Part shown: one piece after another, positions 1 to 64,000 of the stretch
How the letters are laid out: each line of letters starts with the position of its first letter
Numbering within the stretch: the stretch's first letter is position 1
From: Chryseobacterium sp. ISL-80
GTDB taxonomy: Bacteria > Bacillota > Bacilli > Bacillales > Cytobacillaceae
Direction: 5' to 3'
DNA: 64,000 nt
Assembly: GCA_018613055.1 (NCBI GenBank)
Contig: JAGGQZ010000001.1
Span: 28,348 to 92,347, forward strand
Program-made: the position numbers and the translations under genes
The notes under the pieces: generated by a model
Databases searched by the model: none
Told to the model about the DNA's origin: nothing
What the model saw: the letters and a program-made list of their open reading frames with translations, nothing else

Positions 1-267
1 CGACTTCACTGTCAGGCCCTCCAACGCTTGTCGGAGTTGGGCAGTCGCCTCCGCTTTTCGAATTGTCCAGTGTCGCCTCCTAGAAACTCCGAAACTTCAA
101 CTCCGCCGGCAGAAGCAAAAAGCGCTTCTTTGTCGGAGTCTCCAGTTTCTGCGTTTCTGGACAGTCGGCTATACTTTTCAGTTTCGGTCCTGCCAATGAA
201 GTCAAAGAACGACTTCACTGTCAGGCCCTCCAGCGCTTGTCGGAATTGGGAAGTCGCCTACGCATTT
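1..267. repeat. Direct repeat pair (209-bp spacing), cut by window edge
   Basis: Positions 1-58 and 210-267 are near-identical direct copies with five mismatches over 58 bases. Both begin CGACTTCACTGTCAGGCC. The DNA between them contains further GTCGGAG, GGACAGTC and CTTTTC fragments that look like degenerate relatives. No credible gene lies here. The 209-bp spacing is close to four times the 52-bp period of the other arrays in the window, but the sequence is different. The window edge cuts the array, so its full size is unknown. Confidence 0.7.
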
Positions 268-273
268 CATGGT

Positions 274-894
274 TTAAGCGTTTTTATATAGGGGTAATGT
301 TTCTTTAAATACAAACTCTATTTTCGAAAGCATTTCTTCACCGCTTAACTTGACGGCTTCCTCGCGAGGAATGTTCAATCCGCAAAGGATTTCGGCTTTT
401 TTAACAGTTTGGAGACGCTTGAACATTGACAGAAGATCTTCTTTGGAAAGGTCGCCATGCATGGTGGCTTCCGGCTTCATATGATCGCCTGACCAAAAGA
501 AGTTTTTTGGAGTACGGGCAAAAATTGAATCGAGATCCTGTTCAAGTTTTTTCCCGATAGCTTCCTTTTCAGGTGCTTCGTAGATCACGGCGAACCAGAT
601 GAAAACATGAGTTTCCCAGAGGCCAATCTGGAAATGCGGCTGCATTTTATATCCTCTTGGATTGCTGGCAAAAGCGACCCATGTATCCTTAGGCGGGTTC
701 TTCGTCCTCCTGGCATGTTTAGCGACATGATAATGTATTTCTTCACCGGCAATATTTGAAAGCGTCGGGGCGAAGTGCTGGCCCAGTTGTTCCAGCTTAG
801 GGCGGATCTGGGATTTTAAGGCCTCCATTCGTTCATCGAGACCGTCAATTTTAAAAACATCGAAATCTGCTTTTTCGAATCCTTGAAATGACAA
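274..894 (-). CDS. yktB: UPF0637 family protein YktB
   Basis: This 206-residue cytosolic protein matches the YktB/UPF0637 (DUF1054) family along its full length, from the MSFQGFEKADFDVFKIDGL start to the VFKETLPLY end. It has no signal peptide or membrane segment. The biochemical role of the family is unknown, and no catalytic motif can be assigned from the sequence. In B. subtilis yktB lies next to yktC, and the same order is kept here. A good ribosome binding site (AGGAGG on the minus strand, about 900-907) supports the ATG at 894. Confidence 0.9.
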   Translation of the reverse strand: MSFQGFEKADFDVFKIDGLDERMEALKSQIRPKLEQLGQHFAPTLSNIAGEEIHYHVAKHARRTKNPPKDTWVAFASNPRGYKMQPHFQIGLWETHVFIWFAVIYEAPEKEAIGKKLEQDLDSIFARTPKNFFWSGDHMKPEATMHGDLSKEDLLSMFKRLQTVKKAEILCGLNIPREEAVKLSGEEMLSKIEFVFKETLPLYKNA

Positions 895-1061
895 TATAAA
901 AACCTCCTAGTACTTTGTCAAATATTGTAGCAAAAGCTTATGGAAAATAGAAGCGGCAGGCCTTTTCGGAGACCTGGGTAAACGCACATATTTGTACCAC
1001 AGGCAGTTGGAACTTCATACAATGAATAAAAAACTAGAAATTAATAGAGGAGTGTAAATAA

Positions 1062-1256
1062 ATGAAACAACTCATAAATTCAACGAGAAAAAGAAATGGC
1101 GAGCTGCAGAGAACAGCTGTACTGCGATTGGAAATGGATTATGAATTAGCCACACTTTTTGATGCTATGACTGACTCGGATAAACCGAAAATGAAAGAAT
1201 GCAAACAGAAACTTGAAAGAATCCGGCAAGAACTATTACGTTTAAAGGCTTTATAA
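1062..1256 (+). CDS. Small charged hypothetical protein, 64 aa
   Basis: A 64-residue, strongly basic, probably all-helical protein with no membrane segment. The C-terminal half is a heptad-like stretch (CKQKLERIRQELLRLKAL) that could form a short coiled coil. GAGGAG seven to twelve bases upstream of the ATG supports translation, and a rho-independent terminator follows at 1332-1366. I do not recognise the family. It sits between yktB and the inositol monophosphatase gene. Being real rests on the ribosome binding site, coding-like composition and its own terminator. Confidence 0.6.
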   Translation: MKQLINSTRKRNGELQRTAVLRLEMDYELATLFDAMTDSDKPKMKECKQKLERIRQELLRLKAL

Positions 1257-1331
1257 GCAGGAAACGTAAAGTGAAAGAAGTAGTTGGCCAATGCTTAAAC
1301 AAACCGAATACTGCGGCAATCAAGACCCTTG

Positions 1332-1366
1332 ACGAACTCCTGTAAAGCAGATGGAGTTCGTTTCTT
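1332..1366 (+). terminator. Rho-independent terminator
   Basis: Nine-base-pair stem ACGAACTCC / GGAGTTCGT with a 12-base loop, followed by TTTCTT. It ends the transcript of the 64-aa gene. Confidence 0.75.
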
Positions 1367-1511
1367 ATGTTTCTGAACGAACAACGTGCCGAGTCTTGCA
1401 TGTTATTCACTTGACAAGGGAAATCCTAATACTTGATGGGAATGAAGGAAATCCGATAAGCTAAAGTAGATTCCTCAAATAGTAAAAAATATTGGAACGG
1501 GGGAAAACTGA

Positions 1512-2315
1512 ATGAACTATAACCTGAAAGAAATGGATACATATGCGAAAAAATGGGTGAAAGAGGCCGGTGAGAATATCAGGGCTTCGTTTCCGAAGAC
1601 ATTGAATGTGACCTCGAAATCCAATCCAAATGATCTGGTTACGGATATAGACCAAGCAACAGAGCAATATTTCATAAAAAAAATCAAAGAGACATACCCT
1701 GACCATAAAATCATGGGAGAAGAAGGCTACGGGGATGAGGTAACCGGACTATCAGGAGTAGTCTGGATTATAGACCCAATCGATGGAACGATGAATTTTG
1801 TCCATCAGCAGCGGAACTTCGCGATTTCCATTGGAATTTATGTCGATGGTGAAGGAATGATCGGGATCATCTATGATGTCGTTCATGATGAACTTTATCA
1901 TTGCATAAAGGGAAACGGCGTTTATTTAAATGAAAAGTCGATTCCTAAGCTTACCGAAGCGAAGGTCAGTGAATCGATCATTGCCCTCAATGCTACCTGG
2001 GTGGCTCCAAATAAGCGGATCGACCATCAATTGCTGATTCCTCTCGTAAAAGATGTAAGAGGAACCCGGTCTTATGGTTCAGCAGCAATGGAAATGGTCT
2101 ATGTCGCTACTGGCAGGATCGATGCTTATATGACCCCGCGGCTTGCTCCTTGGGATATTGCTGCAGGAATCATCATGATCAAGGAACTTGGCGGAGAGGC
2201 TACGGATCTCAGGGGAGAAGAATTTGATATGCTTAAGCAGAATTCTTTGTTTGTTTCGAAACCTGGGCTGCATGGTGATATTTTACGAAACTACCTTAAG
2301 GATGGAAAATGGTGA
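1512..2315 (+). CDS. Inositol monophosphatase family protein (YktC/SuhB-like)
   Basis: A 267-residue Mg2+-dependent phosphatase of the inositol monophosphatase fold. The metal-binding motifs are intact: EEGYGDE around residue 70, the signature WIIDPIDGTMNF around residues 86-97, and the C-terminal WDIAAG motif around residue 212. The family hydrolyses inositol-1-phosphate or related sugar phosphates; the true substrate is not evident. The B. subtilis counterpart at this locus is yktC. GGGGGA lies just upstream of the ATG. The stop overlaps the start of the following acetyltransferase gene, so the two are likely co-translated. Confidence 0.9.
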   Translation: MNYNLKEMDTYAKKWVKEAGENIRASFPKTLNVTSKSNPNDLVTDIDQATEQYFIKKIKETYPDHKIMGEEGYGDEVTGLSGVVWIIDPIDGTMNFVHQQRNFAISIGIYVDGEGMIGIIYDVVHDELYHCIKGNGVYLNEKSIPKLTEAKVSESIIALNATWVAPNKRIDHQLLIPLVKDVRGTRSYGSAAMEMVYVATGRIDAYMTPRLAPWDIAAGIIMIKELGGEATDLRGEEFDMLKQNSLFVSKPGLHGDILRNYLKDGKW

Positions 2316-2770
2316 ACCTAGCCTGGCGTCCATTTTTAAGTGCAGATTCAGGTTTTTTCCTGGAAATTGCAGAGTCCAGCCGGAAATGGTTGAAAAATGA
2401 GTTGCAAGGTCAGGATTTGGCTGGCTACCTAAAGCAATATGAGGATTTGTCAGGTGAGTGGAGGGTCTGGGAAAAAGGGGGCGTACCCGTTTCCATTACC
2501 TATCATCTGGAGTATGCTCCTTCCAATCAGAAGCCATGGCTGGGTACGATCCTGGTAAAAGCAGATGTACGGCGAAAAGGAATTGCTTCGTCGATTCTGG
2601 AAGGACTCTCACTTGAATTGAAGGCAAATGGGCATAGGGCTCTTTTTGCAGCTGTTCTCATTGATGAATATGAATGGTCCAATTTTTTGACGGACTGCGG
2701 TTTTGAACAATTCAAAACAGAAGAAAATGAGGGCGAGACCTTTTTGATTATGGTCCGCCCTCTTGGATGA
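2309..2770 (+). CDS. GNAT family N-acetyltransferase
   Basis: A 153-residue protein with the GNAT fold. Its acetyl-CoA loop is visible as VRRKGIASSILEGL around residues 87-100, after the beta strand ending WLGTILV. The late strand SNFLTDCGFEQF fits the end of a GNAT domain. The acceptor substrate cannot be told. The ATG overlaps the last codons of the phosphatase gene (ATGGTGA) and has AAGGATGG upstream, so it is translationally coupled. A strong terminator follows immediately. This gene is not part of the B. subtilis yktC region. Confidence 0.82.
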   Translation: MVNLAWRPFLSADSGFFLEIAESSRKWLKNELQGQDLAGYLKQYEDLSGEWRVWEKGGVPVSITYHLEYAPSNQKPWLGTILVKADVRRKGIASSILEGLSLELKANGHRALFAAVLIDEYEWSNFLTDCGFEQFKTEENEGETFLIMVRPLG

Positions 2771-2800
2771 CCGGCTGGCATTTCAGCCGGTTTTATTTTT
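2771..2800 (+). terminator. Rho-independent terminator
   Basis: CCGGCTG / CAGCCGG stem with a six-base loop, then TTTTATTTTT. It closes the phosphatase-acetyltransferase operon and lies between convergent genes. Confidence 0.85.
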
Positions 2801-2806
2801 CAAATT

Positions 2807-2992
2807 TTAAAGCTCTCCAGCTTCTCTCATCTGCTTTTTTTTCTTAAAACCGAATCCCATAACAAACACAAGTGCTATGATACATGCAATAGCGCCGGCA
2901 GCACTTCGTTCACCTATGGCGATACCGATACCAATCATGCATGAAGCGGCTGCAAATGCGAAAAATAATAATGGCCATTTTATCTGCTTCAA
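2807..2992 (-). CDS. ylaF: YlaF-like DUF5325 small membrane protein
   Basis: A 61-residue integral membrane protein: two hydrophobic helices (WPLLFFAFAAASCMIGIGIA and a second from AAGAIACIIALVFVMGFGF) and a basic KKKKQ tail. Position next to typA and size match B. subtilis YlaF; the function is unknown. I chose the TTG at 2992. The upstream ATG at 3007 lies inside GGGAGG, the best ribosome binding site, which is correctly spaced for the TTG. With that start the protein begins MKQIKWP, as expected for the family. Confidence 0.8.
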   Translation of the reverse strand: MKQIKWPLLFFAFAAASCMIGIGIAIGERSAAGAIACIIALVFVMGFGFKKKKQMREAGEL

Positions 2993-3077
2993 GTTGATTC
3001 CTCCCATTCGACATTTGTTGCAAATAATAATATATTTAATTGTACATTAAAATGCGTATAGGTTTCTACTCATTTTG

Positions 3078-3086
3078 TGTTATAAT
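3078..3086 (+). promoter_or_regulatory. Extended -10 promoter of typA
   Basis: TGTTATAAT is a consensus TGn-TATAAT extended -10 element about 55 bases before the typA start. No good -35 hexamer is visible 17 bases further up, which is usual for extended -10 promoters. Confidence 0.6.
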
Positions 3087-3145
3087 ATGTAAGTTGTGTA
3101 AAAAGCCAAAAGATAAATTATGATATTAAAGGCAGGGTGACTTTT

Positions 3146-4981
3146 TTGAAATTAAGAGAAGATATTAGAAATATAGCGATCATTGCCCACGTTGACCATG
3201 GTAAAACGACATTGGTCGACCAGCTTCTGAAGCAATCAGGTACTTTCCGTACAAATGAGCATGTCGAAGAGCGCGCAATGGATTCAAATGATTTGGAAAG
3301 AGAACGGGGAATCACGATCCTCGCGAAAAATACAGCAATTTCCTATAAAGATACACGAATTAACATTCTTGATACTCCTGGTCACGCTGACTTTGGCGGC
3401 GAGGTTGAGCGTATCATGAAAATGGTTGACGGCGTATTGCTTGTTGTTGATGCGTATGAAGGCTGTATGCCGCAAACACGTTTTGTTTTGAAGAAAGCAC
3501 TTGAACAACATTTAACACCAATCGTGGTAGTGAATAAGATTGACCGTGACTTTGCTCGTCCTGCTGAGGTTGTTGATGAAGTCATTGACTTGTTCATCGA
3601 ACTAGGTGCAGATGAGGACCAGCTTGAATTCCCAGTTGTTTATGCTTCTGCAATCAACGGAACAGCAAGTATGGACCCTGAAAAACAGGATGAAAACATG
3701 CAGTCATTATATGAGTCAATTATTGACCACATCCCTGCACCTGTTGATAACCGTGAAGAGCCTCTTCAATTCCAGGTTGCCCTTCTTGACTATAATGACT
3801 ATGTTGGCAGAATCGGTATCGGCCGTGTCTTCCGCGGAACGATGAAGGTTGGCCAGCAAGTAGCGCTTATGAAGCTTGACGGCTCTGTAAAGCAATTCCG
3901 TGTTACAAAGATTTTTGGTTTCTTCGGCCTGAAGCGCCAGGAAATTCAGGAAGCACATGCTGGTGATCTAATTGCGGTTTCCGGAATGGAAGACATCAAT
4001 GTTGGGGAAACTGTATGTCCATTCGACAACCAGGATCCACTACCAGTTTTACGTATTGATGAGCCAACACTTCAGATGACATTCCTAGTCAATAACAGTC
4101 CATTCGCTGGCCGTGAGGGTAAATACCTTACTGCGAGGAAAATCGAAGAAAGACTTCGCGCTCAGCTGCAAACGGACGTTAGTCTTAGAGTAGACAATAC
4201 GGACTCACCTGATGAATGGATCGTTTCAGGCCGTGGAGAATTGCACCTTTCTATCCTGATCGAAAACATGCGCCGTGAAGGTTATGAACTTCAAGTATCA
4301 AAGCCTGAAGTTATTGTACGGGTAATTGATGGAGTAAGAAGTGAACCGGTAGAACGCGTTCAAATTGATGTTCCTGAAGAACATACTGGATCCATTATGG
4401 AATCAATCGGTGCCCGTAAAGGCGAAATGCTCGATATGATCAACAATGGAAGCGGCCAGGTTCGTTTGATCTTCAACGTACCGGCACGTGGACTAATCGG
4501 TTACACAACAGAATTTTTAACTTTGACACGCGGATATGGTATCATTAACCATACATTCGACAGCTACCAGCCGATGCTTCAAGGCCAGGTAGGCGGACGC
4601 CGCCAGGGTGTTCTCGTTTCAATGGAATCCGGAAAGGCATCTACTTATGGAATCATGCAGGTAGAAGACCGCGGAACGATTTTCGTTGAGCCAGGCACTG
4701 AAATTTATGAAGGCATGATCGTCGGAGAGCACACTCGTGAAAATGATATAACTGTTAATATCACGAAAGTAAAGGCAGCAACGAATATTCGTTCTGCAAA
4801 TAAAGACCAGACTTCTGTCATCAAGAAGCCAAGAATCATGACTCTTGAAGAATCATTAGAATACTTGAACGATGACGAGTATTGCGAAGTAACACCAGAA
4901 TCAATCAGACTCCGCAAAAAGATTCTTGATAAGAACGAGCGTGAAAGACAGGCTAAAAAGAAGAAATTTGCTGAAGCTTAA
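3146..4981 (+). CDS. typA: Translational GTPase TypA/BipA
   Basis: A 611-residue ribosome-associated GTPase of the BipA family, involved in ribosome assembly and stress adaptation, especially in the cold. The G domain shows the P-loop AHVDHGKT (residues 15-22), switch [12 protein letters not shown] and NKID. These are followed by EF-G-like domains and the BipA-specific C-terminal domain ([21 protein letters not shown]). I start it at the TTG at 3146, giving [12 protein letters not shown]. The in-frame GTG at 3137 overlaps the ribosome binding site AGGGTGA, which is spaced for the TTG. The gene has its own promoter and is followed by ylaH. Confidence 0.97.
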
Positions 4982-5000
4982 TTAAGTAGGGGGAAGAAAC

Positions 5001-5315
5001 ATGGATGTAAGCCAGAGATTATCATTTTTTGCAGCATTATTCAGAGTAGATGAGAATCCGACGGTTGGTATGTGGATGCTGTATCTCACCATTGCCGCTT
5101 TGAGCATCCTGGTCTACAAACTTGGATTTGCACAGAAGCTGCCAGTGCTGAAAAGTATCATCATCTACGTATTTTTATTGCTGGGCTCTACAGTCCTGAC
5201 CTTCCTTGCTATTTTCCTTCCCATCGCGGAGGGACTTGTGGTCGCTGCGCTTATCCTGATCATATACAAGCTCAGGTTGCGCCAGCATAAAAAAGCAGAA
5301 GCAAATGTCAAATAG
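5001..5315 (+). CDS. ylaH: YlaH-like family membrane protein
   Basis: A 104-residue membrane protein with about three hydrophobic segments (around residues 26-40, 52-70 and 74-90) and a basic cytosolic tail ending [13 protein letters not shown]. It matches the YlaH family in sequence style, length and position immediately downstream of typA. The function is unknown. GGGGGAAG lies upstream of the ATG. It is probably co-transcribed with typA (19-bp gap) and with the 97-aa gene 11 bp downstream. Confidence 0.88.
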
Positions 5316-5326
5316 GAGTTGGGGAA

Positions 5327-5620
5327 ATGAAATCACTCCAGGATGCTATCTATAATTGGCTGACCATTAAAATTGTCAGCGATGCCCGGCCAGAAGATAC
5401 AGCAGCAGCAGATACAACTCAATTGTTCGAGCAAATTCTTGCCGAAGAACATAAAGTTGAATCAAAAGAACTAAAACGGGACGCACTGATGTATTATGTC
5501 ACAGTCGTGCAGGAAGGTAACTCAAAAGAATACCGATTCCCGCGAGACCTGATCGAAGTCATGCTTGACCAAATCAGGCAGGAACCTGACAAATACGCGA
5601 ACTATCCAGAAGAAGACTAA
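5327..5620 (+). CDS. Conserved hypothetical protein, 97 aa, ylaH operon
   Basis: A soluble, acidic 97-residue protein without membrane segments. It is predicted helical (MKSLQDAIYNWLTIKIVSDA) with a central strand-like DALMYYVTVVQEGNSKEYRF and an acidic tail. The start has GTTGGGGAA upstream, and the gap to ylaH is 11 bp, so it ends the typA-ylaH operon before a strong terminator. I know no function. The expected B. subtilis neighbour ylaI is on the opposite strand beyond the repeat array, so this gene is extra or diverged relative to that genome. Confidence 0.78.
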   Translation: MKSLQDAIYNWLTIKIVSDARPEDTAAADTTQLFEQILAEEHKVESKELKRDALMYYVTVVQEGNSKEYRFPRDLIEVMLDQIRQEPDKYANYPEED

Positions 5621-5653
5621 AAAAATCCGCCCAGCGATGGGCGGATTTTTTGT
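5621..5653 (+). terminator. Rho-independent terminator
   Basis: AAAATCCGCCC / GGGCGGATTTT stem, loop AGCGAT, then a T-tract. It ends the typA-ylaH operon directly before repeat array A. Confidence 0.9.
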
Positions 5654-5697
5654 TGTTGATGTAGGGGGATTTGTTTTCTGTGCAGGAGATGGATTTT

Positions 5698-6257
5698 GAC
5701 AGGTTTGAGGCGGAAGCAGTTAAAGTTGTCAAAAAAAGCCCTGGATTCGGACAGGTTTGATGAACGAGACGGAAAAGCTGTCAAAAAAAGCCCTGGATTC
5801 GGACAGGTTTGAGGCGCGAGAGGGAAAAGCTGTCAAAAAAAGGCTTTGAATTTAGACAGGTTTGAGGCGTGAGGCCAAATAGCTGTCAAAAAAAGCCCGG
5901 AATTCAGACAGGTTTAGGACATGAAGCCCAAAAGCTGTCAAAAAAAGCTGTTGATTCAGACAGGTTTAGGACAAGAAGCCCAAAAGCTGTCAAAAAAAGC
6001 TGTTGATTCAGACAGGTTCGAGACATGAAGCGGAAAAGTTGTCAAAAAAAGCTCTGGATTAAGACAGGTTCGAGGCAGGAAGAGGAAAAGCTGTCAAAAA
6101 AACCTCTTGTTCTTGACAGGTTCGAGGCTCAGGTCGGAAAAGCTGTCAAAAAAAGCTCCGGATTCAGACAGGTTCGAGACACGAGGCCTAAAACCTGTCA
6201 AAATAACCTCCGAATTCAGACAGGTTTGAGTCACAAGCTATAAAACCTGTCTGAATC
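5698..6257. repeat. Tandem repeat array A, 11 units of 52 bp
   Basis: Eleven imperfect tandem units start at 5698, 5750 and so on to 6219, at a period of 52 bp. Each unit has GACAGGTTTGAG, about 16 variable bases, AAAGCTGTC, and a spacer starting with a run of seven A residues and ending near CTGGATTCA. GACAG and CTGTC are inverted within a unit. The array fills the gap between the terminator of the typA operon and the 3-prime end of ylaI. Open frames across it are chance products: 52 is not a multiple of three, so successive units are read in different frames. Confidence 0.93.
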
Positions 6258-6317
6258 AGCCCCGGATATCCCCCAAAACTTAATCCAGGAGGGCCCCAAT
6301 AAAAGACCTATCACTAA

Positions 6318-6518
6318 TCACCAGTCATCTTTCTCAACACGGCTGCGATACAATTTGAAATTTCCGGTCGCAATCCGGTTGTTAGTTTTTTCGGCAATAC
6401 GCTCATTGCAGTTTTCACACATATATGTATGGATCGGGCGGTTTCGAAGCCTTTTCGCCTGAAGGGTATCGCTGTTGATATTTTCGATTTTGTCGCATAA
6501 TACACATTTGACTCTCAT
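6318..6518 (-). CDS. ylaI: YlaI family (DUF2197) zinc-ribbon-like protein
   Basis: A 66-residue protein with two CxxC pairs, CVLCDK near the N terminus and CENCNE around residue 33, which form a probable zinc ribbon. It matches YlaI of B. subtilis in length and in position between typA/ylaH and ylaL; the role is unknown. I start at the ATG at 6518, which follows AAGAGGTG at proper spacing. The in-frame ATG at 6536 has no ribosome binding site and would add six residues. Confidence 0.88.
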   Translation of the reverse strand: MRVKCVLCDKIENINSDTLQAKRLRNRPIHTYMCENCNERIAEKTNNRIATGNFKLYRSRVEKDDW

Positions 6519-6674
6519 ACTTGCACCTCTTATCAATAATTAGCTTACATAGCCTATTTGAGTTTGGATTATATTATAGTATATCATTGTTTAAAGCCGG
6601 AAAAAGGGGAATCGTTTGATTTGCCCCAAAATAACGGTTCGTAGTACTATTATGATAGTTTAAGGAGGGTGAAT

Positions 6675-7130
6675 ATGGCAAATCAAGTAGAACCAAAGCT
6701 AATTAAACCATTGGTTGATGAACTTCAAAAAGAGCGTTTTGTCACCTTGGCGACAGTAGATCATGAGTCCGGTGGCCCAAATGTCAGCGCAATATCATGG
6801 GTGCTTGCTAAGGACGAAGAGACCATTTATTTCGCAGTGGATAACCGCTCTCGAATCATCGAGAACATTAAAAGCAATGACAAGGCAGTCATCAACCTGA
6901 TTGCTAATGAATCTACATACTCAATCAGCGGAACGGCAAGTGTCAAGCAGGAAAAGCTTGAAGGGGTACCGTTGAAGCTGGCGCTTGTTGAGATCAGCAT
7001 CAGCGAAGTACGGGACGTCATGTTCTATGGGTCAAAAATCGTGGCAGAACCTCAATATGACAAGACATATGATAAGGATGCTGCTGCACGTCTCGATAAG
7101 CAAGTAATGGAAGCCATGAGAAAAGCTTAG
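6675..7130 (+). CDS. ylaL: Pyridoxamine 5-phosphate oxidase family protein YlaL
   Basis: A 151-residue split-barrel flavin-binding protein of the PNPOx-like family. The N-terminal strands FVTLATVD and PNVSAISWVLA, followed by YFAVDNRSRIIENIK, are typical of the FMN-binding barrel. The enzyme activity is unknown, and true PdxH activity is unlikely given its small size. The ATG at 6675 follows AAGGAGGG. An in-frame GTG at 6669 overlaps that site and is rejected. The stop codon lies inside the shared terminator at 7122-7153. Confidence 0.85.
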   Translation: MANQVEPKLIKPLVDELQKERFVTLATVDHESGGPNVSAISWVLAKDEETIYFAVDNRSRIIENIKSNDKAVINLIANESTYSISGTASVKQEKLEGVPLKLALVEISISEVRDVMFYGSKIVAEPQYDKTYDKDAAARLDKQVMEAMRKA

Positions 7131-7153
7131 TCAATTGACTAAGCTTTTTTTTT
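7122..7153. terminator. Bidirectional terminator between ylaL and ylaJ
   Basis: AAAGCTTAGTC / GACTAAGCTTT stem with loop AATT and T-runs on both sides. It overlaps the ylaL stop codon and lies six bases from the stop of the convergent ylaJ. Confidence 0.85.
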
Positions 7154-7158
7154 GCACC

Positions 7159-7746
7159 CTATTTATGATAGTTCGACTGTTTCTCCTGATCTTTTTCCAG
7201 CTGTTTTTTCTCTCCTTGATTTAGATTCTTCTTCGGGTCCTCCGTCGGGCTCTCCGTTTGCGGTTCAATCATGTCTGCCGGAATTTCTGGCATGACCCTT
7301 CCTGTAATATCCGCCAGCTCATTAAGGATTCCCACGATAGGGTGTCCATTTTGAATATCCTTTCCGATCTCCTTTAATCTTGCAGTGATATCCGGGTCTG
7401 CTATGACTACCGCACTGGCACCATGCGGATCTTTTTTTAAAGCCTCGGCCACTGTATATTTAACTGTATCTACTTCTGAACGCTCCATATTATCGTTAAC
7501 GTCGATTCCGACAATAGCATAACGGCCAATCACTACCGCGGCGGCATCATCCACATCCGGAATATGTGTTGTCAAACTTACCAGGTGACGGGAAATTTTT
7601 TGTCCGGATTGGCGGTCGACCCCTTCGATCGCACTATTCTGCACCTTGACCTTCTGGTTTTTGTCATTCTCATTTGCGCTGTTTTGTCCAGTACATGCAG
7701 TCAACAGAAAAATAAACGAGATAGCAGCAACCAATCTTATCATCAT
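7159..7746 (-). CDS. ylaJ: YhcN/YlaJ family sporulation lipoprotein
   Basis: A 195-residue lipoprotein. The signal peptide (MMIRLVAAISFIFLL) ends in the lipobox LLTAC with the acylated Cys near residue 18. The YhcN/YlaJ domain follows (ISRHLVSLTTHIPDVDDAAA, then AVVIGRYAIVGIDV), with a charged, Pro- and Lys-rich C-terminal tail. Members are found in the spore inner membrane of Bacillus and affect germination. The start at 7746 follows GGAGGG. Longer in-frame starts would push the signal peptide inwards and are rejected. Confidence 0.88.
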   Translation of the reverse strand: MMIRLVAAISFIFLLTACTGQNSANENDKNQKVKVQNSAIEGVDRQSGQKISRHLVSLTTHIPDVDDAAAVVIGRYAIVGIDVNDNMERSEVDTVKYTVAEALKKDPHGASAVVIADPDITARLKEIGKDIQNGHPIVGILNELADITGRVMPEIPADMIEPQTESPTEDPKKNLNQGEKKQLEKDQEKQSNYHK

Positions 7747-7938
7747 TAAATCCCTCCGGATATTTATTCTATAAAAACCATCAAACATTCTGCATCGTTA
7801 TATAAAAAAAGAAATGCTCAAAGGTTATTGTGCAAAATATCTTCTATCTTTATTCAGAAAGTCATATATTTTACCAAAGTCCCGGCCAAGGCTGCCAAGT
7901 TGGCCAGAGCCGAGATCAAGAAGGCGGGAGGCATCAAT

Positions 7939-9279
7939 TTGAGTAAAATATACGTACTGGATACAAACGTCTTATTACAGGATCCGCACGCAATCTTTTC
8001 CTTTCAAGACAATGAAGTTGTCATACCTGCTGTAGTTCTGGAGGAAGTGGATTCAAAGAAAAGATATATGGATGAAATTGGGCGCAATGCACGCCAGGTT
8101 TCAAGGCTTATAGACGGAATGAGGGAAACAGGGAAGCTGCATGAGAAAATCAATTTGGAAGGCGGGGGAACGCTCAGGATCGAGTTAAACCATCGCTCGT
8201 TCCATCAGCTTCAGGAAATCTTCGTTGAAAAAACAAATGACAACCGGATCCTGGCAGTGGCCAAAAACCTCAGTCTTGAAGAAGAAACTAAAGAAGATGG
8301 CCGTCCGGTCATCCTGGTCAGCAAAGACGCGTTAGTCCGGGTAAAAGCAGATGCGATAGGACTGATTGCTGAGGATTTCTTAAGTGATAGGGTTGTGGAA
8401 ATGAATCATCTTTATTCCGGCTATGCAGAAATATATCTGGAAATAGAGGTGCTTAACCGTTTTTATGAAAAAGGAGAACTTGATTTCTCTGAATTAAAAG
8501 GTCAGAACTTTTTTTACCCTAATCAATTTGTGATCATGAAGGACCTTCTTGGAAGTTCCGCATCGGCCATTGCAATCGTCGATACAAAGAAGAAAAAAGT
8601 AAAAAAACTGGTATTCGAAAATGAGGGGAAACATATCTGGGGAATCAGGCCGAGAAATGTTCAGCAAATCATGGCAATGGAATTGCTTTTACGGCAAGAC
8701 ATGCCTTTAATCACACTGATCGGCCGTGCGGGGACAGGCAAAACATTGCTCGCTTTAGCAACAGGTTTACTCCAGACGGAAGATTTGAACATTTTTAAGA
8801 AGCTGCTTGTGGCAAGACCAATTGTGCCCGTCGGAAAGGACCTTGGATTTTTGCCTGGTGAAAAACAGGAAAAGCTCAGGCCGTGGATGCAGCCAATTTA
8901 TGATAACCTGGAGTTTTTATTCAACACGAAAAAACCGGGTGAGCTCGATGCAATTCTGGCGGGAATGGGTTCAATCGAGGTCGAAGCACTGACATATATA
9001 AGGGGTAGAAGTATCCCGGATCAATTCATCATCATTGATGAAGCCCAGAACTTGACAAAACATGAGGTGAAAACAATCCTTACAAGGGTAGGGGAACGAA
9101 GCAAAATCGTCCTGATGGGCGACCCTGATCAAATCGACCATCCTTATCTGGATGCTTATAATAACGGTTTGACTTATGTTGTTGAGAAATTCAAGGATCA
9201 GCAGATTTCCGGGCATGTACAGCTCGTCAAAGGAGAAAGATCGCCGCTTGCCCAGCTGGCTGCTGACATTTTAAAGTAA
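7939..9279 (+). CDS. ylaK: PhoH family ATPase with N-terminal PIN domain (YlaK)
   Basis: A 446-residue two-domain protein. The N-terminal PIN ribonuclease domain starts KIYVLDTNVLLQDP, with the acidic residue in LDTNVL and EE in VVLEEVDS. The C-terminal PhoH domain has Walker A GRAGTGKT and Walker B IIIDEAQN followed by GDPDQID. The architecture suggests an ATP-dependent RNA helicase/nuclease; its exact role in Bacillus is unknown. The TTG at 7939 follows GGGAGG with a seven-base gap and gives the family start. The 37 extra upstream residues of the open frame are not expected to be translated. Confidence 0.93.
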   Translation: MSKIYVLDTNVLLQDPHAIFSFQDNEVVIPAVVLEEVDSKKRYMDEIGRNARQVSRLIDGMRETGKLHEKINLEGGGTLRIELNHRSFHQLQEIFVEKTNDNRILAVAKNLSLEEETKEDGRPVILVSKDALVRVKADAIGLIAEDFLSDRVVEMNHLYSGYAEIYLEIEVLNRFYEKGELDFSELKGQNFFYPNQFVIMKDLLGSSASAIAIVDTKKKKVKKLVFENEGKHIWGIRPRNVQQIMAMELLLRQDMPLITLIGRAGTGKTLLALATGLLQTEDLNIFKKLLVARPIVPVGKDLGFLPGEKQEKLRPWMQPIYDNLEFLFNTKKPGELDAILAGMGSIEVEALTYIRGRSIPDQFIIIDEAQNLTKHEVKTILTRVGERSKIVLMGDPDQIDHPYLDAYNNGLTYVVEKFKDQQISGHVQLVKGERSPLAQLAADILK

Positions 9280-9326
9280 AGACATTTGAAAAATCCTGCA
9301 GCTAGAGGCAGCATTACAACAAATAT

Positions 9327-9352
9327 AACGGGCACCCTGCAGGATGCCCGTT
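9327..9352. terminator. Hairpin between convergent genes, probable terminator
   Basis: AACGGGCA / TGCCCGTT stem lies between ylaK and the convergent 166-aa gene. The downstream T-run is weak on the plus strand, and TATATTT follows on the minus strand. Confidence 0.5.
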
Positions 9353-9367
9353 CGTGTAACTTACATA

Positions 9368-9868
9368 TTATTCGACAGTAAATCCGGTAACATTTTTGAT
9401 TGGATGATCCTTATTGGAGCCATCCTTGTAGTATATATGCAATGGGCCATCTTCCCTCAATGGCTTTCCGTCCTTTGAAAAACCGAGTATGATGTCTGCT
9501 GCCTCTTCAAGAGGAATTACGGCTTGATTGTTTTCGCCGTATTCAATGACGACATTTTTAGCTTCTTGCTCAGGTTCGGCGTTATCAAGGAATGGTTTGA
9601 ATGGAATTCCGAAAGTACCCGTAAGGACTTTTTCTTTCTGGAACTTCACTTCTGTCTTGAGTGTCGGCGGATAAACAGCACCTTCCATGATTTCGCGGTC
9701 CCAATGCTTGGACACTGATTTTGTATATTCTTCAAGAAGATCTTCGCTTTCCTTCTCATTAATGAAATATGTAGTCAAATCCACTTTTCTGTCATCAAAA
9801 ATCCAAACGCCAGAGTCCAGGGTGATTTTATATTTAACTTTTCCTTTGATTGGGATAATGGTTTCCAT
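9368..9868 (-). CDS. Conserved hypothetical protein, 166 aa
   Basis: A soluble 166-residue protein starting METIIPIKGKVKYKITLD. It is rich in beta strands, with a conserved-looking core (VWIFDDRKVDLTTYF, TGTFGIPFKPF) and the C-terminal segment GPLHIYYKDGS followed by PIKNVTGFTVE. Relatives lie between ylaK and ylaN in related Bacillaceae, some labelled peptidyl-prolyl isomerase. I see no recognisable isomerase domain and leave the function open. The C-terminal part faintly recalls the end of molybdopterin-binding oxidoreductase domains, which is only an impression. AGGAGG before 9868 decides the start. Confidence 0.8.
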   Translation of the reverse strand: METIIPIKGKVKYKITLDSGVWIFDDRKVDLTTYFINEKESEDLLEEYTKSVSKHWDREIMEGAVYPPTLKTEVKFQKEKVLTGTFGIPFKPFLDNAEPEQEAKNVVIEYGENNQAVIPLEEAADIILGFSKDGKPLREDGPLHIYYKDGSNKDHPIKNVTGFTVE

Positions 9869-10057
9869 AATTTCCTCCTGCAATTGTTCTGTATGTTATT
9901 TAATAAGTATAGCGATATTTGGAATGGATGTCATTTAAGCTATCCCAATTGCAATAACCAATTAATTCTGCATCCCTAATATTCTTGCATTTTTGTCCGC
10001 ATAAGGGTAAAATTTATAGATAGGATTGGGTAATCGCTCGGAAACGGGGGGATCAAG

Positions 10058-10339
10058 TTGGCGTCTGATATGATTATTAACCATCAGGAAAAAGCCCATG
10101 CCTTGTTAAAGGCTGACGCTGATAAAATTTTAAGGCTGATCAAAGTGCAAATGGATAACCTGACAATGCCTCAATGCCCTCTTTATGAAGAGGTTTTAGA
10201 TACGCAAATGTTTGGATTATCAAGAGAGATAGACTTTGCAGTGAGGCTCGGCTTAATCGAAGAAACAGATGGGAAAGTAATTCTTGACCAATTGGAAAGG
10301 GAACTTTCCATTTTGCATGAAGCTTCGTTAAAAAAATAA
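10058..10339 (+). CDS. ylaN: YlaN (UPF0358), Fur-interacting protein
   Basis: A 93-residue protein nearly identical in its core to B. subtilis YlaN ([15 protein letters not shown], then [17 protein letters not shown]). Work in Bacillus and Staphylococcus reports that YlaN binds Fe(II) and interacts with the iron repressor Fur, relieving Fur repression, and that it matters for growth under iron limitation. The TTG at 10058 has GGGGGGAT six bases upstream and gives the expected length. It is monocistronic, closed by a terminator at 10344. Confidence 0.95.
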
Positions 10340-10343
10340 CCCT

Positions 10344-10384
10344 AAAAACTCAAACAATCCTATAATGGATGTTTGAGTTTTTTT
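10344..10384 (+). terminator. Rho-independent terminator of ylaN
   Basis: AAAAACTCAAACA / TGTTTGAGTTTTT stem of 13 bp with a 13-base loop and a T-tract. Confidence 0.9.
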
Positions 10385-10520
10385 GTAGAACGCCCATCGG
10401 TTTAGAACATAACAGCGATATGACTTTATTACATTTCTTTATAACTTTTCCTAAACAAAGGCAGGATATTTCAACTTATAGTAGAATAGATTAAACAACT
10501 TAGAAGATGGGGAAGAGACA

Positions 10521-11729
10521 ATGTTTAAAAAAATACTGAAATCCTATGACTATTCATTGATCATTGTTGTAGTGCTCTTATGCTTGTTCGGACTTGTCAT
10601 GGTTTACAGTGCCAGCATGGTCACTGCCATTCAAAGGTATGACTATCCAAGTGATTTTTTCTTTCAAAAACAAAAGTTTAATTTGTTGGTAGCTTCTGTT
10701 TTGTTCATCCTAGCGGCGTTATTCCCCTATAAAGCGATGAAAAGCACTAGATTATTGCTTCCGATGGTGACGTTTATCCTCGGCGGACTAGCTGCATTGT
10801 TTTTATTCGGGAAAGTGACGAACAATGCGTTAAGTTGGTTTGAACTTGGCGCAAGGAGTCTTCAGCCATCTGAATTTGCCAAATTGAGCGTTATTATTTA
10901 TCTATCTGCGGTATATGCCAAAAAACAGGCCTACATAAACCAGTTCAATAAAGGTGTAGTACCGCCGCTTGTATATTTGATCCTGGTTTGCATGCTGGTT
11001 GCCATCCAGCCTGACTTCGGTACTGCAGCGATCATTTTTGCAATCGCGGCAACCATCATCATTTCTTCAGGTATGAACCTGAGAAATATCGCCAAGCTAA
11101 TTTTATTCGGACTGGCTTTTTTGGCCCCATTTGTTGTATTCCTTCAGGATGAGATTTTTTCTGAAACCAGGATGGGAAGGTTTACCGCCTACAGCAATCC
11201 ATTCACGGATGAACAGAATACAGGTTATCATTTGGCCAATTCCTATTATGCAATTGGCTCAGGCGGCCTGAAAGGGCTCGGTCTTGGTGAAAGTGTGCAA
11301 AAGCTTGGATATCTTCCAGAGCCGCACACCGACTTCATCATTGCCGTGATCTCCGAAGAGTTAGGGATTTTTGGTGTGGGATTTGTGTTGCTGAGCCTCG
11401 GGTTCATTGTTTTAAAAGGAATCCATATAGGCCTGAAGTGTAAAGATCCATTTGGAAGCTTGCTGGCTATAGGAATTTCGAGCATGATTGGGATACAGTC
11501 ATTTGTCAACCTGGGCGGCGCCTCAGGGGTCATTCCATTGACAGGGGTACCGCTGCCATTTGTCAGCTATGGGGGATCTTCTTTGCTCCAGCTGGCAATA
11601 GCCACGGGAATTCTCGTCAATGTTTCAATGTTCGTTAATTACGAAGAGAAATATAAAAAGGACAAGATCTCCCAGCCGAAACCTTCTCCAGCCATGGTCA
11701 ACCAGAATACATTCAAGTTCAGGTCATGA
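10521..11729 (+). CDS. ftsW: FtsW/RodA/SpoVE family glycosyltransferase (FtsW)
   Basis: A 402-residue polytopic SEDS protein with about ten membrane segments. It polymerises lipid II into glycan strands at the division septum together with a class B PBP. The family motifs are present: LGARSLQPSEFAKLS around residue 115, the catalytic-loop AIQPDFGTA around residue 163, the long extracellular loop with ANSYYAIGSGGLKGLGLG, and the C-terminal PFVSYGGSS. The position between ylaN and ctaA matches B. subtilis ylaO/ftsW. A second SEDS gene (spoVE) is at 57313. GGGGAAGAG precedes the ATG. Confidence 0.94.
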   Translation: MFKKILKSYDYSLIIVVVLLCLFGLVMVYSASMVTAIQRYDYPSDFFFQKQKFNLLVASVLFILAALFPYKAMKSTRLLLPMVTFILGGLAALFLFGKVTNNALSWFELGARSLQPSEFAKLSVIIYLSAVYAKKQAYINQFNKGVVPPLVYLILVCMLVAIQPDFGTAAIIFAIAATIIISSGMNLRNIAKLILFGLAFLAPFVVFLQDEIFSETRMGRFTAYSNPFTDEQNTGYHLANSYYAIGSGGLKGLGLGESVQKLGYLPEPHTDFIIAVISEELGIFGVGFVLLSLGFIVLKGIHIGLKCKDPFGSLLAIGISSMIGIQSFVNLGGASGVIPLTGVPLPFVSYGGSSLLQLAIATGILVNVSMFVNYEEKYKKDKISQPKPSPAMVNQNTFKFRS

Positions 11730-11740
11730 CATAAAACAAA

Positions 11741-11774
11741 AGAAGCTGCAGCAATTGCTGCAGCTTCTTATTTT
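11741..11774. terminator. Bidirectional terminator ftsW/ctaA
   Basis: AGAAGCTGCAGC / GCTGCAGCTTCT perfect stem around AATT, with T-rich flanks on both strands, between the convergent ftsW and ctaA. Confidence 0.88.
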
Positions 11775-12724
11775 ACAGTTGCCGGGGAAAGGTCAACGGC
11801 TGAAGGTTTCTCTACCCTAGCGGCATTTTTCTTGCTTCTGGAAACAAGAAGGATGAAGTAGCTGAATACACCAAACAGTACTGAGATGAAGAAAGCATGT
11901 GCCAAAGCGATATACAAATTAAGTCTGGTATAAATAATCAGTGCTCCTGCGGTCACCTGAAGTGAAACCAGCACCATGGAAATGATCCAGCCCCAGTATA
12001 ATACTCTCTCATGTTTGTAATGTTTTACGGTGATATAGGTTACGTAGGCAATCCAGATAAAAATGAATCCGGCTGCTGCCCTGTGGCCCATCTGAACCCA
12101 TTCATACAGGTTCGTTGGCAGGAAGGAACCGTCGTTGGTGCATAATGGCCAGTCTTTGCAGACGAGGCTTGCATTCATGTGTCTAACCAGTGCTCCCGTA
12201 TAGACAACAATATAGCTGTATACTGCCAGTCCAATAATATGGAACCTCATTCTTTTATCGATCACTAATTTTTCAGCCTCAAACTTTTTATCGACTTCAA
12301 ATATAAGCAAAGTCAATAATAGGACAGATGCAAAAGAAATAAGTGAAATGCCAAAGTGAAGCGCGAGAACAAAATCTGATTGTCCCCAAACGACAGCGGC
12401 AGCGCCAATCAAAGCCTGCAGAACCAAAAAGAAAAATGATAAAACAGCAAGGAACTTCGTTTCTCGTATATGGCCAATAGCTTTCCATGTCCAAATAGAC
12501 AAAATAAGTACCATGAACCCTACGCTGCCCGATACTAACCTGTGGGCAAGTTCAATAACCAATTCGGGAGTTATCTCAGTTGGAACGAATTCTCCGTTGC
12601 AAAGCGGCCAGGACCTTCCACAGCCCATTCCGGATTCAGTTTTAGTAACCAGTGCTCCCCCGAGTAAAACAAATAGCATCCCAATCGTGGTTAATACAGC
12701 AAGCCACTTTAGGGAACGATTCAT
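11768..12724 (-). CDS. ctaA: Heme A synthase CtaA
   Basis: A 318-residue eight-helix membrane enzyme that oxidises the C8 methyl of heme O to the formyl group of heme A, for cytochrome caa3. Both cysteine pairs are present (GCGRSWPLC around residues 35-43 and VCKDWPLC around residue 190). So are the heme-ligand histidines in [26 protein letters not shown] and LAHAFF. The ATG at 12724 follows AGGTGATG; a longer frame to 12763 has no matching N terminus. In B. subtilis pycA separates ftsW and ctaA, and it is absent here. Confidence 0.95.
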
Positions 12725-13339
12725 AATCATCACCTGCTCATTCAAAGTTCGATAAGTTGTCAAATAATAAACTTGACATGTATAATGAAAGAAACTTGTA
12801 GAAAATAAAAAATTCTATTCCTATAATAACGAAGTTTGGCGAAAAAGGATAGAAAACAATACTTATGATACTACACAAAATAAGGTTTTTTTTCAATACT
12901 AACCTCCGGGATGGACATTGAAGCCTTTTATCGGTAAAATTCTCTTGGCAGTACCATCCCTGGGAGATTGGCAGACTACATACCAGCTTTTTTACATTCA
13001 TGAAAATATTATCCAAGAATATGTAATAATAGCTCTCCGACGATCCTTTTAATAAACATTCGATTCTAGTCAAAATTCCTTGCAATAAAAAAGAACTTTA
13101 TGGATAATGGCGGTAAGACACAAATTAGTCAAATTTTGTTCAAAAAAAATTCACAAAAAAGTTGTGAAGTGTGATTTAATATACAACGTAGGCTTTATTT
13201 TTCTACACAAACATTTAACAGCCTTAACACGTTGAGAATAGTGAAAACTATCTGGAATATGAAGTTGAAAATACTCTTCTTTTTTTTGTAAAAATTCGCA
13301 TCTTGAATTTGGAAGAAAAGGGGATGAAGGAGGATATGG
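12725..13339. other. Divergent ctaA-ctaB control region
   Basis: This 615-bp AT-rich gap between the divergent ctaA and ctaB contains no credible gene. It should hold both promoters. The only site I can define is the ResD-like pair at 13149-13169, listed separately. The sequence TTGACATGTATAAT at 12773 looks like promoter hexamers but lacks a usable spacer. Confidence 0.6.
13149..13169. promoter_or_regulatory. ResD-type binding sites
   Basis: ATTCACAAA at 13149-13157 is the exact complement of TTTGTGAAT, the published ResD consensus of B. subtilis. GTTGTGAAG at 13161-13169 is a second, 7-of-9 copy on the plus strand, four bases away and head-to-head. ResDE activates ctaA and ctaB in B. subtilis when oxygen is limiting. 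The pair is 170 bp before ctaB and 425 bp before ctaA, so ctaB is the likelier target. Confidence 0.6.
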
Positions 13340-14266
13340 ATGTCTAATTCAAAAGCTTTAACAGAAGCTGTATTGGAGAACGGACAGCCTGCAGTTGCGG
13401 AGAAGACAATGATGAAGGATTTTCTTGCACTGATTAAAGTAGGAATTGTTAATTCCAATGCAATGACAACTTTTACTGGTTTATGGCTTGCGCTTCATTT
13501 TAGCGGTGCGCGATTCCTGGATAATATTGATTTGATTCTTGCGACTTTGATCGGTTCATCCTTGATCGTTGCCGGCTCATGCAGCCTGAATAATTACATT
13601 GACCGGGATATCGACCACTTGATGGAACGGACAAAAGACCGTCCAACAGTTACTGGTAAAGTCCATCCAGGTAAAGTGGCGTTGATGAGTTTCCTGTTGA
13701 TCGGTATTGGTACCGCATTTTTGCTTACTACTACCATTACAGCTGCTGTAATCGGGCTGTTTGGAGTTTTTAGTTATGTTGTTCTATACACTTTGTGGTC
13801 GAAAAGACAATATGTTTCCAACACGATTGTCGGAAGTATCTCAGGAGCAGTACCGCCATTAATTGGCTGGGCTGCGGTTGACGCAAACCTTGATGTCATG
13901 GCCTGGATGCTTTTTGCCATCGTTTTTGTATGGCAGCCGCCGCATTTTTATGCTCTTGCGATGAGAAGGGCAGAAGAATACCGTGCAGCTGGAATCCCGA
14001 TGCTTCCTGTCGTAAAAGGATTCAAAGCGACGAAGAAGTCAATCTACCTATGGATTACAGCTTTATTGCCGCTCCCATTCTTCCTTCAGGAGCTTGGGAT
14101 CTCATTTATGGTTCTGGCAACCGTTCTGAATATTGGGTGGATTGTATTGGGAATCTATCTAGAAAAGCTTAAAGATGATATTAAATGGGCAAAACTGATG
14201 TTTGTATATTCTTTACAATACTTAACTGTCATGTTTGTCGCTATGGTAATTGTCACACTTATCTAA
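13340..14266 (+). CDS. ctaB: Protoheme IX farnesyltransferase CtaB
   Basis: A 308-residue polytopic UbiA-family prenyltransferase. It adds a farnesyl group to heme B to make heme O, the substrate of CtaA. The prenyl diphosphate/Mg2+ motif [19 protein letters not shown] lies at about residues 86-104, and the second conserved loop appears as YTLWSKRQ around residue 150. Another conserved segment is [19 protein letters not shown] precedes the ATG. It is followed after 100 bp by ctaC in the same direction and probably starts the cta operon. Confidence 0.95.
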
Positions 14267-14366
14267 CCTTCGTTAGGAGATTCACTCTTTGATGAGAGAG
14301 GATTTTTCCATATATTTTAAAACCAAATTAATAAGATTTTTTACGAAAGAGGGGTTTAATTAAGCT

Positions 14367-15440
14367 ATGAAGATGCTTGCTAAATGGCGTCTGCTATCAT
14401 TGTTCGCATTGATGGCATTAGTCTTGTCAGGCTGTGGAGAGCCATACTTGTCTGCGTTAAGACCTGCAGGTGAGGTTGCTCAATCCCAGTATGAACTCAT
14501 GTTGTTGAGCACGGCGATTATGGTGGGAGTAATTGCAATCGTCACAGTCATTTTTATTTATGTTGTCATGAAGTTCCGCAGGAAAAACGACAACGAAATT
14601 CCGAAGCAGGTTGAAGGAAGCCACAAGCTGGAAATCCTTTGGACTGTTATTCCGATCTTATTGCTTCTAATTCTAGCTGTTCCAACAGTGGCTGCAACGT
14701 TCAAGTTAGCGGATGTGTCACCAATGGATAAGAAAAATGCAGATGGAAAGACAGATGCTCTAGTAGTTAATGTCCGTGCAAATCTTTATTGGTGGGAATT
14801 CGAATATCCAAATGAAGAAATCATCACTAGCCAGGAATTGGTAGTGCCGACAGATGAAAAGGTTTACTTTAATCTGAAAGCTTCTGATGTTAAGCACTCA
14901 TTCTGGATTCCTTCTGCCGGAGGAAAGATGGATACGAATACCGACAACGTCAATAAGTTCTGGCTTGAGTTCGACAGTAAAGGTGCTGATGAAGCTGGCG
15001 GCCTGTTCTATGGAAAATGTGCTGAGCTATGCGGCCCTTCACACGCATTGATGGACTTCAAAGTAAAGGCAATGCCTCGCGCTGAATTCGATCAATGGGT
15101 AGCAAGTATGAAAACAGTTAAAGAACCTGTTAAAGCTGAAACAGCAACTGCACAGCAAGGACAGGAAATCTTCAATAACAGCTGTATTGGTTGCCATGCA
15201 GTAACTCCTGCAAACACGGCTCCAGAAGCAGCACGCGTTGGTCCTAACCTGACTAACTTCGGTGAACGTTCCCGTGTTGCTGGTGTGCTTGATCATTCTT
15301 CAGAAAATGTGAAGAAGTGGCTTGAGGACCCAGAGGCTTATAAGCCAGGAAATAAGATGACTGGAAAGTATCCTGAACTCTCTCCAGATGAGCTAGACGC
15401 ATTGGCAGAGTATCTGATGGGCTTGAAAGTCCAGAAATAA
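14367..15440 (+). CDS. ctaC: Cytochrome caa3 oxidase subunit II with fused cytochrome c
   Basis: A 357-residue lipoprotein with lipobox VLSGC (Cys around residue 23), two membrane helices and a periplasm-facing cupredoxin domain. The CuA ligands are complete: VKHSF, then CAELCGPSHALM with both Cys, His and Met. A C-terminal cytochrome c domain carries the heme site CIGCH (around residue 275) and a distal Met in GNKMTG. This fusion identifies a caa3-type oxidase that takes electrons from cytochrome c. GAGGGG is 12 bases before the ATG; another ATG lies two codons further. Confidence 0.96.
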   Translation: MKMLAKWRLLSLFALMALVLSGCGEPYLSALRPAGEVAQSQYELMLLSTAIMVGVIAIVTVIFIYVVMKFRRKNDNEIPKQVEGSHKLEILWTVIPILLLLILAVPTVAATFKLADVSPMDKKNADGKTDALVVNVRANLYWWEFEYPNEEIITSQELVVPTDEKVYFNLKASDVKHSFWIPSAGGKMDTNTDNVNKFWLEFDSKGADEAGGLFYGKCAELCGPSHALMDFKVKAMPRAEFDQWVASMKTVKEPVKAETATAQQGQEIFNNSCIGCHAVTPANTAPEAARVGPNLTNFGERSRVAGVLDHSSENVKKWLEDPEAYKPGNKMTGKYPELSPDELDALAEYLMGLKVQK

Positions 15441-15471
15441 AAGGGGATATGTTTGAAAGGGAGGTAAAACT

Positions 15472-17343
15472 GTGAGTACCTATACTCAGAAAAAAGGATT
15501 CGGCGCAACGTTATGGGACTTCCTGACAACGGTTGACCATAAAAAAATTGCCATCCTTTATCTAATCGCTGGCGGATTCTTCTTCCTCCTCGGAGGGCTT
15601 GAAGCGCTATTTATCCGTATCCAGCTTGCTGTGCCAAATAACGATTTTGTTAGCGCGGGATTCTATAACGAAATCCTGACGATGCACGGAACGACGATGA
15701 TCTTCCTTGCAGCGATGCCGCTTGTCTTTGCATTCATGAATGCCGTAATGCCACTCCAGATTGGTGCGCGTGACGTTGCGTTTCCATTCTTGAACTCTTT
15801 AGGATTCTGGTTATTCTTCTTTGGTGGAGTATTCCTGAACCTTTCATGGTTCCTTGGAGGAGCTCCGGATGCTGGTTGGACTTCTTACGCTTCATTATCC
15901 ATAGCGTCTGAAACACATGGTATCGACTTCTATGCACTTGGTTTGCAGATTTCAGGTGCGGGTACACTAATCGGGGGGATCAACTTCCTCGTAACGATTG
16001 TTAATATGCGTGCACCTGGTATGACATATATGAGGATGCCGATGTTCACTTGGGCTACATTCGTGACATCTGCCCTGATCTTGTTCGCATTCCCTCCATT
16101 GACTGTAGGTTTGTTCTTACTGATTTTTGACCGCATGTTCGGTTCTAATTTCTTTGATGTAGCAAACGGTGGTAACACAATTATCTGGGAACACCTTTTC
16201 TGGATCTTTGGTCACCCGGAAGTTTATATCTTGATTCTGCCGGCTTTCGGTATTTTCTCTGAGATATTCGCAATCTTCTCTAGAAAACGTCTTTTCGGTT
16301 ACTCATCCATGGTATTCGCGACTGTATTGATCGGTTTCCTAGGATTCATGGTATGGGCTCACCATATGTTCACAACAGGCCTTGGACCGATCGCAAACGC
16401 AATTTTTGCTGTAGCGACTATGGCCATTGCCGTACCGACTGGTATCAAGATTTTTAACTGGCTGTTCACGATGTGGGGAGGAAGCATTAAGTTCACTACG
16501 CCAATGCTTTGGGCTGTAGCGTTCATTCCTTCATTCGTAGCCGGTGGTGTAACTGGTGTCATGCTAGCATCAGCTGCAGCTGACTATCAGTACCACGACA
16601 GCTATTTCGTTGTCGCTCACTTCCACTATGTAATCGTAGGTGGGGTAGTATTCGCACTATTTGCAGGTGCACACCTGTATTGGCCAAAAATGTTTGGCAC
16701 AATGCTAAACGAAACTTTGGGTAAAATCACATTCTGGTTATTCCTGATTGGTTTCCACCTGACATTCTTCATCCAGCACTTCCTGGGATTGATGGGTATG
16801 CCACGTCGTATCTTCACATTCCTACCAGGACAGGGTCTTGAAACAGGAAACCTGATCAGTTCCATCGGTGCTGCTTTCATGGCAGTTGCTGTAATTGTTC
16901 TTTTGATTAACGTTGTTATGACAACTGTTAAAAACGAAAAAGTTGGAAATGATCCGTGGGGCGATGGCCGTACTCTTGAGTGGGCAATTGCATCACCACC
17001 GCCATTCTACAACTTCAAGCAGCTTCCATTAGTTCGTGGACTTGATGCTTACTGGCTTGAAAAAATGGAAGGCAAAAAGGGTATGACGCCTGCAGAACCA
17101 CTGGGCGATATCCACATGCCGAACAACTCATTCATTCCTTTCGTGATCGCACTTGGTCTCTTCATCGCAGCATTTGGTGCAATGTACCGTGCAGAGACAA
17201 GCTGGGGCTTGCTGGTACTAATTCTAGGAATGGCAGTAACATTAGGAGCAATGTTCGTCCGCTCTATTAAAGATGATCATGGCTTCCATATTCATAAAGA
17301 AGATCTTATGGATGATGATAATGATAAGGGGGTAAAGGCATAA
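15472..17343 (+). CDS. ctaD: Cytochrome c oxidase subunit I
   Basis: A 623-residue heme-copper oxidase core subunit with at least 12 membrane helices and a long C-terminal extension, as in B. subtilis CtaD. It shows the low-spin heme His in MHGTTMIF, the CuB ligands with the cross-linked Tyr in HPEVYI, WAHHMFTTG, and the heme a/a3 histidines in HFHYVIVGG. It reduces O2 to water and pumps protons. GGGAGG supports the GTG start. The stop overlaps the ctaE start by one base. Confidence 0.97.
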   Translation: MSTYTQKKGFGATLWDFLTTVDHKKIAILYLIAGGFFFLLGGLEALFIRIQLAVPNNDFVSAGFYNEILTMHGTTMIFLAAMPLVFAFMNAVMPLQIGARDVAFPFLNSLGFWLFFFGGVFLNLSWFLGGAPDAGWTSYASLSIASETHGIDFYALGLQISGAGTLIGGINFLVTIVNMRAPGMTYMRMPMFTWATFVTSALILFAFPPLTVGLFLLIFDRMFGSNFFDVANGGNTIIWEHLFWIFGHPEVYILILPAFGIFSEIFAIFSRKRLFGYSSMVFATVLIGFLGFMVWAHHMFTTGLGPIANAIFAVATMAIAVPTGIKIFNWLFTMWGGSIKFTTPMLWAVAFIPSFVAGGVTGVMLASAAADYQYHDSYFVVAHFHYVIVGGVVFALFAGAHLYWPKMFGTMLNETLGKITFWLFLIGFHLTFFIQHFLGLMGMPRRIFTFLPGQGLETGNLISSIGAAFMAVAVIVLLINVVMTTVKNEKVGNDPWGDGRTLEWAIASPPPFYNFKQLPLVRGLDAYWLEKMEGKKGMTPAEPLGDIHMPNNSFIPFVIALGLFIAAFGAMYRAETSWGLLVLILGMAVTLGAMFVRSIKDDHGFHIHKEDLMDDDNDKGVKA

Positions 17344-17972
17344 TGCAAGCTGAAGAAAAATTAACATATGAAACATGGCCTGCCGAGCCTGAAAAAGCAA
17401 CCCTCGAAGCAAAAAACAAATTTTTGGGCTTCTGGTTCTTCCTTGGCGGAGAAACAGTTTTGTTTGCAACTTTATTTGCGACATACCTAGCATTGAAAGA
17501 TAAGGTTCCAAGTGCTGACCATGCACTGGCAAAAGATATTTTTGAAATACCGCTTGCTTTTGCAGCGACAATGCTGCTTTTAACAAGTTCTTTGACAAGT
17601 GTATATGCAATGTATCACATGAAGAACTTCAACTTTAAAAAGATGCAGCTTTGGCTTGGATTGACTGTCCTGCTGGGAGCAGCATTCCTTGGCCTTGAAA
17701 TTTATGAGTTCAATCACTATGTTCATAAGTTCCACCATACGTTTACAAGCAGTGCATTTGGTTCTGCCTTTTACACGCTGGTAGGCTTCCATGGTGGCCA
17801 CGTTGCATTTGGTTTGCTTTGGATCACGACACTGATGGTCCGTAACTCCAAGCGTGGGTTGAATCTGTATAACGCTCCTAAGTTTTATGTTGCCAGCCTT
17901 TACTGGCACTTCATCGACGTTGTATGGGTATTCATCTTCACGGTTGTATATCTAATGGGAATGGTGGGATAA
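17343..17972 (+). CDS. ctaE: Cytochrome c oxidase subunit III
   Basis: A 209-residue subunit III with five membrane helices, shorter than the mitochondrial type, as is usual for Bacillus caa3 oxidase. Family features include FLGFWFFLGGE near the N terminus, LGLEIYEF in the middle, GFHGGHVAFGL, and the C-terminal YWHFIDVVWVFIF. It stabilises subunit I. It starts within the ctaD stop (TAATG), so translation is coupled, and is followed by ctaF after four bases. Confidence 0.96.
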   Translation: MQAEEKLTYETWPAEPEKATLEAKNKFLGFWFFLGGETVLFATLFATYLALKDKVPSADHALAKDIFEIPLAFAATMLLLTSSLTSVYAMYHMKNFNFKKMQLWLGLTVLLGAAFLGLEIYEFNHYVHKFHHTFTSSAFGSAFYTLVGFHGGHVAFGLLWITTLMVRNSKRGLNLYNAPKFYVASLYWHFIDVVWVFIFTVVYLMGMVG

Positions 17973-17976
17973 ACTG

Positions 17977-18312
17977 ATGGCTAATCAACAACCAAGTTCA
18001 GGGAACCCAAGAGTTGACGTCGAATATCGCCGCAAGAAAAGCGCCGAAGAGATGAGATACCAAATCGTTTCCTTTGCATTGATGATTTTCTTGACAATTG
18101 TTGCCTTTGTTGCAGTTGGATATGAAGGATTTTCTGGCTGGTTCACAGTTCCGTTCATCCTTTTGCTTGCAGTAGTTCAAGTTATTTTCCAGCTCTACTA
18201 TTTCATGCACATGAGTCACAAAGGACATGAAGCACCTTCATTATTCCTATATTCTGGAGTGCTTGTAGGCGCAATTACCATCCTTACATTCACTACAATC
18301 ATCTGGTGGTAA
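17977..18312 (+). CDS. ctaF: Cytochrome c oxidase subunit IV (CtaF)
   Basis: A 111-residue small subunit of the caa3 oxidase with three membrane helices (about residues 30-48, 52-72 and 85-105) and a charged N terminus (VDVEYRRKKSAEEMRYQ). The histidine-rich loop YFMHMSHKGHE is typical of the CtaF/CyoD-like family. It is four bases from ctaE and is the last gene before the operon terminator at 18334. Confidence 0.93.
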   Translation: MANQQPSSGNPRVDVEYRRKKSAEEMRYQIVSFALMIFLTIVAFVAVGYEGFSGWFTVPFILLLAVVQVIFQLYYFMHMSHKGHEAPSLFLYSGVLVGAITILTFTTIIWW

Positions 18313-18333
18313 GCATAAATATGACTTAAAGAG

Positions 18334-18362
18334 AAAAATCGGCTGTCACAGCCGATTTTTTC
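18334..18362 (+). terminator. Rho-independent terminator of ctaCDEF
   Basis: AAAATCGGCTG / CAGCCGATTTT stem around TCA, followed by TTC. It separates ctaCDEF from ctaG. Confidence 0.88.
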
Positions 18363-18471
18363 TATGATAGGCGCTAAATTAGCACTTAATGGAAGTGCCG
18401 TTTCGTTGATGTTGCATACCAATGGAAGTATAATGAAAGTAAAGTTCTATAACAGGACGGGGTGAAAAAAG

Positions 18472-19383
18472 ATGCTTACTCTAGATATATTTGGGTTCAG
18501 AGCCCTATGGAGCCCGGTATTTTTTCTAGTGCTGGCAGCTCTATTAGTTGCTTATTATCTAATTGTGTACAAATACTATGGTCGTTTTAAAGAAGGAACT
18601 CGGGCAACACGACAACAGGCTGTATATTTTACATCAGCCATCATCGTACTGTATATCATTAAAGGATCACCTGTCGATTTGATGGCCCATATTACTTTTT
18701 ATATGCACATGATCCAAATGGCCGTTCTTTATCTTGTCGTTCCGCCTCTATTGATTTTCGGACTGCCTGACTGGCTATGGCGATCATTCCTTTCCCTGCC
18801 GGCAGTCGATCCGTTGTTTCGCTTTTTCACGAAGCCGCTGATTGCCTTGATCATGTTCAATGGAATATTCTCCATTTATCATATTCCGCTGATTTTTGAT
18901 TTTGTCAAAACGGATATGTGGCTGCATGCAGGCTATACATCAGTGCTTTTTGTACTGGCCATGTTCATGTGGTGGCCGCTAGTCAATAAATTGGAAGAGT
19001 ATCAAACATTATCAGGCGTAAAAAAGATGGGATATATCTTTGCTGACGGTGTATTGATTACCCCAGCCTGCGCTTTGATCATTTTTGCGGATACACCAAT
19101 GTACGCAACCTTTGCAGATCCGAACGCCTGGGGAGAAGCATTGAAATTATGTGTACCGCCTTCCACACTTTCCAGCTTGAATCTTAGCGGTCCTGAAACT
19201 TTCAGTTCTATTTCACTTTTGCATGACCAGCAGCTCGGCGGAGTAATTATGAAGGTCATTCAGGAAATCGTGTATGGAATTTTCCTGGGATATGCATTTT
19301 TCCAGTGGTTCCGGAATGAAGAGGAACGCCAGGCTGAACAGGATGCCATCAATCTTGCCAGCGCTCCACAGCCATTAAAATGA
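18472..19383 (+). CDS. ctaG: Cytochrome c oxidase assembly factor CtaG
   Basis: A 303-residue polytopic membrane protein with about seven helices. It matches the caa3_CtaG family, needed for active caa3 oxidase in B. subtilis and probably for copper insertion. Conserved histidines lie in membrane context (MAHITFYMHMIQM around residue 70, MFNGIFSIYHIP and MWLHAGYT). It has its own upstream space after the ctaF terminator. ACGGGGTGA precedes the ATG. A strong terminator follows. Confidence 0.93.
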   Translation: MLTLDIFGFRALWSPVFFLVLAALLVAYYLIVYKYYGRFKEGTRATRQQAVYFTSAIIVLYIIKGSPVDLMAHITFYMHMIQMAVLYLVVPPLLIFGLPDWLWRSFLSLPAVDPLFRFFTKPLIALIMFNGIFSIYHIPLIFDFVKTDMWLHAGYTSVLFVLAMFMWWPLVNKLEEYQTLSGVKKMGYIFADGVLITPACALIIFADTPMYATFADPNAWGEALKLCVPPSTLSSLNLSGPETFSSISLLHDQQLGGVIMKVIQEIVYGIFLGYAFFQWFRNEEERQAEQDAINLASAPQPLK

Positions 19384-19392
19384 AATGAATTG

Positions 19393-19430
19393 TAAAAGCT
19401 TCCTTTTTAAAAGGGAGCTTTTATTTTTTT
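19393..19430 (+). terminator. Rho-independent terminator of ctaG
   Basis: AAAAGCTTCC / GGGAGCTTTT stem followed by ATTTTTTT. Confidence 0.88.
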
Positions 19431-19529
19431 ATGTTTTTTAATGTGAATCAGCTAATCAAAGATTGAAAAATAGGGACATGTCACCTACAATTAACCTTAT
19501 GGAGAAATAATGATTGAGAGGGAAAAGAA

Positions 19530-19994
19530 ATGTCGAATTTACCGATTCTGCCTACGATCAGCACGACCTTTATTGTCCTCAGTGCCATTACAGTGGCAAT
19601 TGGCTGGGCCCAAATAAAACAAAGGAAGATTGATCAACACCGCAAGACGATGACTCTAGCCGGCATATTTGCGATCATCTTTTTTGTGATTTACGCTACA
19701 AGGACAATCTTCATTGGCAACACATCTTTTGGGGGACCTGATGATATCAAAATCTATTACACATTGTTTTTGATTTTCCATATTACACTTGCAACAATCG
19801 GTGCAGTGCTTGGAATCATCTCTCTTTACACAGGATACAAGAACAAGCTTGAGCGCCATCGGAAACTTGGACCAGTAACAAGTATTACCTGGTTTTTCAC
19901 CGGAATCACAGGTGTCGCTGTTTATCTGCTTCTTTATGTTTTTTATAAGGGTGGAGACACTACTTCAGTCATCAAAGCAATTCTTGGGACATAA
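19530..19994 (+). CDS. DUF420 family membrane protein (YozB-like)
   Basis: A 154-residue integral membrane protein with four helices. Conserved histidines HRKTM and YTLFLIFHITLATIGA, plus HRKLGPVTSITWFFTGITG, place it in the DUF420/YozB family. Relatives are often found next to cytochrome oxidase genes, as here just after ctaG. This suggests, without proof, a part in oxidase biogenesis or heme/copper handling. In B. subtilis yozB is elsewhere. AGAGGGAAAAG precedes the ATG, and a terminator follows directly. Confidence 0.88.
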   Translation: MSNLPILPTISTTFIVLSAITVAIGWAQIKQRKIDQHRKTMTLAGIFAIIFFVIYATRTIFIGNTSFGGPDDIKIYYTLFLIFHITLATIGAVLGIISLYTGYKNKLERHRKLGPVTSITWFFTGITGVAVYLLLYVFYKGGDTTSVIKAILGT

Positions 19995-19998
19995 CACG

Positions 19999-20030
19999 AA
20001 AAACATTGCGTATAGCAATGTTTTTTCTTT
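19999..20030 (+). terminator. Rho-independent terminator
   Basis: AAAAACATTGC / GCAATGTTTTT stem with loop GTATA and a T-rich tail, ending the DUF420 gene. Confidence 0.88.
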
Positions 20031-20091
20031 TGCAGGTATTTCTTTTCCTGAAGGCGAACTTATAAAGTTGTATAAAGGGGGATCAAGTTGC

Positions 20092-21270
20092 ATGGAAATA
20101 AAAGTGTTAACTAAAGAACATTATCTGCAATCAATGAAATTATCAGAGTATGCTTTTCAATATAATGTGCCGGAAAGTGATATTCCTAAAAGGCTGGAAA
20201 CGCTGAATAAACATCGTTTGCTAGGGATTTTTGAAGGAAATGAGCTGGCGTCGAAACTACATATTCTTTCGCTGAAGGTATTGCTGGGAGAAACAGAATG
20301 GAAAATGGGCGGAATCGCCGGTGTGGCCACATATCCTGAGTACCGGCGCAAAGGCTATGTGAATGCCTTGATAAAAAAAGCGCTGGCAGATATGAATCAA
20401 GATGGAAGTATAGTTTCTTTCCTTCATCCGTTCCAAATTGATTTTTACAGACGGTTCGGCTGGGAAATCATTTCTGATAACAGGAAAGTGACAGTGGAAA
20501 AAATCAATTTAAGACCAGTGGAAATTCAGCCTGGAAAAATTAAGCGACATACCGAGAAAGGTCACACTAGTGATATCGAAATGGTGTACCGTCAATATGC
20601 TGGCATGCACAGCGGAATGCTGGCAAGGGATTCTGATTGGTGGAACTCGAGTGTATACGGTTCCCAATTCGCGGCTGTCTATTACGATTCGGAAAATGAG
20701 GCAGCAGGTTACCTCTTATACGAGGTTAAGGATAATATCATGAAGGTAGAGGAATACGTTTCATTAACCAATGAGGCGAGAAAAGGATTATGGAACTTCA
20801 TATGCCAGCATGATTCGATGGTGGACCAAGTGGAATTGATGTTATCCGTCCATGACCCATTCCCTTATTATTTAAAAGAGCCTAAGCTTAAGACTGAGAT
20901 TTCTCCCTATTTCATGGGAAGGATCGTCAATGCGACGAAAGCTCTGTCCAGCTATCCGTTCCTGAACAGCGACTCTGACAGAAAGTTGTTCATCCACCTT
21001 GATGACAGCGCCGCTCCCTGGAATACAGGTGCCTATTTGATAAGCCGCGAAGGCATCAAATTTTACCCAGTGAAAGAAGGAGGTTCCTGCGTTAGAGAAC
21101 CAAAACGCGGTCTTCATATGAGCATCAATTCTTTAACAGCGGTATTGTTTGGCTATAAGCGCCCTAAAGAACTATTTGAGCTGGAGCTTATAAAAGGGGA
21201 TTTGGAAGCAGTCGAACAGCTTGAGAAAATCACTCCGCCATTCAAGCCATTCTTTTATGATTTCTTTTAA
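20092..21270 (+). CDS. Eis-like GNAT family N-acetyltransferase
   Basis: A 392-residue protein with the three-part Eis architecture. An N-terminal GNAT domain has the acetyl-CoA loop YPEYRRKGYVNALI around residues 84-97 and the downstream FLHPFQIDFYRRFGWE. A second, degenerate GNAT domain follows, then a C-terminal SCP2-like domain ending PFKPFFYDFF. Eis relatives acetylate aminoglycosides or protein lysines; the substrate here is unknown. The ATG at 20092 follows GGGGGATC. The upstream open frame to 19912 overlaps the DUF420 gene and its terminator and is rejected. Confidence 0.86.
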   Translation: MEIKVLTKEHYLQSMKLSEYAFQYNVPESDIPKRLETLNKHRLLGIFEGNELASKLHILSLKVLLGETEWKMGGIAGVATYPEYRRKGYVNALIKKALADMNQDGSIVSFLHPFQIDFYRRFGWEIISDNRKVTVEKINLRPVEIQPGKIKRHTEKGHTSDIEMVYRQYAGMHSGMLARDSDWWNSSVYGSQFAAVYYDSENEAAGYLLYEVKDNIMKVEEYVSLTNEARKGLWNFICQHDSMVDQVELMLSVHDPFPYYLKEPKLKTEISPYFMGRIVNATKALSSYPFLNSDSDRKLFIHLDDSAAPWNTGAYLISREGIKFYPVKEGGSCVREPKRGLHMSINSLTAVLFGYKRPKELFELELIKGDLEAVEQLEKITPPFKPFFYDFF

Positions 21271-21282
21271 TACAGAAATAAG

Positions 21283-21313
21283 AAAACCCGGGATAGCACT
21301 TCCCGGGTTTTTC
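21283..21313. terminator. Bidirectional terminator
   Basis: AAAACCCGGGA / TCCCGGGTTTT stem with T-runs on both strands, between the Eis-like gene and the convergent AI-2E-family gene. Confidence 0.88.
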
Positions 21314-21316
21314 GTG

Positions 21317-22375
21317 TTAAATTTTGAATTTCAATTTAATGATTCCAGCTTCTTTCGCTGAATTGAAAGCAATCAGCAGAAGCGGTCCGATGATAAAGCC
21401 CATGAATCCAAAAAGCTTCAGGCCAAGATACATGGCAATTAGTGTAGACAGCGGAGAAAGTCCGATTTGGCTGCCCATTACCTTTGGCTCGACTGTACGC
21501 CTGATGATCAGCAAGATGACCGCCAGAACGGCAAGCTGGGTGCCCAGCGCAATATTTCCGGTTGCAAGATGGAAAATAGACCAGGGCGCAAGGATGACGA
21601 TTGAACCAATGAGCGGGATAAAATCAATGACCCAGATGATCGCTGACATGACAATCGCGTATTTGGGTGTGATGAAAAGCAAACCAATCAGTGAAACAAT
21701 GAAAATAATCACACTGACTAAAAATTGAGCTTTAAGGAATCCAAACACAACATATGAAAGGCGGGACGTCATGAAATGAACCTTATCCGCCGTTCTTTCT
21801 GTTAAGTGACCATCTACGCTTTTCCTTAAAGATGGAAGTTCCAGCAAGAAAAGGAATAAGGCAATCAAATAGACAAGGAAACTGATCAGGAAATTCGGAA
21901 TATAGGTCAACAATGCCTTTAAATTATCTATATTGATGAAAGCAATCATGTCATTTTTGAGTTTATTCAAAAAGTCCTCTGCCCGGTTGCTGATTTCAGT
22001 GACTACCTCCCTGGGAAGGTCATTCGCAGCTTCTACAAATCTGTTCTCGGCCTTATACCAGGCATTGGTGATTTCATTGATATAGACAGGAGTATTGTCA
22101 ATAAGGTCAATTGCCTCTGTCACTGCGGTCGTCGTGAGGAAATAACCCGCAACCACGATAAGCAGTACAAACAGAAGGAAAATGACGAGAACAGCCAGCC
22201 GCCTTCCGCTCTTCAGCCTTTTCTGGAAGTATACGACTGCCGGCTCGAGAAATAGGGCAGTGATCAATGCAGCGATCAACGGAATCGACACCGGAAGGAT
22301 AATATAAAGAATCGCTGCCACCAAGATGGTGATTAATGCAATAATAATCGTTCGTTTCGTGAAAATACCGGACAA
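21317..22375 (-). CDS. AI-2E transporter family membrane protein (YtvI-like)
   Basis: A 352-residue polytopic membrane protein of the AI-2E exporter superfamily (PerM/UPF0118). It has the usual hydrophobic N terminus, a soluble central region (about residues 85-185), then clustered helices with the conserved YFVVFGFLKAQ-like and PLIGS segments and VMGSQIGLSPL near the end. Some relatives act as Na+/H+ antiporters rather than AI-2 exporters, so the substrate is open. The TTG at 22375 follows AAAGGAG with a six-base gap. The ATG at 22423 has no ribosome binding site. Confidence 0.86.
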   Translation of the reverse strand: MSGIFTKRTIIIALITILVAAILYIILPVSIPLIAALITALFLEPAVVYFQKRLKSGRRLAVLVIFLLFVLLIVVAGYFLTTTAVTEAIDLIDNTPVYINEITNAWYKAENRFVEAANDLPREVVTEISNRAEDFLNKLKNDMIAFINIDNLKALLTYIPNFLISFLVYLIALFLFLLELPSLRKSVDGHLTERTADKVHFMTSRLSYVVFGFLKAQFLVSVIIFIVSLIGLLFITPKYAIVMSAIIWVIDFIPLIGSIVILAPWSIFHLATGNIALGTQLAVLAVILLIIRRTVEPKVMGSQIGLSPLSTLIAMYLGLKLFGFMGFIIGPLLLIAFNSAKEAGIIKLKFKI

Positions 22376-22650
22376 TTGGAGCTCCTTTCTATACTCTTGT
22401 TGAGTATATACCTCTACAAACATTCAGTTTTGGTCAAATCAGCAAAAAACGCTAAAATTCCTTAACAATTAAATTATAGTACGCATTTAATATAAGAAAC
22501 AACAAAAATCAGCTATTGCGGCTGGGATTTTATTTCACATTGAATTCCGGCACAAGCAGTTTTTTGATAAAAAACGATCGTTCGTCATTCATTCCCTGTC
22601 CATGTGCCTGAACATCATGTTCGATAACCTAACCATATAGGGGTGAGGCA

Positions 22651-23007
22651 ATGAAGAATTCTGGGAACGTCATTCCTGTGCAACTTAGAGAGTTATGCCG
22701 TGCAATTTGTGCAATCGTCCATGCAAACATCAATGAAGACGCTTTTTTTCATCAATCTGAGCTTAAAACGAGAATCCCCGTTTTCCGAAAATCAGCATTC
22801 AGTGATAATGGGGTAAGGTGTGAACTAGAGCAGGGAAATGTAAATATAAAGGTATTTGTCAACGCCATGCTAGGGGAGCACTCAATCTACCATAATGCAA
22901 TGGATCTTCAGCGTCGCATAGCAGAGGAAATTATCCTGTATACTTCTTTTTTGCCTAAGAAAATTGATGTGATTATTACTGGCGTAAAAGCAAAAAAGAC
23001 GCAATGA
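22651..23007 (+). CDS. Asp23/Gls24-like hypothetical protein, 118 aa
   Basis: A soluble 118-residue protein. The C-terminal half (VNIKVFVNAMLGEHSIYH, then a helix, then KIDVIITGV) follows the strand-helix-strand layout of Asp23/Gls24 family proteins, where the last strand is typically VNVHVxGV. The N-terminal half (VIPVQLRELCRAICAIV) could be the matching first helix. The glycine-rich central part of true Asp23 is missing, so this is a distant or degenerate member. GGGTGAGG precedes the ATG. The shared terminator overlaps its last codons. Confidence 0.7.
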   Translation: MKNSGNVIPVQLRELCRAICAIVHANINEDAFFHQSELKTRIPVFRKSAFSDNGVRCELEQGNVNIKVFVNAMLGEHSIYHNAMDLQRRIAEEIILYTSFLPKKIDVIITGVKAKKTQ

Positions 23008-23020
23008 AAGCGTCTTTTTC
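22992..23020. terminator. Bidirectional terminator
   Basis: AAAAAGACGC / GCGTCTTTTT stem with loop AATGAAA, between the Asp23-like gene and the convergent yugN-like gene. Confidence 0.85.
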
Positions 23021-23029
23021 CCTTTAGAT

Positions 23030-23389
23030 TTATATAGCGAATTTCTCGACTTCAGCTTTCACTTCATTCAGAAGCTTCTCACACTGGCTGACTAATGATT
23101 TCGGGAAGTGTTCACCTTCACCGTATTCGACACCATGCGGATAATAATGTTTGCCCAGCAAAGGAGTCATCAATTGAATGATTGCTTTGTGTGCGCCAAC
23201 ATCACCCTCGTGGACATGGCCCTGGACACGCAGATAATATGTACCTTCCTTGACGACGAGCTTTTTGTCATAAGTTACTCGCTCATAATCCCATTGTCCT
23301 TCACGTACAAGACCGTGCTCCAGCATAACCTCATCAAGACGGTTCAAGTCCGCCTTCAGATTTTCGATACCTGTATTTTCGAATTTCAT
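23030..23389 (-). CDS. YugN-like family protein
   Basis: A 119-residue soluble protein that matches the YugN family along its length (MKFENTGIENLKADLNRLD, then GQWDYERVTYDKKLVVKEGT, then GKHYYPHGVEYGE). Its function is unknown. The histidines in HVHEGDVGAHKA and HYYPHGVEYGE would repay attention as possible metal ligands, which is only inference. The ATG at 23389 follows AGGAGGG on the minus strand. It is not part of the ylb cluster in B. subtilis. Confidence 0.85.
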   Translation of the reverse strand: MKFENTGIENLKADLNRLDEVMLEHGLVREGQWDYERVTYDKKLVVKEGTYYLRVQGHVHEGDVGAHKAIIQLMTPLLGKHYYPHGVEYGEGEHFPKSLVSQCEKLLNEVKAEVEKFAI

Positions 23390-23633
23390 CCTTTTTCCCT
23401 CCTAAAAACACACTGCAAAATTCACGCTTTATAATAGAGTATATCTCAAATTTAATAATAGTAAAAATATGATTAAGTTGCAATGAATATAAAAGCGTTT
23501 TTCAGTGTTTCTTGTTTTATTCTTTATAGCATCCAGCAAGATTGACAATTTCACGTTTTTGGCATAATTAGCAAAATCCCGGCAACCATAATATCGAGCA
23601 GGTTAAGCTTGACCCATAAGGAGGAAAAAAGAC

Positions 23634-24062
23634 GTGCGTAAAATCCGGGATATTATGACGAGCGATGTAGAGACATGTACCTTGCTGGATAATGTGTTCG
23701 AAGTGGCAGTAAAAATGAAGGAGCTGAATGTTGGAGCCATTCCTATTGTTGACAATGATAAACTGGTAGGCATGATTACCGACCGAGATATTGTCATTAG
23801 AGGAATCGCTGAAAAACATCCACCTTCCTCAAAGGTTGAAAGTGTCATGAGTGACCATCTTGTTACAGCAACCCCTGAAATGTCCACGAAAGAAGCTACA
23901 AGCCTTATGGCGGAACACCAGATCAGAAGGCTGCCTGTAGTCGAAGGAGACAAATTGGTAGGGATAGTAGCACTTGGTGATTTTGCTGTCAATGAAATGA
24001 CAGATGAGCAGGCCCAACATGCTTTATCCGAAATCTCTGAATCCGAAAATCAAATGCAATAG
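23634..24062 (+). CDS. ylbB: CBS domain protein YlbB
   Basis: A 142-residue protein made of two tandem CBS motifs. The first covers about residues 1-60 (IRDIMTSDVETC, GAIPIVDNDKLVGMITDRDI) and the second about residues 70-130 (VMSDHLVTATPEMS, RRLPVVEGDKLVGIVALGD). Such Bateman modules bind adenine nucleotides and sense energy state; the partner of this stand-alone module is unknown. The GTG start follows GGAGGAAA. Size and position match B. subtilis YlbB. A terminator follows. Confidence 0.88.
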   Translation: MRKIRDIMTSDVETCTLLDNVFEVAVKMKELNVGAIPIVDNDKLVGMITDRDIVIRGIAEKHPPSSKVESVMSDHLVTATPEMSTKEATSLMAEHQIRRLPVVEGDKLVGIVALGDFAVNEMTDEQAQHALSEISESENQMQ

Positions 24063-24067
24063 CGAGG

Positions 24068-24100
24068 AAAGGCACTCTCAAAGGGTGCCTTTTTGTCTTT
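24068..24100 (+). terminator. Rho-independent terminator of ylbB
   Basis: AAAGGCAC / GGTGCCTTT stem, loop TCTCAAA, and T-rich tail. Confidence 0.85.
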
Positions 24101-24320
24101 ATCTGTCTAAAAGAAGAAACGGCATGACAAGAAATCGATCGGAAGTGTGATATTTTGACAGAGAAAAGGGAAAAGTGTCCAATTTGTTGATAGGTCATTA
24201 TTTTTTATAGGGCTGATGGAACAGTCCTATTAAAAAGATCAACATAAATGGTATAATAAAAGCTAAAATCGCTCATATAGTAATAGAGAGATACTAGCTT
24301 GCATCTTATACGCAGCAGGC

Positions 24321-25415
24321 TTGAATAAGGGGGGGATCCATCTGCGAACAATTGTAAGGATATTGATTTTTGCTGCAATATTTCTATTTATAGGTTTATA
24401 CATGGGATATAACAAAGAAGAAAATGATGATTTGGTAATCGAACAGAACTCGACTCCTAAAGTGGATGAATCTCTTGAAAAGAATATCGCAGAACAAAAT
24501 ATCAGCGAAGGCATTGAACAGCCTCAGCAGGGTGTAGCCTCACTATTAGGAAAAGACATTGATGGACTTAAAGAGATACTAGGCAATCCTTCCAGGGTTG
24601 ACCTATCAGCTTATGGTTTTCATTGGTGGATCTTCAACAACGACCCTGATCAATATATACAGGCTGGTGTACTGAATGACAAGGTTGTGACCGCCTATGG
24701 GATTGGCCCGAAGGTGGATGTACTGCCATTTAAAATTGGGCAGCCGATCGAAGAAATTTTTTCAATGAATGTGATTGAACCGGAAGTAACCTTCGAACAC
24801 AACGGAAGCTCATACAAGTTCGAGCTTTCCGAACAGGATATGAACACAAGGCCAGTCATCAAGATGGGCGACTACTTCGTGCAGCTTTATATCGATAAAT
24901 TCACGAGCTCCGTATCCAGCATTCGGTATATGGACAAGGAAACAATCATCAAACAGCGACCATATGAAATGGTCTACAGAGGGACGCTGATCGAACCTCC
25001 CGTATTATCCGATGGGGACTGGGTTAGGATTGAAGCAGGCCTGGAGAAACAAATTCTCGACATAACCAATGCCATCAGATCAAGACATGAACTGCAATTA
25101 CTAGAGTGGGATGAGAAAACGGCTGAAGTCGCTTATGCGCACAGCAAAGATATGGCAATCGAAGACTATTTTTCTCATGAGTCGGAAAAATACGGGGATC
25201 TGTCCGAAAGACTAAAAGCGGCTGATATCTTATATGAAGTGGCCGGGGAAAACATCGCTGCAAACTATACGGATGCGCCAGCGGTTGTAGAAGGATGGCT
25301 GAACAGTGAAGCCCACCGTGAAGCCCTATTGAATGAGGATTTCTCCCACCTTGGAGTTGGAGTTTATCAAAAGCATTATACCCAGAACTTTTTGAAAATG
25401 TGGAATCAAGAGTAA
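24321..25415 (+). CDS. ylbC: CAP domain-containing protein YlbC
   Basis: A 364-residue exported protein. An uncleaved-anchor-like hydrophobic N terminus (RILIFAAIFLFIGLYMGY) precedes a CAP-associated N-terminal domain (about residues 75-215). The C-terminal CAP/SCP-PR1 domain (about residues 240-362) has ILDITNAIRSRHELQLLEWD, the His in AYAHSKDM, the SHE motif, and GENIAANY. The role in Bacillus is unknown. The start is uncertain. TTG at 24321 has a weak upstream site, while a CTG at 24342 follows GGGGGG with six-base spacing and would remove seven residues. Confidence 0.87.
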   Translation: MNKGGIHLRTIVRILIFAAIFLFIGLYMGYNKEENDDLVIEQNSTPKVDESLEKNIAEQNISEGIEQPQQGVASLLGKDIDGLKEILGNPSRVDLSAYGFHWWIFNNDPDQYIQAGVLNDKVVTAYGIGPKVDVLPFKIGQPIEEIFSMNVIEPEVTFEHNGSSYKFELSEQDMNTRPVIKMGDYFVQLYIDKFTSSVSSIRYMDKETIIKQRPYEMVYRGTLIEPPVLSDGDWVRIEAGLEKQILDITNAIRSRHELQLLEWDEKTAEVAYAHSKDMAIEDYFSHESEKYGDLSERLKAADILYEVAGENIAANYTDAPAVVEGWLNSEAHREALLNEDFSHLGVGVYQKHYTQNFLKMWNQE

Positions 25416-25475
25416 TAGCAATTTTAATTAATTCTTACGATCTTCATAAATACCAGAGTGCTTGCTCTTTCCAGT

Positions 25476-25512
25476 AGGGTTCGGAATGCTTCCATTCCGA
25501 ACCCTTTTTTGT
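25476..25512 (+). terminator. Rho-independent terminator of ylbC
   Basis: AGGGTTCGGAATG / CATTCCGAACCCT stem of 13 bp, loop of three to four bases, and a T-tract. It lies immediately before repeat array B. Confidence 0.92.
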
Positions 25513-25520
25513 ATCGTAAG

Positions 25521-26091
25521 AAAAGCTGTCCGAAGTGCGGGTACTTCGGACAACTTTGGGGCAAATAGGTGTAAAGCTGTCCGAACTATGTGCCACTTCG
25601 GACAACTTACGTGCTTTTAGGTGAAAAGCTGTCCGAACCAGGGTCCACTTCGGACAACATTTGTGGTTCTAGGTGAAAAGCTGTCCGAACCAGAGTCAAC
25701 TTCGGACAACTTTCGCGCTTACAGGCGATAACCTGTCCGAACTAGAGGCGACTTCGGACAACATTTGTGGTTCTAGGTGAAAAGCTGTCCGAACCAGAGT
25801 CAACTTCGGACAACTTTCGCGCTTACAGGCGATAACTTGTCCGAACCAGGGTCCACTTCGGACAACATTTGTGGTTCTAGGTGAAAAGCTGTCCGAACCA
25901 GAGTCAACTTCGGACAACTTTCGCGCTTACAGGCGATAACCTGTCCGAACCAGGGGCAACTTCGGACAACATTCGTGTTTTTAGGTGAAAAGCTGTCCGA
26001 ACTAGAGTCAACTTCGGACAACATTCATGCTTACGGGTGAAAAGCTGTCCGAACTAAAGACACCTTCAGTCCACTTTTGTACAAACAGGCG
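25521..26091. repeat. Tandem repeat array B, 11 units of 52 bp
   Basis: Eleven units start at 25521 and end at 26091, with a period of 52 bp (unit 2 has 51). The consensus reads AAAAGCTGTCCGAA, an 11-base loop (CCAGAGTCAAC or variant), TTCGGACAACTTT, then a linker ending in ACAGGCG or CTAGGTG. The first two blocks form a 13-bp hairpin with one mismatch. Units 4, 6 and 8 are identical and alternate with a second type, giving a 104-bp higher-order repeat. Unit 11 is degenerate. Open frames inside it are not genes. The remaining sequence to 26190 shows nothing recognisable. Confidence 0.95.
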
Positions 26092-26191
26092 TAAAATCAG
26101 GCAGACCCAAAGCTGCTTCGCCCACTCTGCTCTGCCCGTCGGAAAGCGAAGCGACCTAAACGGAAATCAACAGTTAAACAACATAAAAAAA

Positions 26192-26233
26192 AAACTGTAG
26201 AAAACTCGGGTATCCACGAGTTAGTCTACAGTT
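26192..26233 (-). terminator. Rho-independent terminator of the thioesterase operon
   Basis: AAACTGTAGA / TCTACAGTTT stem with an inner ACTCG / CGAGT stem. On the minus strand it is followed by ten T residues. It ends the two-gene minus-strand operon. Confidence 0.88.
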
Positions 26234-26255
26234 TGTAAGCCGCAGTCATCTGCTC

Positions 26256-26612
26256 TTAGCCTTTCCTGACAGCTCTGTTAATGGAAAAGTAGCCATGCTT
26301 CCAGTTACCATACAGATGCACCAATTCGCCTTCACTGAAGGTGGGAGGGACTGCTCCTTTTCTTAAAGGAGTTATTTTCTTTACCGTCAATTCTTTTACT
26401 CCGGTGTTGATTTTCAAAACAGTCACATGGTTGAAGCGGTGATAGTAAAAACGTTCTTTGTGTTCATGGACTTCAATGATTTTTCCGCTGACGATTGCTT
26501 CTTCTGGAATTTCCTCCAGACCAATCCATTCCTGCTCATTTCGCTGCATCTCTTTTTTTGTCAGCCAATAAAAATAGGCAAGGATTAGTGGAATCGCAAT
26601 TGCTGTAACCAT
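26256..26612 (-). CDS. Hypothetical single-span membrane protein, 118 aa
   Basis: A 118-residue protein with one N-terminal membrane helix (MVTAIAIPLILAYFYWL) and a positively charged flank. A soluble beta-rich part follows (IVSGKIIEVHEHKERFYYHR, VTVLKINTG, LVHLYGNWKHGYFSINRA). The soluble part could be a small OB-like or NfeD-like barrel, which is only a guess. It lies 11 bases downstream of the thioesterase gene in the same direction, so the two form an operon. GGGGATATT precedes the ATG. I do not recognise the family. Confidence 0.75.
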   Translation of the reverse strand: MVTAIAIPLILAYFYWLTKKEMQRNEQEWIGLEEIPEEAIVSGKIIEVHEHKERFYYHRFNHVTVLKINTGVKELTVKKITPLRKGAVPPTFSEGELVHLYGNWKHGYFSINRAVRKG

Positions 26613-26623
26613 GTAATATCCCC

Positions 26624-27115
26624 TTATTTATGCTGTTTTTCGATAACGAAAAAGCTTCCGGAAGAGTGGGCTATTCTTTTGCCGTCAGACCGGAATACAT
26701 CGGCTTCAAGGACGACGGTGCTTCTGCCTTTATGGATCAGCGAGGCTTTGCAATGGAGTTTGTCGCCGATTCCGGGAGCAAGAAAATGGATGTTGAGCTG
26801 TGATGTCACGGCAGCGTAGCCTTCTGGCAGCAACCTGTTTGCCAATGTTCCCATCGCCGTATCCAGTACAGTGGCAGTAAATCCGCCATGAACAATCCCG
26901 AGTGTATTGTCGAGCACCCTTGTAATTGGAATATCAATTTCACAAGTTTGGTCATCGAGTCTTCTGTCCATGTGCAGCAGGCCATCGATATAAGTGCTGT
27001 TTTTGCCGCTTAATTTATTTTTTACTCCTGCCAGCACAATTTTAAGTGCTTCTAATTCCTGTTCGCCTGATAGCGAGATGCATTCGTCCAAAAGTTGGTG
27101 CAAATCTTTTTCCAC
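26624..27115 (-). CDS. PaaI-family hotdog thioesterase
   Basis: A 163-residue hotdog-fold acyl-CoA thioesterase. The central motif HGGFTATVLDTAMG (about residues 84-97) contains the catalytic acidic residue, and TSQLNIHFLAPG follows as the core strand. This arrangement is typical of PaaI/YdiI-type enzymes that hydrolyse aromatic or medium-chain acyl-CoA; the substrate is not evident. The GTG start at 27115 has AGAGGT about ten bases upstream. It is the first gene of a two-gene operon, divergent from ylbD. Confidence 0.87.
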   Translation of the reverse strand: MEKDLHQLLDECISLSGEQELEALKIVLAGVKNKLSGKNSTYIDGLLHMDRRLDDQTCEIDIPITRVLDNTLGIVHGGFTATVLDTAMGTLANRLLPEGYAAVTSQLNIHFLAPGIGDKLHCKASLIHKGRSTVVLEADVFRSDGKRIAHSSGSFFVIEKQHK

Positions 27116-27309
27116 TATATTTATACCTCTTTCTAAATGGCTCTGTTTCTTTCATTCTTATTCTAAATCATTATTTTAGCAAAGCCTTTTTTATGTTTTC
27201 TATTTTAACAAGTTTGATTTCAATTTGGAACTATTCGATATATCCTTCACCATTCATGATGGGTTTCATATGCTATTATAGGCATTTGTTACACTGTGAG
27301 GTGAAAGGC

Positions 27310-27711
27310 ATGGCCAAAAAGAAACTCCATCCATCTGTTGAAAAGTTCAAGGAATTTGTAAAAGAACGCCCGGAACTGGCACAGCAAGTACGGAAGGGGG
27401 AAACGACCTGGCAGGAAATGTTCGAGGATTGGTACTTACTTGGTGAAGACGATCCAAGATGGGCTGCAAAATCGGAGAATAAAAAGGACAAGAAAAACGA
27501 AGAGAAGGAACAAAAAACAGATTGGCTCGGTACCATCATGGGGGCAGTGAAAAATATGGACCCTGCCCAGGTGCAAGGGCAGATTAACAATATCAGCCAG
27601 GCACTCGGGGCAATCCAGGGTGTGCTTTCCCAGTTCCAGGGGAAATCAGGCGGGTCCCAAGGTTCAAACAATGCTGGTCCGTCAAATCCCTTTTCATTCA
27701 GGAAGGATTAG
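27310..27711 (+). CDS. ylbD: YlbD family spore coat protein
   Basis: A 133-residue protein that matches YlbD. The N-terminal helical part HPSVEKFKEFVKERPELA is followed by WQEMFEDWYLLGEDD. A Lys/Glu-rich linker comes next, then an amphipathic helix (VQGQINNISQALGAIQGVLS) and a Gly/Ser/Asn-rich tail. YlbD is annotated as a coat protein in Bacillus. The ATG at 27310 follows GAGGTG. The longer open frame to 27046 overlaps the divergent thioesterase gene and is rejected. ylbE follows after 15 bp. Confidence 0.88.
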   Translation: MAKKKLHPSVEKFKEFVKERPELAQQVRKGETTWQEMFEDWYLLGEDDPRWAAKSENKKDKKNEEKEQKTDWLGTIMGAVKNMDPAQVQGQINNISQALGAIQGVLSQFQGKSGGSQGSNNAGPSNPFSFRKD

Positions 27712-27726
27712 AATGGAGGCGTAAGC

Positions 27727-27966
27727 ATGCGAAAAGATGTTATGGATCAATTGCGATCGAATAAGGAATTGATTGAGTTCGTCCGAGCCCAGCCCCACTG
27801 GTACAGGAAGCTGAGCAGGGATCCAAGGGATTTGCATTCAGCCCAAATTGCTGCGCTGCATCATTTTGAAAAAACCATCCCTCATAAGGTCCAGAAGTTC
27901 TCCAACAATGTACAGATGGCATCAATGATGATGCATATGTTCTCGAGTATGAATTCACAGTCATGA
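27727..27966 (+). CDS. ylbE: YlbE-like protein
   Basis: A 79-residue soluble helical protein of the YlbE family. The N-terminal helix has ELIEFVRAQPHWYRKLSRDP and the C terminus is Met-rich (MASMMMHMFSSM). The start RKDVMDQLRSN echoes the FVKERPELAQQ style of the YlbD N-terminal domain, so the two small proteins may be distantly related. The function is unknown. GGAGGCG lies before the ATG, and it shares an operon with ylbD. Confidence 0.87.
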   Translation: MRKDVMDQLRSNKELIEFVRAQPHWYRKLSRDPRDLHSAQIAALHHFEKTIPHKVQKFSNNVQMASMMMHMFSSMNSQS

Positions 27967-27968
27967 TC

Positions 27969-28003
27969 AAGCTTCCTTCTCCACGAAGGAAGCTTTGTTT
28001 TTT
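27969..28003 (+). terminator. Rho-independent terminator of ylbDE
   Basis: AAGCTTCCTTC / GAAGGAAGCTT stem, loop TCCAC, then TGTTTTTT. Confidence 0.9.
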
Positions 28004-28085
28004 CAGCCTGTAAAAGCCTTCAGACCAGAATCCTTAGCTTTTCTGGCAGTTTCATGGTAAAATGAGGTTCGGAGGTGAGCCAGCA

Positions 28086-28529
28086 TTGCTTGCTGTTACA
28101 TCAGAAAGAGTCTTATTGTTGGAAGAAGCTGAACAGTTAGTCAGCATGATTTTACAATCTGATATTGCCGAATATTATCGGGAATGTTTATATAACGTTA
28201 AAAACAATGCGGAAACACAAAGAAAGGTCCGTGATTTTGTGGACATGAAGGAACGCTATGAAGAGGTCCAGCGTTTCGGAAAATACCATCCCGACTACAA
28301 AGAAATCATGGGCAAGATCCGCCTTGTGAAAAGAGAGCTTGATATGGACGAGACCATTGCCGAATTCAAGAAAGCGGAAAATGATTTGCAAAGCCTTCTT
28401 GATGAGGTGAGCGTAATTATCGGCAGATCCGTTTCCGAGAGTGTGAAAGTGCCAACCGGAAACCCGTTCTTCGAAAGCTCTTGCGGTGGCGGCTGCGGCA
28501 GCGGTGGAAGCTGTGGATGCTCCGCTTAA
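28086..28529 (+). CDS. ylbF: YlbF, Y-complex (RNase Y specificity factor) subunit
   Basis: A 147-residue helical protein of the YlbF/YmcA family. In B. subtilis YlbF, YmcA and YaaT form a complex that carries [4Fe-4S] clusters, binds RNase Y, directs mRNA maturation and promotes competence, biofilm formation and sporulation. The core VQRFGKYHPDYKEIMGKIR is conserved. The C terminus SCGGGCGSGGSCGC contains four cysteines fitting the cluster site. I start at the TTG at 28086, six bases after GGAGGTGAG. The ATG at 28062 has no ribosome binding site and gives extra residues. Confidence 0.92.
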   Translation: MLAVTSERVLLLEEAEQLVSMILQSDIAEYYRECLYNVKNNAETQRKVRDFVDMKERYEEVQRFGKYHPDYKEIMGKIRLVKRELDMDETIAEFKKAENDLQSLLDEVSVIIGRSVSESVKVPTGNPFFESSCGGGCGSGGSCGCSA

Positions 28530-28533
28530 AATG

Positions 28534-28562
28534 AAAAGCATGGGACTCCCATGCTTTTTTAT
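28534..28562 (+). terminator. Rho-independent terminator of ylbF
   Basis: AAAAGCATGGGA / TCCCATGCTTTT stem with T-tract. Confidence 0.9.
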
Positions 28563-28672
28563 TTGCCTCGATTCTGCTTCGGTAAGCGGGAAAACATGAT
28601 TGATGATTGAAAAAACTGGTTTTTGTATGCTAGACTAGTACAAAGCAAACGTTTACCGAAGGGGAAAAGAAT

Positions 28673-28948
28673 ATGATAGGACAGAGGCAAGGAATCATCG
28701 TCTGGCTGTATTCACTGAAACAGGCCAAGATGCTCAGAAGATTTGGCAATGTTCATTTTGTCTCGAAAAAGTTGAAATATGCTGTAATTTATTGCAATCT
28801 CGACGAGGCAGAGGGGCTTATGGAAAAGATTAAATCATATTCATTCGTTAAAAAGGTGGAACCTTCTTACAAACCATTCTTGAAAATGGAGTTTGAAAAT
28901 TCTTCCCCTGACAAGGCCAAAGAATATGACTATAAGATGGGAATATAG
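28673..28948 (+). CDS. ylbG: YlbG family (UPF0298/DUF2129) protein
   Basis: A 91-residue cytosolic protein that matches YlbG ([19 protein letters not shown], then [15 protein letters not shown], then [17 protein letters not shown]). The pattern of strands and helices suggests a ferredoxin-like fold. The function is unknown. GAAGGGGAAAAG precedes the ATG. As in B. subtilis it lies between ylbF and the csfG-rsmD region. The terminator at 28955 is shared with the convergent 129-aa gene. Confidence 0.9.
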
Positions 28949-28954
28949 CAATAT

Positions 28955-28985
28955 AAAAAAGGCGAGGGGAATCCTCGCCTTTTTT
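28955..28985. terminator. Bidirectional terminator
   Basis: AAAAAAGGCGAGG / CCTCGCCTTTTTT stem around GGAAT, with T-runs on both strands, between ylbG and the convergent 129-aa gene. Confidence 0.9.
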
Positions 28986-28996
28986 GTATTGAAATG

Positions 28997-29386
28997 CTAT
29001 TGAAGAGGCGGAATGTAATGGTTCAGCCTGAGGATGCCTATCAAGTACTGAAAATACAATTCTTTTTCGGCAAACATCGTGGACGGTTTAACATCAAATT
29101 CTATGATCGTCTTGTCCAGTTCATCAGCCAGCTCCTTGAACATGTCAAAGCGCTTGTTCTTTAAAATATGAGGGTTCGATATTCCCTCCCTGCAGATATA
29201 TAAAGCCTGGAAGTTCCCGGGGTTGGTTGGCTTAAGGACCACTACGAGGGAACTTACTTCTTTTTCATTCACTTTTGTATGGATCGCCATTAAGTGCATC
29301 AACCGATGGCGGTTTGCCCTGGCTGTTTCAATCAATTCGTATAGATCTGAGTATCCTTCTCCAAGCTCGATAAAACGCTGAATCAA
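28997..29386 (-). CDS. Conserved hypothetical protein, 129 aa
   Basis: A 129-residue soluble protein conserved in style among Bacillaceae: MIQRFIELGEGYSDLYELIE at the N terminus, then VVLKPTNPGNFQALYICREG, and the C-terminal YFQYLIGILRLNHYIPPL. I recall relatives at this place that carry a misleading methylthioribose kinase label, but no kinase motif is present. The fold and role are unknown. AGGGGAAAT precedes the ATG at 29386. It is convergent to ylbG and transcribed away from csfG's promoter in the same direction. Confidence 0.78.
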   Translation of the reverse strand: MIQRFIELGEGYSDLYELIETARANRHRLMHLMAIHTKVNEKEVSSLVVVLKPTNPGNFQALYICREGISNPHILKNKRFDMFKELADELDKTIIEFDVKPSTMFAEKELYFQYLIGILRLNHYIPPLQ

Positions 29387-29481
29387 TTTTATTTCCCCTT
29401 CCGACTTATCACTCCTTCATACTTTACCATTTGCAGTCTTAAATTTGAAGCTGTTATGTCCTGTAGGAGAAGATGTTTTTT

Positions 29482-29639
29482 TACAAAAACAAAGCCTTGA
29501 ACCATTTAGGCTCAAGGCTTCCTTCCATGCACCACAATAGTGCAGAAGGCAAAGGGAGAGGAGAAACCGGAGGAAGAACTTATGGGGAAACGTAAGTCTT
29601 CTCCGCGGTTGGCAACAACATCCTCAAATTGATGTTGTT
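29482..29639 (-). ncRNA. csfG: Sporulation small RNA CsfG
   Basis: This lies in the ylbG-rsmD(ylbH) gap, the known locus of CsfG, a small RNA conserved in endospore formers and made in the forespore under sigma-F and sigma-G. On the minus strand a transcript starting near 29639 would form three hairpins. They are AACAACATC / GATGTTGTT (29613-29639), a long one with GGAGAAGACTTA / TAAGTTCTTCC (about 29568-29606), and a terminator CAAGGCTT-type stem with TTTGTTTTTGT at 29482-29520. No open frame is credible. The length is about 158 nt. The identity rests on locus and structure, not on a database match. Confidence 0.72.
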
Positions 29640-29645
29640 AATCAT

Positions 29646-29674
29646 CATTATTTCCATATTAGGAAGGGATATAC
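29646..29674 (-). promoter_or_regulatory. Sigma-F/sigma-G-type promoter of csfG
   Basis: Read on the minus strand: -35 GTATA (29670-29674), a 14-base spacer, then -10 GGAAATAATG (29646-29655). This fits the forespore consensus GYWTA and GGnrAnAnTw with one end mismatch and one base short in the spacer. Confidence 0.6.
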
Positions 29675-29769
29675 ACTGGTTTGGTTAATTTTTTGAATGT
29701 GTGGTAGGATAAGGGAGTAATTTATACGAACATATTGTAAAAAGCTTACATATTTTAAGGAGCAAAAAA

Positions 29770-30342
29770 ATGAGAGTTGTATCAGGTGATTTAAAGGGCC
29801 GGGTTTTAAAAGCGGTGCCCGGGACGTCTACCAGGCCTACTACTGATAAAGTGAAGGAATCCTTGTTCAATATGATTGGGCCTTATTTTACGGGAGGTCT
29901 GGGCCTTGATTTATTTGCCGGCAGCGGAGGCCTGGGGATCGAGGCACTCAGCAGAGGACTGGATCAGGTCATTTTTGTCGACCGTGAAGGAAAGGCAATT
30001 CACGTTATAAATGAGAACCTGAAGTCCTGCGGCCTGGAAGAGAAAGCAGAAGTTTACCGGAATGACGCTGTCAGGGCCTTGAAGGCCATTCAGAAAAGAG
30101 AGCTGGTCTTCGATTATATTTTCCTGGATCCTCCTTACAAAAAACAGCAGCTGGTCAAGCTGTTGGAAATGATGGATAAAGAGGGACTTATCCATCAGGA
30201 AGGTTTGATTGTCTGCGAGCATGCTTCAGATATCAGGCTGCCAGAAAAAATAGGGAAATTGGTGCAAACCAGAAATGAAAAATATGGTATTATCGGAATA
30301 ACTCTTTATAACGTTGATGCAGAAGATGAGGGGGAAGAATAG
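29770..30342 (+). CDS. rsmD: 16S rRNA (guanine966-N2)-methyltransferase RsmD
   Basis: A 190-residue SAM-dependent methyltransferase that methylates G966 of 16S rRNA in the small-subunit head. The N-terminal MRVVSGDLKGRVLKAVPG and RPTTDKVKESLFNMI are family hallmarks. The SAM site LDLFAGSGGLGIEAL is at about residues 45-59, and the catalytic motif IV appears as IFLDPPYKK around residue 119. AAGGAG precedes the ATG. The stop adjoins the coaD start, so the two genes are coupled. It corresponds to B. subtilis ylbH. Confidence 0.95.
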   Translation: MRVVSGDLKGRVLKAVPGTSTRPTTDKVKESLFNMIGPYFTGGLGLDLFAGSGGLGIEALSRGLDQVIFVDREGKAIHVINENLKSCGLEEKAEVYRNDAVRALKAIQKRELVFDYIFLDPPYKKQQLVKLLEMMDKEGLIHQEGLIVCEHASDIRLPEKIGKLVQTRNEKYGIIGITLYNVDAEDEGEE

Positions 30343-30850
<508 letters not shown>

Positions 30851-30858
<8 letters not shown>

Positions 30859-32074
30859 CTTGCAGGATCCGGCTGCCGAGAATCCAAATGTAAATGAGCA
30901 AGCTGCCTATCGTGATCAGCGGCCCTGCCGTGGCAAGGAGGCTGTATGCTTCTGCCAGGCGGCTTCCCTCCGATGTCAGATATTCCATTACGGGCAATGC
31001 ATTTGATGGCTGGCCATCCTGGAAAAAGCGTTCATATACTGGTTTCCAGAGAATGAAAGCATAAAAAGCAGCAAAGAATCCATGGATGATTCGCGCGAAA
31101 AAGAATGGCTGGAAACGGATATCTGTCTGCGCGAGAATGCTTGCCACCTGTGCCTGAACACTAAAACCGCTGAATGCCAGTATGAAGCTTGTAATGACAG
31201 CCTGATGCATCAAGGTTGCATCCTGGACCTGGCTGGTCATCTGGCTGCCGAGTGTAATCTCGAATAAGCCAGAAATAAATGGAAGGCTAAGCATATCAGT
31301 CATTCCCAGCATTCCGAGCATGATTTCAAGGAATTTGGCAAGAAATCCAGTAACATGAAGGTGGAATAACAGTTTATTTATAACCGAAAACAAGATGATG
31401 AAGCCGCCAATCATCAATAGAGTCTGGATGGAAGACATCACGGCATCGCCGAGAAGCTTTCCAATCGGACGGTTGTCCTTGATCCTTGTTCTGTGCAATG
31501 CTGCAAAAGCATCCCTTATGGATAAATTCCGTTCTTTATCCTTTTTGGTGCTTTCTTCGTTTCTCCCGTAGAACCTCATGATCAAGCCTACGCTGATATT
31601 GCCAAGATAATGAGCCAGAGCGAGTATGACCCCAAGCTGGACATTGTAAAAGAATCCAACTGATACAGCTCCGAATATGAAAAGGGGATTGGAGGAGTTT
31701 GTAAATGAAACCAGTCTTTCTGCTTCAATTTTTGTCAGCTGACCTTCCTGGCGCATCCTTGCCGTCAGTTTAGCTCCTGCTGGAAAGCCCGATGCCATTC
31801 CCATCGCCCAGACAAATCCGCCGACACCCGGTACCTTGAACAGAGGCCTCATCAACGGTTCGAGAAGTACACCGATAAAACGGACAACTCCAAATCCGAT
31901 CAGCATTTCGGATACGATGAAAAAAGGAAGGAGCGAGGGAAAGACAATTTCCCACCACATATTCAATCCCCGGATCGAAGCATCAAAGGATTCTTGGGGA
32001 AAGGTAATGAGTGAAACAGCCAGAAAGGTGACGGAGGCTGCAAGGAACAGTGTTTTCAATCTGGATTTTAGCAC
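30851..32074 (-). CDS. ylbJ: Sporulation integral membrane protein YlbJ
   Basis: A 407-residue polytopic membrane protein with about nine helices that matches YlbJ, a sigma-E-controlled protein needed for heat-resistant spores in B. subtilis. It contains a nucleoside-recognition (Gate) type domain. Recognisable stretches are WWEIVFPSLLPFFIVSEML, GMASGFPAGAKLTARMRQE and FTNSSNPLFIFGAVSVGFF. The transported solute is unknown. The GTG start at 32074 follows GGAAGGAG. It is convergent to coaD and divergent from ylbK. Confidence 0.92.
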
Positions 32075-32370
32075 TTGAGATTCTCCTTCCTGCGGTCTTG
32101 CTGTGAAACTTTTTTAATCAATGGTAAAATAGAGTGAAACTCACCGGTGGGGTAATTTTCCATCCATCCCATACTATATACCTTGTGTGCTGTCACATTA
32201 GTGAAAAAAACCTTGATAAGGGGCCGGTTTGGACCCGAAATTTTTTACCTGAAAAAACATGATTAGTTGTCAGCCTTGTCCTCATATAAATCAATATACT
32301 CGCTGAACTTCAATTTAGACCAAGTTTAGGATGTATCGACAAAAACATGGGTTTAAGGGAGGAAAAAGCT

Positions 32371-33162
32371 TTGGCAAGACCAAAGGTCGGTTTAGCCCTG
32401 GGTTCTGGTGGTGCAAGAGGATTTGCCCATCTGGGTGTCATAAAAGTCCTTCGGGATGAAGACATCCCCATTGATTTAATAGCCGGAAGCAGCATGGGGG
32501 CGCTTGTAGCATCATTCTACGGTGCGGGGCTGGATGTTGAACGGCTCTATAAACTATCACGGGTATTCAAAAGGAAATACTATCTTGATTTTACGGTACC
32601 TAAAATGGGATTTATCGCCGGGAAAAGAGTGAAAGAGCTCATCAGAATCTTTACTCATGGCAAAATGATTGAGGAGCTGGATATCCCCATTGGAATTGTT
32701 GCAACAGACCTCATGTCGGGGGAGAAGGTAGTCTTCAAACAAGGTCCTGTGGCTGAAGCTGTAAGGGCAAGTATTGCAATCCCGGGGATTTTTGTACCCG
32801 AAAAGCTTGGAGGCCGATTATTCGTCGATGGCGGGGTCGTTGACCGCATCCCCGTTTCTGTCGCCAAGGAGATGGGAGCCAATATCGTCATCGCCGTTGA
32901 TGTTTCGAGTGTGAAAATCAACGAGGATGTGACCTCTATATTCGACGTGATTATGCAAAGTATCGATATCATGCAGATGGAGCTGGTCGCGAATCGGGAG
33001 GTTGCTTCCGATGTGATGCTCCGCCCGCCAGTTGAAATGTTCAATTCAAAGGCATTTACTAATATAGAAGAAATCATTGAGATTGGTGAAGAAGAAGCGA
33101 GGAAGCATATCGATAAAATCAAACAATGCATTGCAGAATGGAAGGAGCCGCAAACAGAATGA
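32371..33162 (+). CDS. ylbK: Patatin-like phospholipase family protein YlbK
   Basis: A 263-residue patatin-type serine hydrolase. It has the oxyanion glycine motif LGSGGARGFAHLG (about residues 9-21), the nucleophile elbow GSSMG with the active Ser around residue 42, and the catalytic Asp in VDGGVVDRIP around residue 152. It probably acts on lipids at the membrane; the substrate is unknown. The TTG at 32371 follows GGGAGG with eight-base spacing. The ATG at 32347 lacks a binding site. Its end overlaps ylbL by four bases (ATGA). Confidence 0.9.
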   Translation: MARPKVGLALGSGGARGFAHLGVIKVLRDEDIPIDLIAGSSMGALVASFYGAGLDVERLYKLSRVFKRKYYLDFTVPKMGFIAGKRVKELIRIFTHGKMIEELDIPIGIVATDLMSGEKVVFKQGPVAEAVRASIAIPGIFVPEKLGGRLFVDGGVVDRIPVSVAKEMGANIVIAVDVSSVKINEDVTSIFDVIMQSIDIMQMELVANREVASDVMLRPPVEMFNSKAFTNIEEIIEIGEEEARKHIDKIKQCIAEWKEPQTE

Positions 33163-34184
33163 GCAGAAAGACATCGATAGGCATTTCTATATTGGCAGCT
33201 GTTTTAATTATGGCTAGTGCACTTTTTTACCTGCCATACTATGTAACCAAGCCGGGAATGGCAAAAGAGCTGGAACCGATTGTCGAGGTGGAAGGCGGTT
33301 ATGACGAGGAAGGCAATTTCATGCTTACAACCGTCAGGATGGGCAGAGCCAATATATATGCATACGTTATCGCCAAGTTCAGCAAATACCAGGAAATTTA
33401 TCCAGTCGAAGATATCAGGGCAGAGGATGAAACGGATGAAGAATACAATATCCGCCAGCTGCACATGATGGATAATTCGAAGACGGCAGCAATCGAGGTT
33501 GCCTATAAAAAAGCCGGGAAACCAGTGGACTATACGTATAAAGGTGTTTATGTGCTAAGGACAATGGAAGGAATGCCGGCTGATGGAAAATTGAAGCCAG
33601 GCGACCTCGTTTTCAAAGTAGATGGCAATCCTTTTTCATCATCACAAGAATTCATAGATTATATTAGTTCCAAGAAGCCAGGGGATACAGTGAAGCTAGA
33701 GTATAAGCGAAATGGCAAGTCAAAACAGGCCAAAATCCCATTGAAGGCACTTGATGATGGAAGCAATCGCCCTGTAGTAGGAATCCAGCTTGTTGATGAT
33801 AAAGAAATTGACGTGGAACCGGATGTCACGGTGGAATCAGAGGAGATCGGCGGACCATCGGCAGGATTTATGTTCTCATTGGAAATTTACAATCAATTGA
33901 CAGAGGAAGATTTGACAAAGGGATACGAAATAGCTGGCACCGGGACAATGAGCCCCGATGGGACAATTGGAAGAATCGGCGGGATCCAGCAAAAAGTAGT
34001 AGCGGCGGATAAGGCAGGCGCCGAAATCTTTTTCGCACCATTTGAAAAAGGTGCAAAAGGCTCAAATTACGAAGAAGCACTTATTGCCGCAAAAGATATT
34101 AAAACAAAAATGAAAATCGTTCCTGTTGATACTTTTGATGAAGCCGTGTCCTATCTGGAGAACCTAAAAGAAAAATCACGCTGA
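33159..34184 (+). CDS. ylbL: SepM-family PDZ/Lon-type serine protease YlbL
   Basis: A 341-residue membrane-anchored protease. An N-terminal helix (about residues 8-26) is followed by an extracytoplasmic PDZ domain (about 125-190, GMPADGKLKPGDLVFKVDG). The C-terminal Lon-like domain has the catalytic Ser in GGPSAGFMF (around 237) and Lys in IQQKVVAA (around 280). Streptococcal SepM processes the competence pheromone, and a Bacillus relative is linked to DNA-damage recovery by degrading cell-division inhibitors. The start overlaps the ylbK stop (ATGA). The length equals that of B. subtilis YlbL. Confidence 0.92.
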   Translation: MSRKTSIGISILAAVLIMASALFYLPYYVTKPGMAKELEPIVEVEGGYDEEGNFMLTTVRMGRANIYAYVIAKFSKYQEIYPVEDIRAEDETDEEYNIRQLHMMDNSKTAAIEVAYKKAGKPVDYTYKGVYVLRTMEGMPADGKLKPGDLVFKVDGNPFSSSQEFIDYISSKKPGDTVKLEYKRNGKSKQAKIPLKALDDGSNRPVVGIQLVDDKEIDVEPDVTVESEEIGGPSAGFMFSLEIYNQLTEEDLTKGYEIAGTGTMSPDGTIGRIGGIQQKVVAADKAGAEIFFAPFEKGAKGSNYEEALIAAKDIKTKMKIVPVDTFDEAVSYLENLKEKSR

Positions 34185-34203
34185 TCCAGCGTGATTTTTT
34201 TAT
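34171..34203. terminator. Bidirectional terminator ylbL/tmcAL
   Basis: AAAAATCACGCTG / CAGCGTGATTTTT perfect stem around ATC, with T-runs on both strands. Confidence 0.92.
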
Positions 34204-35417
34204 CCTTTTAACATGATGGGTGGTTGTGCGAATTCTTTTGCCAGCAATTTTTCCTGGCTGCTGCCGTTTTGGCCAAGTGCATAGATTCTGGCCGCTCTGG
34301 TATCCAGTTCAAGATCAGGATCTGAAAAGGCTGAAAGCTTGGAAACAAGCGGCAGGCTGAAATCCTTTTTCCTTAAGTTCAAGTAGGATCGTCCTTTTTC
34401 GGTTGCACCTAATAACCTCAGATAATTCACTGTATTTTTGGTGGTATTCATTTGATCTTTTCGTGTATTGGTTAAAATGTGGAGGCAGACTCTTTGCAGC
34501 CTTGTCCATGTATAGCGCTTCGTTTTAATCGATTCCATGAATTGCTGGAAGCTGTTTGAGGCTGCTGCAGCGGCAAGCAATCTGTTTTCCAGTCCTTCTT
34601 CCACTTCATAAAACTCGTTCAATTCTTTAGGACTGCTTTGCAAAAGCCTGTATTTTAAGAAAGGCCAGTAATTTTCCCAGGAATGGAATCCTCCATACTC
34701 TTCCTTATAGCTGATCAAGTGTTTGTATGTCGAATCAGGGACGTATTGTCTGATCGCTTCCATTTCGCCTGATGCGCCGAACAACGCTTTGCGTATGCTG
34801 GTCGCACTGGCGATTGTCGCCGAAGCAAAATGCTCATCATGGTAGCCAGCGTTTTTTCTGGTAATTGTTTGTGCCGTCATTTGGCTGTCCTGTCTGAGGA
34901 TTGCCTGGATGTAATGCATCCCCAAAATATTATTTGGCTTAGAAATATCAATGAAGCTTTCTGCAGGAGCGAGGGCTTGGAATGCCAGGGCTATTGACTT
35001 AGGGTAGCTGTTACCTTCTCCTGCAAAAAACCTGATTTTTTCTTGAAAAAAATCATTGTTGGCCTCAAGAAAGCTGATCGTCTGGATGAACGCATTGAGA
35101 TCGCCTGATTCACTGCCAAAACACAGAGTCTCACAGCCGGCTCCAGACAGGATTGAGACTGCACCTTCTGCGAAGACCTCGGCATGCTGTGTCGCGAATC
35201 GGTAGGGAAGTTCAAATACAATGTCTACTCCGGCATCAAGTGCCATCTTTGTTCTTGTCCATTTCGAAACAAGCGCTGGTTCCCCGCGCTGCAGAAAATT
35301 CCCGCTCATAGCGGCGATGGCAATATCAGAACCAGATTGTTCTTTCGCCTGCTGCAAATGAAATAGATGGCCATTATGGAAAGGATTATATTCAACGACG
35401 ACACCAACAGCTTTCAT
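34200..35417 (-). CDS. tmcAL: tRNA(Met) cytidine acetate ligase TmcAL (YlbM)
   Basis: A 405-residue nucleotidyltransferase-fold enzyme that uses acetate and ATP to make N4-acetylcytidine at the wobble position of elongator tRNA(Met). The N-terminal GVVVEYNPFHNGHLFHLQQA contains the HxGH-like ATP site. AMSGNFLQRGEPALVSKWTR and FELPYRFATQHAEVFA are family stretches. The ATG at 35417 follows GAAGGAG. It is convergent to ylbL and divergent from ylbN. Confidence 0.94.
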   Translation of the reverse strand: MKAVGVVVEYNPFHNGHLFHLQQAKEQSGSDIAIAAMSGNFLQRGEPALVSKWTRTKMALDAGVDIVFELPYRFATQHAEVFAEGAVSILSGAGCETLCFGSESGDLNAFIQTISFLEANNDFFQEKIRFFAGEGNSYPKSIALAFQALAPAESFIDISKPNNILGMHYIQAILRQDSQMTAQTITRKNAGYHDEHFASATIASATSIRKALFGASGEMEAIRQYVPDSTYKHLISYKEEYGGFHSWENYWPFLKYRLLQSSPKELNEFYEVEEGLENRLLAAAAASNSFQQFMESIKTKRYTWTRLQRVCLHILTNTRKDQMNTTKNTVNYLRLLGATEKGRSYLNLRKKDFSLPLVSKLSAFSDPDLELDTRAARIYALGQNGSSQEKLLAKEFAQPPIMLKG

Positions 35418-35507
35418 TATTGTACTCCTTCGTGTTAATATGGATATTGCATTGTTTTGAAGTTTAATTTAAAGTATTTATGTAAATTATAGTGTAAAGA
35501 AAAAATA

Positions 35508-35537
35508 TTGACAAATGATTACGCGAAGGGCTATAAT
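35508..35537 (+). promoter_or_regulatory. Sigma-A promoter of ylbN-rpmF
   Basis: Consensus -35 TTGACA (35508-35513), 18-base spacer, consensus -10 TATAAT (35532-35537), 26 bases before the ylbN start. Both hexamers match the consensus perfectly, as suits a ribosomal protein operon. Confidence 0.85.
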
Positions 35538-35563
35538 TACCTTTGTTGCCTTGGGGTGATTCT

Positions 35564-36088
35564 ATGAAATGGACAATAAGTCAGATACAAAAACATCGAA
35601 ATAAGGACTTTCTGATTGACGAGTTTGTTCGAATGGACTCAATTAAGGAAACAGATCCGACAATCCGCGAGGTATCTCCCATCCATCTAACTGGAAGGGC
35701 GGATATCAGTGCCACAAGAGTGACATTCCACATCCGGATTGATGGTCACTTGATCCTGCCTTGTTCACGAACACTTGTTGATGTAAAATATCCAATTGAT
35801 GTGGAAACTACTGAAACTTTCATGTTAAACAGCTACGATTATGAGGCTGATGAGGAAGTTCATCAAGTAACAGGCGATGTCATTGATCTTGAACCCATCA
35901 TCAGGGATATCTTGCTGGTGGAAGTGCCGATGCAAGTATTCTGTGATGATAGCGCTGGTCAAGAAGGCGCACCCCAGTCAGGTAAGGATTGGGAAGTAAT
36001 CGAGGAACAGGAGAAATCCGAAAAACTTGATCCCCGGCTTGCCGGACTTGCAAAATTCTTTGAGGATTCCAAGGATTCCTCTGACTAA
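35564..36088 (+). CDS. ylbN: YceD family (DUF177) protein YlbN
   Basis: A 174-residue cytosolic protein of the YceD/DUF177 family. The N terminus [16 protein letters not shown], the strand pair [19 protein letters not shown], and DIEPIIRD-like [20 protein letters not shown] fit the family. Homologues are almost always encoded directly before rpmF and are linked to 23S rRNA accumulation in bacteria and plastids. The ATG at 35564 follows GGGGTGAT. The TTG at 35543 has no binding site and is rejected. Confidence 0.9.
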
Positions 36089-36168
36089 TGAATGAAAAAA
36101 GAGCGTGGAGGTCCAGAAAAGGACTGGCCTTCATAAACTTTCTTATTCCTTTTAAGGAGGTGGGAAGA

Positions 36169-36342
36169 ATGGCTGTACCATTTAGAAGAACGTCTAAAAC
36201 TGCGAAAAGAAAACGCCGTACTCATTTTAAATTACAAGTTCCGGGTATGGTAGCATGCCCTAACTGCGGTGAAATGAAACTTGCTCACCGTGTGTGCAAA
36301 GCTTGCGGAACATACAAAGGAAAAGAAGTTGTTAACGACTAA
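36169..36342 (+). CDS. rpmF: 50S ribosomal protein L32
   Basis: A 57-residue ribosomal protein of the large subunit. The basic N-terminal half ([17 protein letters not shown]) precedes a zinc ribbon with CPNC and CKAC pairs, so this is the zinc-containing C+ form. No zinc-free paralogue is visible in the window. AAGGAGGTG gives a near-perfect binding site before the ATG at 36169. The open frame extends upstream to an ATG that overlaps the ylbN stop (36088), but the added residues do not belong to L32. Confidence 0.97.
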
Positions 36343-36353
36343 TTTTCTTTCAG

Positions 36354-36394
36354 AAAAAGCACAGGATGCAGATGCATCTCTGTGCTTTTTTTGT
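36354..36394 (+). terminator. Rho-independent terminator of ylbN-rpmF
   Basis: AAAGCACAG / CTGTGCTTT stem with an inner GATGCA / TGCATC helix and a T-tract of seven. Confidence 0.88.
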
Positions 36395-36550
36395 TTTATA
36401 GGAAATGATCGCAACTGGGGTTGTCATAATCCAGCTCCAGCGCTTATCTGGGCTGACCGGGGCGCTTGTACTTTTTGTCTATATTTGCTCCTTAATACAG
36501 AAAATTGATACAATTTGAAGGACTAGTGTTTTTCAGGAGGAGCGGGTTGG

Positions 36551-37318
36551 ATGGATTCATACATAATTTCAAAAGAAAAAGACGGAGTGCTGCTTTTTAC
36601 GATCAACAGGCCTGCCAGAAGAAATGCTATTGACTATGAGGTAATGGCAGGGCTGGAAACAGCAATCGAAATGGCGGCAGATCGGGATGTTAAAGTCTTT
36701 GCGATTACAGGTGCCGGTGAGCAGGCTTTCTGTTCGGGAGGCGATTTATCTGCCTTCCATCAATTGAAAACAGAAGAACAGGCATATGGGATGCTTTCGC
36801 GGATGGCTGGGATTCTATATAATCTGCTGACACTTCCAAAACCGACCATTGCGATTCTCAATGGTTCTGCAGTTGGGGGAGGTTGTGAAATAGCATCTGC
36901 CTGCGATTTCAGAATTGGAAAAGCAGAAATGAAAGCGGGTTTCGTCCAGGCAAACCTGGCAATTACAACTGGCTGGGGAGGGGGCACGATCCTCCTGGAA
37001 AGACTTCCACACGCAGCAATGAAAATGCTGCTTGATGCAAGAATCCACAATGCTGAAGAGCTAATGGGCCTTGGTTTCTTGAATCATTTATATACAGATG
37101 ATCCTATTGATGCCTGTCTCTCATTCATGAAAGAAAGTTTGAATAAAGAGACAGCGGTTTTAGAAGCTTATAAATCATTAATCAATAAAAAATGGGAGCA
37201 ATTATCAATGAGAGAAAGGATGGAAGCAGAAGCCGCAAAATGTGCTGTACTATGGGGAGAAGAAGCACATCATCAAAAAGTGGACGATTTTATGAGCAAA
37301 AAAAATAAAAATAATTGA
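36551..37318 (+). CDS. Enoyl-CoA hydratase/isomerase family protein
   Basis: A 255-residue crotonase-fold protein. The N-terminal LLFTINRPARRNAIDYEVM and the oxyanion-hole stretch FCSGGDLSAF (around residue 62) are typical. The first catalytic Glu is kept in GGGCEIASACDFRIG (around 115). The second, normally in a GQPEI-like motif, is replaced: the aligned segment reads FVQANLAITTGWGGG. The reaction is therefore probably not simple enoyl-CoA hydration. It is not in this place in B. subtilis. GGAGGAGCGG precedes the ATG. A role with the carboxylase operon 1.4 kb downstream is possible but unproven. Confidence 0.85.
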   Translation: MDSYIISKEKDGVLLFTINRPARRNAIDYEVMAGLETAIEMAADRDVKVFAITGAGEQAFCSGGDLSAFHQLKTEEQAYGMLSRMAGILYNLLTLPKPTIAILNGSAVGGGCEIASACDFRIGKAEMKAGFVQANLAITTGWGGGTILLERLPHAAMKMLLDARIHNAEELMGLGFLNHLYTDDPIDACLSFMKESLNKETAVLEAYKSLINKKWEQLSMRERMEAEAAKCAVLWGEEAHHQKVDDFMSKKNKNN

Positions 37319-37396
37319 TTGGTATTGGATGATATCAGTCTATCTTTCCTATTAGATGCATAAGAATGAATAAAAAACAATAGGAGGGATTTTCTG

Positions 37397-38017
37397 ATGC
37401 CACTAACCCGTCAGGATGCCTGGTCACAGGACGAAGACTTATTGCTTGCTGAAGTAGTATTGCGCAATATCCGCGAGGGCGGCACGCAATTAAAAGCTTT
37501 TGAGGAAGTAGGGAAACAGCTGTCAAGAACAGCCGCCGCCTGCGGTTTCCGCTGGAATTCCTATGTGAGGAAGCAATATAAATCCGGCATCGAACTAGCA
37601 AAAAAACAGCGAAAAGAAGCAAAAAAACAGGTGAAATCACAAGAAGTTACGGAAGAAGCTCAGGCTCCGGCAAGCGAAACGCCAAGCCCGGTCCAGGAGA
37701 TAAAGGAAAAACAATCGAATTTAAGCATTGAAGCAGTAAAACAGTATCTTGATGACCTCTATGAAAAAGCGGGAACTCTTAACAGTCAGGATGATCAGAA
37801 AGAAAAAATCCGCGGCCTTGAAAAGCAAATCTATTACTTGTCTGCTGAAAATGAAAAATTAGAGACAAAGCTGAGGTCGATGGAAGAAGACTATCGTGCC
37901 CTGATTGATATCATGGAGCGGGCCAAAAAAAGAGTAGGCCCTAAGGACGAAGAAAAACAGCAGAAAATGAACTTTCAGGTTGAGGGAAAAGGAAACCTGG
38001 AAAAGGTTGAAAAATAA
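37397..38017 (+). CDS. gerR: RsfA-family sporulation transcription factor GerR (YlbO)
   Basis: A 206-residue DNA-binding regulator. The N-terminal Myb/SANT-like domain ([20 protein letters not shown], then [20 protein letters not shown]) covers about residues 7-60. A basic Lys/Glu-rich linker follows, then a coiled coil (about 130-175, [20 protein letters not shown]). In B. subtilis ylbO was renamed gerR, a mother-cell regulator made under sigma-E that tunes spore coat gene expression. AGGAGGGA precedes the ATG. Its position before ylbP is conserved. Confidence 0.9.
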
Positions 38018-38026
38018 ACAATAAGA

Positions 38027-38052
38027 AGCGCCTGCCAGATTTGGCAGGCGCT
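38027..38052. terminator. Hairpin between gerR and ylbP, probable terminator
   Basis: AGCGCCTGCCA / TGGCAGGCGCT perfect 11-bp stem with loop GATT. The T-run is weak on both strands, but it lies between convergent genes. Confidence 0.65.
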
Positions 38053-38064
38053 ATTAATATGTTC

Positions 38065-38538
38065 TTACTGGACTTGTTCCGTTACACCGGCAGGATACCA
38101 GACAAGCGGGTTTTCACCACGGTCTCTTTCCACATCATAATGAACAGGCGTGAAGCCCATCTTTTCCCAGAAGTCCTGAGATTTAACTCTTGGATTAGTC
38201 TTGATTGGCAGGCCAAAGGTTTTCGCGAATTCAACGAGCGCTTTGCCATAGCCCTTTCCCTGGTAATCCGGAAGTACTTCAAGCTTCCAAAGCTCCAGAT
38301 AATCCTGGGAAGGTTCGAAGTAACGGTCAAACTGTTTCTTGACCTGATAAAGGCTCATGCGCGCAACAAGCTTGTCGCCGAAATAAATACCGTAAAACGG
38401 TGAATCGCTATCATTTTCCACAATATTCGCTTCCAGATCCTCCAGCATTGAAAGCTCCTGATGGCCATACTCCTTGAATTTCTTGAATTCCTCTAACGTC
38501 TTATAATTGATTTTAAGTTTTTCCACTTTTTTCACCAT
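38065..38538 (-). CDS. ylbP: GNAT family N-acetyltransferase YlbP
   Basis: A 157-residue single-domain GNAT protein. The acetyl-CoA loop VLPDYQGKGYGKALVEFAK lies at about residues 88-106. It is preceded by LELWKLE and followed by FWEKMGFTPVHYD. Length and position match B. subtilis YlbP; the acceptor is unknown. AGGGAGTGT precedes the ATG at 38538 on the minus strand. It is convergent to gerR. Confidence 0.9.
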   Translation of the reverse strand: MVKKVEKLKINYKTLEEFKKFKEYGHQELSMLEDLEANIVENDSDSPFYGIYFGDKLVARMSLYQVKKQFDRYFEPSQDYLELWKLEVLPDYQGKGYGKALVEFAKTFGLPIKTNPRVKSQDFWEKMGFTPVHYDVERDRGENPLVWYPAGVTEQVQ

Positions 38539-38770
38539 AATACACTCCCTCTATCAAGCCGCCAATCAATGACTGATCATGCGCTTTTCCTATTCTGAAA
38601 AAGGCAGCTGAAATTATTTGTTTTTTTACACCTATTTTTATTATATTATAAAAACATGAAAAATTCTGCATTTGAATTTTAGAAAGCGGTTCCAATTTTT
38701 GCAGGAAGAATACAGAATATTGTAGAATTTTATAAGTGAGCGTAATTTTTTACGGGAAAGGGGAAAGAGC

Positions 38771-40114
38771 GTGCAAAAAATATTGATTGCAAACAGAGGA
38801 GAAATAGCGCTTCGCATTATCCGCACTTGCCGTGAGCTTGGAATTGATACTGTGGCTGTCTATTCAGATGCTGATCAGGAACTGCCTTTTGTAAAAGAAG
38901 CTGACAGCGCTTTCCGGATTGGTGAGCCGCCGGTTCAGAAATCCTACCTCAATACAGATGAAATTTTGAGAATCGCAAAGGAAGAAAAAGTGGATGGCAT
39001 CCATCCTGGTTATGGCTTTTTATCGGAAAACGCAGAGTTTGCCCGAAAAGTGCAGAAAGCTGGGTTGACATTCATCGGTCCTGCTCCGGATACGATTGAA
39101 AAGATGGGTGATAAAATCGTCGCAAGATCGACGATGGAAGCTGCGGGCGTTCCTGTTGTGCCGGGCAGTGACCAGGGTTTAAAAACGCTGGAGGACGCCG
39201 TCAGGCTTGCAGAAGAAATTGGCTACCCGGTCATGCTGAAGGCTAGCGGGGGCGGGGGCGGAATTGGCATGGTGCTCTGTGAAAATGAGCAAGCGCTCGC
39301 TAAGAATTTTGATTCCACGAAGGCCAGAGCAAAGGCATATTTTGGATCAGATGAAGTATTCATTGAAAAATACATCAAAAATGCCCGTCATGTCGAGGTC
39401 CAGATTTTTGGCGACAGCCATGGCAATCATGTACATATGTTTGAACGTGATTGCTCGATCCAGCGCCGTCACCAAAAAGTGATTGAAGAGGCGCCGTCAC
39501 CGTTCTTAAGGGAAGAAGCGCGGCAGAAAATGTATGAAACCGCAGTAACAGCTGCCAGGGCCGTGGATTATGTGAACGCCGGGACCGTGGAATTCATTGT
39601 GGATGAAAATGAGAATTTCTACTTTCTCGAAATGAATACAAGATTGCAGGTTGAACATCCGGTCACGGAAACCATTACCGGTCTCGATCTTGTGAAGTGG
39701 CAAATCCTCGTTGCGAGAGGCGAAAAACTTCCTTTGCTCCAGGATGAAATTGAGAAGAAGGGATCAGCGATTGAATTCCGTCTCTATGCGGAAGATCCAG
39801 TCAGGTTCTTGCCTTCACCAGGTAAAATCACTGAGTTTTCATGGGAAGATCGCGAAGGAGTCCGAGTCGATGCCGGTTATGAATCTGGTTCGACGGTCAC
39901 ACCTTATTATGACCCAATGGTTGCGAAATGCATCGCTGCGGGAGGAAACCGGGAAGAAGCCATCAAAATTGCTCAGGAATTTTTTGCAAACATGAAGCTG
40001 GAGGGAATCAAATCGAATGCTCCATTGTTTGTGGAAATTTTAGGTGAAGAAGGCTTTAAATCCGGAAACTACACAACTGCATATTTAACAGAAAGAAAAT
40101 TGGCATCAAAATAG
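38771..40114 (+). CDS. Biotin carboxylase subunit of an acyl-CoA carboxylase
   Basis: A 447-residue AccC-type enzyme that carboxylates biotin on its carrier protein with ATP and bicarbonate. It begins QKILIANRGEIALRIIRTCR, has the ATP-grasp glycine loop KASGGGGGIGMV (around residue 158), the biotin/bicarbonate segment EMNTRLQVEHPVTE (around 289), and the C-terminal domain. It lacks fused carrier or transferase domains. The GTG start follows GGGGAAAGAG. It is the first gene of a three-gene operon, 14 bases before the carrier gene. The name accC is avoided because a housekeeping copy is expected elsewhere. Confidence 0.92.
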   Translation: MQKILIANRGEIALRIIRTCRELGIDTVAVYSDADQELPFVKEADSAFRIGEPPVQKSYLNTDEILRIAKEEKVDGIHPGYGFLSENAEFARKVQKAGLTFIGPAPDTIEKMGDKIVARSTMEAAGVPVVPGSDQGLKTLEDAVRLAEEIGYPVMLKASGGGGGIGMVLCENEQALAKNFDSTKARAKAYFGSDEVFIEKYIKNARHVEVQIFGDSHGNHVHMFERDCSIQRRHQKVIEEAPSPFLREEARQKMYETAVTAARAVDYVNAGTVEFIVDENENFYFLEMNTRLQVEHPVTETITGLDLVKWQILVARGEKLPLLQDEIEKKGSAIEFRLYAEDPVRFLPSPGKITEFSWEDREGVRVDAGYESGSTVTPYYDPMVAKCIAAGGNREEAIKIAQEFFANMKLEGIKSNAPLFVEILGEEGFKSGNYTTAYLTERKLASK

Positions 40115-40128
40115 AGGAGGATATGGAT

Positions 40129-40341
40129 ATGAAAGAAATTACAGCAAGTATGGCAGGAACAGTATTGAATGTGATGGTGGCCGCTGGGGATTCCATTACG
40201 GAAGGCCAGGAAGTATTGATGCTTGAATCGATGAAGATGGAAATCCCTGTTGAAAGCCAGGGGGCAGGAACGGTAGCTGAAGTGAAAGTAAATATCGGCG
40301 ACTTTGTTAACGAAGGCGATATCCTGCTTGTACTAGAATAA
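40129..40341 (+). CDS. Biotin carboxyl carrier protein, single domain
   Basis: A 70-residue stand-alone biotinyl domain. The biotin-accepting Lys is in the canonical ESMKMEI motif (around residue 35), framed by GTVLNVMVAAGDSITEGQ and GTVAEVKVNIGDFVNEGD. It carries CO2 between the carboxylase at 38771 and the transferase at 40415. AGGAGG is eight bases before the ATG at 40129 and only two before the one at 40123, so the shorter form is preferred. It resembles the YngHB type rather than the long AccB. Confidence 0.92.
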   Translation: MKEITASMAGTVLNVMVAAGDSITEGQEVLMLESMKMEIPVESQGAGTVAEVKVNIGDFVNEGDILLVLE

Positions 40342-40414
40342 TAGCAAAGTAAAGGCGCCGAACTAGCCCTTTAAAGGGGAAGGATTGAACCAAATAGGTT
40401 TTAGGAGGGGAACA

Positions 40415-41956
40415 ATGACAACCGCAAAGACTTTAACGGATACTTTACAAGAGAAAGTCCAGCAAATTGAAGCTGGCGGCCACCAGAAATATCATGACAA
40501 GCTGGCGGAGCAAAATAAATTGTTCGTAAGAGATCGGCTTAATCTTTTATTTGACGAGGGAGTCTACGAGGAAGATGGCAAGTTCGCGAATTTCCAGGCT
40601 GGCGACCTGCCTGCAGATGGTGTCGTGACTGCTATTGGCAAAATCGGCGGACAGACTGTTTGTGTCATGGCGAATGATTCGACAGTAAAAGCAGGTTCAT
40701 GGGGTGCCAGGACGGTTGAGAAGATCATCAGGATCCAGGAAACAGCTGAAAAGCTGAAGGTTCCTTTATTGTATCTTGTCGACTCGGCAGGTGCCCGTAT
40801 CACTGACCAGCTTGATATGTTCCCGAACAGAAGGGGAGCAGGAAAGATCTTTTATAATCAGGTGAAATTGTCAGGTGTAATCCCGCAAATCTGCCTTCTA
40901 TTCGGACCTTCCGCAGCGGGAGGGGCCTATATTCCAGCGTTCTGCGATATCGTGATCATGGTGGACCAGAATGCGTCGATGTATCTCGGATCCCCAAGGA
41001 TGGCGGAAAAAGTCATTGGCGAAAAGGTCACATTGGAGGAAATGGGCGGCGCCCGCATGCACTGCTCTGTGAGTGGTGTAGGCGATATGCTTGTCTATAG
41101 TGAGCAAGAAGCCATTGAAGCAGCGAAGCGGTATTTGAGTTATTTCCCTGCGAATTTCCAATCAAAAACAGATTTGATTGAAGGAGTTGCTCCAAAGGCA
41201 GGAAGAAGCCTTGAAGAGATTGTTCCACTGAATCAAAATGCTCCTTTCGATATGTATGAAGGAATCGATGCCTTGATTGATGAAGGCAGTTTCTTTGAAA
41301 TCAAAAAGCTGTTCGCCCCTGAGATCATAACCGGCTTTGCCCGTATCGACGGACGTGCAGTCGGAATCATCGCGAATCAGCCAAAGGTGAAAGGCGGAGT
41401 TTTATTCGTTGATTCTGCTGATAAGGCGGCAAAATTCATCACACTCTGCGATGCCTTCCATATTCCATTGCTGTTCCTTGCCGATGTTCCAGGCTTCATG
41501 ATCGGAACAAAGGTTGAAAGGGCTGGTATCATCCGCCATGGCGCTAAACTGATTGCGGCGATGAGTTCAGCCACCGTACCCAAAATCTCTGTTATCGTCC
41601 GAAAGGCATACGGTGCTGGCTTGTATGCGATGGCAGGACCGGCATTCGAACCGGATTGCTGCATAGCGCTGCCTACTGCGCAAATTGCGGTAATGGGTCC
41701 TGAAGCGGCGGTAAATGCGGTGTATTCGAATAAAATCAATCAAATCGAAGACCCGAAAGAAAAAATCGCTTTTGTCCAGGAAAAGCATCAGGAATACAAA
41801 GAGAGCATTGACATCTATAAGCTGGCTTCCGAACTGATCGTAGACGATATCGTCGCAGCGAATGATTTAAGGAATGCCCTGATCGATCGCTTCAAATTAT
41901 ATGAAACAAAGGACATGGAGTTTAGTGTCAGGAAACACCCTGTCTATCCTGTGTAA
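40415..41956 (+). CDS. Acyl-CoA carboxylase beta (carboxyltransferase) subunit
   Basis: A 513-residue carboxyltransferase that carries both the N- and C-terminal crotonase-like halves, as in PccB, MccB and YngE. Oxyanion and CoA-binding stretches include FGPSAAGGAYIPAFCDIVIM (around residue 175) and, in the second half, VPGFMIGTKVERAGIIRHGA and PTAQIAVMGPEAAVNAV. The acyl substrate (propionyl-, methylcrotonyl-, acetyl- or other) cannot be decided from sequence alone. AGGAGGGG precedes the ATG at 40415. A terminator ends the operon. This operon is absent from the ylbP-ylbQ gap of B. subtilis. Confidence 0.93.
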   Translation: MTTAKTLTDTLQEKVQQIEAGGHQKYHDKLAEQNKLFVRDRLNLLFDEGVYEEDGKFANFQAGDLPADGVVTAIGKIGGQTVCVMANDSTVKAGSWGARTVEKIIRIQETAEKLKVPLLYLVDSAGARITDQLDMFPNRRGAGKIFYNQVKLSGVIPQICLLFGPSAAGGAYIPAFCDIVIMVDQNASMYLGSPRMAEKVIGEKVTLEEMGGARMHCSVSGVGDMLVYSEQEAIEAAKRYLSYFPANFQSKTDLIEGVAPKAGRSLEEIVPLNQNAPFDMYEGIDALIDEGSFFEIKKLFAPEIITGFARIDGRAVGIIANQPKVKGGVLFVDSADKAAKFITLCDAFHIPLLFLADVPGFMIGTKVERAGIIRHGAKLIAAMSSATVPKISVIVRKAYGAGLYAMAGPAFEPDCCIALPTAQIAVMGPEAAVNAVYSNKINQIEDPKEKIAFVQEKHQEYKESIDIYKLASELIVDDIVAANDLRNALIDRFKLYETKDMEFSVRKHPVYPV

Positions 41957-41960
41957 AACA

Positions 41961-41998
41961 ATGAAACGGAGATCCTTGAGGGTCTCCGTTTCATTTTT
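41961..41998 (+). terminator. Rho-independent terminator of the carboxylase operon
   Basis: ATGAAACGGAGA / TCTCCGTTTCAT perfect 12-bp stem and TTTTTG tail. Confidence 0.9.
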
Positions 41999-42163
41999 GT
42001 GCCGTTTAGCAAATTAACTCAAAAATCCTTAATCCTTTCTTCCTAAGAGGCATTTGTTTCTGCTAAAATATGACTAAAGATCTTACTATTGTTTTAACAT
42101 GTGATAGATTTTCAGGAGATGCACATCTTGATAGTGTGCGGAGACCTTCAATGAGGGGTACTT

Positions 42164-43066
42164 ATGAAGATAGCGATAATTGGCGGCGGTTCATTAGGTT
42201 TATTATTCTCCTATTACCTCGGCTTCAAAAACGAAGTTACCATCTATACGCGGACTAAGGAGCAAGCAGACGAGATCAATAAAAATGGACTGCATCTTAT
42301 AAAAGGCGGCATACCGCAGCCGCCGCTCAAGGTTTCGGCTGCGGCCATCCAGGATTGGAAAGGAACAGAAGAGTTTACGGTTGTGGCAGTGAAGCAATAC
42401 CAGCTTTCCGACCTAATGGCTGAGCTAAGGCTAAGGGTGAATGCCAGAGGCAGTATTCTTTTTCTGCAAAACGGTTACGGCCATATCAAGATGCTCCCGG
42501 AGATCACTGCGCCTGATATTTATGTGGGATCGGTCGAACATGGAGCTGTTAGAGAGAATGAATATACCGTTCAGCATAATGGCTTTGGGGTCACCAGAAC
42601 TGCAGTATTCCGCGGAGAAGACCGACTTCTCAGAGAATTTTCGCTGAGGGTTCCTGACGATTTTCCAATTCTCTTTGAATCTGATTATAAAGAGATGCTC
42701 ATCAAGAAGCTGGTGGTCAATGCTGTCATCAATCCATTGACTGCAATTTTGAAAGTCAGGAATGGTGAGCTGATCAATAATTCCTTTTATTTTGAGGTCT
42801 TCAAGCAAATGTTTGAGGAGTGTGCCCTTGTCCTTGGTCTGGAACATCGGGAAGAATACCTCCAGAACCTGATGACAGTCTGCACAAAAACAGCAGATAA
42901 CCATTCGTCCATGTATAAGGATATTGAAAATGGCAGACAGACTGAGATTGACGCCATCCTTGGATACTTGCTCGAATTATCAATAAGCAAAAATATCAAA
43001 GCTCCATTAATACATAACTATTATCATTGCATCAAGGGGAAGGAGCAAGAAAGGGAGGGAGCATGA
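42164..43066 (+). CDS. panE: 2-dehydropantoate 2-reductase (YlbQ/PanE)
   Basis: A 300-residue NADPH-dependent ketopantoate reductase for pantothenate and coenzyme A synthesis. The Rossmann glycine motif IIGGGSLGLLFSYYL is at residues 4-18, VAVKQYQL and LQNGYGH are the substrate-side loops, and the catalytic Lys lies in LIKKLVVNAVINPLTAI (around residue 178). Branches of this family have other substrates, so panE is the likely but not certain name. GAGGGG precedes the ATG. The stop overlaps the DUF3397 gene (ATGA). Confidence 0.88.
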   Translation: MKIAIIGGGSLGLLFSYYLGFKNEVTIYTRTKEQADEINKNGLHLIKGGIPQPPLKVSAAAIQDWKGTEEFTVVAVKQYQLSDLMAELRLRVNARGSILFLQNGYGHIKMLPEITAPDIYVGSVEHGAVRENEYTVQHNGFGVTRTAVFRGEDRLLREFSLRVPDDFPILFESDYKEMLIKKLVVNAVINPLTAILKVRNGELINNSFYFEVFKQMFEECALVLGLEHREEYLQNLMTVCTKTADNHSSMYKDIENGRQTEIDAILGYLLELSISKNIKAPLIHNYYHCIKGKEQEREGA

Positions 43067-43455
43067 TGCCTGGATTCTTCTCCGCACTTGTTGCCGTATT
43101 GATTACAGTGCCTATAATTGGCTATCTGGCTGTGTTCATCATCACCAAACAAATCACGGGAAACCACCGTCGATCTGTCAATCTCGCCATTGACTTCAGT
43201 ACTTTTTTGCTGGTACTGTCTGTCCATTTTTTGATCCTTACCATATGGGGAAAATCCTTTTTTTGGCTTATACTGATTATTTTATTTGGCTTGGCGGCCA
43301 TATTCGTCTGGATTCATTGGCACTATAAAGAGGAAATCATTCTGCCGAAGGTTTTTAAAGGTTTTTGGCGGTTTAATTTTCTGCTTTTCAGTTCAGCCTA
43401 CATCATTCTTGTTCTATTTGGTTTGTATAAGCGCCTGATGTTCCTGTTTGCTTGA
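43063..43455 (+). CDS. DUF3397 family membrane protein
   Basis: A 130-residue integral membrane protein with four hydrophobic helices. The loop FIITKQITGNHRRSVNLAID and the late KVFKGFWRFNFLLFSSAYI are typical of DUF3397 proteins, which lie between panE/ylbQ and bshC in many Bacillaceae. The function is unknown. GGGAGGGA precedes the ATG at 43063, which overlaps the panE stop. A second ATG directly follows. The upstream open frame to 43027 is inside panE. Confidence 0.85.
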   Translation: MMPGFFSALVAVLITVPIIGYLAVFIITKQITGNHRRSVNLAIDFSTFLLVLSVHFLILTIWGKSFFWLILIILFGLAAIFVWIHWHYKEEIILPKVFKGFWRFNFLLFSSAYIILVLFGLYKRLMFLFA

Positions 43456-43459
43456 CCTG

Positions 43460-43495
43460 ATGTTGGACTGTCTCTACGGAGGTCCAGCATTTTTT
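43460..43495 (+). terminator. Rho-independent terminator
   Basis: ATGTTGGAC / GTCCAGCAT stem with one mismatch and a T-tract of six, ending the panE-DUF3397 pair. Confidence 0.8.
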
Positions 43496-43651
43496 GATTT
43501 TTGCAAGCTGAAACGGAGCAAAAGCCTTCTGCACCTGACATAACCGAATGCTTATTCATCCTTTGTAGGGGTGGAGCGACTCCTATTCATAAAAAAACCT
43601 TGATTTTAGAAATTTCGAAAGGCAAAGTTTTTTTCTTTTCATTTCAAACAA

Positions 43652-43660
43652 TGCTATACT
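43652..43660 (+). promoter_or_regulatory. Extended -10 promoter of bshC
   Basis: TGCTATACT fits an extended -10 (TGn plus TATACT) 43 bases before the bshC start. The -35 region is poor (TTTCTT). Confidence 0.5.
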
Positions 43661-43702
43661 CATTACAGTGAAAATTGTTAACGAGAAAGGAAGTACAAGT
43701 TA

Positions 43703-45337
43703 ATGGAGATGTTGAATCTCTCACTTCCGGCTGCGAACCGGTTTGCGACAGATTACCTTGCTGGGAGCCCTGAACTTCAGAGGTTCTTTCATTATAATTT
43801 TACAGACGAAAATTCATATGTTCATCGATTGGATGAATTGAAAAATAGAAGTTTCATGAGACAGGAACTTGCCGACCATATTCAGACATTCATGTCACGA
43901 TATGCGGAGTCTGATCGAATTGCTGAGAATATCGAGAAACTCAGGAAGGAAAACAGCGTTGCCGTCATTGGCGGCCAGCAGGCTGGTATTTTGACAGGGC
44001 CGCTCTATACGATCCATAAAGTGATATCAATCATCAAGCTTGCTGAACAAAAAGAGCAGGAGCTTGGCGTCCCGGTTGTACCAGTATTTTGGATTGCGGG
44101 TGAAGACCATGACTACCAGGAAGTCAATCATGTTTACGTCATGAAGGACAAAAGGCAGGAGAAATGGGTCTACCCGGAAAAGAATCTCGAGAAAAAGATG
44201 ATTTCCGAGGTATGTATCAACCGTGATCTGTGTTATTCCTGGGTTGAGGAAATCATGGAAACCTACGGCGAAACAAAACACACGAAAGAAGTATTATCCT
44301 TTGCCCTGGAATCATTGAAGAAAGCGGAATCGTTCGTGGACTTTTTTGCCACGATCATCATGGAGCTATTCAAGGATTCAGGCTTGCTGATTGTTGATTC
44401 AGGGAATAAAGACCTGCGCAAGCTTGAAAAAGAATATTTTATCAATCAAATTAAAAATCATCGTGAAATCACTTCCGCTGTCCTTGGCCAGCAAGAAAAG
44501 ACCAAAGCGGCAGGCTTTTCTAATATGATTGATATCAATGTAAATACAGCGAACCTGTTTTTTTATGATGAACATGTAAATGAACGTATTTTGCTTCAAT
44601 TTGACCCACAAAGTGGAGGGTTTGCAGGTAAAAATGGCGAAGTCAGTTTCACATATGATGAACTGATGGAGATTGCGAATGAGTTTCCGGAAAAACTCAG
44701 CAATAATGTCGTTACCCGTCCGTTAATGCAGGAATGGCTTTTCCCGACGCTTGCCTTCATTGGCGGTCCCGGAGAAATTGCCTACTGGGCAGAGCTGAAA
44801 CTTGTTTTCGAGCATTTCGGTGTCCAGATGCCTCCGCTTGTCCCAAGGCTGAATATCACCTTATTGGAAAGGTCGATTGAATCCGACCTTGACGAATTGA
44901 AACTGGATCTAAAAGAAGTGTTGATTTCAGGTACGGGCGGACATGAACTGAAATACATCGACTCACTGAAGGATCGGGAAGTAGAAGAGTTATTCGGTCA
45001 GGTTAAAGGGATGCTGTCAGATCAATATCAGCTCATCCGTGAAAAATCAAACGGAATCGATCCGGTTTTATTGCCATTGCTGCAAAAGAACGAATCCATC
45101 CTGCTGAATCAGATCAAGTTCATGGAGGATAAAATTGTAGAGGCAATCTGCCGAAAGAATGACCATATCCTGCGAAAGTTCTCGCGGGTGGAGAATGCAT
45201 TAAGACCAGGCGGGGCGCCGCAGGAAAGAGTATGGAATCCGTTCTATTACCTGAATAAGTATGGTTTGAACCTGGTTCCGGAATTATTAAAGCTGCAGTA
45301 TCGGTTCGACGGGACCCATAAAATCATAAAATTGTAA
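43703..45337 (+). CDS. bshC: Bacillithiol biosynthesis cysteine-adding enzyme BshC
   Basis: A 544-residue protein that adds cysteine to glucosaminyl-malate, the last step of bacillithiol synthesis in low-GC Gram-positives. It starts MEMLNLSLPAANRFATDYLA. The nucleotide-binding-like core shows GGQQAGILTGPLYTIHK (around residue 91) with PVFWIAGEDHDYQE (around 128), and a C-terminal coiled-coil region follows (about 400-490). Its place directly before mraZ matches B. subtilis yllA/bshC. AAAGGAAG precedes the ATG. A terminator follows. Confidence 0.95.
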   Translation: MEMLNLSLPAANRFATDYLAGSPELQRFFHYNFTDENSYVHRLDELKNRSFMRQELADHIQTFMSRYAESDRIAENIEKLRKENSVAVIGGQQAGILTGPLYTIHKVISIIKLAEQKEQELGVPVVPVFWIAGEDHDYQEVNHVYVMKDKRQEKWVYPEKNLEKKMISEVCINRDLCYSWVEEIMETYGETKHTKEVLSFALESLKKAESFVDFFATIIMELFKDSGLLIVDSGNKDLRKLEKEYFINQIKNHREITSAVLGQQEKTKAAGFSNMIDINVNTANLFFYDEHVNERILLQFDPQSGGFAGKNGEVSFTYDELMEIANEFPEKLSNNVVTRPLMQEWLFPTLAFIGGPGEIAYWAELKLVFEHFGVQMPPLVPRLNITLLERSIESDLDELKLDLKEVLISGTGGHELKYIDSLKDREVEELFGQVKGMLSDQYQLIREKSNGIDPVLLPLLQKNESILLNQIKFMEDKIVEAICRKNDHILRKFSRVENALRPGGAPQERVWNPFYYLNKYGLNLVPELLKLQYRFDGTHKIIKL

Positions 45338-45342
45338 AATTG

Positions 45343-45373
45343 GCTCCATCCTTTTCGGATGGGGCTTATTTTT
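45343..45373 (+). terminator. Rho-independent terminator of bshC
   Basis: GCTCCATCC / GGATGGGGC stem with one G-T pair, loop TTTTC, then TTATTTTT. Confidence 0.85.
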
Positions 45374-45679
45374 CGTCCAGGGCTGGTTTCCAAAATACGG
45401 ATGAAGGAGCAATTCTCGCGAGTTTTCGCTTAATTATTAAGGATGAAGGTGCAATGAGTCTAAATCAACGGGCAATAGTCGAGGTAGACTAGGATTTCAG
45501 TGCAATTAATGAATCGTGCTGTCCATTTGCAGTCTTCGATTGTCCAGCAGCTGATAATGAAAAAATAAAAAAAGTAAGAAATGACGAAGGAATTCAAGTT
45601 GGTGGATAGAATATTTAAAATAAGGTGGTGAAAAGTGGGGGAATGTGGTACATTGTATTTAGAAAGTGGGGGTAGTGGC
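45374..45679 (+). other. mraZ leader region
   Basis: About 300 bases separate the bshC terminator from mraZ. They must hold the promoter of the division and cell-wall cluster, but I cannot define -35/-10 hexamers with good spacing. The only clear element is the GTGG repeat series at 45625-45679. Confidence 0.5.
45625..45679 (+). promoter_or_regulatory. MraZ-box-like direct repeats
   Basis: GTGGT at 45625, GTGGG at 45635 and GTGGT at 45645 repeat at exactly 10 bp with five-base spacers. GTGGG at 45666 and GTGGC at 45675 follow. E. coli MraZ binds TGGGN repeats separated by five bases before its own gene, so this is a likely autorepression site. The distal copies overlap the ribosome binding site. 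Confidence 0.65.
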
Positions 45680-46111
45680 ATGTTCATGGGTGAATACCAT
45701 CATAATGTGGATAGCAAAGGCCGATTGATCATCCCTGCCAAGGTCCGTGAAAACCTTGGGGAAATGTTCATTCTTACCCGTGGACTTGACCAGTGTTTAT
45801 TTGGTTACCCCGTTTCTGAATGGTCAGTGATCGAAGAAAAGCTCAAAGGACTTCCGCTGACTAAAAAAGATGCACGTGCATTTACCCGTTTTTTCTTTTC
45901 GGGTGCTACCGAGAGTGAAATTGACAAACAGGGGAGAGTCAATATTCCTTCCCCGCTGATGCAATACGCCAAGCTTGAGAAAGAATGTGTGATTTTAGGT
46001 GTTTCCAATCGAATTGAAATTTGGAGCAAAGCCATCTGGGAAGAATATTTCGCAGAATCTGAGGAATCTTTTGCTGAAATTGCGGAAAATATGATTGGAT
46101 TTGATATTTAA
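45680..46111 (+). CDS. mraZ: Transcriptional regulator MraZ
   Basis: A 143-residue ring-forming DNA-binding protein with two AbrB-like halves. The first contains [21 protein letters not shown] and the second [20 protein letters not shown]; both DxxGR signatures are intact. It represses its own division and cell-wall operon by binding repeats in its promoter. The ATG at 45680 follows GGGGGTAG. The 15 upstream codons of the open frame contain the operator repeats and are not coding. It is followed by rsmH after 57 bp. Confidence 0.95.
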
Positions 46112-46168
46112 GGGTAACATTATTCTGATATAATATTACCTGCTCCTCGATTGGAAAGGTGGATCATG

Positions 46169-47107
46169 ATGTTCAAACATACAACAGTTTTACTGGAAGA
46201 AACAGTAGACGGGCTCAATATCAAGCCTGACGGTACATACGTGGATTGCACTCTCGGTGGCGCAGGCCACAGTGAATTGATTTTGTCCAGGCTTTCGGAA
46301 AAAGGAAAGCTATACGCATTTGACCAGGACGATGTCGCGATTGCAAATGCAAAAGAAAAGCTTGCAGCATACGGCGACAGGCTGACAATCATTAAAAGCA
46401 ATTTTCTTTATCTGCAGGAAGAGCTTGAAAAGTTGGGTGTAGAAGAAGTTGATGGAATTCTTTATGATTTGGGAGTTTCCTCACCGCAGCTGGATACCCC
46501 GGAACGCGGCTTCAGCTACCACCACGACGCTCCGCTTGATATGCGGATGGACCAGGATGCAGCATTGTCCGCTTACGATGTCATTAATGAATGGCCATAT
46601 GAAAAATTGGTCAAAATCTTTTTCCAGTACGGAGAAGAGAAATTCTCAAAGCAAATTGCCCGCAAGATTGAGGCTGCACGCGAAAACAAGGCAATTGAAA
46701 GTACTGGTGAACTTGTCGAGTTGATAAAAGATGCAATTCCTGCACCTGCAAGGAGAAAAGGCGGCCATCCCGCCAAAAGAATTTTCCAGGCAGTCAGGAT
46801 CGCGGTTAATGATGAACTTGGTGTATTTGAAAAATCACTAGAGCAGGCAATCGAACTTCTTTCCGTAGGAGGAAGGATCAGTGTCATCACCTTCCACTCA
46901 CTAGAAGACAGGATTTGTAAGGTAACCTTGAAAAAAGCGAGCGAAACACCGCCGCTTCCACCTGGGCTGCCAATAATTCCTGATGAGTTTCAGCCTAAAT
47001 TGAAGCTGATTACAAGAAAACCAATCCTTCCATCAGAGGAAGAGCTCGAGTTCAATAACCGGGCAAGATCGGCAAAACTGCGGATCGCTGAAAAAGTAAA
47101 AAAGTAA
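46169..47107 (+). CDS. rsmH: 16S rRNA (cytosine1402-N4)-methyltransferase RsmH
   Basis: A 312-residue SAM-dependent enzyme that methylates C1402 of 16S rRNA in the decoding centre. It starts [20 protein letters not shown]. The SAM site [16 protein letters not shown] lies at about residues 24-39. [19 protein letters not shown] (around 105) and [10 protein letters not shown] (around 250) are hallmarks. AAGGTGG lies six bases before the ATG at 46169 and three before the ATG at 46166, so either could be used. B. subtilis names it mraW. Confidence 0.95.
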
Positions 47108-47138
47108 TAATAAAAATATAAAAATTTCAGGAGGGAAA

Positions 47139-47510
47139 ATGATGAGCAATCTGGCTACAAAATTGCAGCAGGAACAGCAGCATCGTACAGTTCAGGCGCC
47201 AGCAAAAGCACCGGTAAAAGCACCTGCAAAAAGAAATTCGATTTTAACGCCCGGTGAAAAAATCCTGATGTTTGTCTTCGGAGCAATCGTCTGCTTCGGC
47301 GCAACATTCATGGTGTCAAAACAAGCAGCCATTTATGAAGTCAACAAAGAAATCCAGATTATTGAAGGCGACATTCAGGAGCAGCAAAAGATTAATAGTG
47401 ACCTTGAAGTCCAGATTAGCGAATTAAGTACCTATGAAAGAATCAAAAAGGTGACAGAAAAGCTCGGCCTAACATTGAATGAAAACAATGTTAAAGGTGT
47501 GGAAAACTGA
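47139..47510 (+). CDS. ftsL: Cell division protein FtsL
   Basis: A 123-residue bitopic divisome protein. A cytosolic N terminus rich in Gln, Ala, Pro and Lys (QAPAKAPVKAPAKR) precedes one membrane helix (about residues 44-62, KILMFVFGAIVCFGATFMV). An extracytoplasmic coiled coil follows (about 68-110), which pairs with DivIC. FtsL activates septal PBP2B-FtsW synthesis. CAGGAGGG precedes the ATG. The stop overlaps the pbpB start (TGATGA). Confidence 0.92.
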   Translation: MMSNLATKLQQEQQHRTVQAPAKAPVKAPAKRNSILTPGEKILMFVFGAIVCFGATFMVSKQAAIYEVNKEIQIIEGDIQEQQKINSDLEVQISELSTYERIKKVTEKLGLTLNENNVKGVEN

Positions 47511-49723
47511 TGATCAAGAAACAGCCAAATATGAATGCAGGAGCAGCGGTATTATTCGTAATATTCAGCCTGCTCTTTTTTATCTTGATTTTCAGGTTTG
47601 TCTCCATCCAGGTCACAGGTGAGGTTCATGGACAAGCACTGGCAGCAAGAGCACAACAAAAATATTCCAATGAAAAAGTGATTGAGGCTGTCAGAGGCAC
47701 GATTTTTGACCGCAAAGGCGAAGTAGTCGCAGAAGACACCACTTCCTATACGCTGGTCGCCATCCTTGATAAATCGGTGACAACGAATAAAAAGAAGCCA
47801 AAACACGTGCAAGACCCGGCAAAAACAGCGGCTGTACTGGCGAAGTATATCGATATGAGCGAATCGGATATATACAAGAGGCTGACAAAAGAAAAAGCAT
47901 GGCAGGTTGAATTCGGTAAAGCTGGACGTGATATTTCCCATCAGACAAAGCGGGAAATCGAAGATGAGAAGCTTCCGGGAATTACTTTTTTAAGAGATTC
48001 CAAGAGATTTTACCCGAACGGTATGTTTTCATCCCATTTAGTCGGCTTTGTCGAGAAGGAAGAAACAGAGGATAAAAAGACGATTACCACCGGAAAACTT
48101 GGCGTTGAGAAAACGTTGAACGATGAATTGACTGGTGAAAATGGGTCTATCAACTTCAAGAGTGATTTATGGGGATTCCTGCTTCCGGATGCTAAAGAAA
48201 AAGTGACTCCGGCAAAGGATGGCCATGATATCTATTTAACAATTGATAAAAAAATCCAGACATTTGTCGAAGACGCTGTTGAGCGGGTAGACAAAGAATA
48301 TAAGCCAAAGAAAATCCTCGCTGTTGTTGCTGACCCGAAAACAGGTGACATCCTGGCGATGGCACAGCGGCCAAGCTTCCACCCGACCACAAGGGAAGGT
48401 TTGGATAAAAGCTGGCATAATGAGATTGTTGAAACACCAATAGAGCCGGGATCGACAATGAAGATTTTCACTCTTGCAGCGGCAGTTCAAGAGAAGAAAT
48501 GGAATCCGAATGAACTATATAAATCAGGGTCCTATAAAGTTACTGAGAACTCGGTCCCTATTGGAGATCATAACAACCGGCAGGGATGGGGGACGATTAC
48601 TTATCTGGAAGGCTTACAACGATCTTCAAATGTTGCGGTTGCAAAGCTTGTTAATGAAAAAATCGGTACGGATAAATTTCGGGAATACTTGACTGATTTT
48701 GGTTTTGATCAGCCGACAGGCATTGACCTCCCAAACGAAGCTGTTGGTAAAATTCAGTATAAATGGCCGGTTGAAAAAGCAACAGTCGCTTATGGCCAGG
48801 GATCGACGTTTACACCTATACAATTAATCCAGGCTGCAACCGCAGTAGCAAATGATGGGAAAATGATGAAACCGAGAGTGATAGACAAGATTGTTGATCC
48901 AAATACTGGTGAGGTCATCAAACAAGAAGAGCCCAAGTCGGTTGGCCAGCCGATTTCAGCTGAGACTGCGAAGGAAGTAAGAGAAGTATTAGGTACTGTT
49001 GTAACGGGTGAGCATGGTACAGGAAAGTCATACGCAATCGATGGATATGAGGTTGCCGGAAAAACCGGAACCGCCAATATTACGGAAAACGGAAAATATC
49101 TGAGCGGTGAAAGTAATTACCTGTTTTCATTTCTCGGGATGGCTCCAAAGGACGATCCTAAGCTGATTGTCTACGTCGCTGTCCAGCAGCCGGAAATCGA
49201 CCATTATTTTAAAGGTTCCATTCCGACTTCCATGATCTTTAAACCTGTAATGCAAAGCAGCCTCCAATACTTGAATATCAAGCCTGCCTCTATGGAAAAA
49301 GCCGATTCCAGCCCGGTTCCCGATGTAACAGGAATGGAACCCGGTGAAGCAAAGAAGCTGCTTGAGTCCAAAGGGTTTGAGACTGTTGTCATTGGTGATG
49401 GGAATCAAGTGCAGAAGCAATTGCCAAGTGGTGACATCGTAGCGCTTGAAGGCGAAAAAATCATCATTAAAGCTTCTGGAGTCATGACATATCCTGACCT
49501 GACAGACTGGTCGCTAAGGGATGTCATGAAGCTCGCTCAACTAACTGGAGTTAAGTTGAATAAAGCTGGTAGCGGATATGTAACAAAACAGAGCCTGAAA
49601 CCAGGTTTGCCAATAAATGAAGGAGAAAACCTCATTGTTCAGCTCGAAACACCGCTGCAGCAATTCGAGAACTCCTTAAAAAAAGAAGAAGATAATGAAG
49701 AAACAGAGGAAGTTGGCGGCTGA
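47510..49723 (+). CDS. pbpB: Penicillin-binding protein 2B (septal transpeptidase)
   Basis: A 737-residue class B PBP, the essential division transpeptidase partner of FtsW. One N-terminal membrane helix (about residues 12-32) is followed by a dimerisation/pedestal domain. The transpeptidase domain has the active Ser in EPGSTMKIFTLA (around 315), the second motif SSN in LQRSSNVAVAKL (around 370), and KTG in VAGKTGTAN (around 517). Two C-terminal PASTA domains follow (from about 602). Its first codon overlaps the ftsL stop. Confidence 0.96.
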   Translation: MIKKQPNMNAGAAVLFVIFSLLFFILIFRFVSIQVTGEVHGQALAARAQQKYSNEKVIEAVRGTIFDRKGEVVAEDTTSYTLVAILDKSVTTNKKKPKHVQDPAKTAAVLAKYIDMSESDIYKRLTKEKAWQVEFGKAGRDISHQTKREIEDEKLPGITFLRDSKRFYPNGMFSSHLVGFVEKEETEDKKTITTGKLGVEKTLNDELTGENGSINFKSDLWGFLLPDAKEKVTPAKDGHDIYLTIDKKIQTFVEDAVERVDKEYKPKKILAVVADPKTGDILAMAQRPSFHPTTREGLDKSWHNEIVETPIEPGSTMKIFTLAAAVQEKKWNPNELYKSGSYKVTENSVPIGDHNNRQGWGTITYLEGLQRSSNVAVAKLVNEKIGTDKFREYLTDFGFDQPTGIDLPNEAVGKIQYKWPVEKATVAYGQGSTFTPIQLIQAATAVANDGKMMKPRVIDKIVDPNTGEVIKQEEPKSVGQPISAETAKEVREVLGTVVTGEHGTGKSYAIDGYEVAGKTGTANITENGKYLSGESNYLFSFLGMAPKDDPKLIVYVAVQQPEIDHYFKGSIPTSMIFKPVMQSSLQYLNIKPASMEKADSSPVPDVTGMEPGEAKKLLESKGFETVVIGDGNQVQKQLPSGDIVALEGEKIIIKASGVMTYPDLTDWSLRDVMKLAQLTGVKLNKAGSGYVTKQSLKPGLPINEGENLIVQLETPLQQFENSLKKEEDNEETEEVGG

Positions 49724-49745
49724 GCCCTTCCTCTGTTTTTTTTTT
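49702..49745 (+). terminator. Rho-independent terminator of pbpB
   Basis: AACAGAGGAAG / CTTCCTCTGTT stem within the last codons of pbpB and just after them, followed by ten T residues. It isolates the upstream division genes from spoVD. Confidence 0.88.
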
Positions 49746-49845
49746 GTGGGCAGTTGGTAGAGGGAGCCTAAGGATCAGACAAAATGATGCTTGTTATAGC
49801 CTAGGAGTCCTAAGTGGGCCTGAATACGGACTAAACTAAAAAAAA

Positions 49846-50550
49846 TTGACCGAAGTAGGTCCGGGTTCAGGTTCAGACAAAAACCAGCCGGCAATCACAG
49901 GAGTTGTCCGAGGTAGCCTCTAGTTAGGACAGCTTTTCGCCTGTCAGCACAAAAGTTGACCGAAGCAGCCTCTGGTTCGGACAGCTTTTCAACGGTAAGC
50001 ACGAAAGTTGTCCGAAGTAGCCTCTGGTTCGGACAGCTTTTCGCCTGTCAGCACAAAAGTTGACCGAAGTAGCCACTGGTTGGGACAGCTTTTCAACGGT
50101 AAGCACGAAAGTTGTCCGAAGTAGCCTCTGGTTCGGACAGCTTTTCGCCTGTCAGCACAAAAGTTGTCTGAAGTAGCCTCTGGTTCGGACAGCTTTTCAA
50201 CGGTAAGCACGAAAGTTGTCCGAAGTAGCCTATGATTCTGACAGCTTTCCAACGGTAACCGCAAAAGTTGTCCGAAGTAGCCACAAGTTCGGACAGCTTT
50301 TCAACGGTAAGCACGAAAGTTATCCGAAGTAGCCGTAAGTTCGGACAGCTTTTCAACCGTAAGCACAAAAGTTGTCTGAAGTAGCCTCTAGTTCGGACAG
50401 CTTTCCAACGGTAACCGCAAAAGTTGTCCGAAGTAGCCACAGGTTCGGACGGCTTTTCAACGGTAAGCAGTAAAGTTGTCCGAAGTAGCCGCAAGTTCGG
50501 ACAGCTTTTCAACGGTAAGCAATAAAGTTGTCCGAAGTAACCCCAGGTTC
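49846..50550. repeat. Tandem repeat array C, about 14 units of 52 bp
   Basis: About 14 imperfect units with a 52-bp period. The plus strand reads TTGTCCGAAGTAGCC, CTGGTTCGGACAGCTTTT, then CAACGGTAAGCACGAAAG or CGCCTGTCAGCACAAAAG. Read on the minus strand a unit is nearly the same as array B, so arrays B and C are one family in opposite orientation. The first interval is longer (58 bp), and the outer units are degenerate. The array fills the pbpB-spoVD gap after the pbpB terminator. Minus-strand open frames in it (up to 139 codons) are frame-rotating artefacts. Confidence 0.95.
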
Positions 50551-50718
50551 ACCCCAAACCCCGCCCTCTATCACAAAATCAATCCAAAGCACCTCCTGAT
50601 GCTGCATCCGCCCAAGCTTGTCTCGACTTCTTGTTATAATCAAAATCGTACAAGCATATATTTGAACGAGTGTCATGGTTTTCAACGGAACAATTTTAGG
50701 AGGAGGTTCGTTCAATAT

Positions 50719-52632
50719 ATGCGTGTATCAAATGTGACGGTCAGAAAAAGGCTGGCTCTCGTTCTGCTGATCGGGATCTTGGTGTTTTTCATCATAGATG
50801 TCCGGCTTGGCTATGTACAGTTTATGCTTGGTGATTTTTTGACAGGAAAGGCGAAGGACTCGTGGAGCAGGAATGTCCCATTCGAACCTCAACGCGGAGA
50901 AATTACGGACAGGAATGGTGTCGCGCTGGCAACGAATATCAGTGCCCCGACTGTCTATGTGGTGCCCCGACAGGTGAAGGATCCTGAGGCGGCAGCTGAA
51001 TTATTGGCCAAGGCATTGGATATGCCGAAGGAAAAGGCCCTCCAGCATATCACTAAAAAAGCGATGATCGAGAGAATACCAGAGGGAAGGAAAATCTCCC
51101 ATGAAAAAGCGAAAGAAATCAGGGCGTTGGATATTAAAGGTGTTTATATCGGGGAAGATTCAAAACGTCATTATCCGTATGGAAGCTATCTATCCCATGT
51201 ACTCGGATTTGCTGGGGTTGATAACCAGGGTTTGATGGGACTCGAGCGCTACTATGATAAGGAGTTAAAAGGGAAAAAGGGATCGGTACAATTTTATGCG
51301 GACGCAAAACAGCAGCGGATGCACAATATGGCGGATGATTACGAGCCGCCGGTGGACGGGCTCGATCTGAAGCTGACGATCGACAGCAGGGTCCAGACCA
51401 TTGTCGAAAGGGAATTGGATATTGCTCAGGCGAAATACAACCCAGATGGGATCATTGCGATTGCGATGAACCCTAAAAACGGGGAAATCCTGGCGATGTC
51501 CAGCAGACCGGATTTTGATCCTGCTAATTTCCGCAATGTTCCGCCTGAAGTGTATAACAGGAACTTGCCGATTTGGAGTACCTATGAACCCGGATCGACG
51601 TTCAAGATTGTTACGCTCGCAGCTGCACTTCAGGAAGGAAAGGTCGATCTTGAAAAGGATCATTTCCATGATTCAGGTTCCGTAGAGGTAGCGGGAGCGA
51701 GGATCCGCTGCTGGAAAAAGGGTGGTCACGGAAGCCAGTCTTTCCTTGAAGTTGTCGAGAATTCATGCAACCCTGGATTTGTCGAGCTCGGGGACAGACT
51801 CGGAAAAGAAAAACTCTTCAAATATGTAAAGGATTTTGGATTTGGCGAAAAAACGGGAATCGACCTCCAGGGAGAAGGCAAGGGAATTCTTTTTAACCTG
51901 GATAGGGTTGGACCGATCGAACAGGCAACCACGGCGTTCGGTCAGGGTGTATCGGTTACACCGATTCAGCAGGTTGCTGCGGTTTCAGCAGCGGTGAATG
52001 GCGGTATACTTTATACACCGTATATTGCCAAAGAATTGATTGATCCGATTACCGGGGAAGTTGTGATGAGAAAGACTCCTCAGGAGAAAAGAAGAGTCAT
52101 TTCAGAAGAAACCTCGAAGGAAATCAGGCATGCGCTTGAGAGTGTCGTTGCGAAGGGCTCTGGTAAAAATGCATATGTAGATTCGTACAGGGTTGGCGGC
52201 AAGACAGGGACAGCACAAAAAGCAAAAGATGGACGTTATCTGGAAAATAACCATATCGTTTCCTTCATAGGCTTTGCACCTGCGGACGACCCGCAAATTG
52301 TAATCTATGTTGCTGTAGACAACCCAAAGGGCACCGTCCAGTTCGGTGGTGTTGTAGCCGCTCCGATTGTTGGCGATATCATGGAAGATAGCCTTAGGGC
52401 GATGGAGGTCCCGCCGAGAAAGGATCAAATCGAGAAAGAACTCACATGGCTGGATACACCAATGGTGGAAGTTCCTGACCTGATTGGTCTCTCCAAGTCA
52501 GAACTCAGACAGCAATTGATCAATTTTAAACTTGATATCGCAGGAGATGGGGAGAAAGTGGTCAAACAGCTTCCTTCACCTGGAGTGAAAATCAAGGAAG
52601 GATCCACGATTAGGGTATATATGAATGATTGA
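50719..52632 (+). CDS. spoVD: Stage V sporulation protein D, class B PBP
   Basis: A 637-residue class B PBP needed for spore cortex synthesis, acting with SpoVE. It has an N-terminal membrane helix (about residues 13-30), a pedestal domain, and a transpeptidase domain with the active Ser in YEPGSTFKIVTLAAAL (around 293), SCN in VENSCNPGF (around 350) and KTG in VGGKTGTAQ (around 494). A single C-terminal PASTA domain follows (from about 580). AGGAGGAGG lies about ten bases before the ATG at 50719. The longer open frame upstream runs into repeat array C and is rejected. Confidence 0.95.
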   Translation: MRVSNVTVRKRLALVLLIGILVFFIIDVRLGYVQFMLGDFLTGKAKDSWSRNVPFEPQRGEITDRNGVALATNISAPTVYVVPRQVKDPEAAAELLAKALDMPKEKALQHITKKAMIERIPEGRKISHEKAKEIRALDIKGVYIGEDSKRHYPYGSYLSHVLGFAGVDNQGLMGLERYYDKELKGKKGSVQFYADAKQQRMHNMADDYEPPVDGLDLKLTIDSRVQTIVERELDIAQAKYNPDGIIAIAMNPKNGEILAMSSRPDFDPANFRNVPPEVYNRNLPIWSTYEPGSTFKIVTLAAALQEGKVDLEKDHFHDSGSVEVAGARIRCWKKGGHGSQSFLEVVENSCNPGFVELGDRLGKEKLFKYVKDFGFGEKTGIDLQGEGKGILFNLDRVGPIEQATTAFGQGVSVTPIQQVAAVSAAVNGGILYTPYIAKELIDPITGEVVMRKTPQEKRRVISEETSKEIRHALESVVAKGSGKNAYVDSYRVGGKTGTAQKAKDGRYLENNHIVSFIGFAPADDPQIVIYVAVDNPKGTVQFGGVVAAPIVGDIMEDSLRAMEVPPRKDQIEKELTWLDTPMVEVPDLIGLSKSELRQQLINFKLDIAGDGEKVVKQLPSPGVKIKEGSTIRVYMND

Positions 52633-52971
52633 CCCGAATTCGGTTTCTTACTGAACAGACGATAGCAGGCGGCGGCAGGATCGAGATCCGCCGCTGCTTT
52701 TGCATGCTGAACCCAATTAAACTCTTATCTATTTGCTCTGTTTTGGCTCTGGGTGTTGCTTCTCGAACAATGATCCGGAATACTGTTTGTCAGAATATGT
52801 TGCTAAAGTGGAGATGCGGAAATATTCTTAAAAAATCCGGAACTGTTTTTCAACTTTGGTGTAAAGAGCCATCGATAAAAAGGGCTTATACTTTTCACCT
52901 CAACAATGGCTAATTTTAGCCTAATCATGTAAAATAAGAGTCGCCATGTTGTTTGAGAGGATTTGATATTT
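52633..52971 (+). other. spoVD-murE intergenic region
   Basis: This 339-bp gap carries the hairpin at 52664-52703 near its start. I see no credible gene in the remaining AT-rich sequence. The promoter for murE and the genes after it probably lies here, but I cannot define its hexamers. Confidence 0.5.
52664..52703 (+). terminator. GC-rich hairpin, probable terminator of spoVD
   Basis: AGCAGGCGGCGG / CCGCCGCTGCT stem with one bulge, a 12-base loop and a short TTTT tail. Confidence 0.65.
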
Positions 52972-54432
52972 ATGAAATTACACGAATTGATCGGGTATTT
53001 GCACCCTTTCGTGGATTACAAGGGAGAAAATCCCGAGATTACTTCGATTGAAAATGATAACCGCCGTGTGAATCCGGGAAGTTTATTCATATGCATTAAA
53101 GGCTATACAGTTGATGGCCATGATTTTGCCGGGGCGGCTGTAAAAAATGGGGCGGCAGCTGTTCTTGCTGAGCGCGAGCTGCCTGTCAATGTCCCGGTGA
53201 TTGTAGTGAAGGACACCATGCGGGCGATGGCAGTCCTTGCCGATGCTTTTTACGGCCAGCCAAGCCAGAAGCTACATATGGTTGGGATTACAGGGACGAA
53301 CGGAAAAACGACGACGAGCCATATTGTTGAAAAGATTTTCAAGGATGCCGGAAAAAAAACCGGTTTGATCGGGACAATGTACACGAAGATTGGCGAACAG
53401 ACATTTGAAGTGAAGAACACCACTCCGGAAAGTTTGACACTGCAGAAGACGTTCAAGAAAATGGTCGATGAACAGGTCGATACAGCTGTGATGGAGGTAT
53501 CCTCACATGCACTCGTCTATGGCCGTGTCCATGGTACAGACTATAATGTTGCAGTTTTTACGAATTTGACCCAGGACCATCTCGATTACCATAAAACCAT
53601 GGAAGAATACAAGAAGGCAAAAGGCTTGCTGTTTTCACAGCTTGGCAATGCCTTCCACCATGAAAACCCGAAATTTGCGGTATTGAATGCGGATGATCCG
53701 GCCAGCGAGGAATTCGCGATGCTGACAACTGCTCATTTATTGACCTACGGGATTGACAATCATGCCGACTTGCAGGCAACGAATATCTCCATGACTGCCA
53801 GTGGAACGTCATTTGATTTGGTAAGCCCATTTGGGGTAAGAAAGGTGAATATCCAGCTGATCGGCAAGTTCAGCATCTACAATGTTCTTGCGAGCATTGG
53901 GGCTGCCCTTGTATCCGGAATTTCGCTGGAGGCAATCATTGACTCTGTTGAAAGTGTCAAAGGAGTCTCAGGAAGGTTCGAAGTGGTTGATGCAGGACAG
54001 GATTTCTCTGTCATTGTAGACTATGCCCACACACCAGACAGTCTGGAGAACGTCCTGAAGACCGTGCAGCAATTTGCGCAAAAAAGAATTTTTTGTGTGG
54101 TTGGCTGCGGCGGGGATCGCGACCGCACTAAACGGCCGATCATGGCGAAGATTGCCTGCGAGTATTCAACAGATGCCATCTTCACCTCTGATAACCCACG
54201 CAGTGAGGAGCCGGCAGAAATCATCAAGGATATGGAAGAAGGAGTCAAGGGTGAAGTTTATACTTCGATCATTGACAGAAAAGAAGCGATCCAGCATGCT
54301 GTCAAAAATGCCGGCGCAGGCGATGTAATCCTGATTGCCGGAAAGGGACATGAAACGTATCAGCAAATTGGAGACAGAACGTTTGATTTCGATGACAGGA
54401 TTGTAGCGCGCGAGGCGATAGAGGAGAGGTAA
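52972..54432 (+). CDS. murE: UDP-MurNAc-tripeptide synthetase MurE
   Basis: A 486-residue Mur ligase that adds the third amino acid of the stem peptide. The N-terminal UDP-binding domain has [18 protein letters not shown]. The ATPase domain has the P-loop [13 protein letters not shown] (around residue 108). The C-terminal domain has DNPRSEEP (around 405), whose Arg is the signature for meso-diaminopimelate, so the cell wall is of the DAP type. I start at the ATG at 52972, matching B. subtilis MKLTKLL. The TTG at 52963 is too near the binding site. Confidence 0.95.
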
Positions 54433-54433
54433 T

Positions 54434-54883
54434 ATGCTGACATACCAGGATGTTTCGAGACTGTTTTCGAAAGTGAGTGGAATAAAAGAAGAAAAGATCC
54501 GCTTTCACACGGTAAGCAGCCAGGCAGGAGCCAAACAGCCAAAGGGACTGTTTGTTCCGGTATCCGAAGAATCCGGAACTTTACAGGAAGCGATTTCGAA
54601 TGGTGCCGTGGCAGCGCTATGGCCTGATGGAGTAAAGGTTCCGTCATATGCTCCCAATCACTTCCCGATTTTTTATGCACAAGATCATTTGAAAGGCTTA
54701 GAGGAAATCATGAATTTATATTATAACTATTTGACACAACACGAAGAAACCAGGGAAAGAACGAAATTCATTTTCCCTGACAAAGGACTTCTTAATGAAA
54801 CGGATGAAACATATGATATAGCTGTGATGGCCGAAAAAATCAATGGATTTGGCGGCAATATAAGCAAGGCAGGTGAGGAATAG
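54434..54883 (+). CDS. MurF/MurE N-terminal-domain-like protein without ATPase domain
   Basis: A 149-residue protein that resembles only the N-terminal (UDP-MurNAc-binding) domain of MurF/MurE. After the helix [14 protein letters not shown] comes [20 protein letters not shown], in place of the usual DSR...[20 protein letters not shown] and [25 protein letters not shown] follow, which correspond to the last strand and helix. No GTNGKT loop or later domain is present. The last 50 residues are unique. It starts two bases after the murE stop and ends just before mraY, so it belongs to the operon. MurF itself is not in the window. Confidence 0.82.
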
Positions 54884-54884
54884 A

Positions 54885-55859
54885 ATGCTGGAGCAAGTTA
54901 TCTTTTTCACAATATTAATGGGTTTTCTAATAACGGTCTTGCTTTCGCCAGTATTTATTCCTTTCCTGAGAAGGCTTAAATTCGGCCAGAGCATCAGAGA
55001 GGAAGGGCCAAAATCACACCAGAAAAAGACAGGAACTCCGACAATGGGCGGTGTCATGATTTTAATTTCCATCACAATCACGACACTTGTTATGACAGGA
55101 AAGTTCTCGCAGCCCACTGTGGAAACCTATCTTTTGCTATTTGTTACATTAGGGTTCGGACTCCTTGGTTTCATGGACGATTTTATCAAAGTCGTCATGA
55201 AGCGGAACCTTGGTTTGACTTCCAAGCAAAAATTGCTTGGTCAAATTATTATTTCCGTTATCTTTTTCTTCATTTTCAACCAAAGTGAATTATCGACAGT
55301 AGTCAGTATCCCGTTAACCGGTCTTTCTTTTGATCTTGGTTGGGGATACGCGCTGTTCATTATTTTTTGGATGGTCGGTTTCTCAAATGCTGTTAACCTG
55401 ACGGACGGGCTTGACGGGCTGGTTTCCGGTACGGCAGCCATTGCATTTGGTGCTTTTGCTGTCCTGGCATGGAACCAATCGCAATATGAGCTGTCGATTT
55501 TTTCTGTTGCAGTTGTTGGTGCTGTTCTAGGTTTTCTTGTATTCAACGCACATCCTGCAAAAGTGTTCATGGGTGACACCGGTTCACTTGCCCTGGGTGG
55601 TGCGATTGCAACTGTTGCCATCCTGGCTAAGCTTGAAATTATCCTGATCATCATTGGCGGAATCTTTGTCATCGAAACATTATCCGTGATCCTTCAGGTT
55701 ATTTCATTCAAGACAACAGGAAAAAGGATTTTCCGGATGAGTCCGCTTCACCACCACTATGAATTGATTGGCTGGTCGGAATGGCGGGTTGTTGTGACAT
55801 TCTGGACTGTCGGCCTGCTTTTCGCAATCCTTGGAATTTATATTGAGGTGTGGATCTAG
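54885..55859 (+). CDS. mraY: Phospho-MurNAc-pentapeptide transferase MraY
   Basis: A 324-residue ten-helix membrane enzyme that makes lipid I from UDP-MurNAc-pentapeptide and undecaprenyl phosphate. Family motifs: [16 protein letters not shown] (around residue 43), the acidic LGFMDDFIK (around 96), [13 protein letters not shown] (around 172), and the HHH motif SPLHHHYEL (around 289). The ATG at 54885 follows GGTGAGG and gives exactly the B. subtilis length. An in-frame GTG at 54873 is inside the binding site. murD begins at the next base after the stop. Confidence 0.96.
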
Positions 55860-57212
55860 ATGAAACATATTAAAACATATCAACATAAAAAAATTCTTGT
55901 ACTTGGCCTTGCCAAGAGCGGAGTCAGTGCTGCGGCTCTGCTACATAAACTAGGCGCTTTCGTTACAGTTAATGACAGCAAGCCATTATCGGAAAATCCC
56001 GAAGCACAGGGACTGCTTGAACAGGGAATCAAGGTGGTCTGCGGAAGCCATCCGATTGAATTGATGGATGAAGGATTCGAACTGGTCGTCAAGAATCCCG
56101 GCATCCCGTATTACAATCCAATGATCCAAAAGGCGGAAGAAAACGGGATCCCTGTCATTACCGAGGTTGAGCTGGCCTACCAGATATCAGAGGCGCCACT
56201 TGTAGGAATCACGGGAACAAACGGGAAAACCACGACAACAACTTTGATTTTTGAAATGCTCGAAGCCGGCAAAAAACAACCGCTGATTGCCGGGAATATC
56301 GGCACGGTTGCATCAGGTGTTGCCCAGGAAGCAACAGAGGAAAATACGATTGTCATTGAGCTTTCCTCATTTCAATTAATGGGTATCGACACATTCAAGC
56401 CAAAGATTGCCGTGATTACCAATTTGTACGATGCACATCTTGATTATCATGGGACAAGAGAAGAATATATTGCAGCGAAAGCGTTGATCACGAAGAACCA
56501 GACTGAAGAGGACTACTTGATCGTGAACGCTGATCAGGAAGAAGTCATGAACATCGCACGCGCTTCAAAAGCTCAAATCGTGCCTTTTTCGACGAAAGAA
56601 GTCTTGGACAGCGGGGCTTATGTGAAGGATGGATGGGTTTGTTTCAATGGGGAGCAAATCATTGAAACAAAGGATATTGTTTTACCTGGTAAGCATAATC
56701 TGGAGAATATCTTGTCAGCTGTTGCGGCAACTTTGCTATCAGGAGCGGATCAAGAAGCGATTTTCAAAGTGCTTACAACCTTTGCTGGAGTCCGCCACAG
56801 ACTTCAATATGTCGGCAGTAACGCCGGACGGAAGTTTTATAATGACTCGAAAGCAACGAATATACTGGCAACCGAAAATGCCCTGGCAGCTTTTGATGAC
56901 CCAATCGTATTGCTTGCCGGCGGTCTGGACAGAGGGAATTCCTTTGATCAACTTGTCCCCTCGTTAAAAAACGTCAAGGTATTGATTACTTTTGGAGAGA
57001 CTGCTGAAAAAGTGGGACAGGCTGGACATGAGGCAGGAATAAAAACGATTCTCCGCGTCGATAATGTGGAAAAGGCCGTTCCCGTGGCGTTCGAACATTC
57101 AGTACCCGGAGATGTCATTCTGCTCTCACCGGCATGTGCCAGCTGGGACCAATATAAAACTTTTGAAGTCAGGGGAGACATGTTTATCGAGGCCGTGCAT
57201 AAGCTTAAGTAA
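55860..57212 (+). CDS. murD: UDP-MurNAc-L-alanine:D-glutamate ligase MurD
   Basis: A 450-residue cytosolic Mur ligase that adds D-glutamate to UDP-MurNAc-L-alanine. The N-terminal Rossmann-like domain has [20 protein letters not shown] (around residues 15-34). The P-loop [12 protein letters not shown] is around residue 118, followed by [15 protein letters not shown]. The C-terminal FYNDSKATN and [19 protein letters not shown] are hallmarks. The ATG directly follows the mraY stop codon. Confidence 0.96.
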
Positions 57213-57312
57213 GGGCTTGTCTTGAACAACATGACTCAGGTTGCCTGGCCTCATGCAGGCTGGATGGGAAGCGGCATATGAGCCCTAAATCATACAGCCG
57301 AGGTGTATTGCT

Positions 57313-58413
57313 TTGCCAACGAAAAAATCGACTCCAGACATATTCCTGATGATTGTAACCTTTGCACTTTTGACTGTGGGACTGATCATGGTTTACAGTT
57401 CAAGTGCTGTCTGGGCAGACTATAAGTTTAATGACTCTTTCTTTTTTGCGAAACGGCAAATGCTGTTTGCGGGGGTCGGAATCATTGCGATGTTTTTTAT
57501 CATGAATATTGACTACTGGACGTGGCGGACATGGTCAAAGGTCATCCTGATTGTCTGTTTTGTCCTGTTGGTCCTGGTATTAATCCCCGGGATCGGGAAT
57601 GTACGGAATGGCTCAAGGAGCTGGATTGGCGTAGGCGCTTTTTCGGTCCAGCCATCCGAATTCATGAAAATTGCGATGATTGCCTTCCTCGCGAAATTTT
57701 TGTCGGAGAACCAGAAGGCAATTACCTCTTTTAAAAGAGGTCTTGTGCCCTCGCTGGGGCTTGTCTTTTTGGCATTTGGCCTGATTATGCTGCAGCCGGA
57801 TCTGGGTACAGGAACAGTGATGGTCGGCACTTCAGTTGTCATCATTTTTATCGCCGGAGCAAGAATCAGTCATTTCGTGGGACTTGGTCTCCTTGGTGTC
57901 GCCGGTTTTGTCGGCTTAATAGCCTCTGCGCCTTACAGAATCAAACGGATCACTTCCTTTCTTGACCCATGGCAGGACCCACTGGGAAGCGGGTTTCAAA
58001 TGATTCAATCACTCTATGCCATAGGGCCCGGAGGATTGTTCGGACTGGGGCTGGGACAAAGCCGGCAAAAATTCTTTTATCTCCCGGAACCACAGACGGA
58101 TTTTATCTTTGCGATTCTGGCTGAAGAGCTCGGATTCATTGGAGGATCATTGATTCTTCTCTTATTCTCTTTACTCCTCTGGAGGGGCATCAGGATTGCG
58201 CTCGGTGCACCGGATTTGTTCGGTACATTTCTTGCGACTGGGATCATCGCGATGATCGCCATCCAGGTCATGATCAATATCGGGGTTGTTACGGGCCTTA
58301 TGCCTGTAACAGGGATCACACTACCATTCCTGAGCTATGGGGGCTCTTCCCTTACATTGATGCTGATGGCGGTTGGAGTGCTGTTGAATATTAGCCGTCA
58401 CTCAAGGTATTAA
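57313..58413 (+). CDS. spoVE: Stage V sporulation protein E (SEDS glycosyltransferase)
   Basis: A 366-residue SEDS protein with ten membrane helices that makes spore cortex peptidoglycan together with SpoVD. Motifs are RSWIGVGAFSVQPSEFMKIA (around residue 98), MLQPDLGTGTVMV (around 158), QSLYAIGPGGLFGLGLGQS and FLSYGGSS. It is shorter than the FtsW at 10521 and lies between murD and murG, the place of spoVE in B. subtilis. The TTG at 57313 has GAGGTG seven bases upstream. The 100 bases after murD contain no gene. Confidence 0.93.
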   Translation: MPTKKSTPDIFLMIVTFALLTVGLIMVYSSSAVWADYKFNDSFFFAKRQMLFAGVGIIAMFFIMNIDYWTWRTWSKVILIVCFVLLVLVLIPGIGNVRNGSRSWIGVGAFSVQPSEFMKIAMIAFLAKFLSENQKAITSFKRGLVPSLGLVFLAFGLIMLQPDLGTGTVMVGTSVVIIFIAGARISHFVGLGLLGVAGFVGLIASAPYRIKRITSFLDPWQDPLGSGFQMIQSLYAIGPGGLFGLGLGQSRQKFFYLPEPQTDFIFAILAEELGFIGGSLILLLFSLLLWRGIRIALGAPDLFGTFLATGIIAMIAIQVMINIGVVTGLMPVTGITLPFLSYGGSSLTLMLMAVGVLLNISRHSRY

Positions 58414-58778
58414 GCTGAACACATGATAAAGACCCTGATTACAGGGTCTTTTATTTGTGGTGATTTTTCATTATGGAATACCTGATTTTACGGTTAGTGT
58501 ATCAAGACTGAAAAAGAATCCCGGAAAATCGGACATGAACGATGAATATGTTAGGAATATGCCTATGTTCATGCTATATTACATTTAAATAACAATATCT
58601 TAAAAAACTGTTCTACAGTTTAGAATATAGTAGAATAGGGTAAAACCGGGGAGTGCCTTTTTATGGGCACTTTTGACGATTATTTCTGTCATTGCGCTCG
58701 GAGCTGCTGCCGAAAGTGGCGGTCAAATGCGTGATTGACAGCAATTCAAAAAAGAGATAAGTTGCTGAGGTGTGGAAA
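58414..58778 (+). other. spoVE-murG intergenic region
   Basis: After the spoVE terminator this 365-bp gap contains no gene. TAGAATATAGTAGAAT at 58621-58636 may include a -10 element for murG. A small hairpin GTGCC / GGCAC with TTTT at 58653-58674 lies in the murG leader and could act as a weak attenuator. Confidence 0.4.
58428..58457 (+). terminator. Rho-independent terminator of spoVE
   Basis: AAAGACCCTG / CAGGGTCTTT stem with loop ATTA and T-rich tail. Confidence 0.88.
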
Positions 58779-59873
58779 ATGAAGATTGCAGTTAGCGGCG
58801 GCGGTACAGGAGGACATATTTATCCTGCGCTTGCACTAATCAGGGAGATTCAAAAAAAGGATGAAAATGTTGAGTTTCTTTACATAGGAACAGAAAAGGG
58901 TCTCGAAAGCAAGCTCGTGCCGAGGGAGAAGATCCCTTTTAAGTCAATACATATCACAGGCTTCAAACGGAAACTTTCTTTTGAAAATGTAAAAACGGTG
59001 CTGCGATTCCTGAAGGGCGTAAGGGATAGTAAAAAAATGCTGAAGGAATTTAACCCTGATGTTGTCATTGGCACAGGAGGCTATGTGTGTGGCCCGGTTG
59101 TCTATGCAGCCGCCAAAATGGGCATACCAACAATTGTCCATGAACAAAACAGCGTACCAGGTTTGACCAATAAATTCTTGAGCCGTTACGTTGATAAGGT
59201 TGCCATCTGCTTCGAGGAAGCAAGGCAGTTTTTTCCGGAACAAAAGGTCGAATTGACAGGCAATCCCCGCGCGTCTGAAGTGTTGGGACAGGATGGAATC
59301 AAGGGGAGGCTGTCTGCAGGGCTTAAGCTTAAGGTGCCGACTGTGCTGATCTTCGGAGGAAGCAGAGGTGCCAGGCCGATTAATGAGGCGGTAGTCAAAA
59401 GCCTGACAGAATTAAGCAGTAAACCATATCAAGTATTATATGTAACTGGTGATGTGCATTTTGAAGAAGTCCAGAAAGAAGTGGAACTGGTTGGGAATCC
59501 AGTAAACGTGATTATCAAGCCATTCATACACAATATGCCTGAAGTGCTGGCCGGTGTTGATTTGACGGTAGCAAGAGCTGGAGCGACTACACTAGCTGAA
59601 CTGACATCTCTGGGAATACCGAGCATACTGATTCCTAGCCCATACGTAACAGACAACCACCAGGAAAAGAATGCACGGGCATTAAGTGAGAACGGAGCAG
59701 CACGCCTGCTGCTTGAAAAAGACCTGACTGGGCCGAAGCTGGTTGAGGGTATTGACCAGATTCTCGGGCAGGAACAGAAACTTGCTGATATGAAAAAAGC
59801 AGCAAAGAAACTCGGTATACCAGATGCTGCCCAAAGGCTCTATCGTTTGATGGAGGAACTGGCCGCAAAGTAG
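58779..59873 (+). CDS. murG: Lipid II synthase MurG
   Basis: A 364-residue peripheral membrane glycosyltransferase (GT-B) that transfers GlcNAc from UDP-GlcNAc to lipid I. The N-terminal glycine loop is [15 protein letters not shown] (residues 6-20). [17 protein letters not shown] and [15 protein letters not shown] follow. The donor-site [10 protein letters not shown] is around residue 264, and [12 protein letters not shown] is further on. The ATG at 58779 follows GAGGTG. murB follows after 64 bp. Confidence 0.96.
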
Positions 59874-59937
59874 CCTATAGGAATGGAGCTGCATAAACTG
59901 GTTGAATAAAGGCTGTATCGTGAAAGGAAGATAATTT

Positions 59938-60846
59938 ATGAAGGATCTGGCTAGCAAACTTAGAGAAATGAATATCGGAACGGTTAAGGAAAACGAGCCG
60001 CTCGCGAACCATACATCAATGAAAATTGGCGGTCCCGCAGACATACTTATTGAGCCTTCGTCAATAGAAAACCTGAAAAAGGCAGTAGAAGCCATCAAGG
60101 AATCTGGAGTTAAATTGACGGTGATCGGGAGAGGGTCAAATCTTCTTGTATCGGATAAAGGGATTGAAGGCGCAGTTATGAAACTTGGCTCTGGGCTGGA
60201 TGATTTGGAGATTGAAGGCACAAGAGTCACTGCTGGGGGTGGACTTTCACTTGTGAACTTTGCGATCACCATCAGCCGTAAAGGGCTTTCCGGACTAGAA
60301 TTCGCCGGAGGCATCCCGGGCTCGATCGGAGGCGCTGTATATATGAACGCAGGCGCCCACGGTTCAGACATCTCCCAAATTCTTGAGAAAGCATATGTCT
60401 TGTTCGAGGATGGCACCCTTGAGTGGCTCTCGAATGAAGAGATGAAGTTTTCTTACCGGACCTCAGTCCTCCAAAAGGAGCGTCCTGGAATCGTCGTCGC
60501 TGCGGTTTTCCAGCTGAAGGAAGGAAACAAGGAGAAAATCGTGGCAGATCTTCAGAAAAACAAGGATTATCGCAAAGAGACCCAGCCATATAATTATCCA
60601 AGCTGCGGCAGTGTTTTCAGGAATCCCCTTCCTGACCACGCGGGTAATTTAATTGAAAAATCGGGCCTGAAGGGGCATCAAATCGGCGGTGCACAAATCT
60701 CCGAGCTCCATGCAAACTTCATTGTAAATAAAGGCAACGCCAAAGCTGAGGATGTACTCGGCCTGATTCAGCATGTTAAGGATACAGTCCTGGATTTACA
60801 TGGTGTGAAAATGGAGACAGAAGTAGAAATTATCGGACGGAAATAG
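59938..60846 (+). CDS. murB: UDP-N-acetylenolpyruvoylglucosamine reductase MurB
   Basis: A 302-residue FAD enzyme that reduces enolpyruvyl-UDP-GlcNAc to UDP-MurNAc with NADPH. The FAD-binding part has [26 protein letters not shown] (around residue 62) and [20 protein letters not shown] (around 119). The catalytic Ser lies in [11 protein letters not shown] (around 225). It is the type II form (no extra lobe), as in B. subtilis. GAAAGGAAG precedes the ATG. Confidence 0.96.
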
Positions 60847-61071
60847 CAGGAAATTGGTTCGGGTTGTCAGATTTTGTGATATAATATGTCATTAGATTAG
60901 GATGCAGAGACGGCATGGAAATACCTCGTGCCGTTGGTCTTTCCTACGATATTAATGGACAAGACACCTTACTGATGATGTACGATAAATGATGGCTTTA
61001 ACCTGCAAGACTGTATTGATAGACGTTATCTTTTAAGGAATGGGTTCAGCCGATTAAAGAGGGGATTGAAA

Positions 61072-61863
61072 ATGGATAAGGGGAAAATCGTCTCAATTGA
61101 AGACCGGATTCCTAAACTGAAACATCAGAGGCGGAAGAAGGCCAATCGCAGGCTGATCATGCTGCTTGCTATATTTTTCTTATTGATTGCAGGTGTTATT
61201 TATTTCCAGTCACCACTTAGTAAGGTGAAAGAGATTACCGTTACGGGAAACCATTCGTATACCTTTGAACAAATCGTCGGAAAAAGCGGGCTGTCACTTG
61301 AATCAAATATCTGGAAGGTCAACAGGGGAGAGATTGAAAAGAAGCTGGAAAGAATCGAGGAAATCGAGAAAGCGACTGTCAATGTCAAACTGCCCAATAC
61401 AGTGAGAATCAAGGTCGAGGAGTACGACCGGCTTGCTTACATATCAAAAGGAAAGAATTTCTACCCGGTTCTTGAAAATGGACATATACTCGGGAAAAAG
61501 CAAATTGATGAAATCCCTGTCAATGCACCAATCCTGATCGGTTTTAAGGAAGGAAAAGTGTTGGACGAAATGCTGGCATCCCTTGAAGAATTGCCTGAGG
61601 TGGTCATTAATTCAATCTCTGAAATCCATTCAAAGCCGGTGAAGACAGACAAATATCTAATTAAGCTTTATATGAACGATGGCTTTGAAGTAAATGCGAC
61701 ACTCAGGACTTTCTCGGAAAAAATGGCTCATTATCCGTCCATAGTCAGCCAGCTTGACCCTGAAAAAAAGGGCGTGATCGATCTCGAGGTTGGCTCTTAT
61801 TTTAAAGCATATGAAGCAGAGGAAGCTGAAGAAGTTGAAATTGAACAAGAAAATGAACAGTAA
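61072..61863 (+). CDS. divIB: Cell division protein DivIB/FtsQ
   Basis: A 263-residue bitopic divisome protein. The basic cytosolic N terminus has HQRRKKANRR. One membrane helix follows (about residues 31-48), then a POTRA domain (SPLSKVKEITVTGNHSYTFEQ) and the FtsQ beta domain (VKLPNTVRIKVEEYDRLAYI). An acidic Glu-rich tail (EAEEAEEVEIEQENEQ) ends the protein. GAGGGG precedes the ATG at 61072. The 225-bp gap after murB contains no gene. The end overlaps ylxW by 11 bases. Confidence 0.94.
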   Translation: MDKGKIVSIEDRIPKLKHQRRKKANRRLIMLLAIFFLLIAGVIYFQSPLSKVKEITVTGNHSYTFEQIVGKSGLSLESNIWKVNRGEIEKKLERIEEIEKATVNVKLPNTVRIKVEEYDRLAYISKGKNFYPVLENGHILGKKQIDEIPVNAPILIGFKEGKVLDEMLASLEELPEVVINSISEIHSKPVKTDKYLIKLYMNDGFEVNATLRTFSEKMAHYPSIVSQLDPEKKGVIDLEVGSYFKAYEAEEAEEVEIEQENEQ

Positions 61864-62545
61864 CCGAGTAGTTCTTTCAATCGTTTTCCTGGTTCTCGGC
61901 TTCATGGTCGCCTTTTCATTCCGTGTCACCCAGGATGACGGCGACAAAGGAAAGAGATTGACGGACAGGCAGTGGGAGCAGCATATCAGCCTGAGGAACC
62001 AGTTGATTGAACAAGAAGAAAAAAACAGGGAACTGCAAAAAGAGTTGAATGCCAAGCAGGAAAAGGTAAGGGAAATTGAAACCAGCCTGTCCAAGGAAGC
62101 ACAAGTATTTTTCAACATGGCTGAAGACGCTGAAAAATATCGGAAGTTTCTTGGCAAGGTAAAGGTCAGCGGAAAAGGTGTGAAAGTAACTCTTGCCGAT
62201 GGTGAGTACGATCCAGATGAAGAGAATATCAATAATTATCTTGTCCATGAACATCATGTTTTCAAGGTGATTAACGAACTCTACATTTCAGGAGCAGCAG
62301 CGGTCGCTGTGAATGGGCAGAGAATAGCGCATAATTCTTATATTTTGTGTACTGGCCCGGTAATCACTGTGGATGGCTACCAGCATCCTGCCCCTTTTGA
62401 AATCACTGCGATAGGTGACCCCGATGTCCTTTCCTCCGCGTTGAATATTACCGGTGGGGTAAAAGACCAGCTAGTAAATGACCAGATTGTTTTTTCATTG
62501 GAAAAAAAGTCGGAAATTACGATGGAACCTATACTTGGGAATTAA
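61853..62545 (+). CDS. ylxW: DUF881 family protein YlxW
   Basis: A 230-residue membrane-anchored protein. An N-terminal helix (VVLSIVFLVLGFMVAFSF) is followed by a coiled coil (about residues 40-80) and a globular DUF881 domain (KVSGKGVKVTLADG, then GAAAVAVNGQRI, then VLSSALNITGGVKDQL). The family lies beside division genes; its function is unknown. The ATG at 61853 gives the B. subtilis YlxW length but lies within the end of divIB with only a poor binding site, so translation is probably coupled. Longer in-frame starts lack the expected N terminus. Confidence 0.87.
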   Translation: MNSNRVVLSIVFLVLGFMVAFSFRVTQDDGDKGKRLTDRQWEQHISLRNQLIEQEEKNRELQKELNAKQEKVREIETSLSKEAQVFFNMAEDAEKYRKFLGKVKVSGKGVKVTLADGEYDPDEENINNYLVHEHHVFKVINELYISGAAAVAVNGQRIAHNSYILCTGPVITVDGYQHPAPFEITAIGDPDVLSSALNITGGVKDQLVNDQIVFSLEKKSEITMEPILGN

Positions 62546-62650
62546 CGCAGGTCGACACTCCTTTCTTTGATAAGACGCATGAAAAATGTTTTTGAAGGCT
62601 TCAGGTAAGAAAAAAATGAAAAGGCCTTATAGAAAGCAAGGTGAAATATA

Positions 62651-63385
62651 ATGGGCCGACCTAAAAATCTCAGCTTCAGCTTGATTGCTGCTATTATTGG
62701 ATTAATGGTCGCCATTCAGTTTCAAACCGTCAGGGAACCAGAAGTCCGGGATACACGTGACACATGGCAGCTTCGGGAGGATTTAATGAAAGAGAAGGAA
62801 TTGCAGTCCAGGCTGCTTCTCGAAATCAGGTCGAACGAAGAAAAAATCACCAAGTATGAAACTGAACGGCAGCAAAGCAAGGAAGAAGTGCTCCGTGAAA
62901 CACTCGCTGAATTGAAGGATGAAGCCGGCCTGGAAGAGGTTAAGGGTCCTGGTCTCTCCCTGTCGATTGAGCCGGCGTTCAATCTGATTGTCGAAGGGGA
63001 CAATCCTCCTTCGGTTTCTCCTGACCTGCTCAAGAGGCTCTTGAATGAATTGAATATGTATGGAGCAAAGCATGTTTCAGTTGATGGTGAGAGGGTCATA
63101 AATACAACCGTCATCCGGGATATTAACAGGGTGACGAAAATCAACAACCATTCTCTGAACCGTTTTCCCATTGAGGTAAAGGTCATTACGGAGAACGGGG
63201 ATACTGCTGAAAAATTATACAACCGGATGAAGGTTTCTACGGTTGCCGAGGATTTCTTCATTGATAATCTGGAAGTTAAAGTAAACAGGCCGGTGGGAGA
63301 CCTGGTCGTACCGGCTTATCAGGATACGATCAGGATCAGATACATGGAATCTGCTAAAACAGAAAAAGGGGGAGGCAACGGATAA
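62651..63385 (+). CDS. ylxX: DUF881 family protein YlxX
   Basis: A 244-residue paralogue of YlxW. It has a short basic start, one membrane helix (about residues 8-23), a coiled coil (about 40-90, KEKELQSRLLLEIRSNEEK) and a DUF881 domain (VKGPGLSLSIEP, then YGAKHVSVDGERVI, then DNLEVKVNRPVGDLVVPAY). The role is unknown; the surroundings point to the cell envelope or division. AAGGTGAAA precedes the ATG. The stop overlaps the start of sbp (TAATG). Confidence 0.88.
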   Translation: MGRPKNLSFSLIAAIIGLMVAIQFQTVREPEVRDTRDTWQLREDLMKEKELQSRLLLEIRSNEEKITKYETERQQSKEEVLRETLAELKDEAGLEEVKGPGLSLSIEPAFNLIVEGDNPPSVSPDLLKRLLNELNMYGAKHVSVDGERVINTTVIRDINRVTKINNHSLNRFPIEVKVITENGDTAEKLYNRMKVSTVAEDFFIDNLEVKVNRPVGDLVVPAYQDTIRIRYMESAKTEKGGGNG

Positions 63386-63735
63386 TGTGGCTTCCAATAA
63401 TGGGGTTGATAATCGGTGCCATCATAGGCCTGCTGACCGATATCCGTATCCCTGAAGAATACTCAAATTATTTATCCATCGCGATCCTTGCAGCCCTCGA
63501 TACATTGTTCGGCGGGATTCGTGCCCAGCTACAAAATATCTACGATGAGAAAGTTTTTGTGTCAGGTTTCTTTTTTAATATAATATTGGCAGCAAGTTTA
63601 GCTTTTCTAGGTGTTCATCTTGGTGTAGACTTGTATTTAGCAGCAGTTTTTGCCTTCGGGGTAAGGCTGTTCCAGAATATAGCGGTCATCAGGAGAATAT
63701 TATTGACAAAATGGTCAACGACAAGTGAAAAGTAG
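63385..63735 (+). CDS. sbp: Small basic protein Sbp (DUF1290)
   Basis: A 116-residue membrane protein with three to four helices that matches the Sbp family in sequence and position before ftsA. It contains MGLIIGAIIGLLTDIRIPEE, then LDTLFGGIRAQLQNIYDEKV and FGVRLFQNIAVIRR. The function is unknown. It starts within the ylxX stop codon, so ylxW, ylxX and sbp likely form one operon. About 137 bases separate it from ftsA. Confidence 0.9.
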   Translation: MWLPIMGLIIGAIIGLLTDIRIPEEYSNYLSIAILAALDTLFGGIRAQLQNIYDEKVFVSGFFFNIILAASLAFLGVHLGVDLYLAAVFAFGVRLFQNIAVIRRILLTKWSTTSEK

Positions 63736-63754
63736 AAAAAAAAATGATATTTTA

Positions 63755-63781
63755 AAAGGGAAATATTTAATTGTGACGAAT
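63755..63781 (+). promoter_or_regulatory. Sigma-H-like promoter of ftsA
   Basis: AAAGGGAAA (63755-63763) is one base from the -35 RnAGGAwww. After 11 bases GACGAAT (63775-63781) fits -10 RnnGAAT exactly. In B. subtilis one of the ftsAZ promoters uses sigma-H, raising FtsZ for the asymmetric septum. It lies 92 bases before the ftsA start. Confidence 0.55.
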
Positions 63782-63872
63782 AAAGTAATGTAATTAAAAA
63801 AGAAACGCAATTAGATAACAGTGTGAAAATTGTTGTTCAAACATTAGGAATTGTTGAAGGAGGTGCCACAGA

Positions 63873-64000
63873 ATGAACAGCAATGATATATATGTCAGTC
63901 TTGACATCGGTACATCCAGTGTTAAGGTTATCATTGGGGAAATGGTTAATGACACTTTGAATATAATTGGTGTTGGCAATGTGAAGTCCGAAGGGTTAAG
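63873..64000 (+). CDS. ftsA: Cell division protein FtsA, N-terminal part (cut by window edge)
   Basis: The first 42-43 codons of an actin-like ATPase that anchors FtsZ to the membrane. The visible part MNSNDIYVSLDIGTSSVKVI contains the phosphate-1 motif (LDIGTSSVK) of the actin fold. GAAGGAGGTG is a near-perfect ribosome binding site before the ATG at 63873. The window ends inside the gene, so the rest cannot be judged. ftsZ is expected next. Confidence 0.93.
   Translation, partial: MNSNDIYVSLDIGTSSVKVIIGEMVNDTLNIIGVGNVKSEGL

Follow-up and report, generated by a model that had tools for sequence, protein, structure and literature searches.

A lone MurF N-terminal domain between murE and mraY and a proposed sporulation promoter in its 3' end

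The stretch of DNA analyzed here (the window) comprises 64,000 nucleotides from Chryseobacterium sp. ISL-80 and contains, between murE and mraY, a gene for little more than the first domain of a Mur ligase (Table 1). The frame is intact and lies 1 bp from murE and 1 bp from the ATG of mraY, and the P-loop GxTGSNGKT, the middle domain, and the C-terminal ligase domain are absent, all of which agrees with the original prediction; the Pfam scan gave neither a C-terminal-domain match nor a Mur_ligase_M match, the latter being present in murE. Comparative analysis supports, with moderate confidence, the reading of the gene as a dead dcw MurF N-domain that would act as a partner of Mur enzymes and whose 3' end would contain a sporulation promoter for mraY.

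Table 1. Features of the murE-mraY region (positions in the window)
Feature	Position	Strand	Remarks
murE	52963..54432	+	Upstream neighbor
Stand-alone MurF N-domain gene	54434..54883, stop included	+	ATG start, 149 aa
Mur-ligase N-domain part, residues 1-105	54434..54748	+	Purifying selection on protein; UDP-binding motifs lost
DNA-constrained stretch, codons 118-132	54785..54829	+	Very low synonymous divergence
TCTTAAT, proposed -35 element	54790..54796	+	
CATATGATA, proposed -10 element	54810..54818	+	13 bases past TCTTAAT
AGGTGAGGA, likely mraY ribosome-binding site	54871..54879	+	Within the last codons of the gene
mraY	54885..55859	+	Downstream neighbor and presumed promoter target
murD	55860-57212		Name by position and reading
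spoVE	57313-58413		Name by position and reading
murG	58770-59873		Name by position and reading

Distribution and descent of the gene

The short gene is present in all 21 genomes of the genus, its own included, and encodes 149 aa in each. At the family level, a match at an E value of ≤1e-7 is seen in 145 of 193 genomes, in each case in an open frame of 136 to 181 aa; the family tally amounts to 183 matches, and most of those beyond the 145 are full MurFs. At the same threshold, 13 of the 25 family genera have a short-gene match and 12 do not. Loss of the N-domain is thus frequent, and many lineages can do without the protein. Among the carriers are Mesobacillus, Cytobacillus, Neobacillus, Robertmurraya, Niallia, Anoxybacillus calidus, Bacillus methanolicus, and Heyndrickxia sporothermodurans, and a scan of named genomes found a relative encoded on 179 contigs, of which 80 were kept. 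Of the 70 family loci in which murE and mraY were both found, 69 have an ORF of ≥125 aa between these genes. Among the family loci, L053 has a broken copy, L044 is without the start region, and the murE frame of L019 ends early. Two broken copies of the short gene were seen (loci L053 and L186), with G413 and G052 as genomes containing broken copies.

The fragment occupies the place of murF, as had been predicted, with relatives holding a full MurF in the same slot. An order-wide profile search, MurFs included, yielded matches in 290 of 348 genomes, and the strong ones among them were of two kinds. At 60 such loci, the murE-mraY slot contains 26 short genes (that of L186 broken), 31 full MurFs, and two decayed MurFs of 313 aa, and the remaining locus stops at a contig end. 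A tree of MurE plus MraY from 127 loci splits into halves of 85 and 42 rows with a branch support of 90. The larger half comprises 48 short genes, 2 broken copies, 17 loci with the tail only, 18 with none, and no full MurF; the smaller one comprises 36 full MurFs, 3 decayed copies, 3 loci with none, and no short gene. In a rooted tree of the N-domain (61 rows), the short genes form one clade (100/99), group with the slot MurFs (100/99), and are nested within them (86/85), and a grouping of the short genes with the ddl-linked MurFs is rejected (p 0.0019); this tree is based on 105 columns, with a bootstrap that was not fully settled and an outgroup, MurFs from other orders, that did not form one clade. 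A smaller N-domain tree without the outgroup does not reject the grouping with the ddl-linked MurFs (p 0.50). The row subsets of both trees were chosen by hand, 10 MurFs were left out, their P-loop variant having escaped the pattern used, and no placement was reached for the decayed MurF of L308. Among the outgroup loci, murF lies with murE and mraY in 17 of 26 and with ddl in 8, so the murE-mraY slot is probably the ancestral position of murF. Both the grouping in the rooted tree and the shared slot argue for descent of the fragment from the dcw MurF.

The full murF expected near ddl is likewise found in the genome of the window, in which a MurF of 459 aa adjoins ddl. A full MurF elsewhere occurs in all 49 family genomes searched (24 with the short gene, 1 with a broken copy, and 24 with none), and another full MurF likewise occurs in all 25 short-gene genomes searched from other families, including one with a broken short gene. 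At every locus of the non-slot MurF that was examined, 30 in the family and 20 elsewhere, ddl adjoins the gene. Among the 31 genomes with a full MurF in the slot, only G429 contains a second MurF below an E value of 1e-90. A further MurF with 46 to 49% identity is found in G185, G061, and G084.

Several other MurF arrangements were observed during these searches. The one match on a plasmid, found in Priestia, turned out to be a MurF-like ORF of full length. In the one-contig genome G162 (L380 and L324), the frame of the ddl-linked MurF seems broken and the short gene lacks its first codons, for which sequencing errors are a possible cause. Separate decay of the slot MurF is seen in L191 and L192 (G399 and G442) and in L308 (G217), with products of 313 and 302 aa that have lost the P-loop and kept the N-domain; the UDP motifs are lost in L191 and L192. 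Locus L382 (979-2556) encodes a Mur ligase of 525 aa beside ddl with only the Pfam M and C domains, in which hydrophobic segments replace the N-domain. Similar frames of 529 to 548 aa occur in G399, G217, G227, and G266, with L382 as the one example scanned with Pfam. The five genomes of this type show no MurF match to the canonical query at an E value of 1e-45, and their slot MurF is decayed or missing.

Selection on the N-domain

Within the genus, NG86 medians of dN/dS are 0.141 for codons 2 to 105, 0.419 for the tail, 0.033 for murE, and 0.015 for mraY, calculated from pairs with a dS of 0.1 to 1.5 (177 of 210 for the N-domain, 187 of 210 for the tail, 70 of 153 for murE, and 136 of 190 for mraY). 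This indicates that the N-domain is constrained as a protein, less so than its neighbors. The original prediction had argued against simple decay, and its view is borne out by purifying selection at about 0.14, by the conservation of the gene in genus and family, and by frames that are open almost throughout the family instead of frequently shifted. A pseudogene was rejected on the same open frames and dN/dS value; the two broken copies and the startless L044 are noted above.

The main rival explanation regards the N-domain as a mere decaying remnant with an idle protein product, the frame of which is kept by the promoter, the ribosome-binding site, and translational coupling of murE and mraY. 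The dN/dS of the N-domain, ∼4 times that of murE and ∼9 times that of mraY, is in line with this explanation, as are the broken copies in G413 and G052. The same applies to the 17 family loci with the tail only, in which the gap between murE and mraY contains a mini-ORF of 39 to 59 aa comprising the tail without the domain. These loci are scattered in the tree with at least 10 label changes, 7 of them forced by starred branches, and 16 of the 17 retain the DNA element described below. The absolute dN/dS of 0.14 and the long ORF at 69 of the 70 loci stand against an idle protein, together with a core that is invariant across 26 diverse short-gene sequences (G38, A53, I54, G57, A58, W63, P70, P74, and F77) while its synonymous codons vary freely, near background rates. 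An idle remnant is considered unlikely, and a protein retained for a function of its own is preferred.

The tail as DNA and the candidate promoter

The end of the protein had been described as about 50 unique residues. Codons 118 to 132 of this tail are conserved as DNA; the notion of a unique protein domain does not hold, or not mainly. Across murE, the fragment, and mraY of 18 genomes, the synonymous divergence (pS) of 810 windows of codons is lowest at codons 119 to 132 of the fragment, with 0.083 compared to a median of 0.555, and the 14-codon windows 119 to 132 and 118 to 131 are the two lowest of all. Ten of the 15 lowest windows lie in fragment codons 116 to 138 and five in mraY. One of the latter, codons 168 to 181 of mraY (positions 55386-55427), ranks fourth with a pS of 0.095 and could be another DNA-level signal.

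The constrained stretch contains the element TCTTAAT-N13-CATATGAT (positions 54790-54817). Among the distinct upstream stretches of every kind (220), 103 contain the full pattern, all with identical spacing although 12 to 18 bases were allowed. A weight matrix was built from 44 training instances in L001 to L073, which include 24 family short-gene loci and no tail-only, full-MurF, or other-family loci, and a locus was counted when its score exceeded all of 1270 shuffles. By this measure, the element is present in 18 of the 24 family short-gene loci, which belong to the training set and of which 6 fall below the shuffles, as well as in 16 of 17 tail-only loci, 1 of 2 broken loci, and 11 of the 24 short-gene loci from other families. 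The other 13 of these do not score, and one scoring locus, L174, lacks CATATGAT. None of the 36 full-MurF loci, 21 loci with none, and 3 decayed loci exceeds the shuffles. The label "tail" was given by eye, which makes its agreement with the element circular in part. In some other families, the upstream half is CATAAT or CATATT (L168, L170, L171, L172, L175, and L176). Genome-wide, the strict element is single-copy, and with up to 2 mismatches there are 20 matches compared to 11 in the reversed control; a regulon is thus not demonstrated.

The downstream half, CATATGAT, resembles the -10 sequence CATA..AT of sigma-E. Upstream of spoIID, a pair of CATA sequences with a spacer is found in 12 of 15 family genomes, the second half reading CATATG in 8. 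Under a strict rule, 4 of 15 spoIID regions (ATA-N16-CATA) and 0 of 15 spoIVA regions are recovered, which makes the assignment to sigma-E a loose one; the same rule finds 52 of 80 named loci for mraY (51 with TTA-N15 and 1 with ATA-N15), compared to 0.03 for shuffled sequence. The family of the window mostly has TTA rather than ATA at -35 and 15 bases to CATA versus 16 in spoIID. According to the excerpted text of PMC3789822, sigma-E and sigma-K share common -10 sequences, sigma-E has ATA at -35, and one sigma-E-like promoter has TTA 15 bp upstream of the -10 box. In B. subtilis, spoVE-murG of the murE-mraY-murD-spoVE-murG operon is controlled by sigma-E, as stated in the part of PMC1925097 consulted, and the corresponding part of PMC517825 names the sigma-E promoter P2 of spoVE as predominant and P1 as secondary. 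A sigma-E-like site before spoVE was found by a simple rule in 1 of 79 loci, a count that says little since a similar rule missed 11 of 15 spoIID and 15 of 15 spoIVA regions. The likeness to spoIID, the mraY counts, and the published sigma-E features together indicate that the element is most likely a promoter, with sigma-E as its probable factor. The papers searched, from a collection without most subscription journals and judged by title and the opening of the abstract except for the four cited here, mention neither this fragment nor, for these bacteria, a promoter ahead of mraY.

Alternatively, the element could be a promoter of another sigma factor, in particular sigma-A (TTCTTA-N17-TATGAT), or an operator or RNA element. 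TATGAT and its 17-base spacer to TTCTTA fit the spacing of sigma-A promoters, the -35 consensus of which is TTGACA. TTCTTA is far from this consensus, yet its C and the next T are conserved at 0.98 and 0.93, and the -35 place is taken by TCATATT in L168 and by TCATAAT in L170 and L171. For an operator, it can be said that SpoIIID and like regulators bind at sigma-E promoters, as far as the excerpt of PMC517825 goes. Such readings appear rather unlikely compared to a sigma-E promoter.

The constraint could also reside in the peptide, with the tail as a conserved interaction motif (LLNE...TYDIAVM) or as a leader peptide of mraY. The mini-ORFs of 16 of the 17 tail-only loci have a start codon and end ≤8 bp from the mraY start, and at I129 and V131 the third positions vary while the amino acids remain constant, both as expected of a peptide. 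The lowest pS of 810 windows is contrary to this, as is the frozen choice of codons in a survey of 140 distinct sequences out of 175 collected: CTT in 83 of 86, ACA in 108 of 110, TAT in 117 of 119, GAT in 116 of 119, and GCT in 89 of 106. In addition, the T before CT[TG]AA is conserved at 0.96 compared to 0.74 and 0.72 for the two preceding bases of the same codon. Both other frames of the element in the window are interrupted by stops (TAA and TAG). Any gene that crosses the element is therefore bound to read LLN...TYDIA, the frame being dictated by the DNA. A peptide as the main object of conservation is accordingly improbable, and the tail is better regarded as DNA-constrained. Near its end, in the region of the ribosome-binding site, the AGG codon at R148 is found in 79 of 82 relatives.

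Fold and proposed role

The original prediction of a MurF-like N-domain, and of structural similarity to the N-domains of Mur ligases, was confirmed by modeling. An AlphaFold2 model built on 55 sequences has an overall pLDDT of 81.9, with 86 to 94 per block in residues 1 to 100, 63 to 77 in the tail, and <50 in residues 141 to 149. The top Foldseek match of the model is MurF 4cvm (E value of 8.5e-4, the sole match below 1e-3), followed by MurF 4cvl, a plastid polymerase subunit, MurE 4c13, and MurF 2am1. VIA matches are MurE 2wtz (Z 10.5), MurF 2am1 (Z 10.2), and LpxD (Z up to 8.0). The Mur N-domain fold is thus present in the modeled fragment. Pfam and NCBIfam scans of the single protein gave no match at an E value of ≤1 (≤10 with NCBIfam for the N-part), and the PDB profile search gave no Mur ligase up to an E value of 1. 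The kinship therefore rests on structure, synteny, and the genome profile search, in which the short gene matches full-length slot MurFs with a best E value of 6e-27.

Comparison of 39 short genes with 30 slot and 48 ddl-linked MurFs, 10 MurFs with a variant P-loop being left out, shows that the core residues L36, P39, A54, G59, A60, W65, P72, P73, F76, P77, and Y95 are largely retained. In the fragment, residues D27, R29, G42, G47, and H48, which are near-invariant in the MurFs, have been lost or deleted. The missing motifs, D-[ST]-R and G...DGH, hold the UDP moiety in MurE and MurF structures, and a sensor of UDP-MurNAc is therefore unlikely. The suggestion of the original prediction that the fragment is a regulator binding UDP-MurNAc-peptide, which fold and locus shared with MurF would favor, is highly improbable given these losses, including that of the G47-H48 loop in 97% of the 39 short genes, and given that the separately decayed MurFs of L191 and L192 lost the same motifs.

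In the preferred reading, the gene would be the remainder of the dcw-cluster murF. A ddl-linked MurF would have taken over the reaction in an ancestor of the group. Comparison shows that the copy in the dcw cluster has lost the ATPase and C-terminal domains along with the UDP-binding residues, and this order of events is the probable one. The N-domain has stayed subject to purifying selection; the small protein is predicted to fold and would most likely serve as a non-catalytic partner of adjacently encoded Mur enzymes such as MurE, MraY, or MurG. Indirectly, selection, fold, and position are in keeping with a partner beside MurE and MraY, structural or regulatory, and a contact with MurE, MurF, or MraY, as originally proposed, is possible. 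The new 3' end carries the constrained element, TCTTAAT-N13-CATATGAT, and the mraY ribosome-binding site. Judged by motif, position, and the comparison with spoIID, the element, probably a mother-cell sigma-E promoter, would drive mraY-murD-spoVE-murG during sporulation for the supply of cortex precursors. More tentative, and on balance doubtful, is the full combination of these parts: a dedicated non-catalytic subunit of the MurE/MraY/MurG assembly in spore-formers, encoded by the same gene whose mother-cell promoter switches mraY-murD-spoVE-murG to cortex synthesis, both having been made by the truncation and the promoter having outlived the protein in many lineages.

The fragment shares the N-domain fold, the murE-mraY position, and descent with the dcw MurF, the UDP-MurNAc-tripeptide:D-Ala-D-Ala ligase, but lacks the P-loop, the C-terminal domain, and the UDP-binding motifs, and another MurF is available for the reaction. 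The plastid RNA polymerase chains 8r6s_Q and 8xzv_J, which are among the Foldseek and VIA matches and presumably represent a MurE-like structural subunit, are Mur-ligase relatives in a complex unrelated to the cell wall; they are near full length and come from the plant plastid. The Bordetella MurE-MurF fusion binds MurG, for which contacts with MraY, MurD, MurE, and MurF are cited, and as described in the excerpt of PMC6420597 it joins MurF to MurE in MurG-scaffolded multienzyme complexes. In contrast to this catalytically active fusion, the fragment is a lone domain without an active site. The spoVE-murG genes of B. subtilis likewise have a mother-cell promoter within the dcw operon, as far as the parts of PMC1925097 and PMC517825 consulted show; the promoter proposed here would lie two genes further upstream, ahead of mraY and within the terminal part of a protein-coding gene.

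The fragment would represent a natural split of the catalytic and non-catalytic roles of MurF, and should the lone domain still be of importance, it would mark the part of MurF that organizes cell wall precursor synthesis. If the promoter is real, a conserved promoter is concealed in the coding sequence of the well-known dcw cluster, where protein annotation alone takes the promoter-bearing stretch for an odd C-terminal tail. This provides a testable account of the supply of cortex synthesis in these spore-formers.

Two minor features were observed elsewhere in the cluster. Upstream of spoVD, at positions 49989-50512 of the window, lies repetitive sequence that corresponds to repeated peptide units in reverse-strand ORFs. 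Between murD and spoVE, at about 57213-57290, an inverted repeat (GGGCTTGTC...AGCCCTAA) is found, with further instances at many of the named loci listed.
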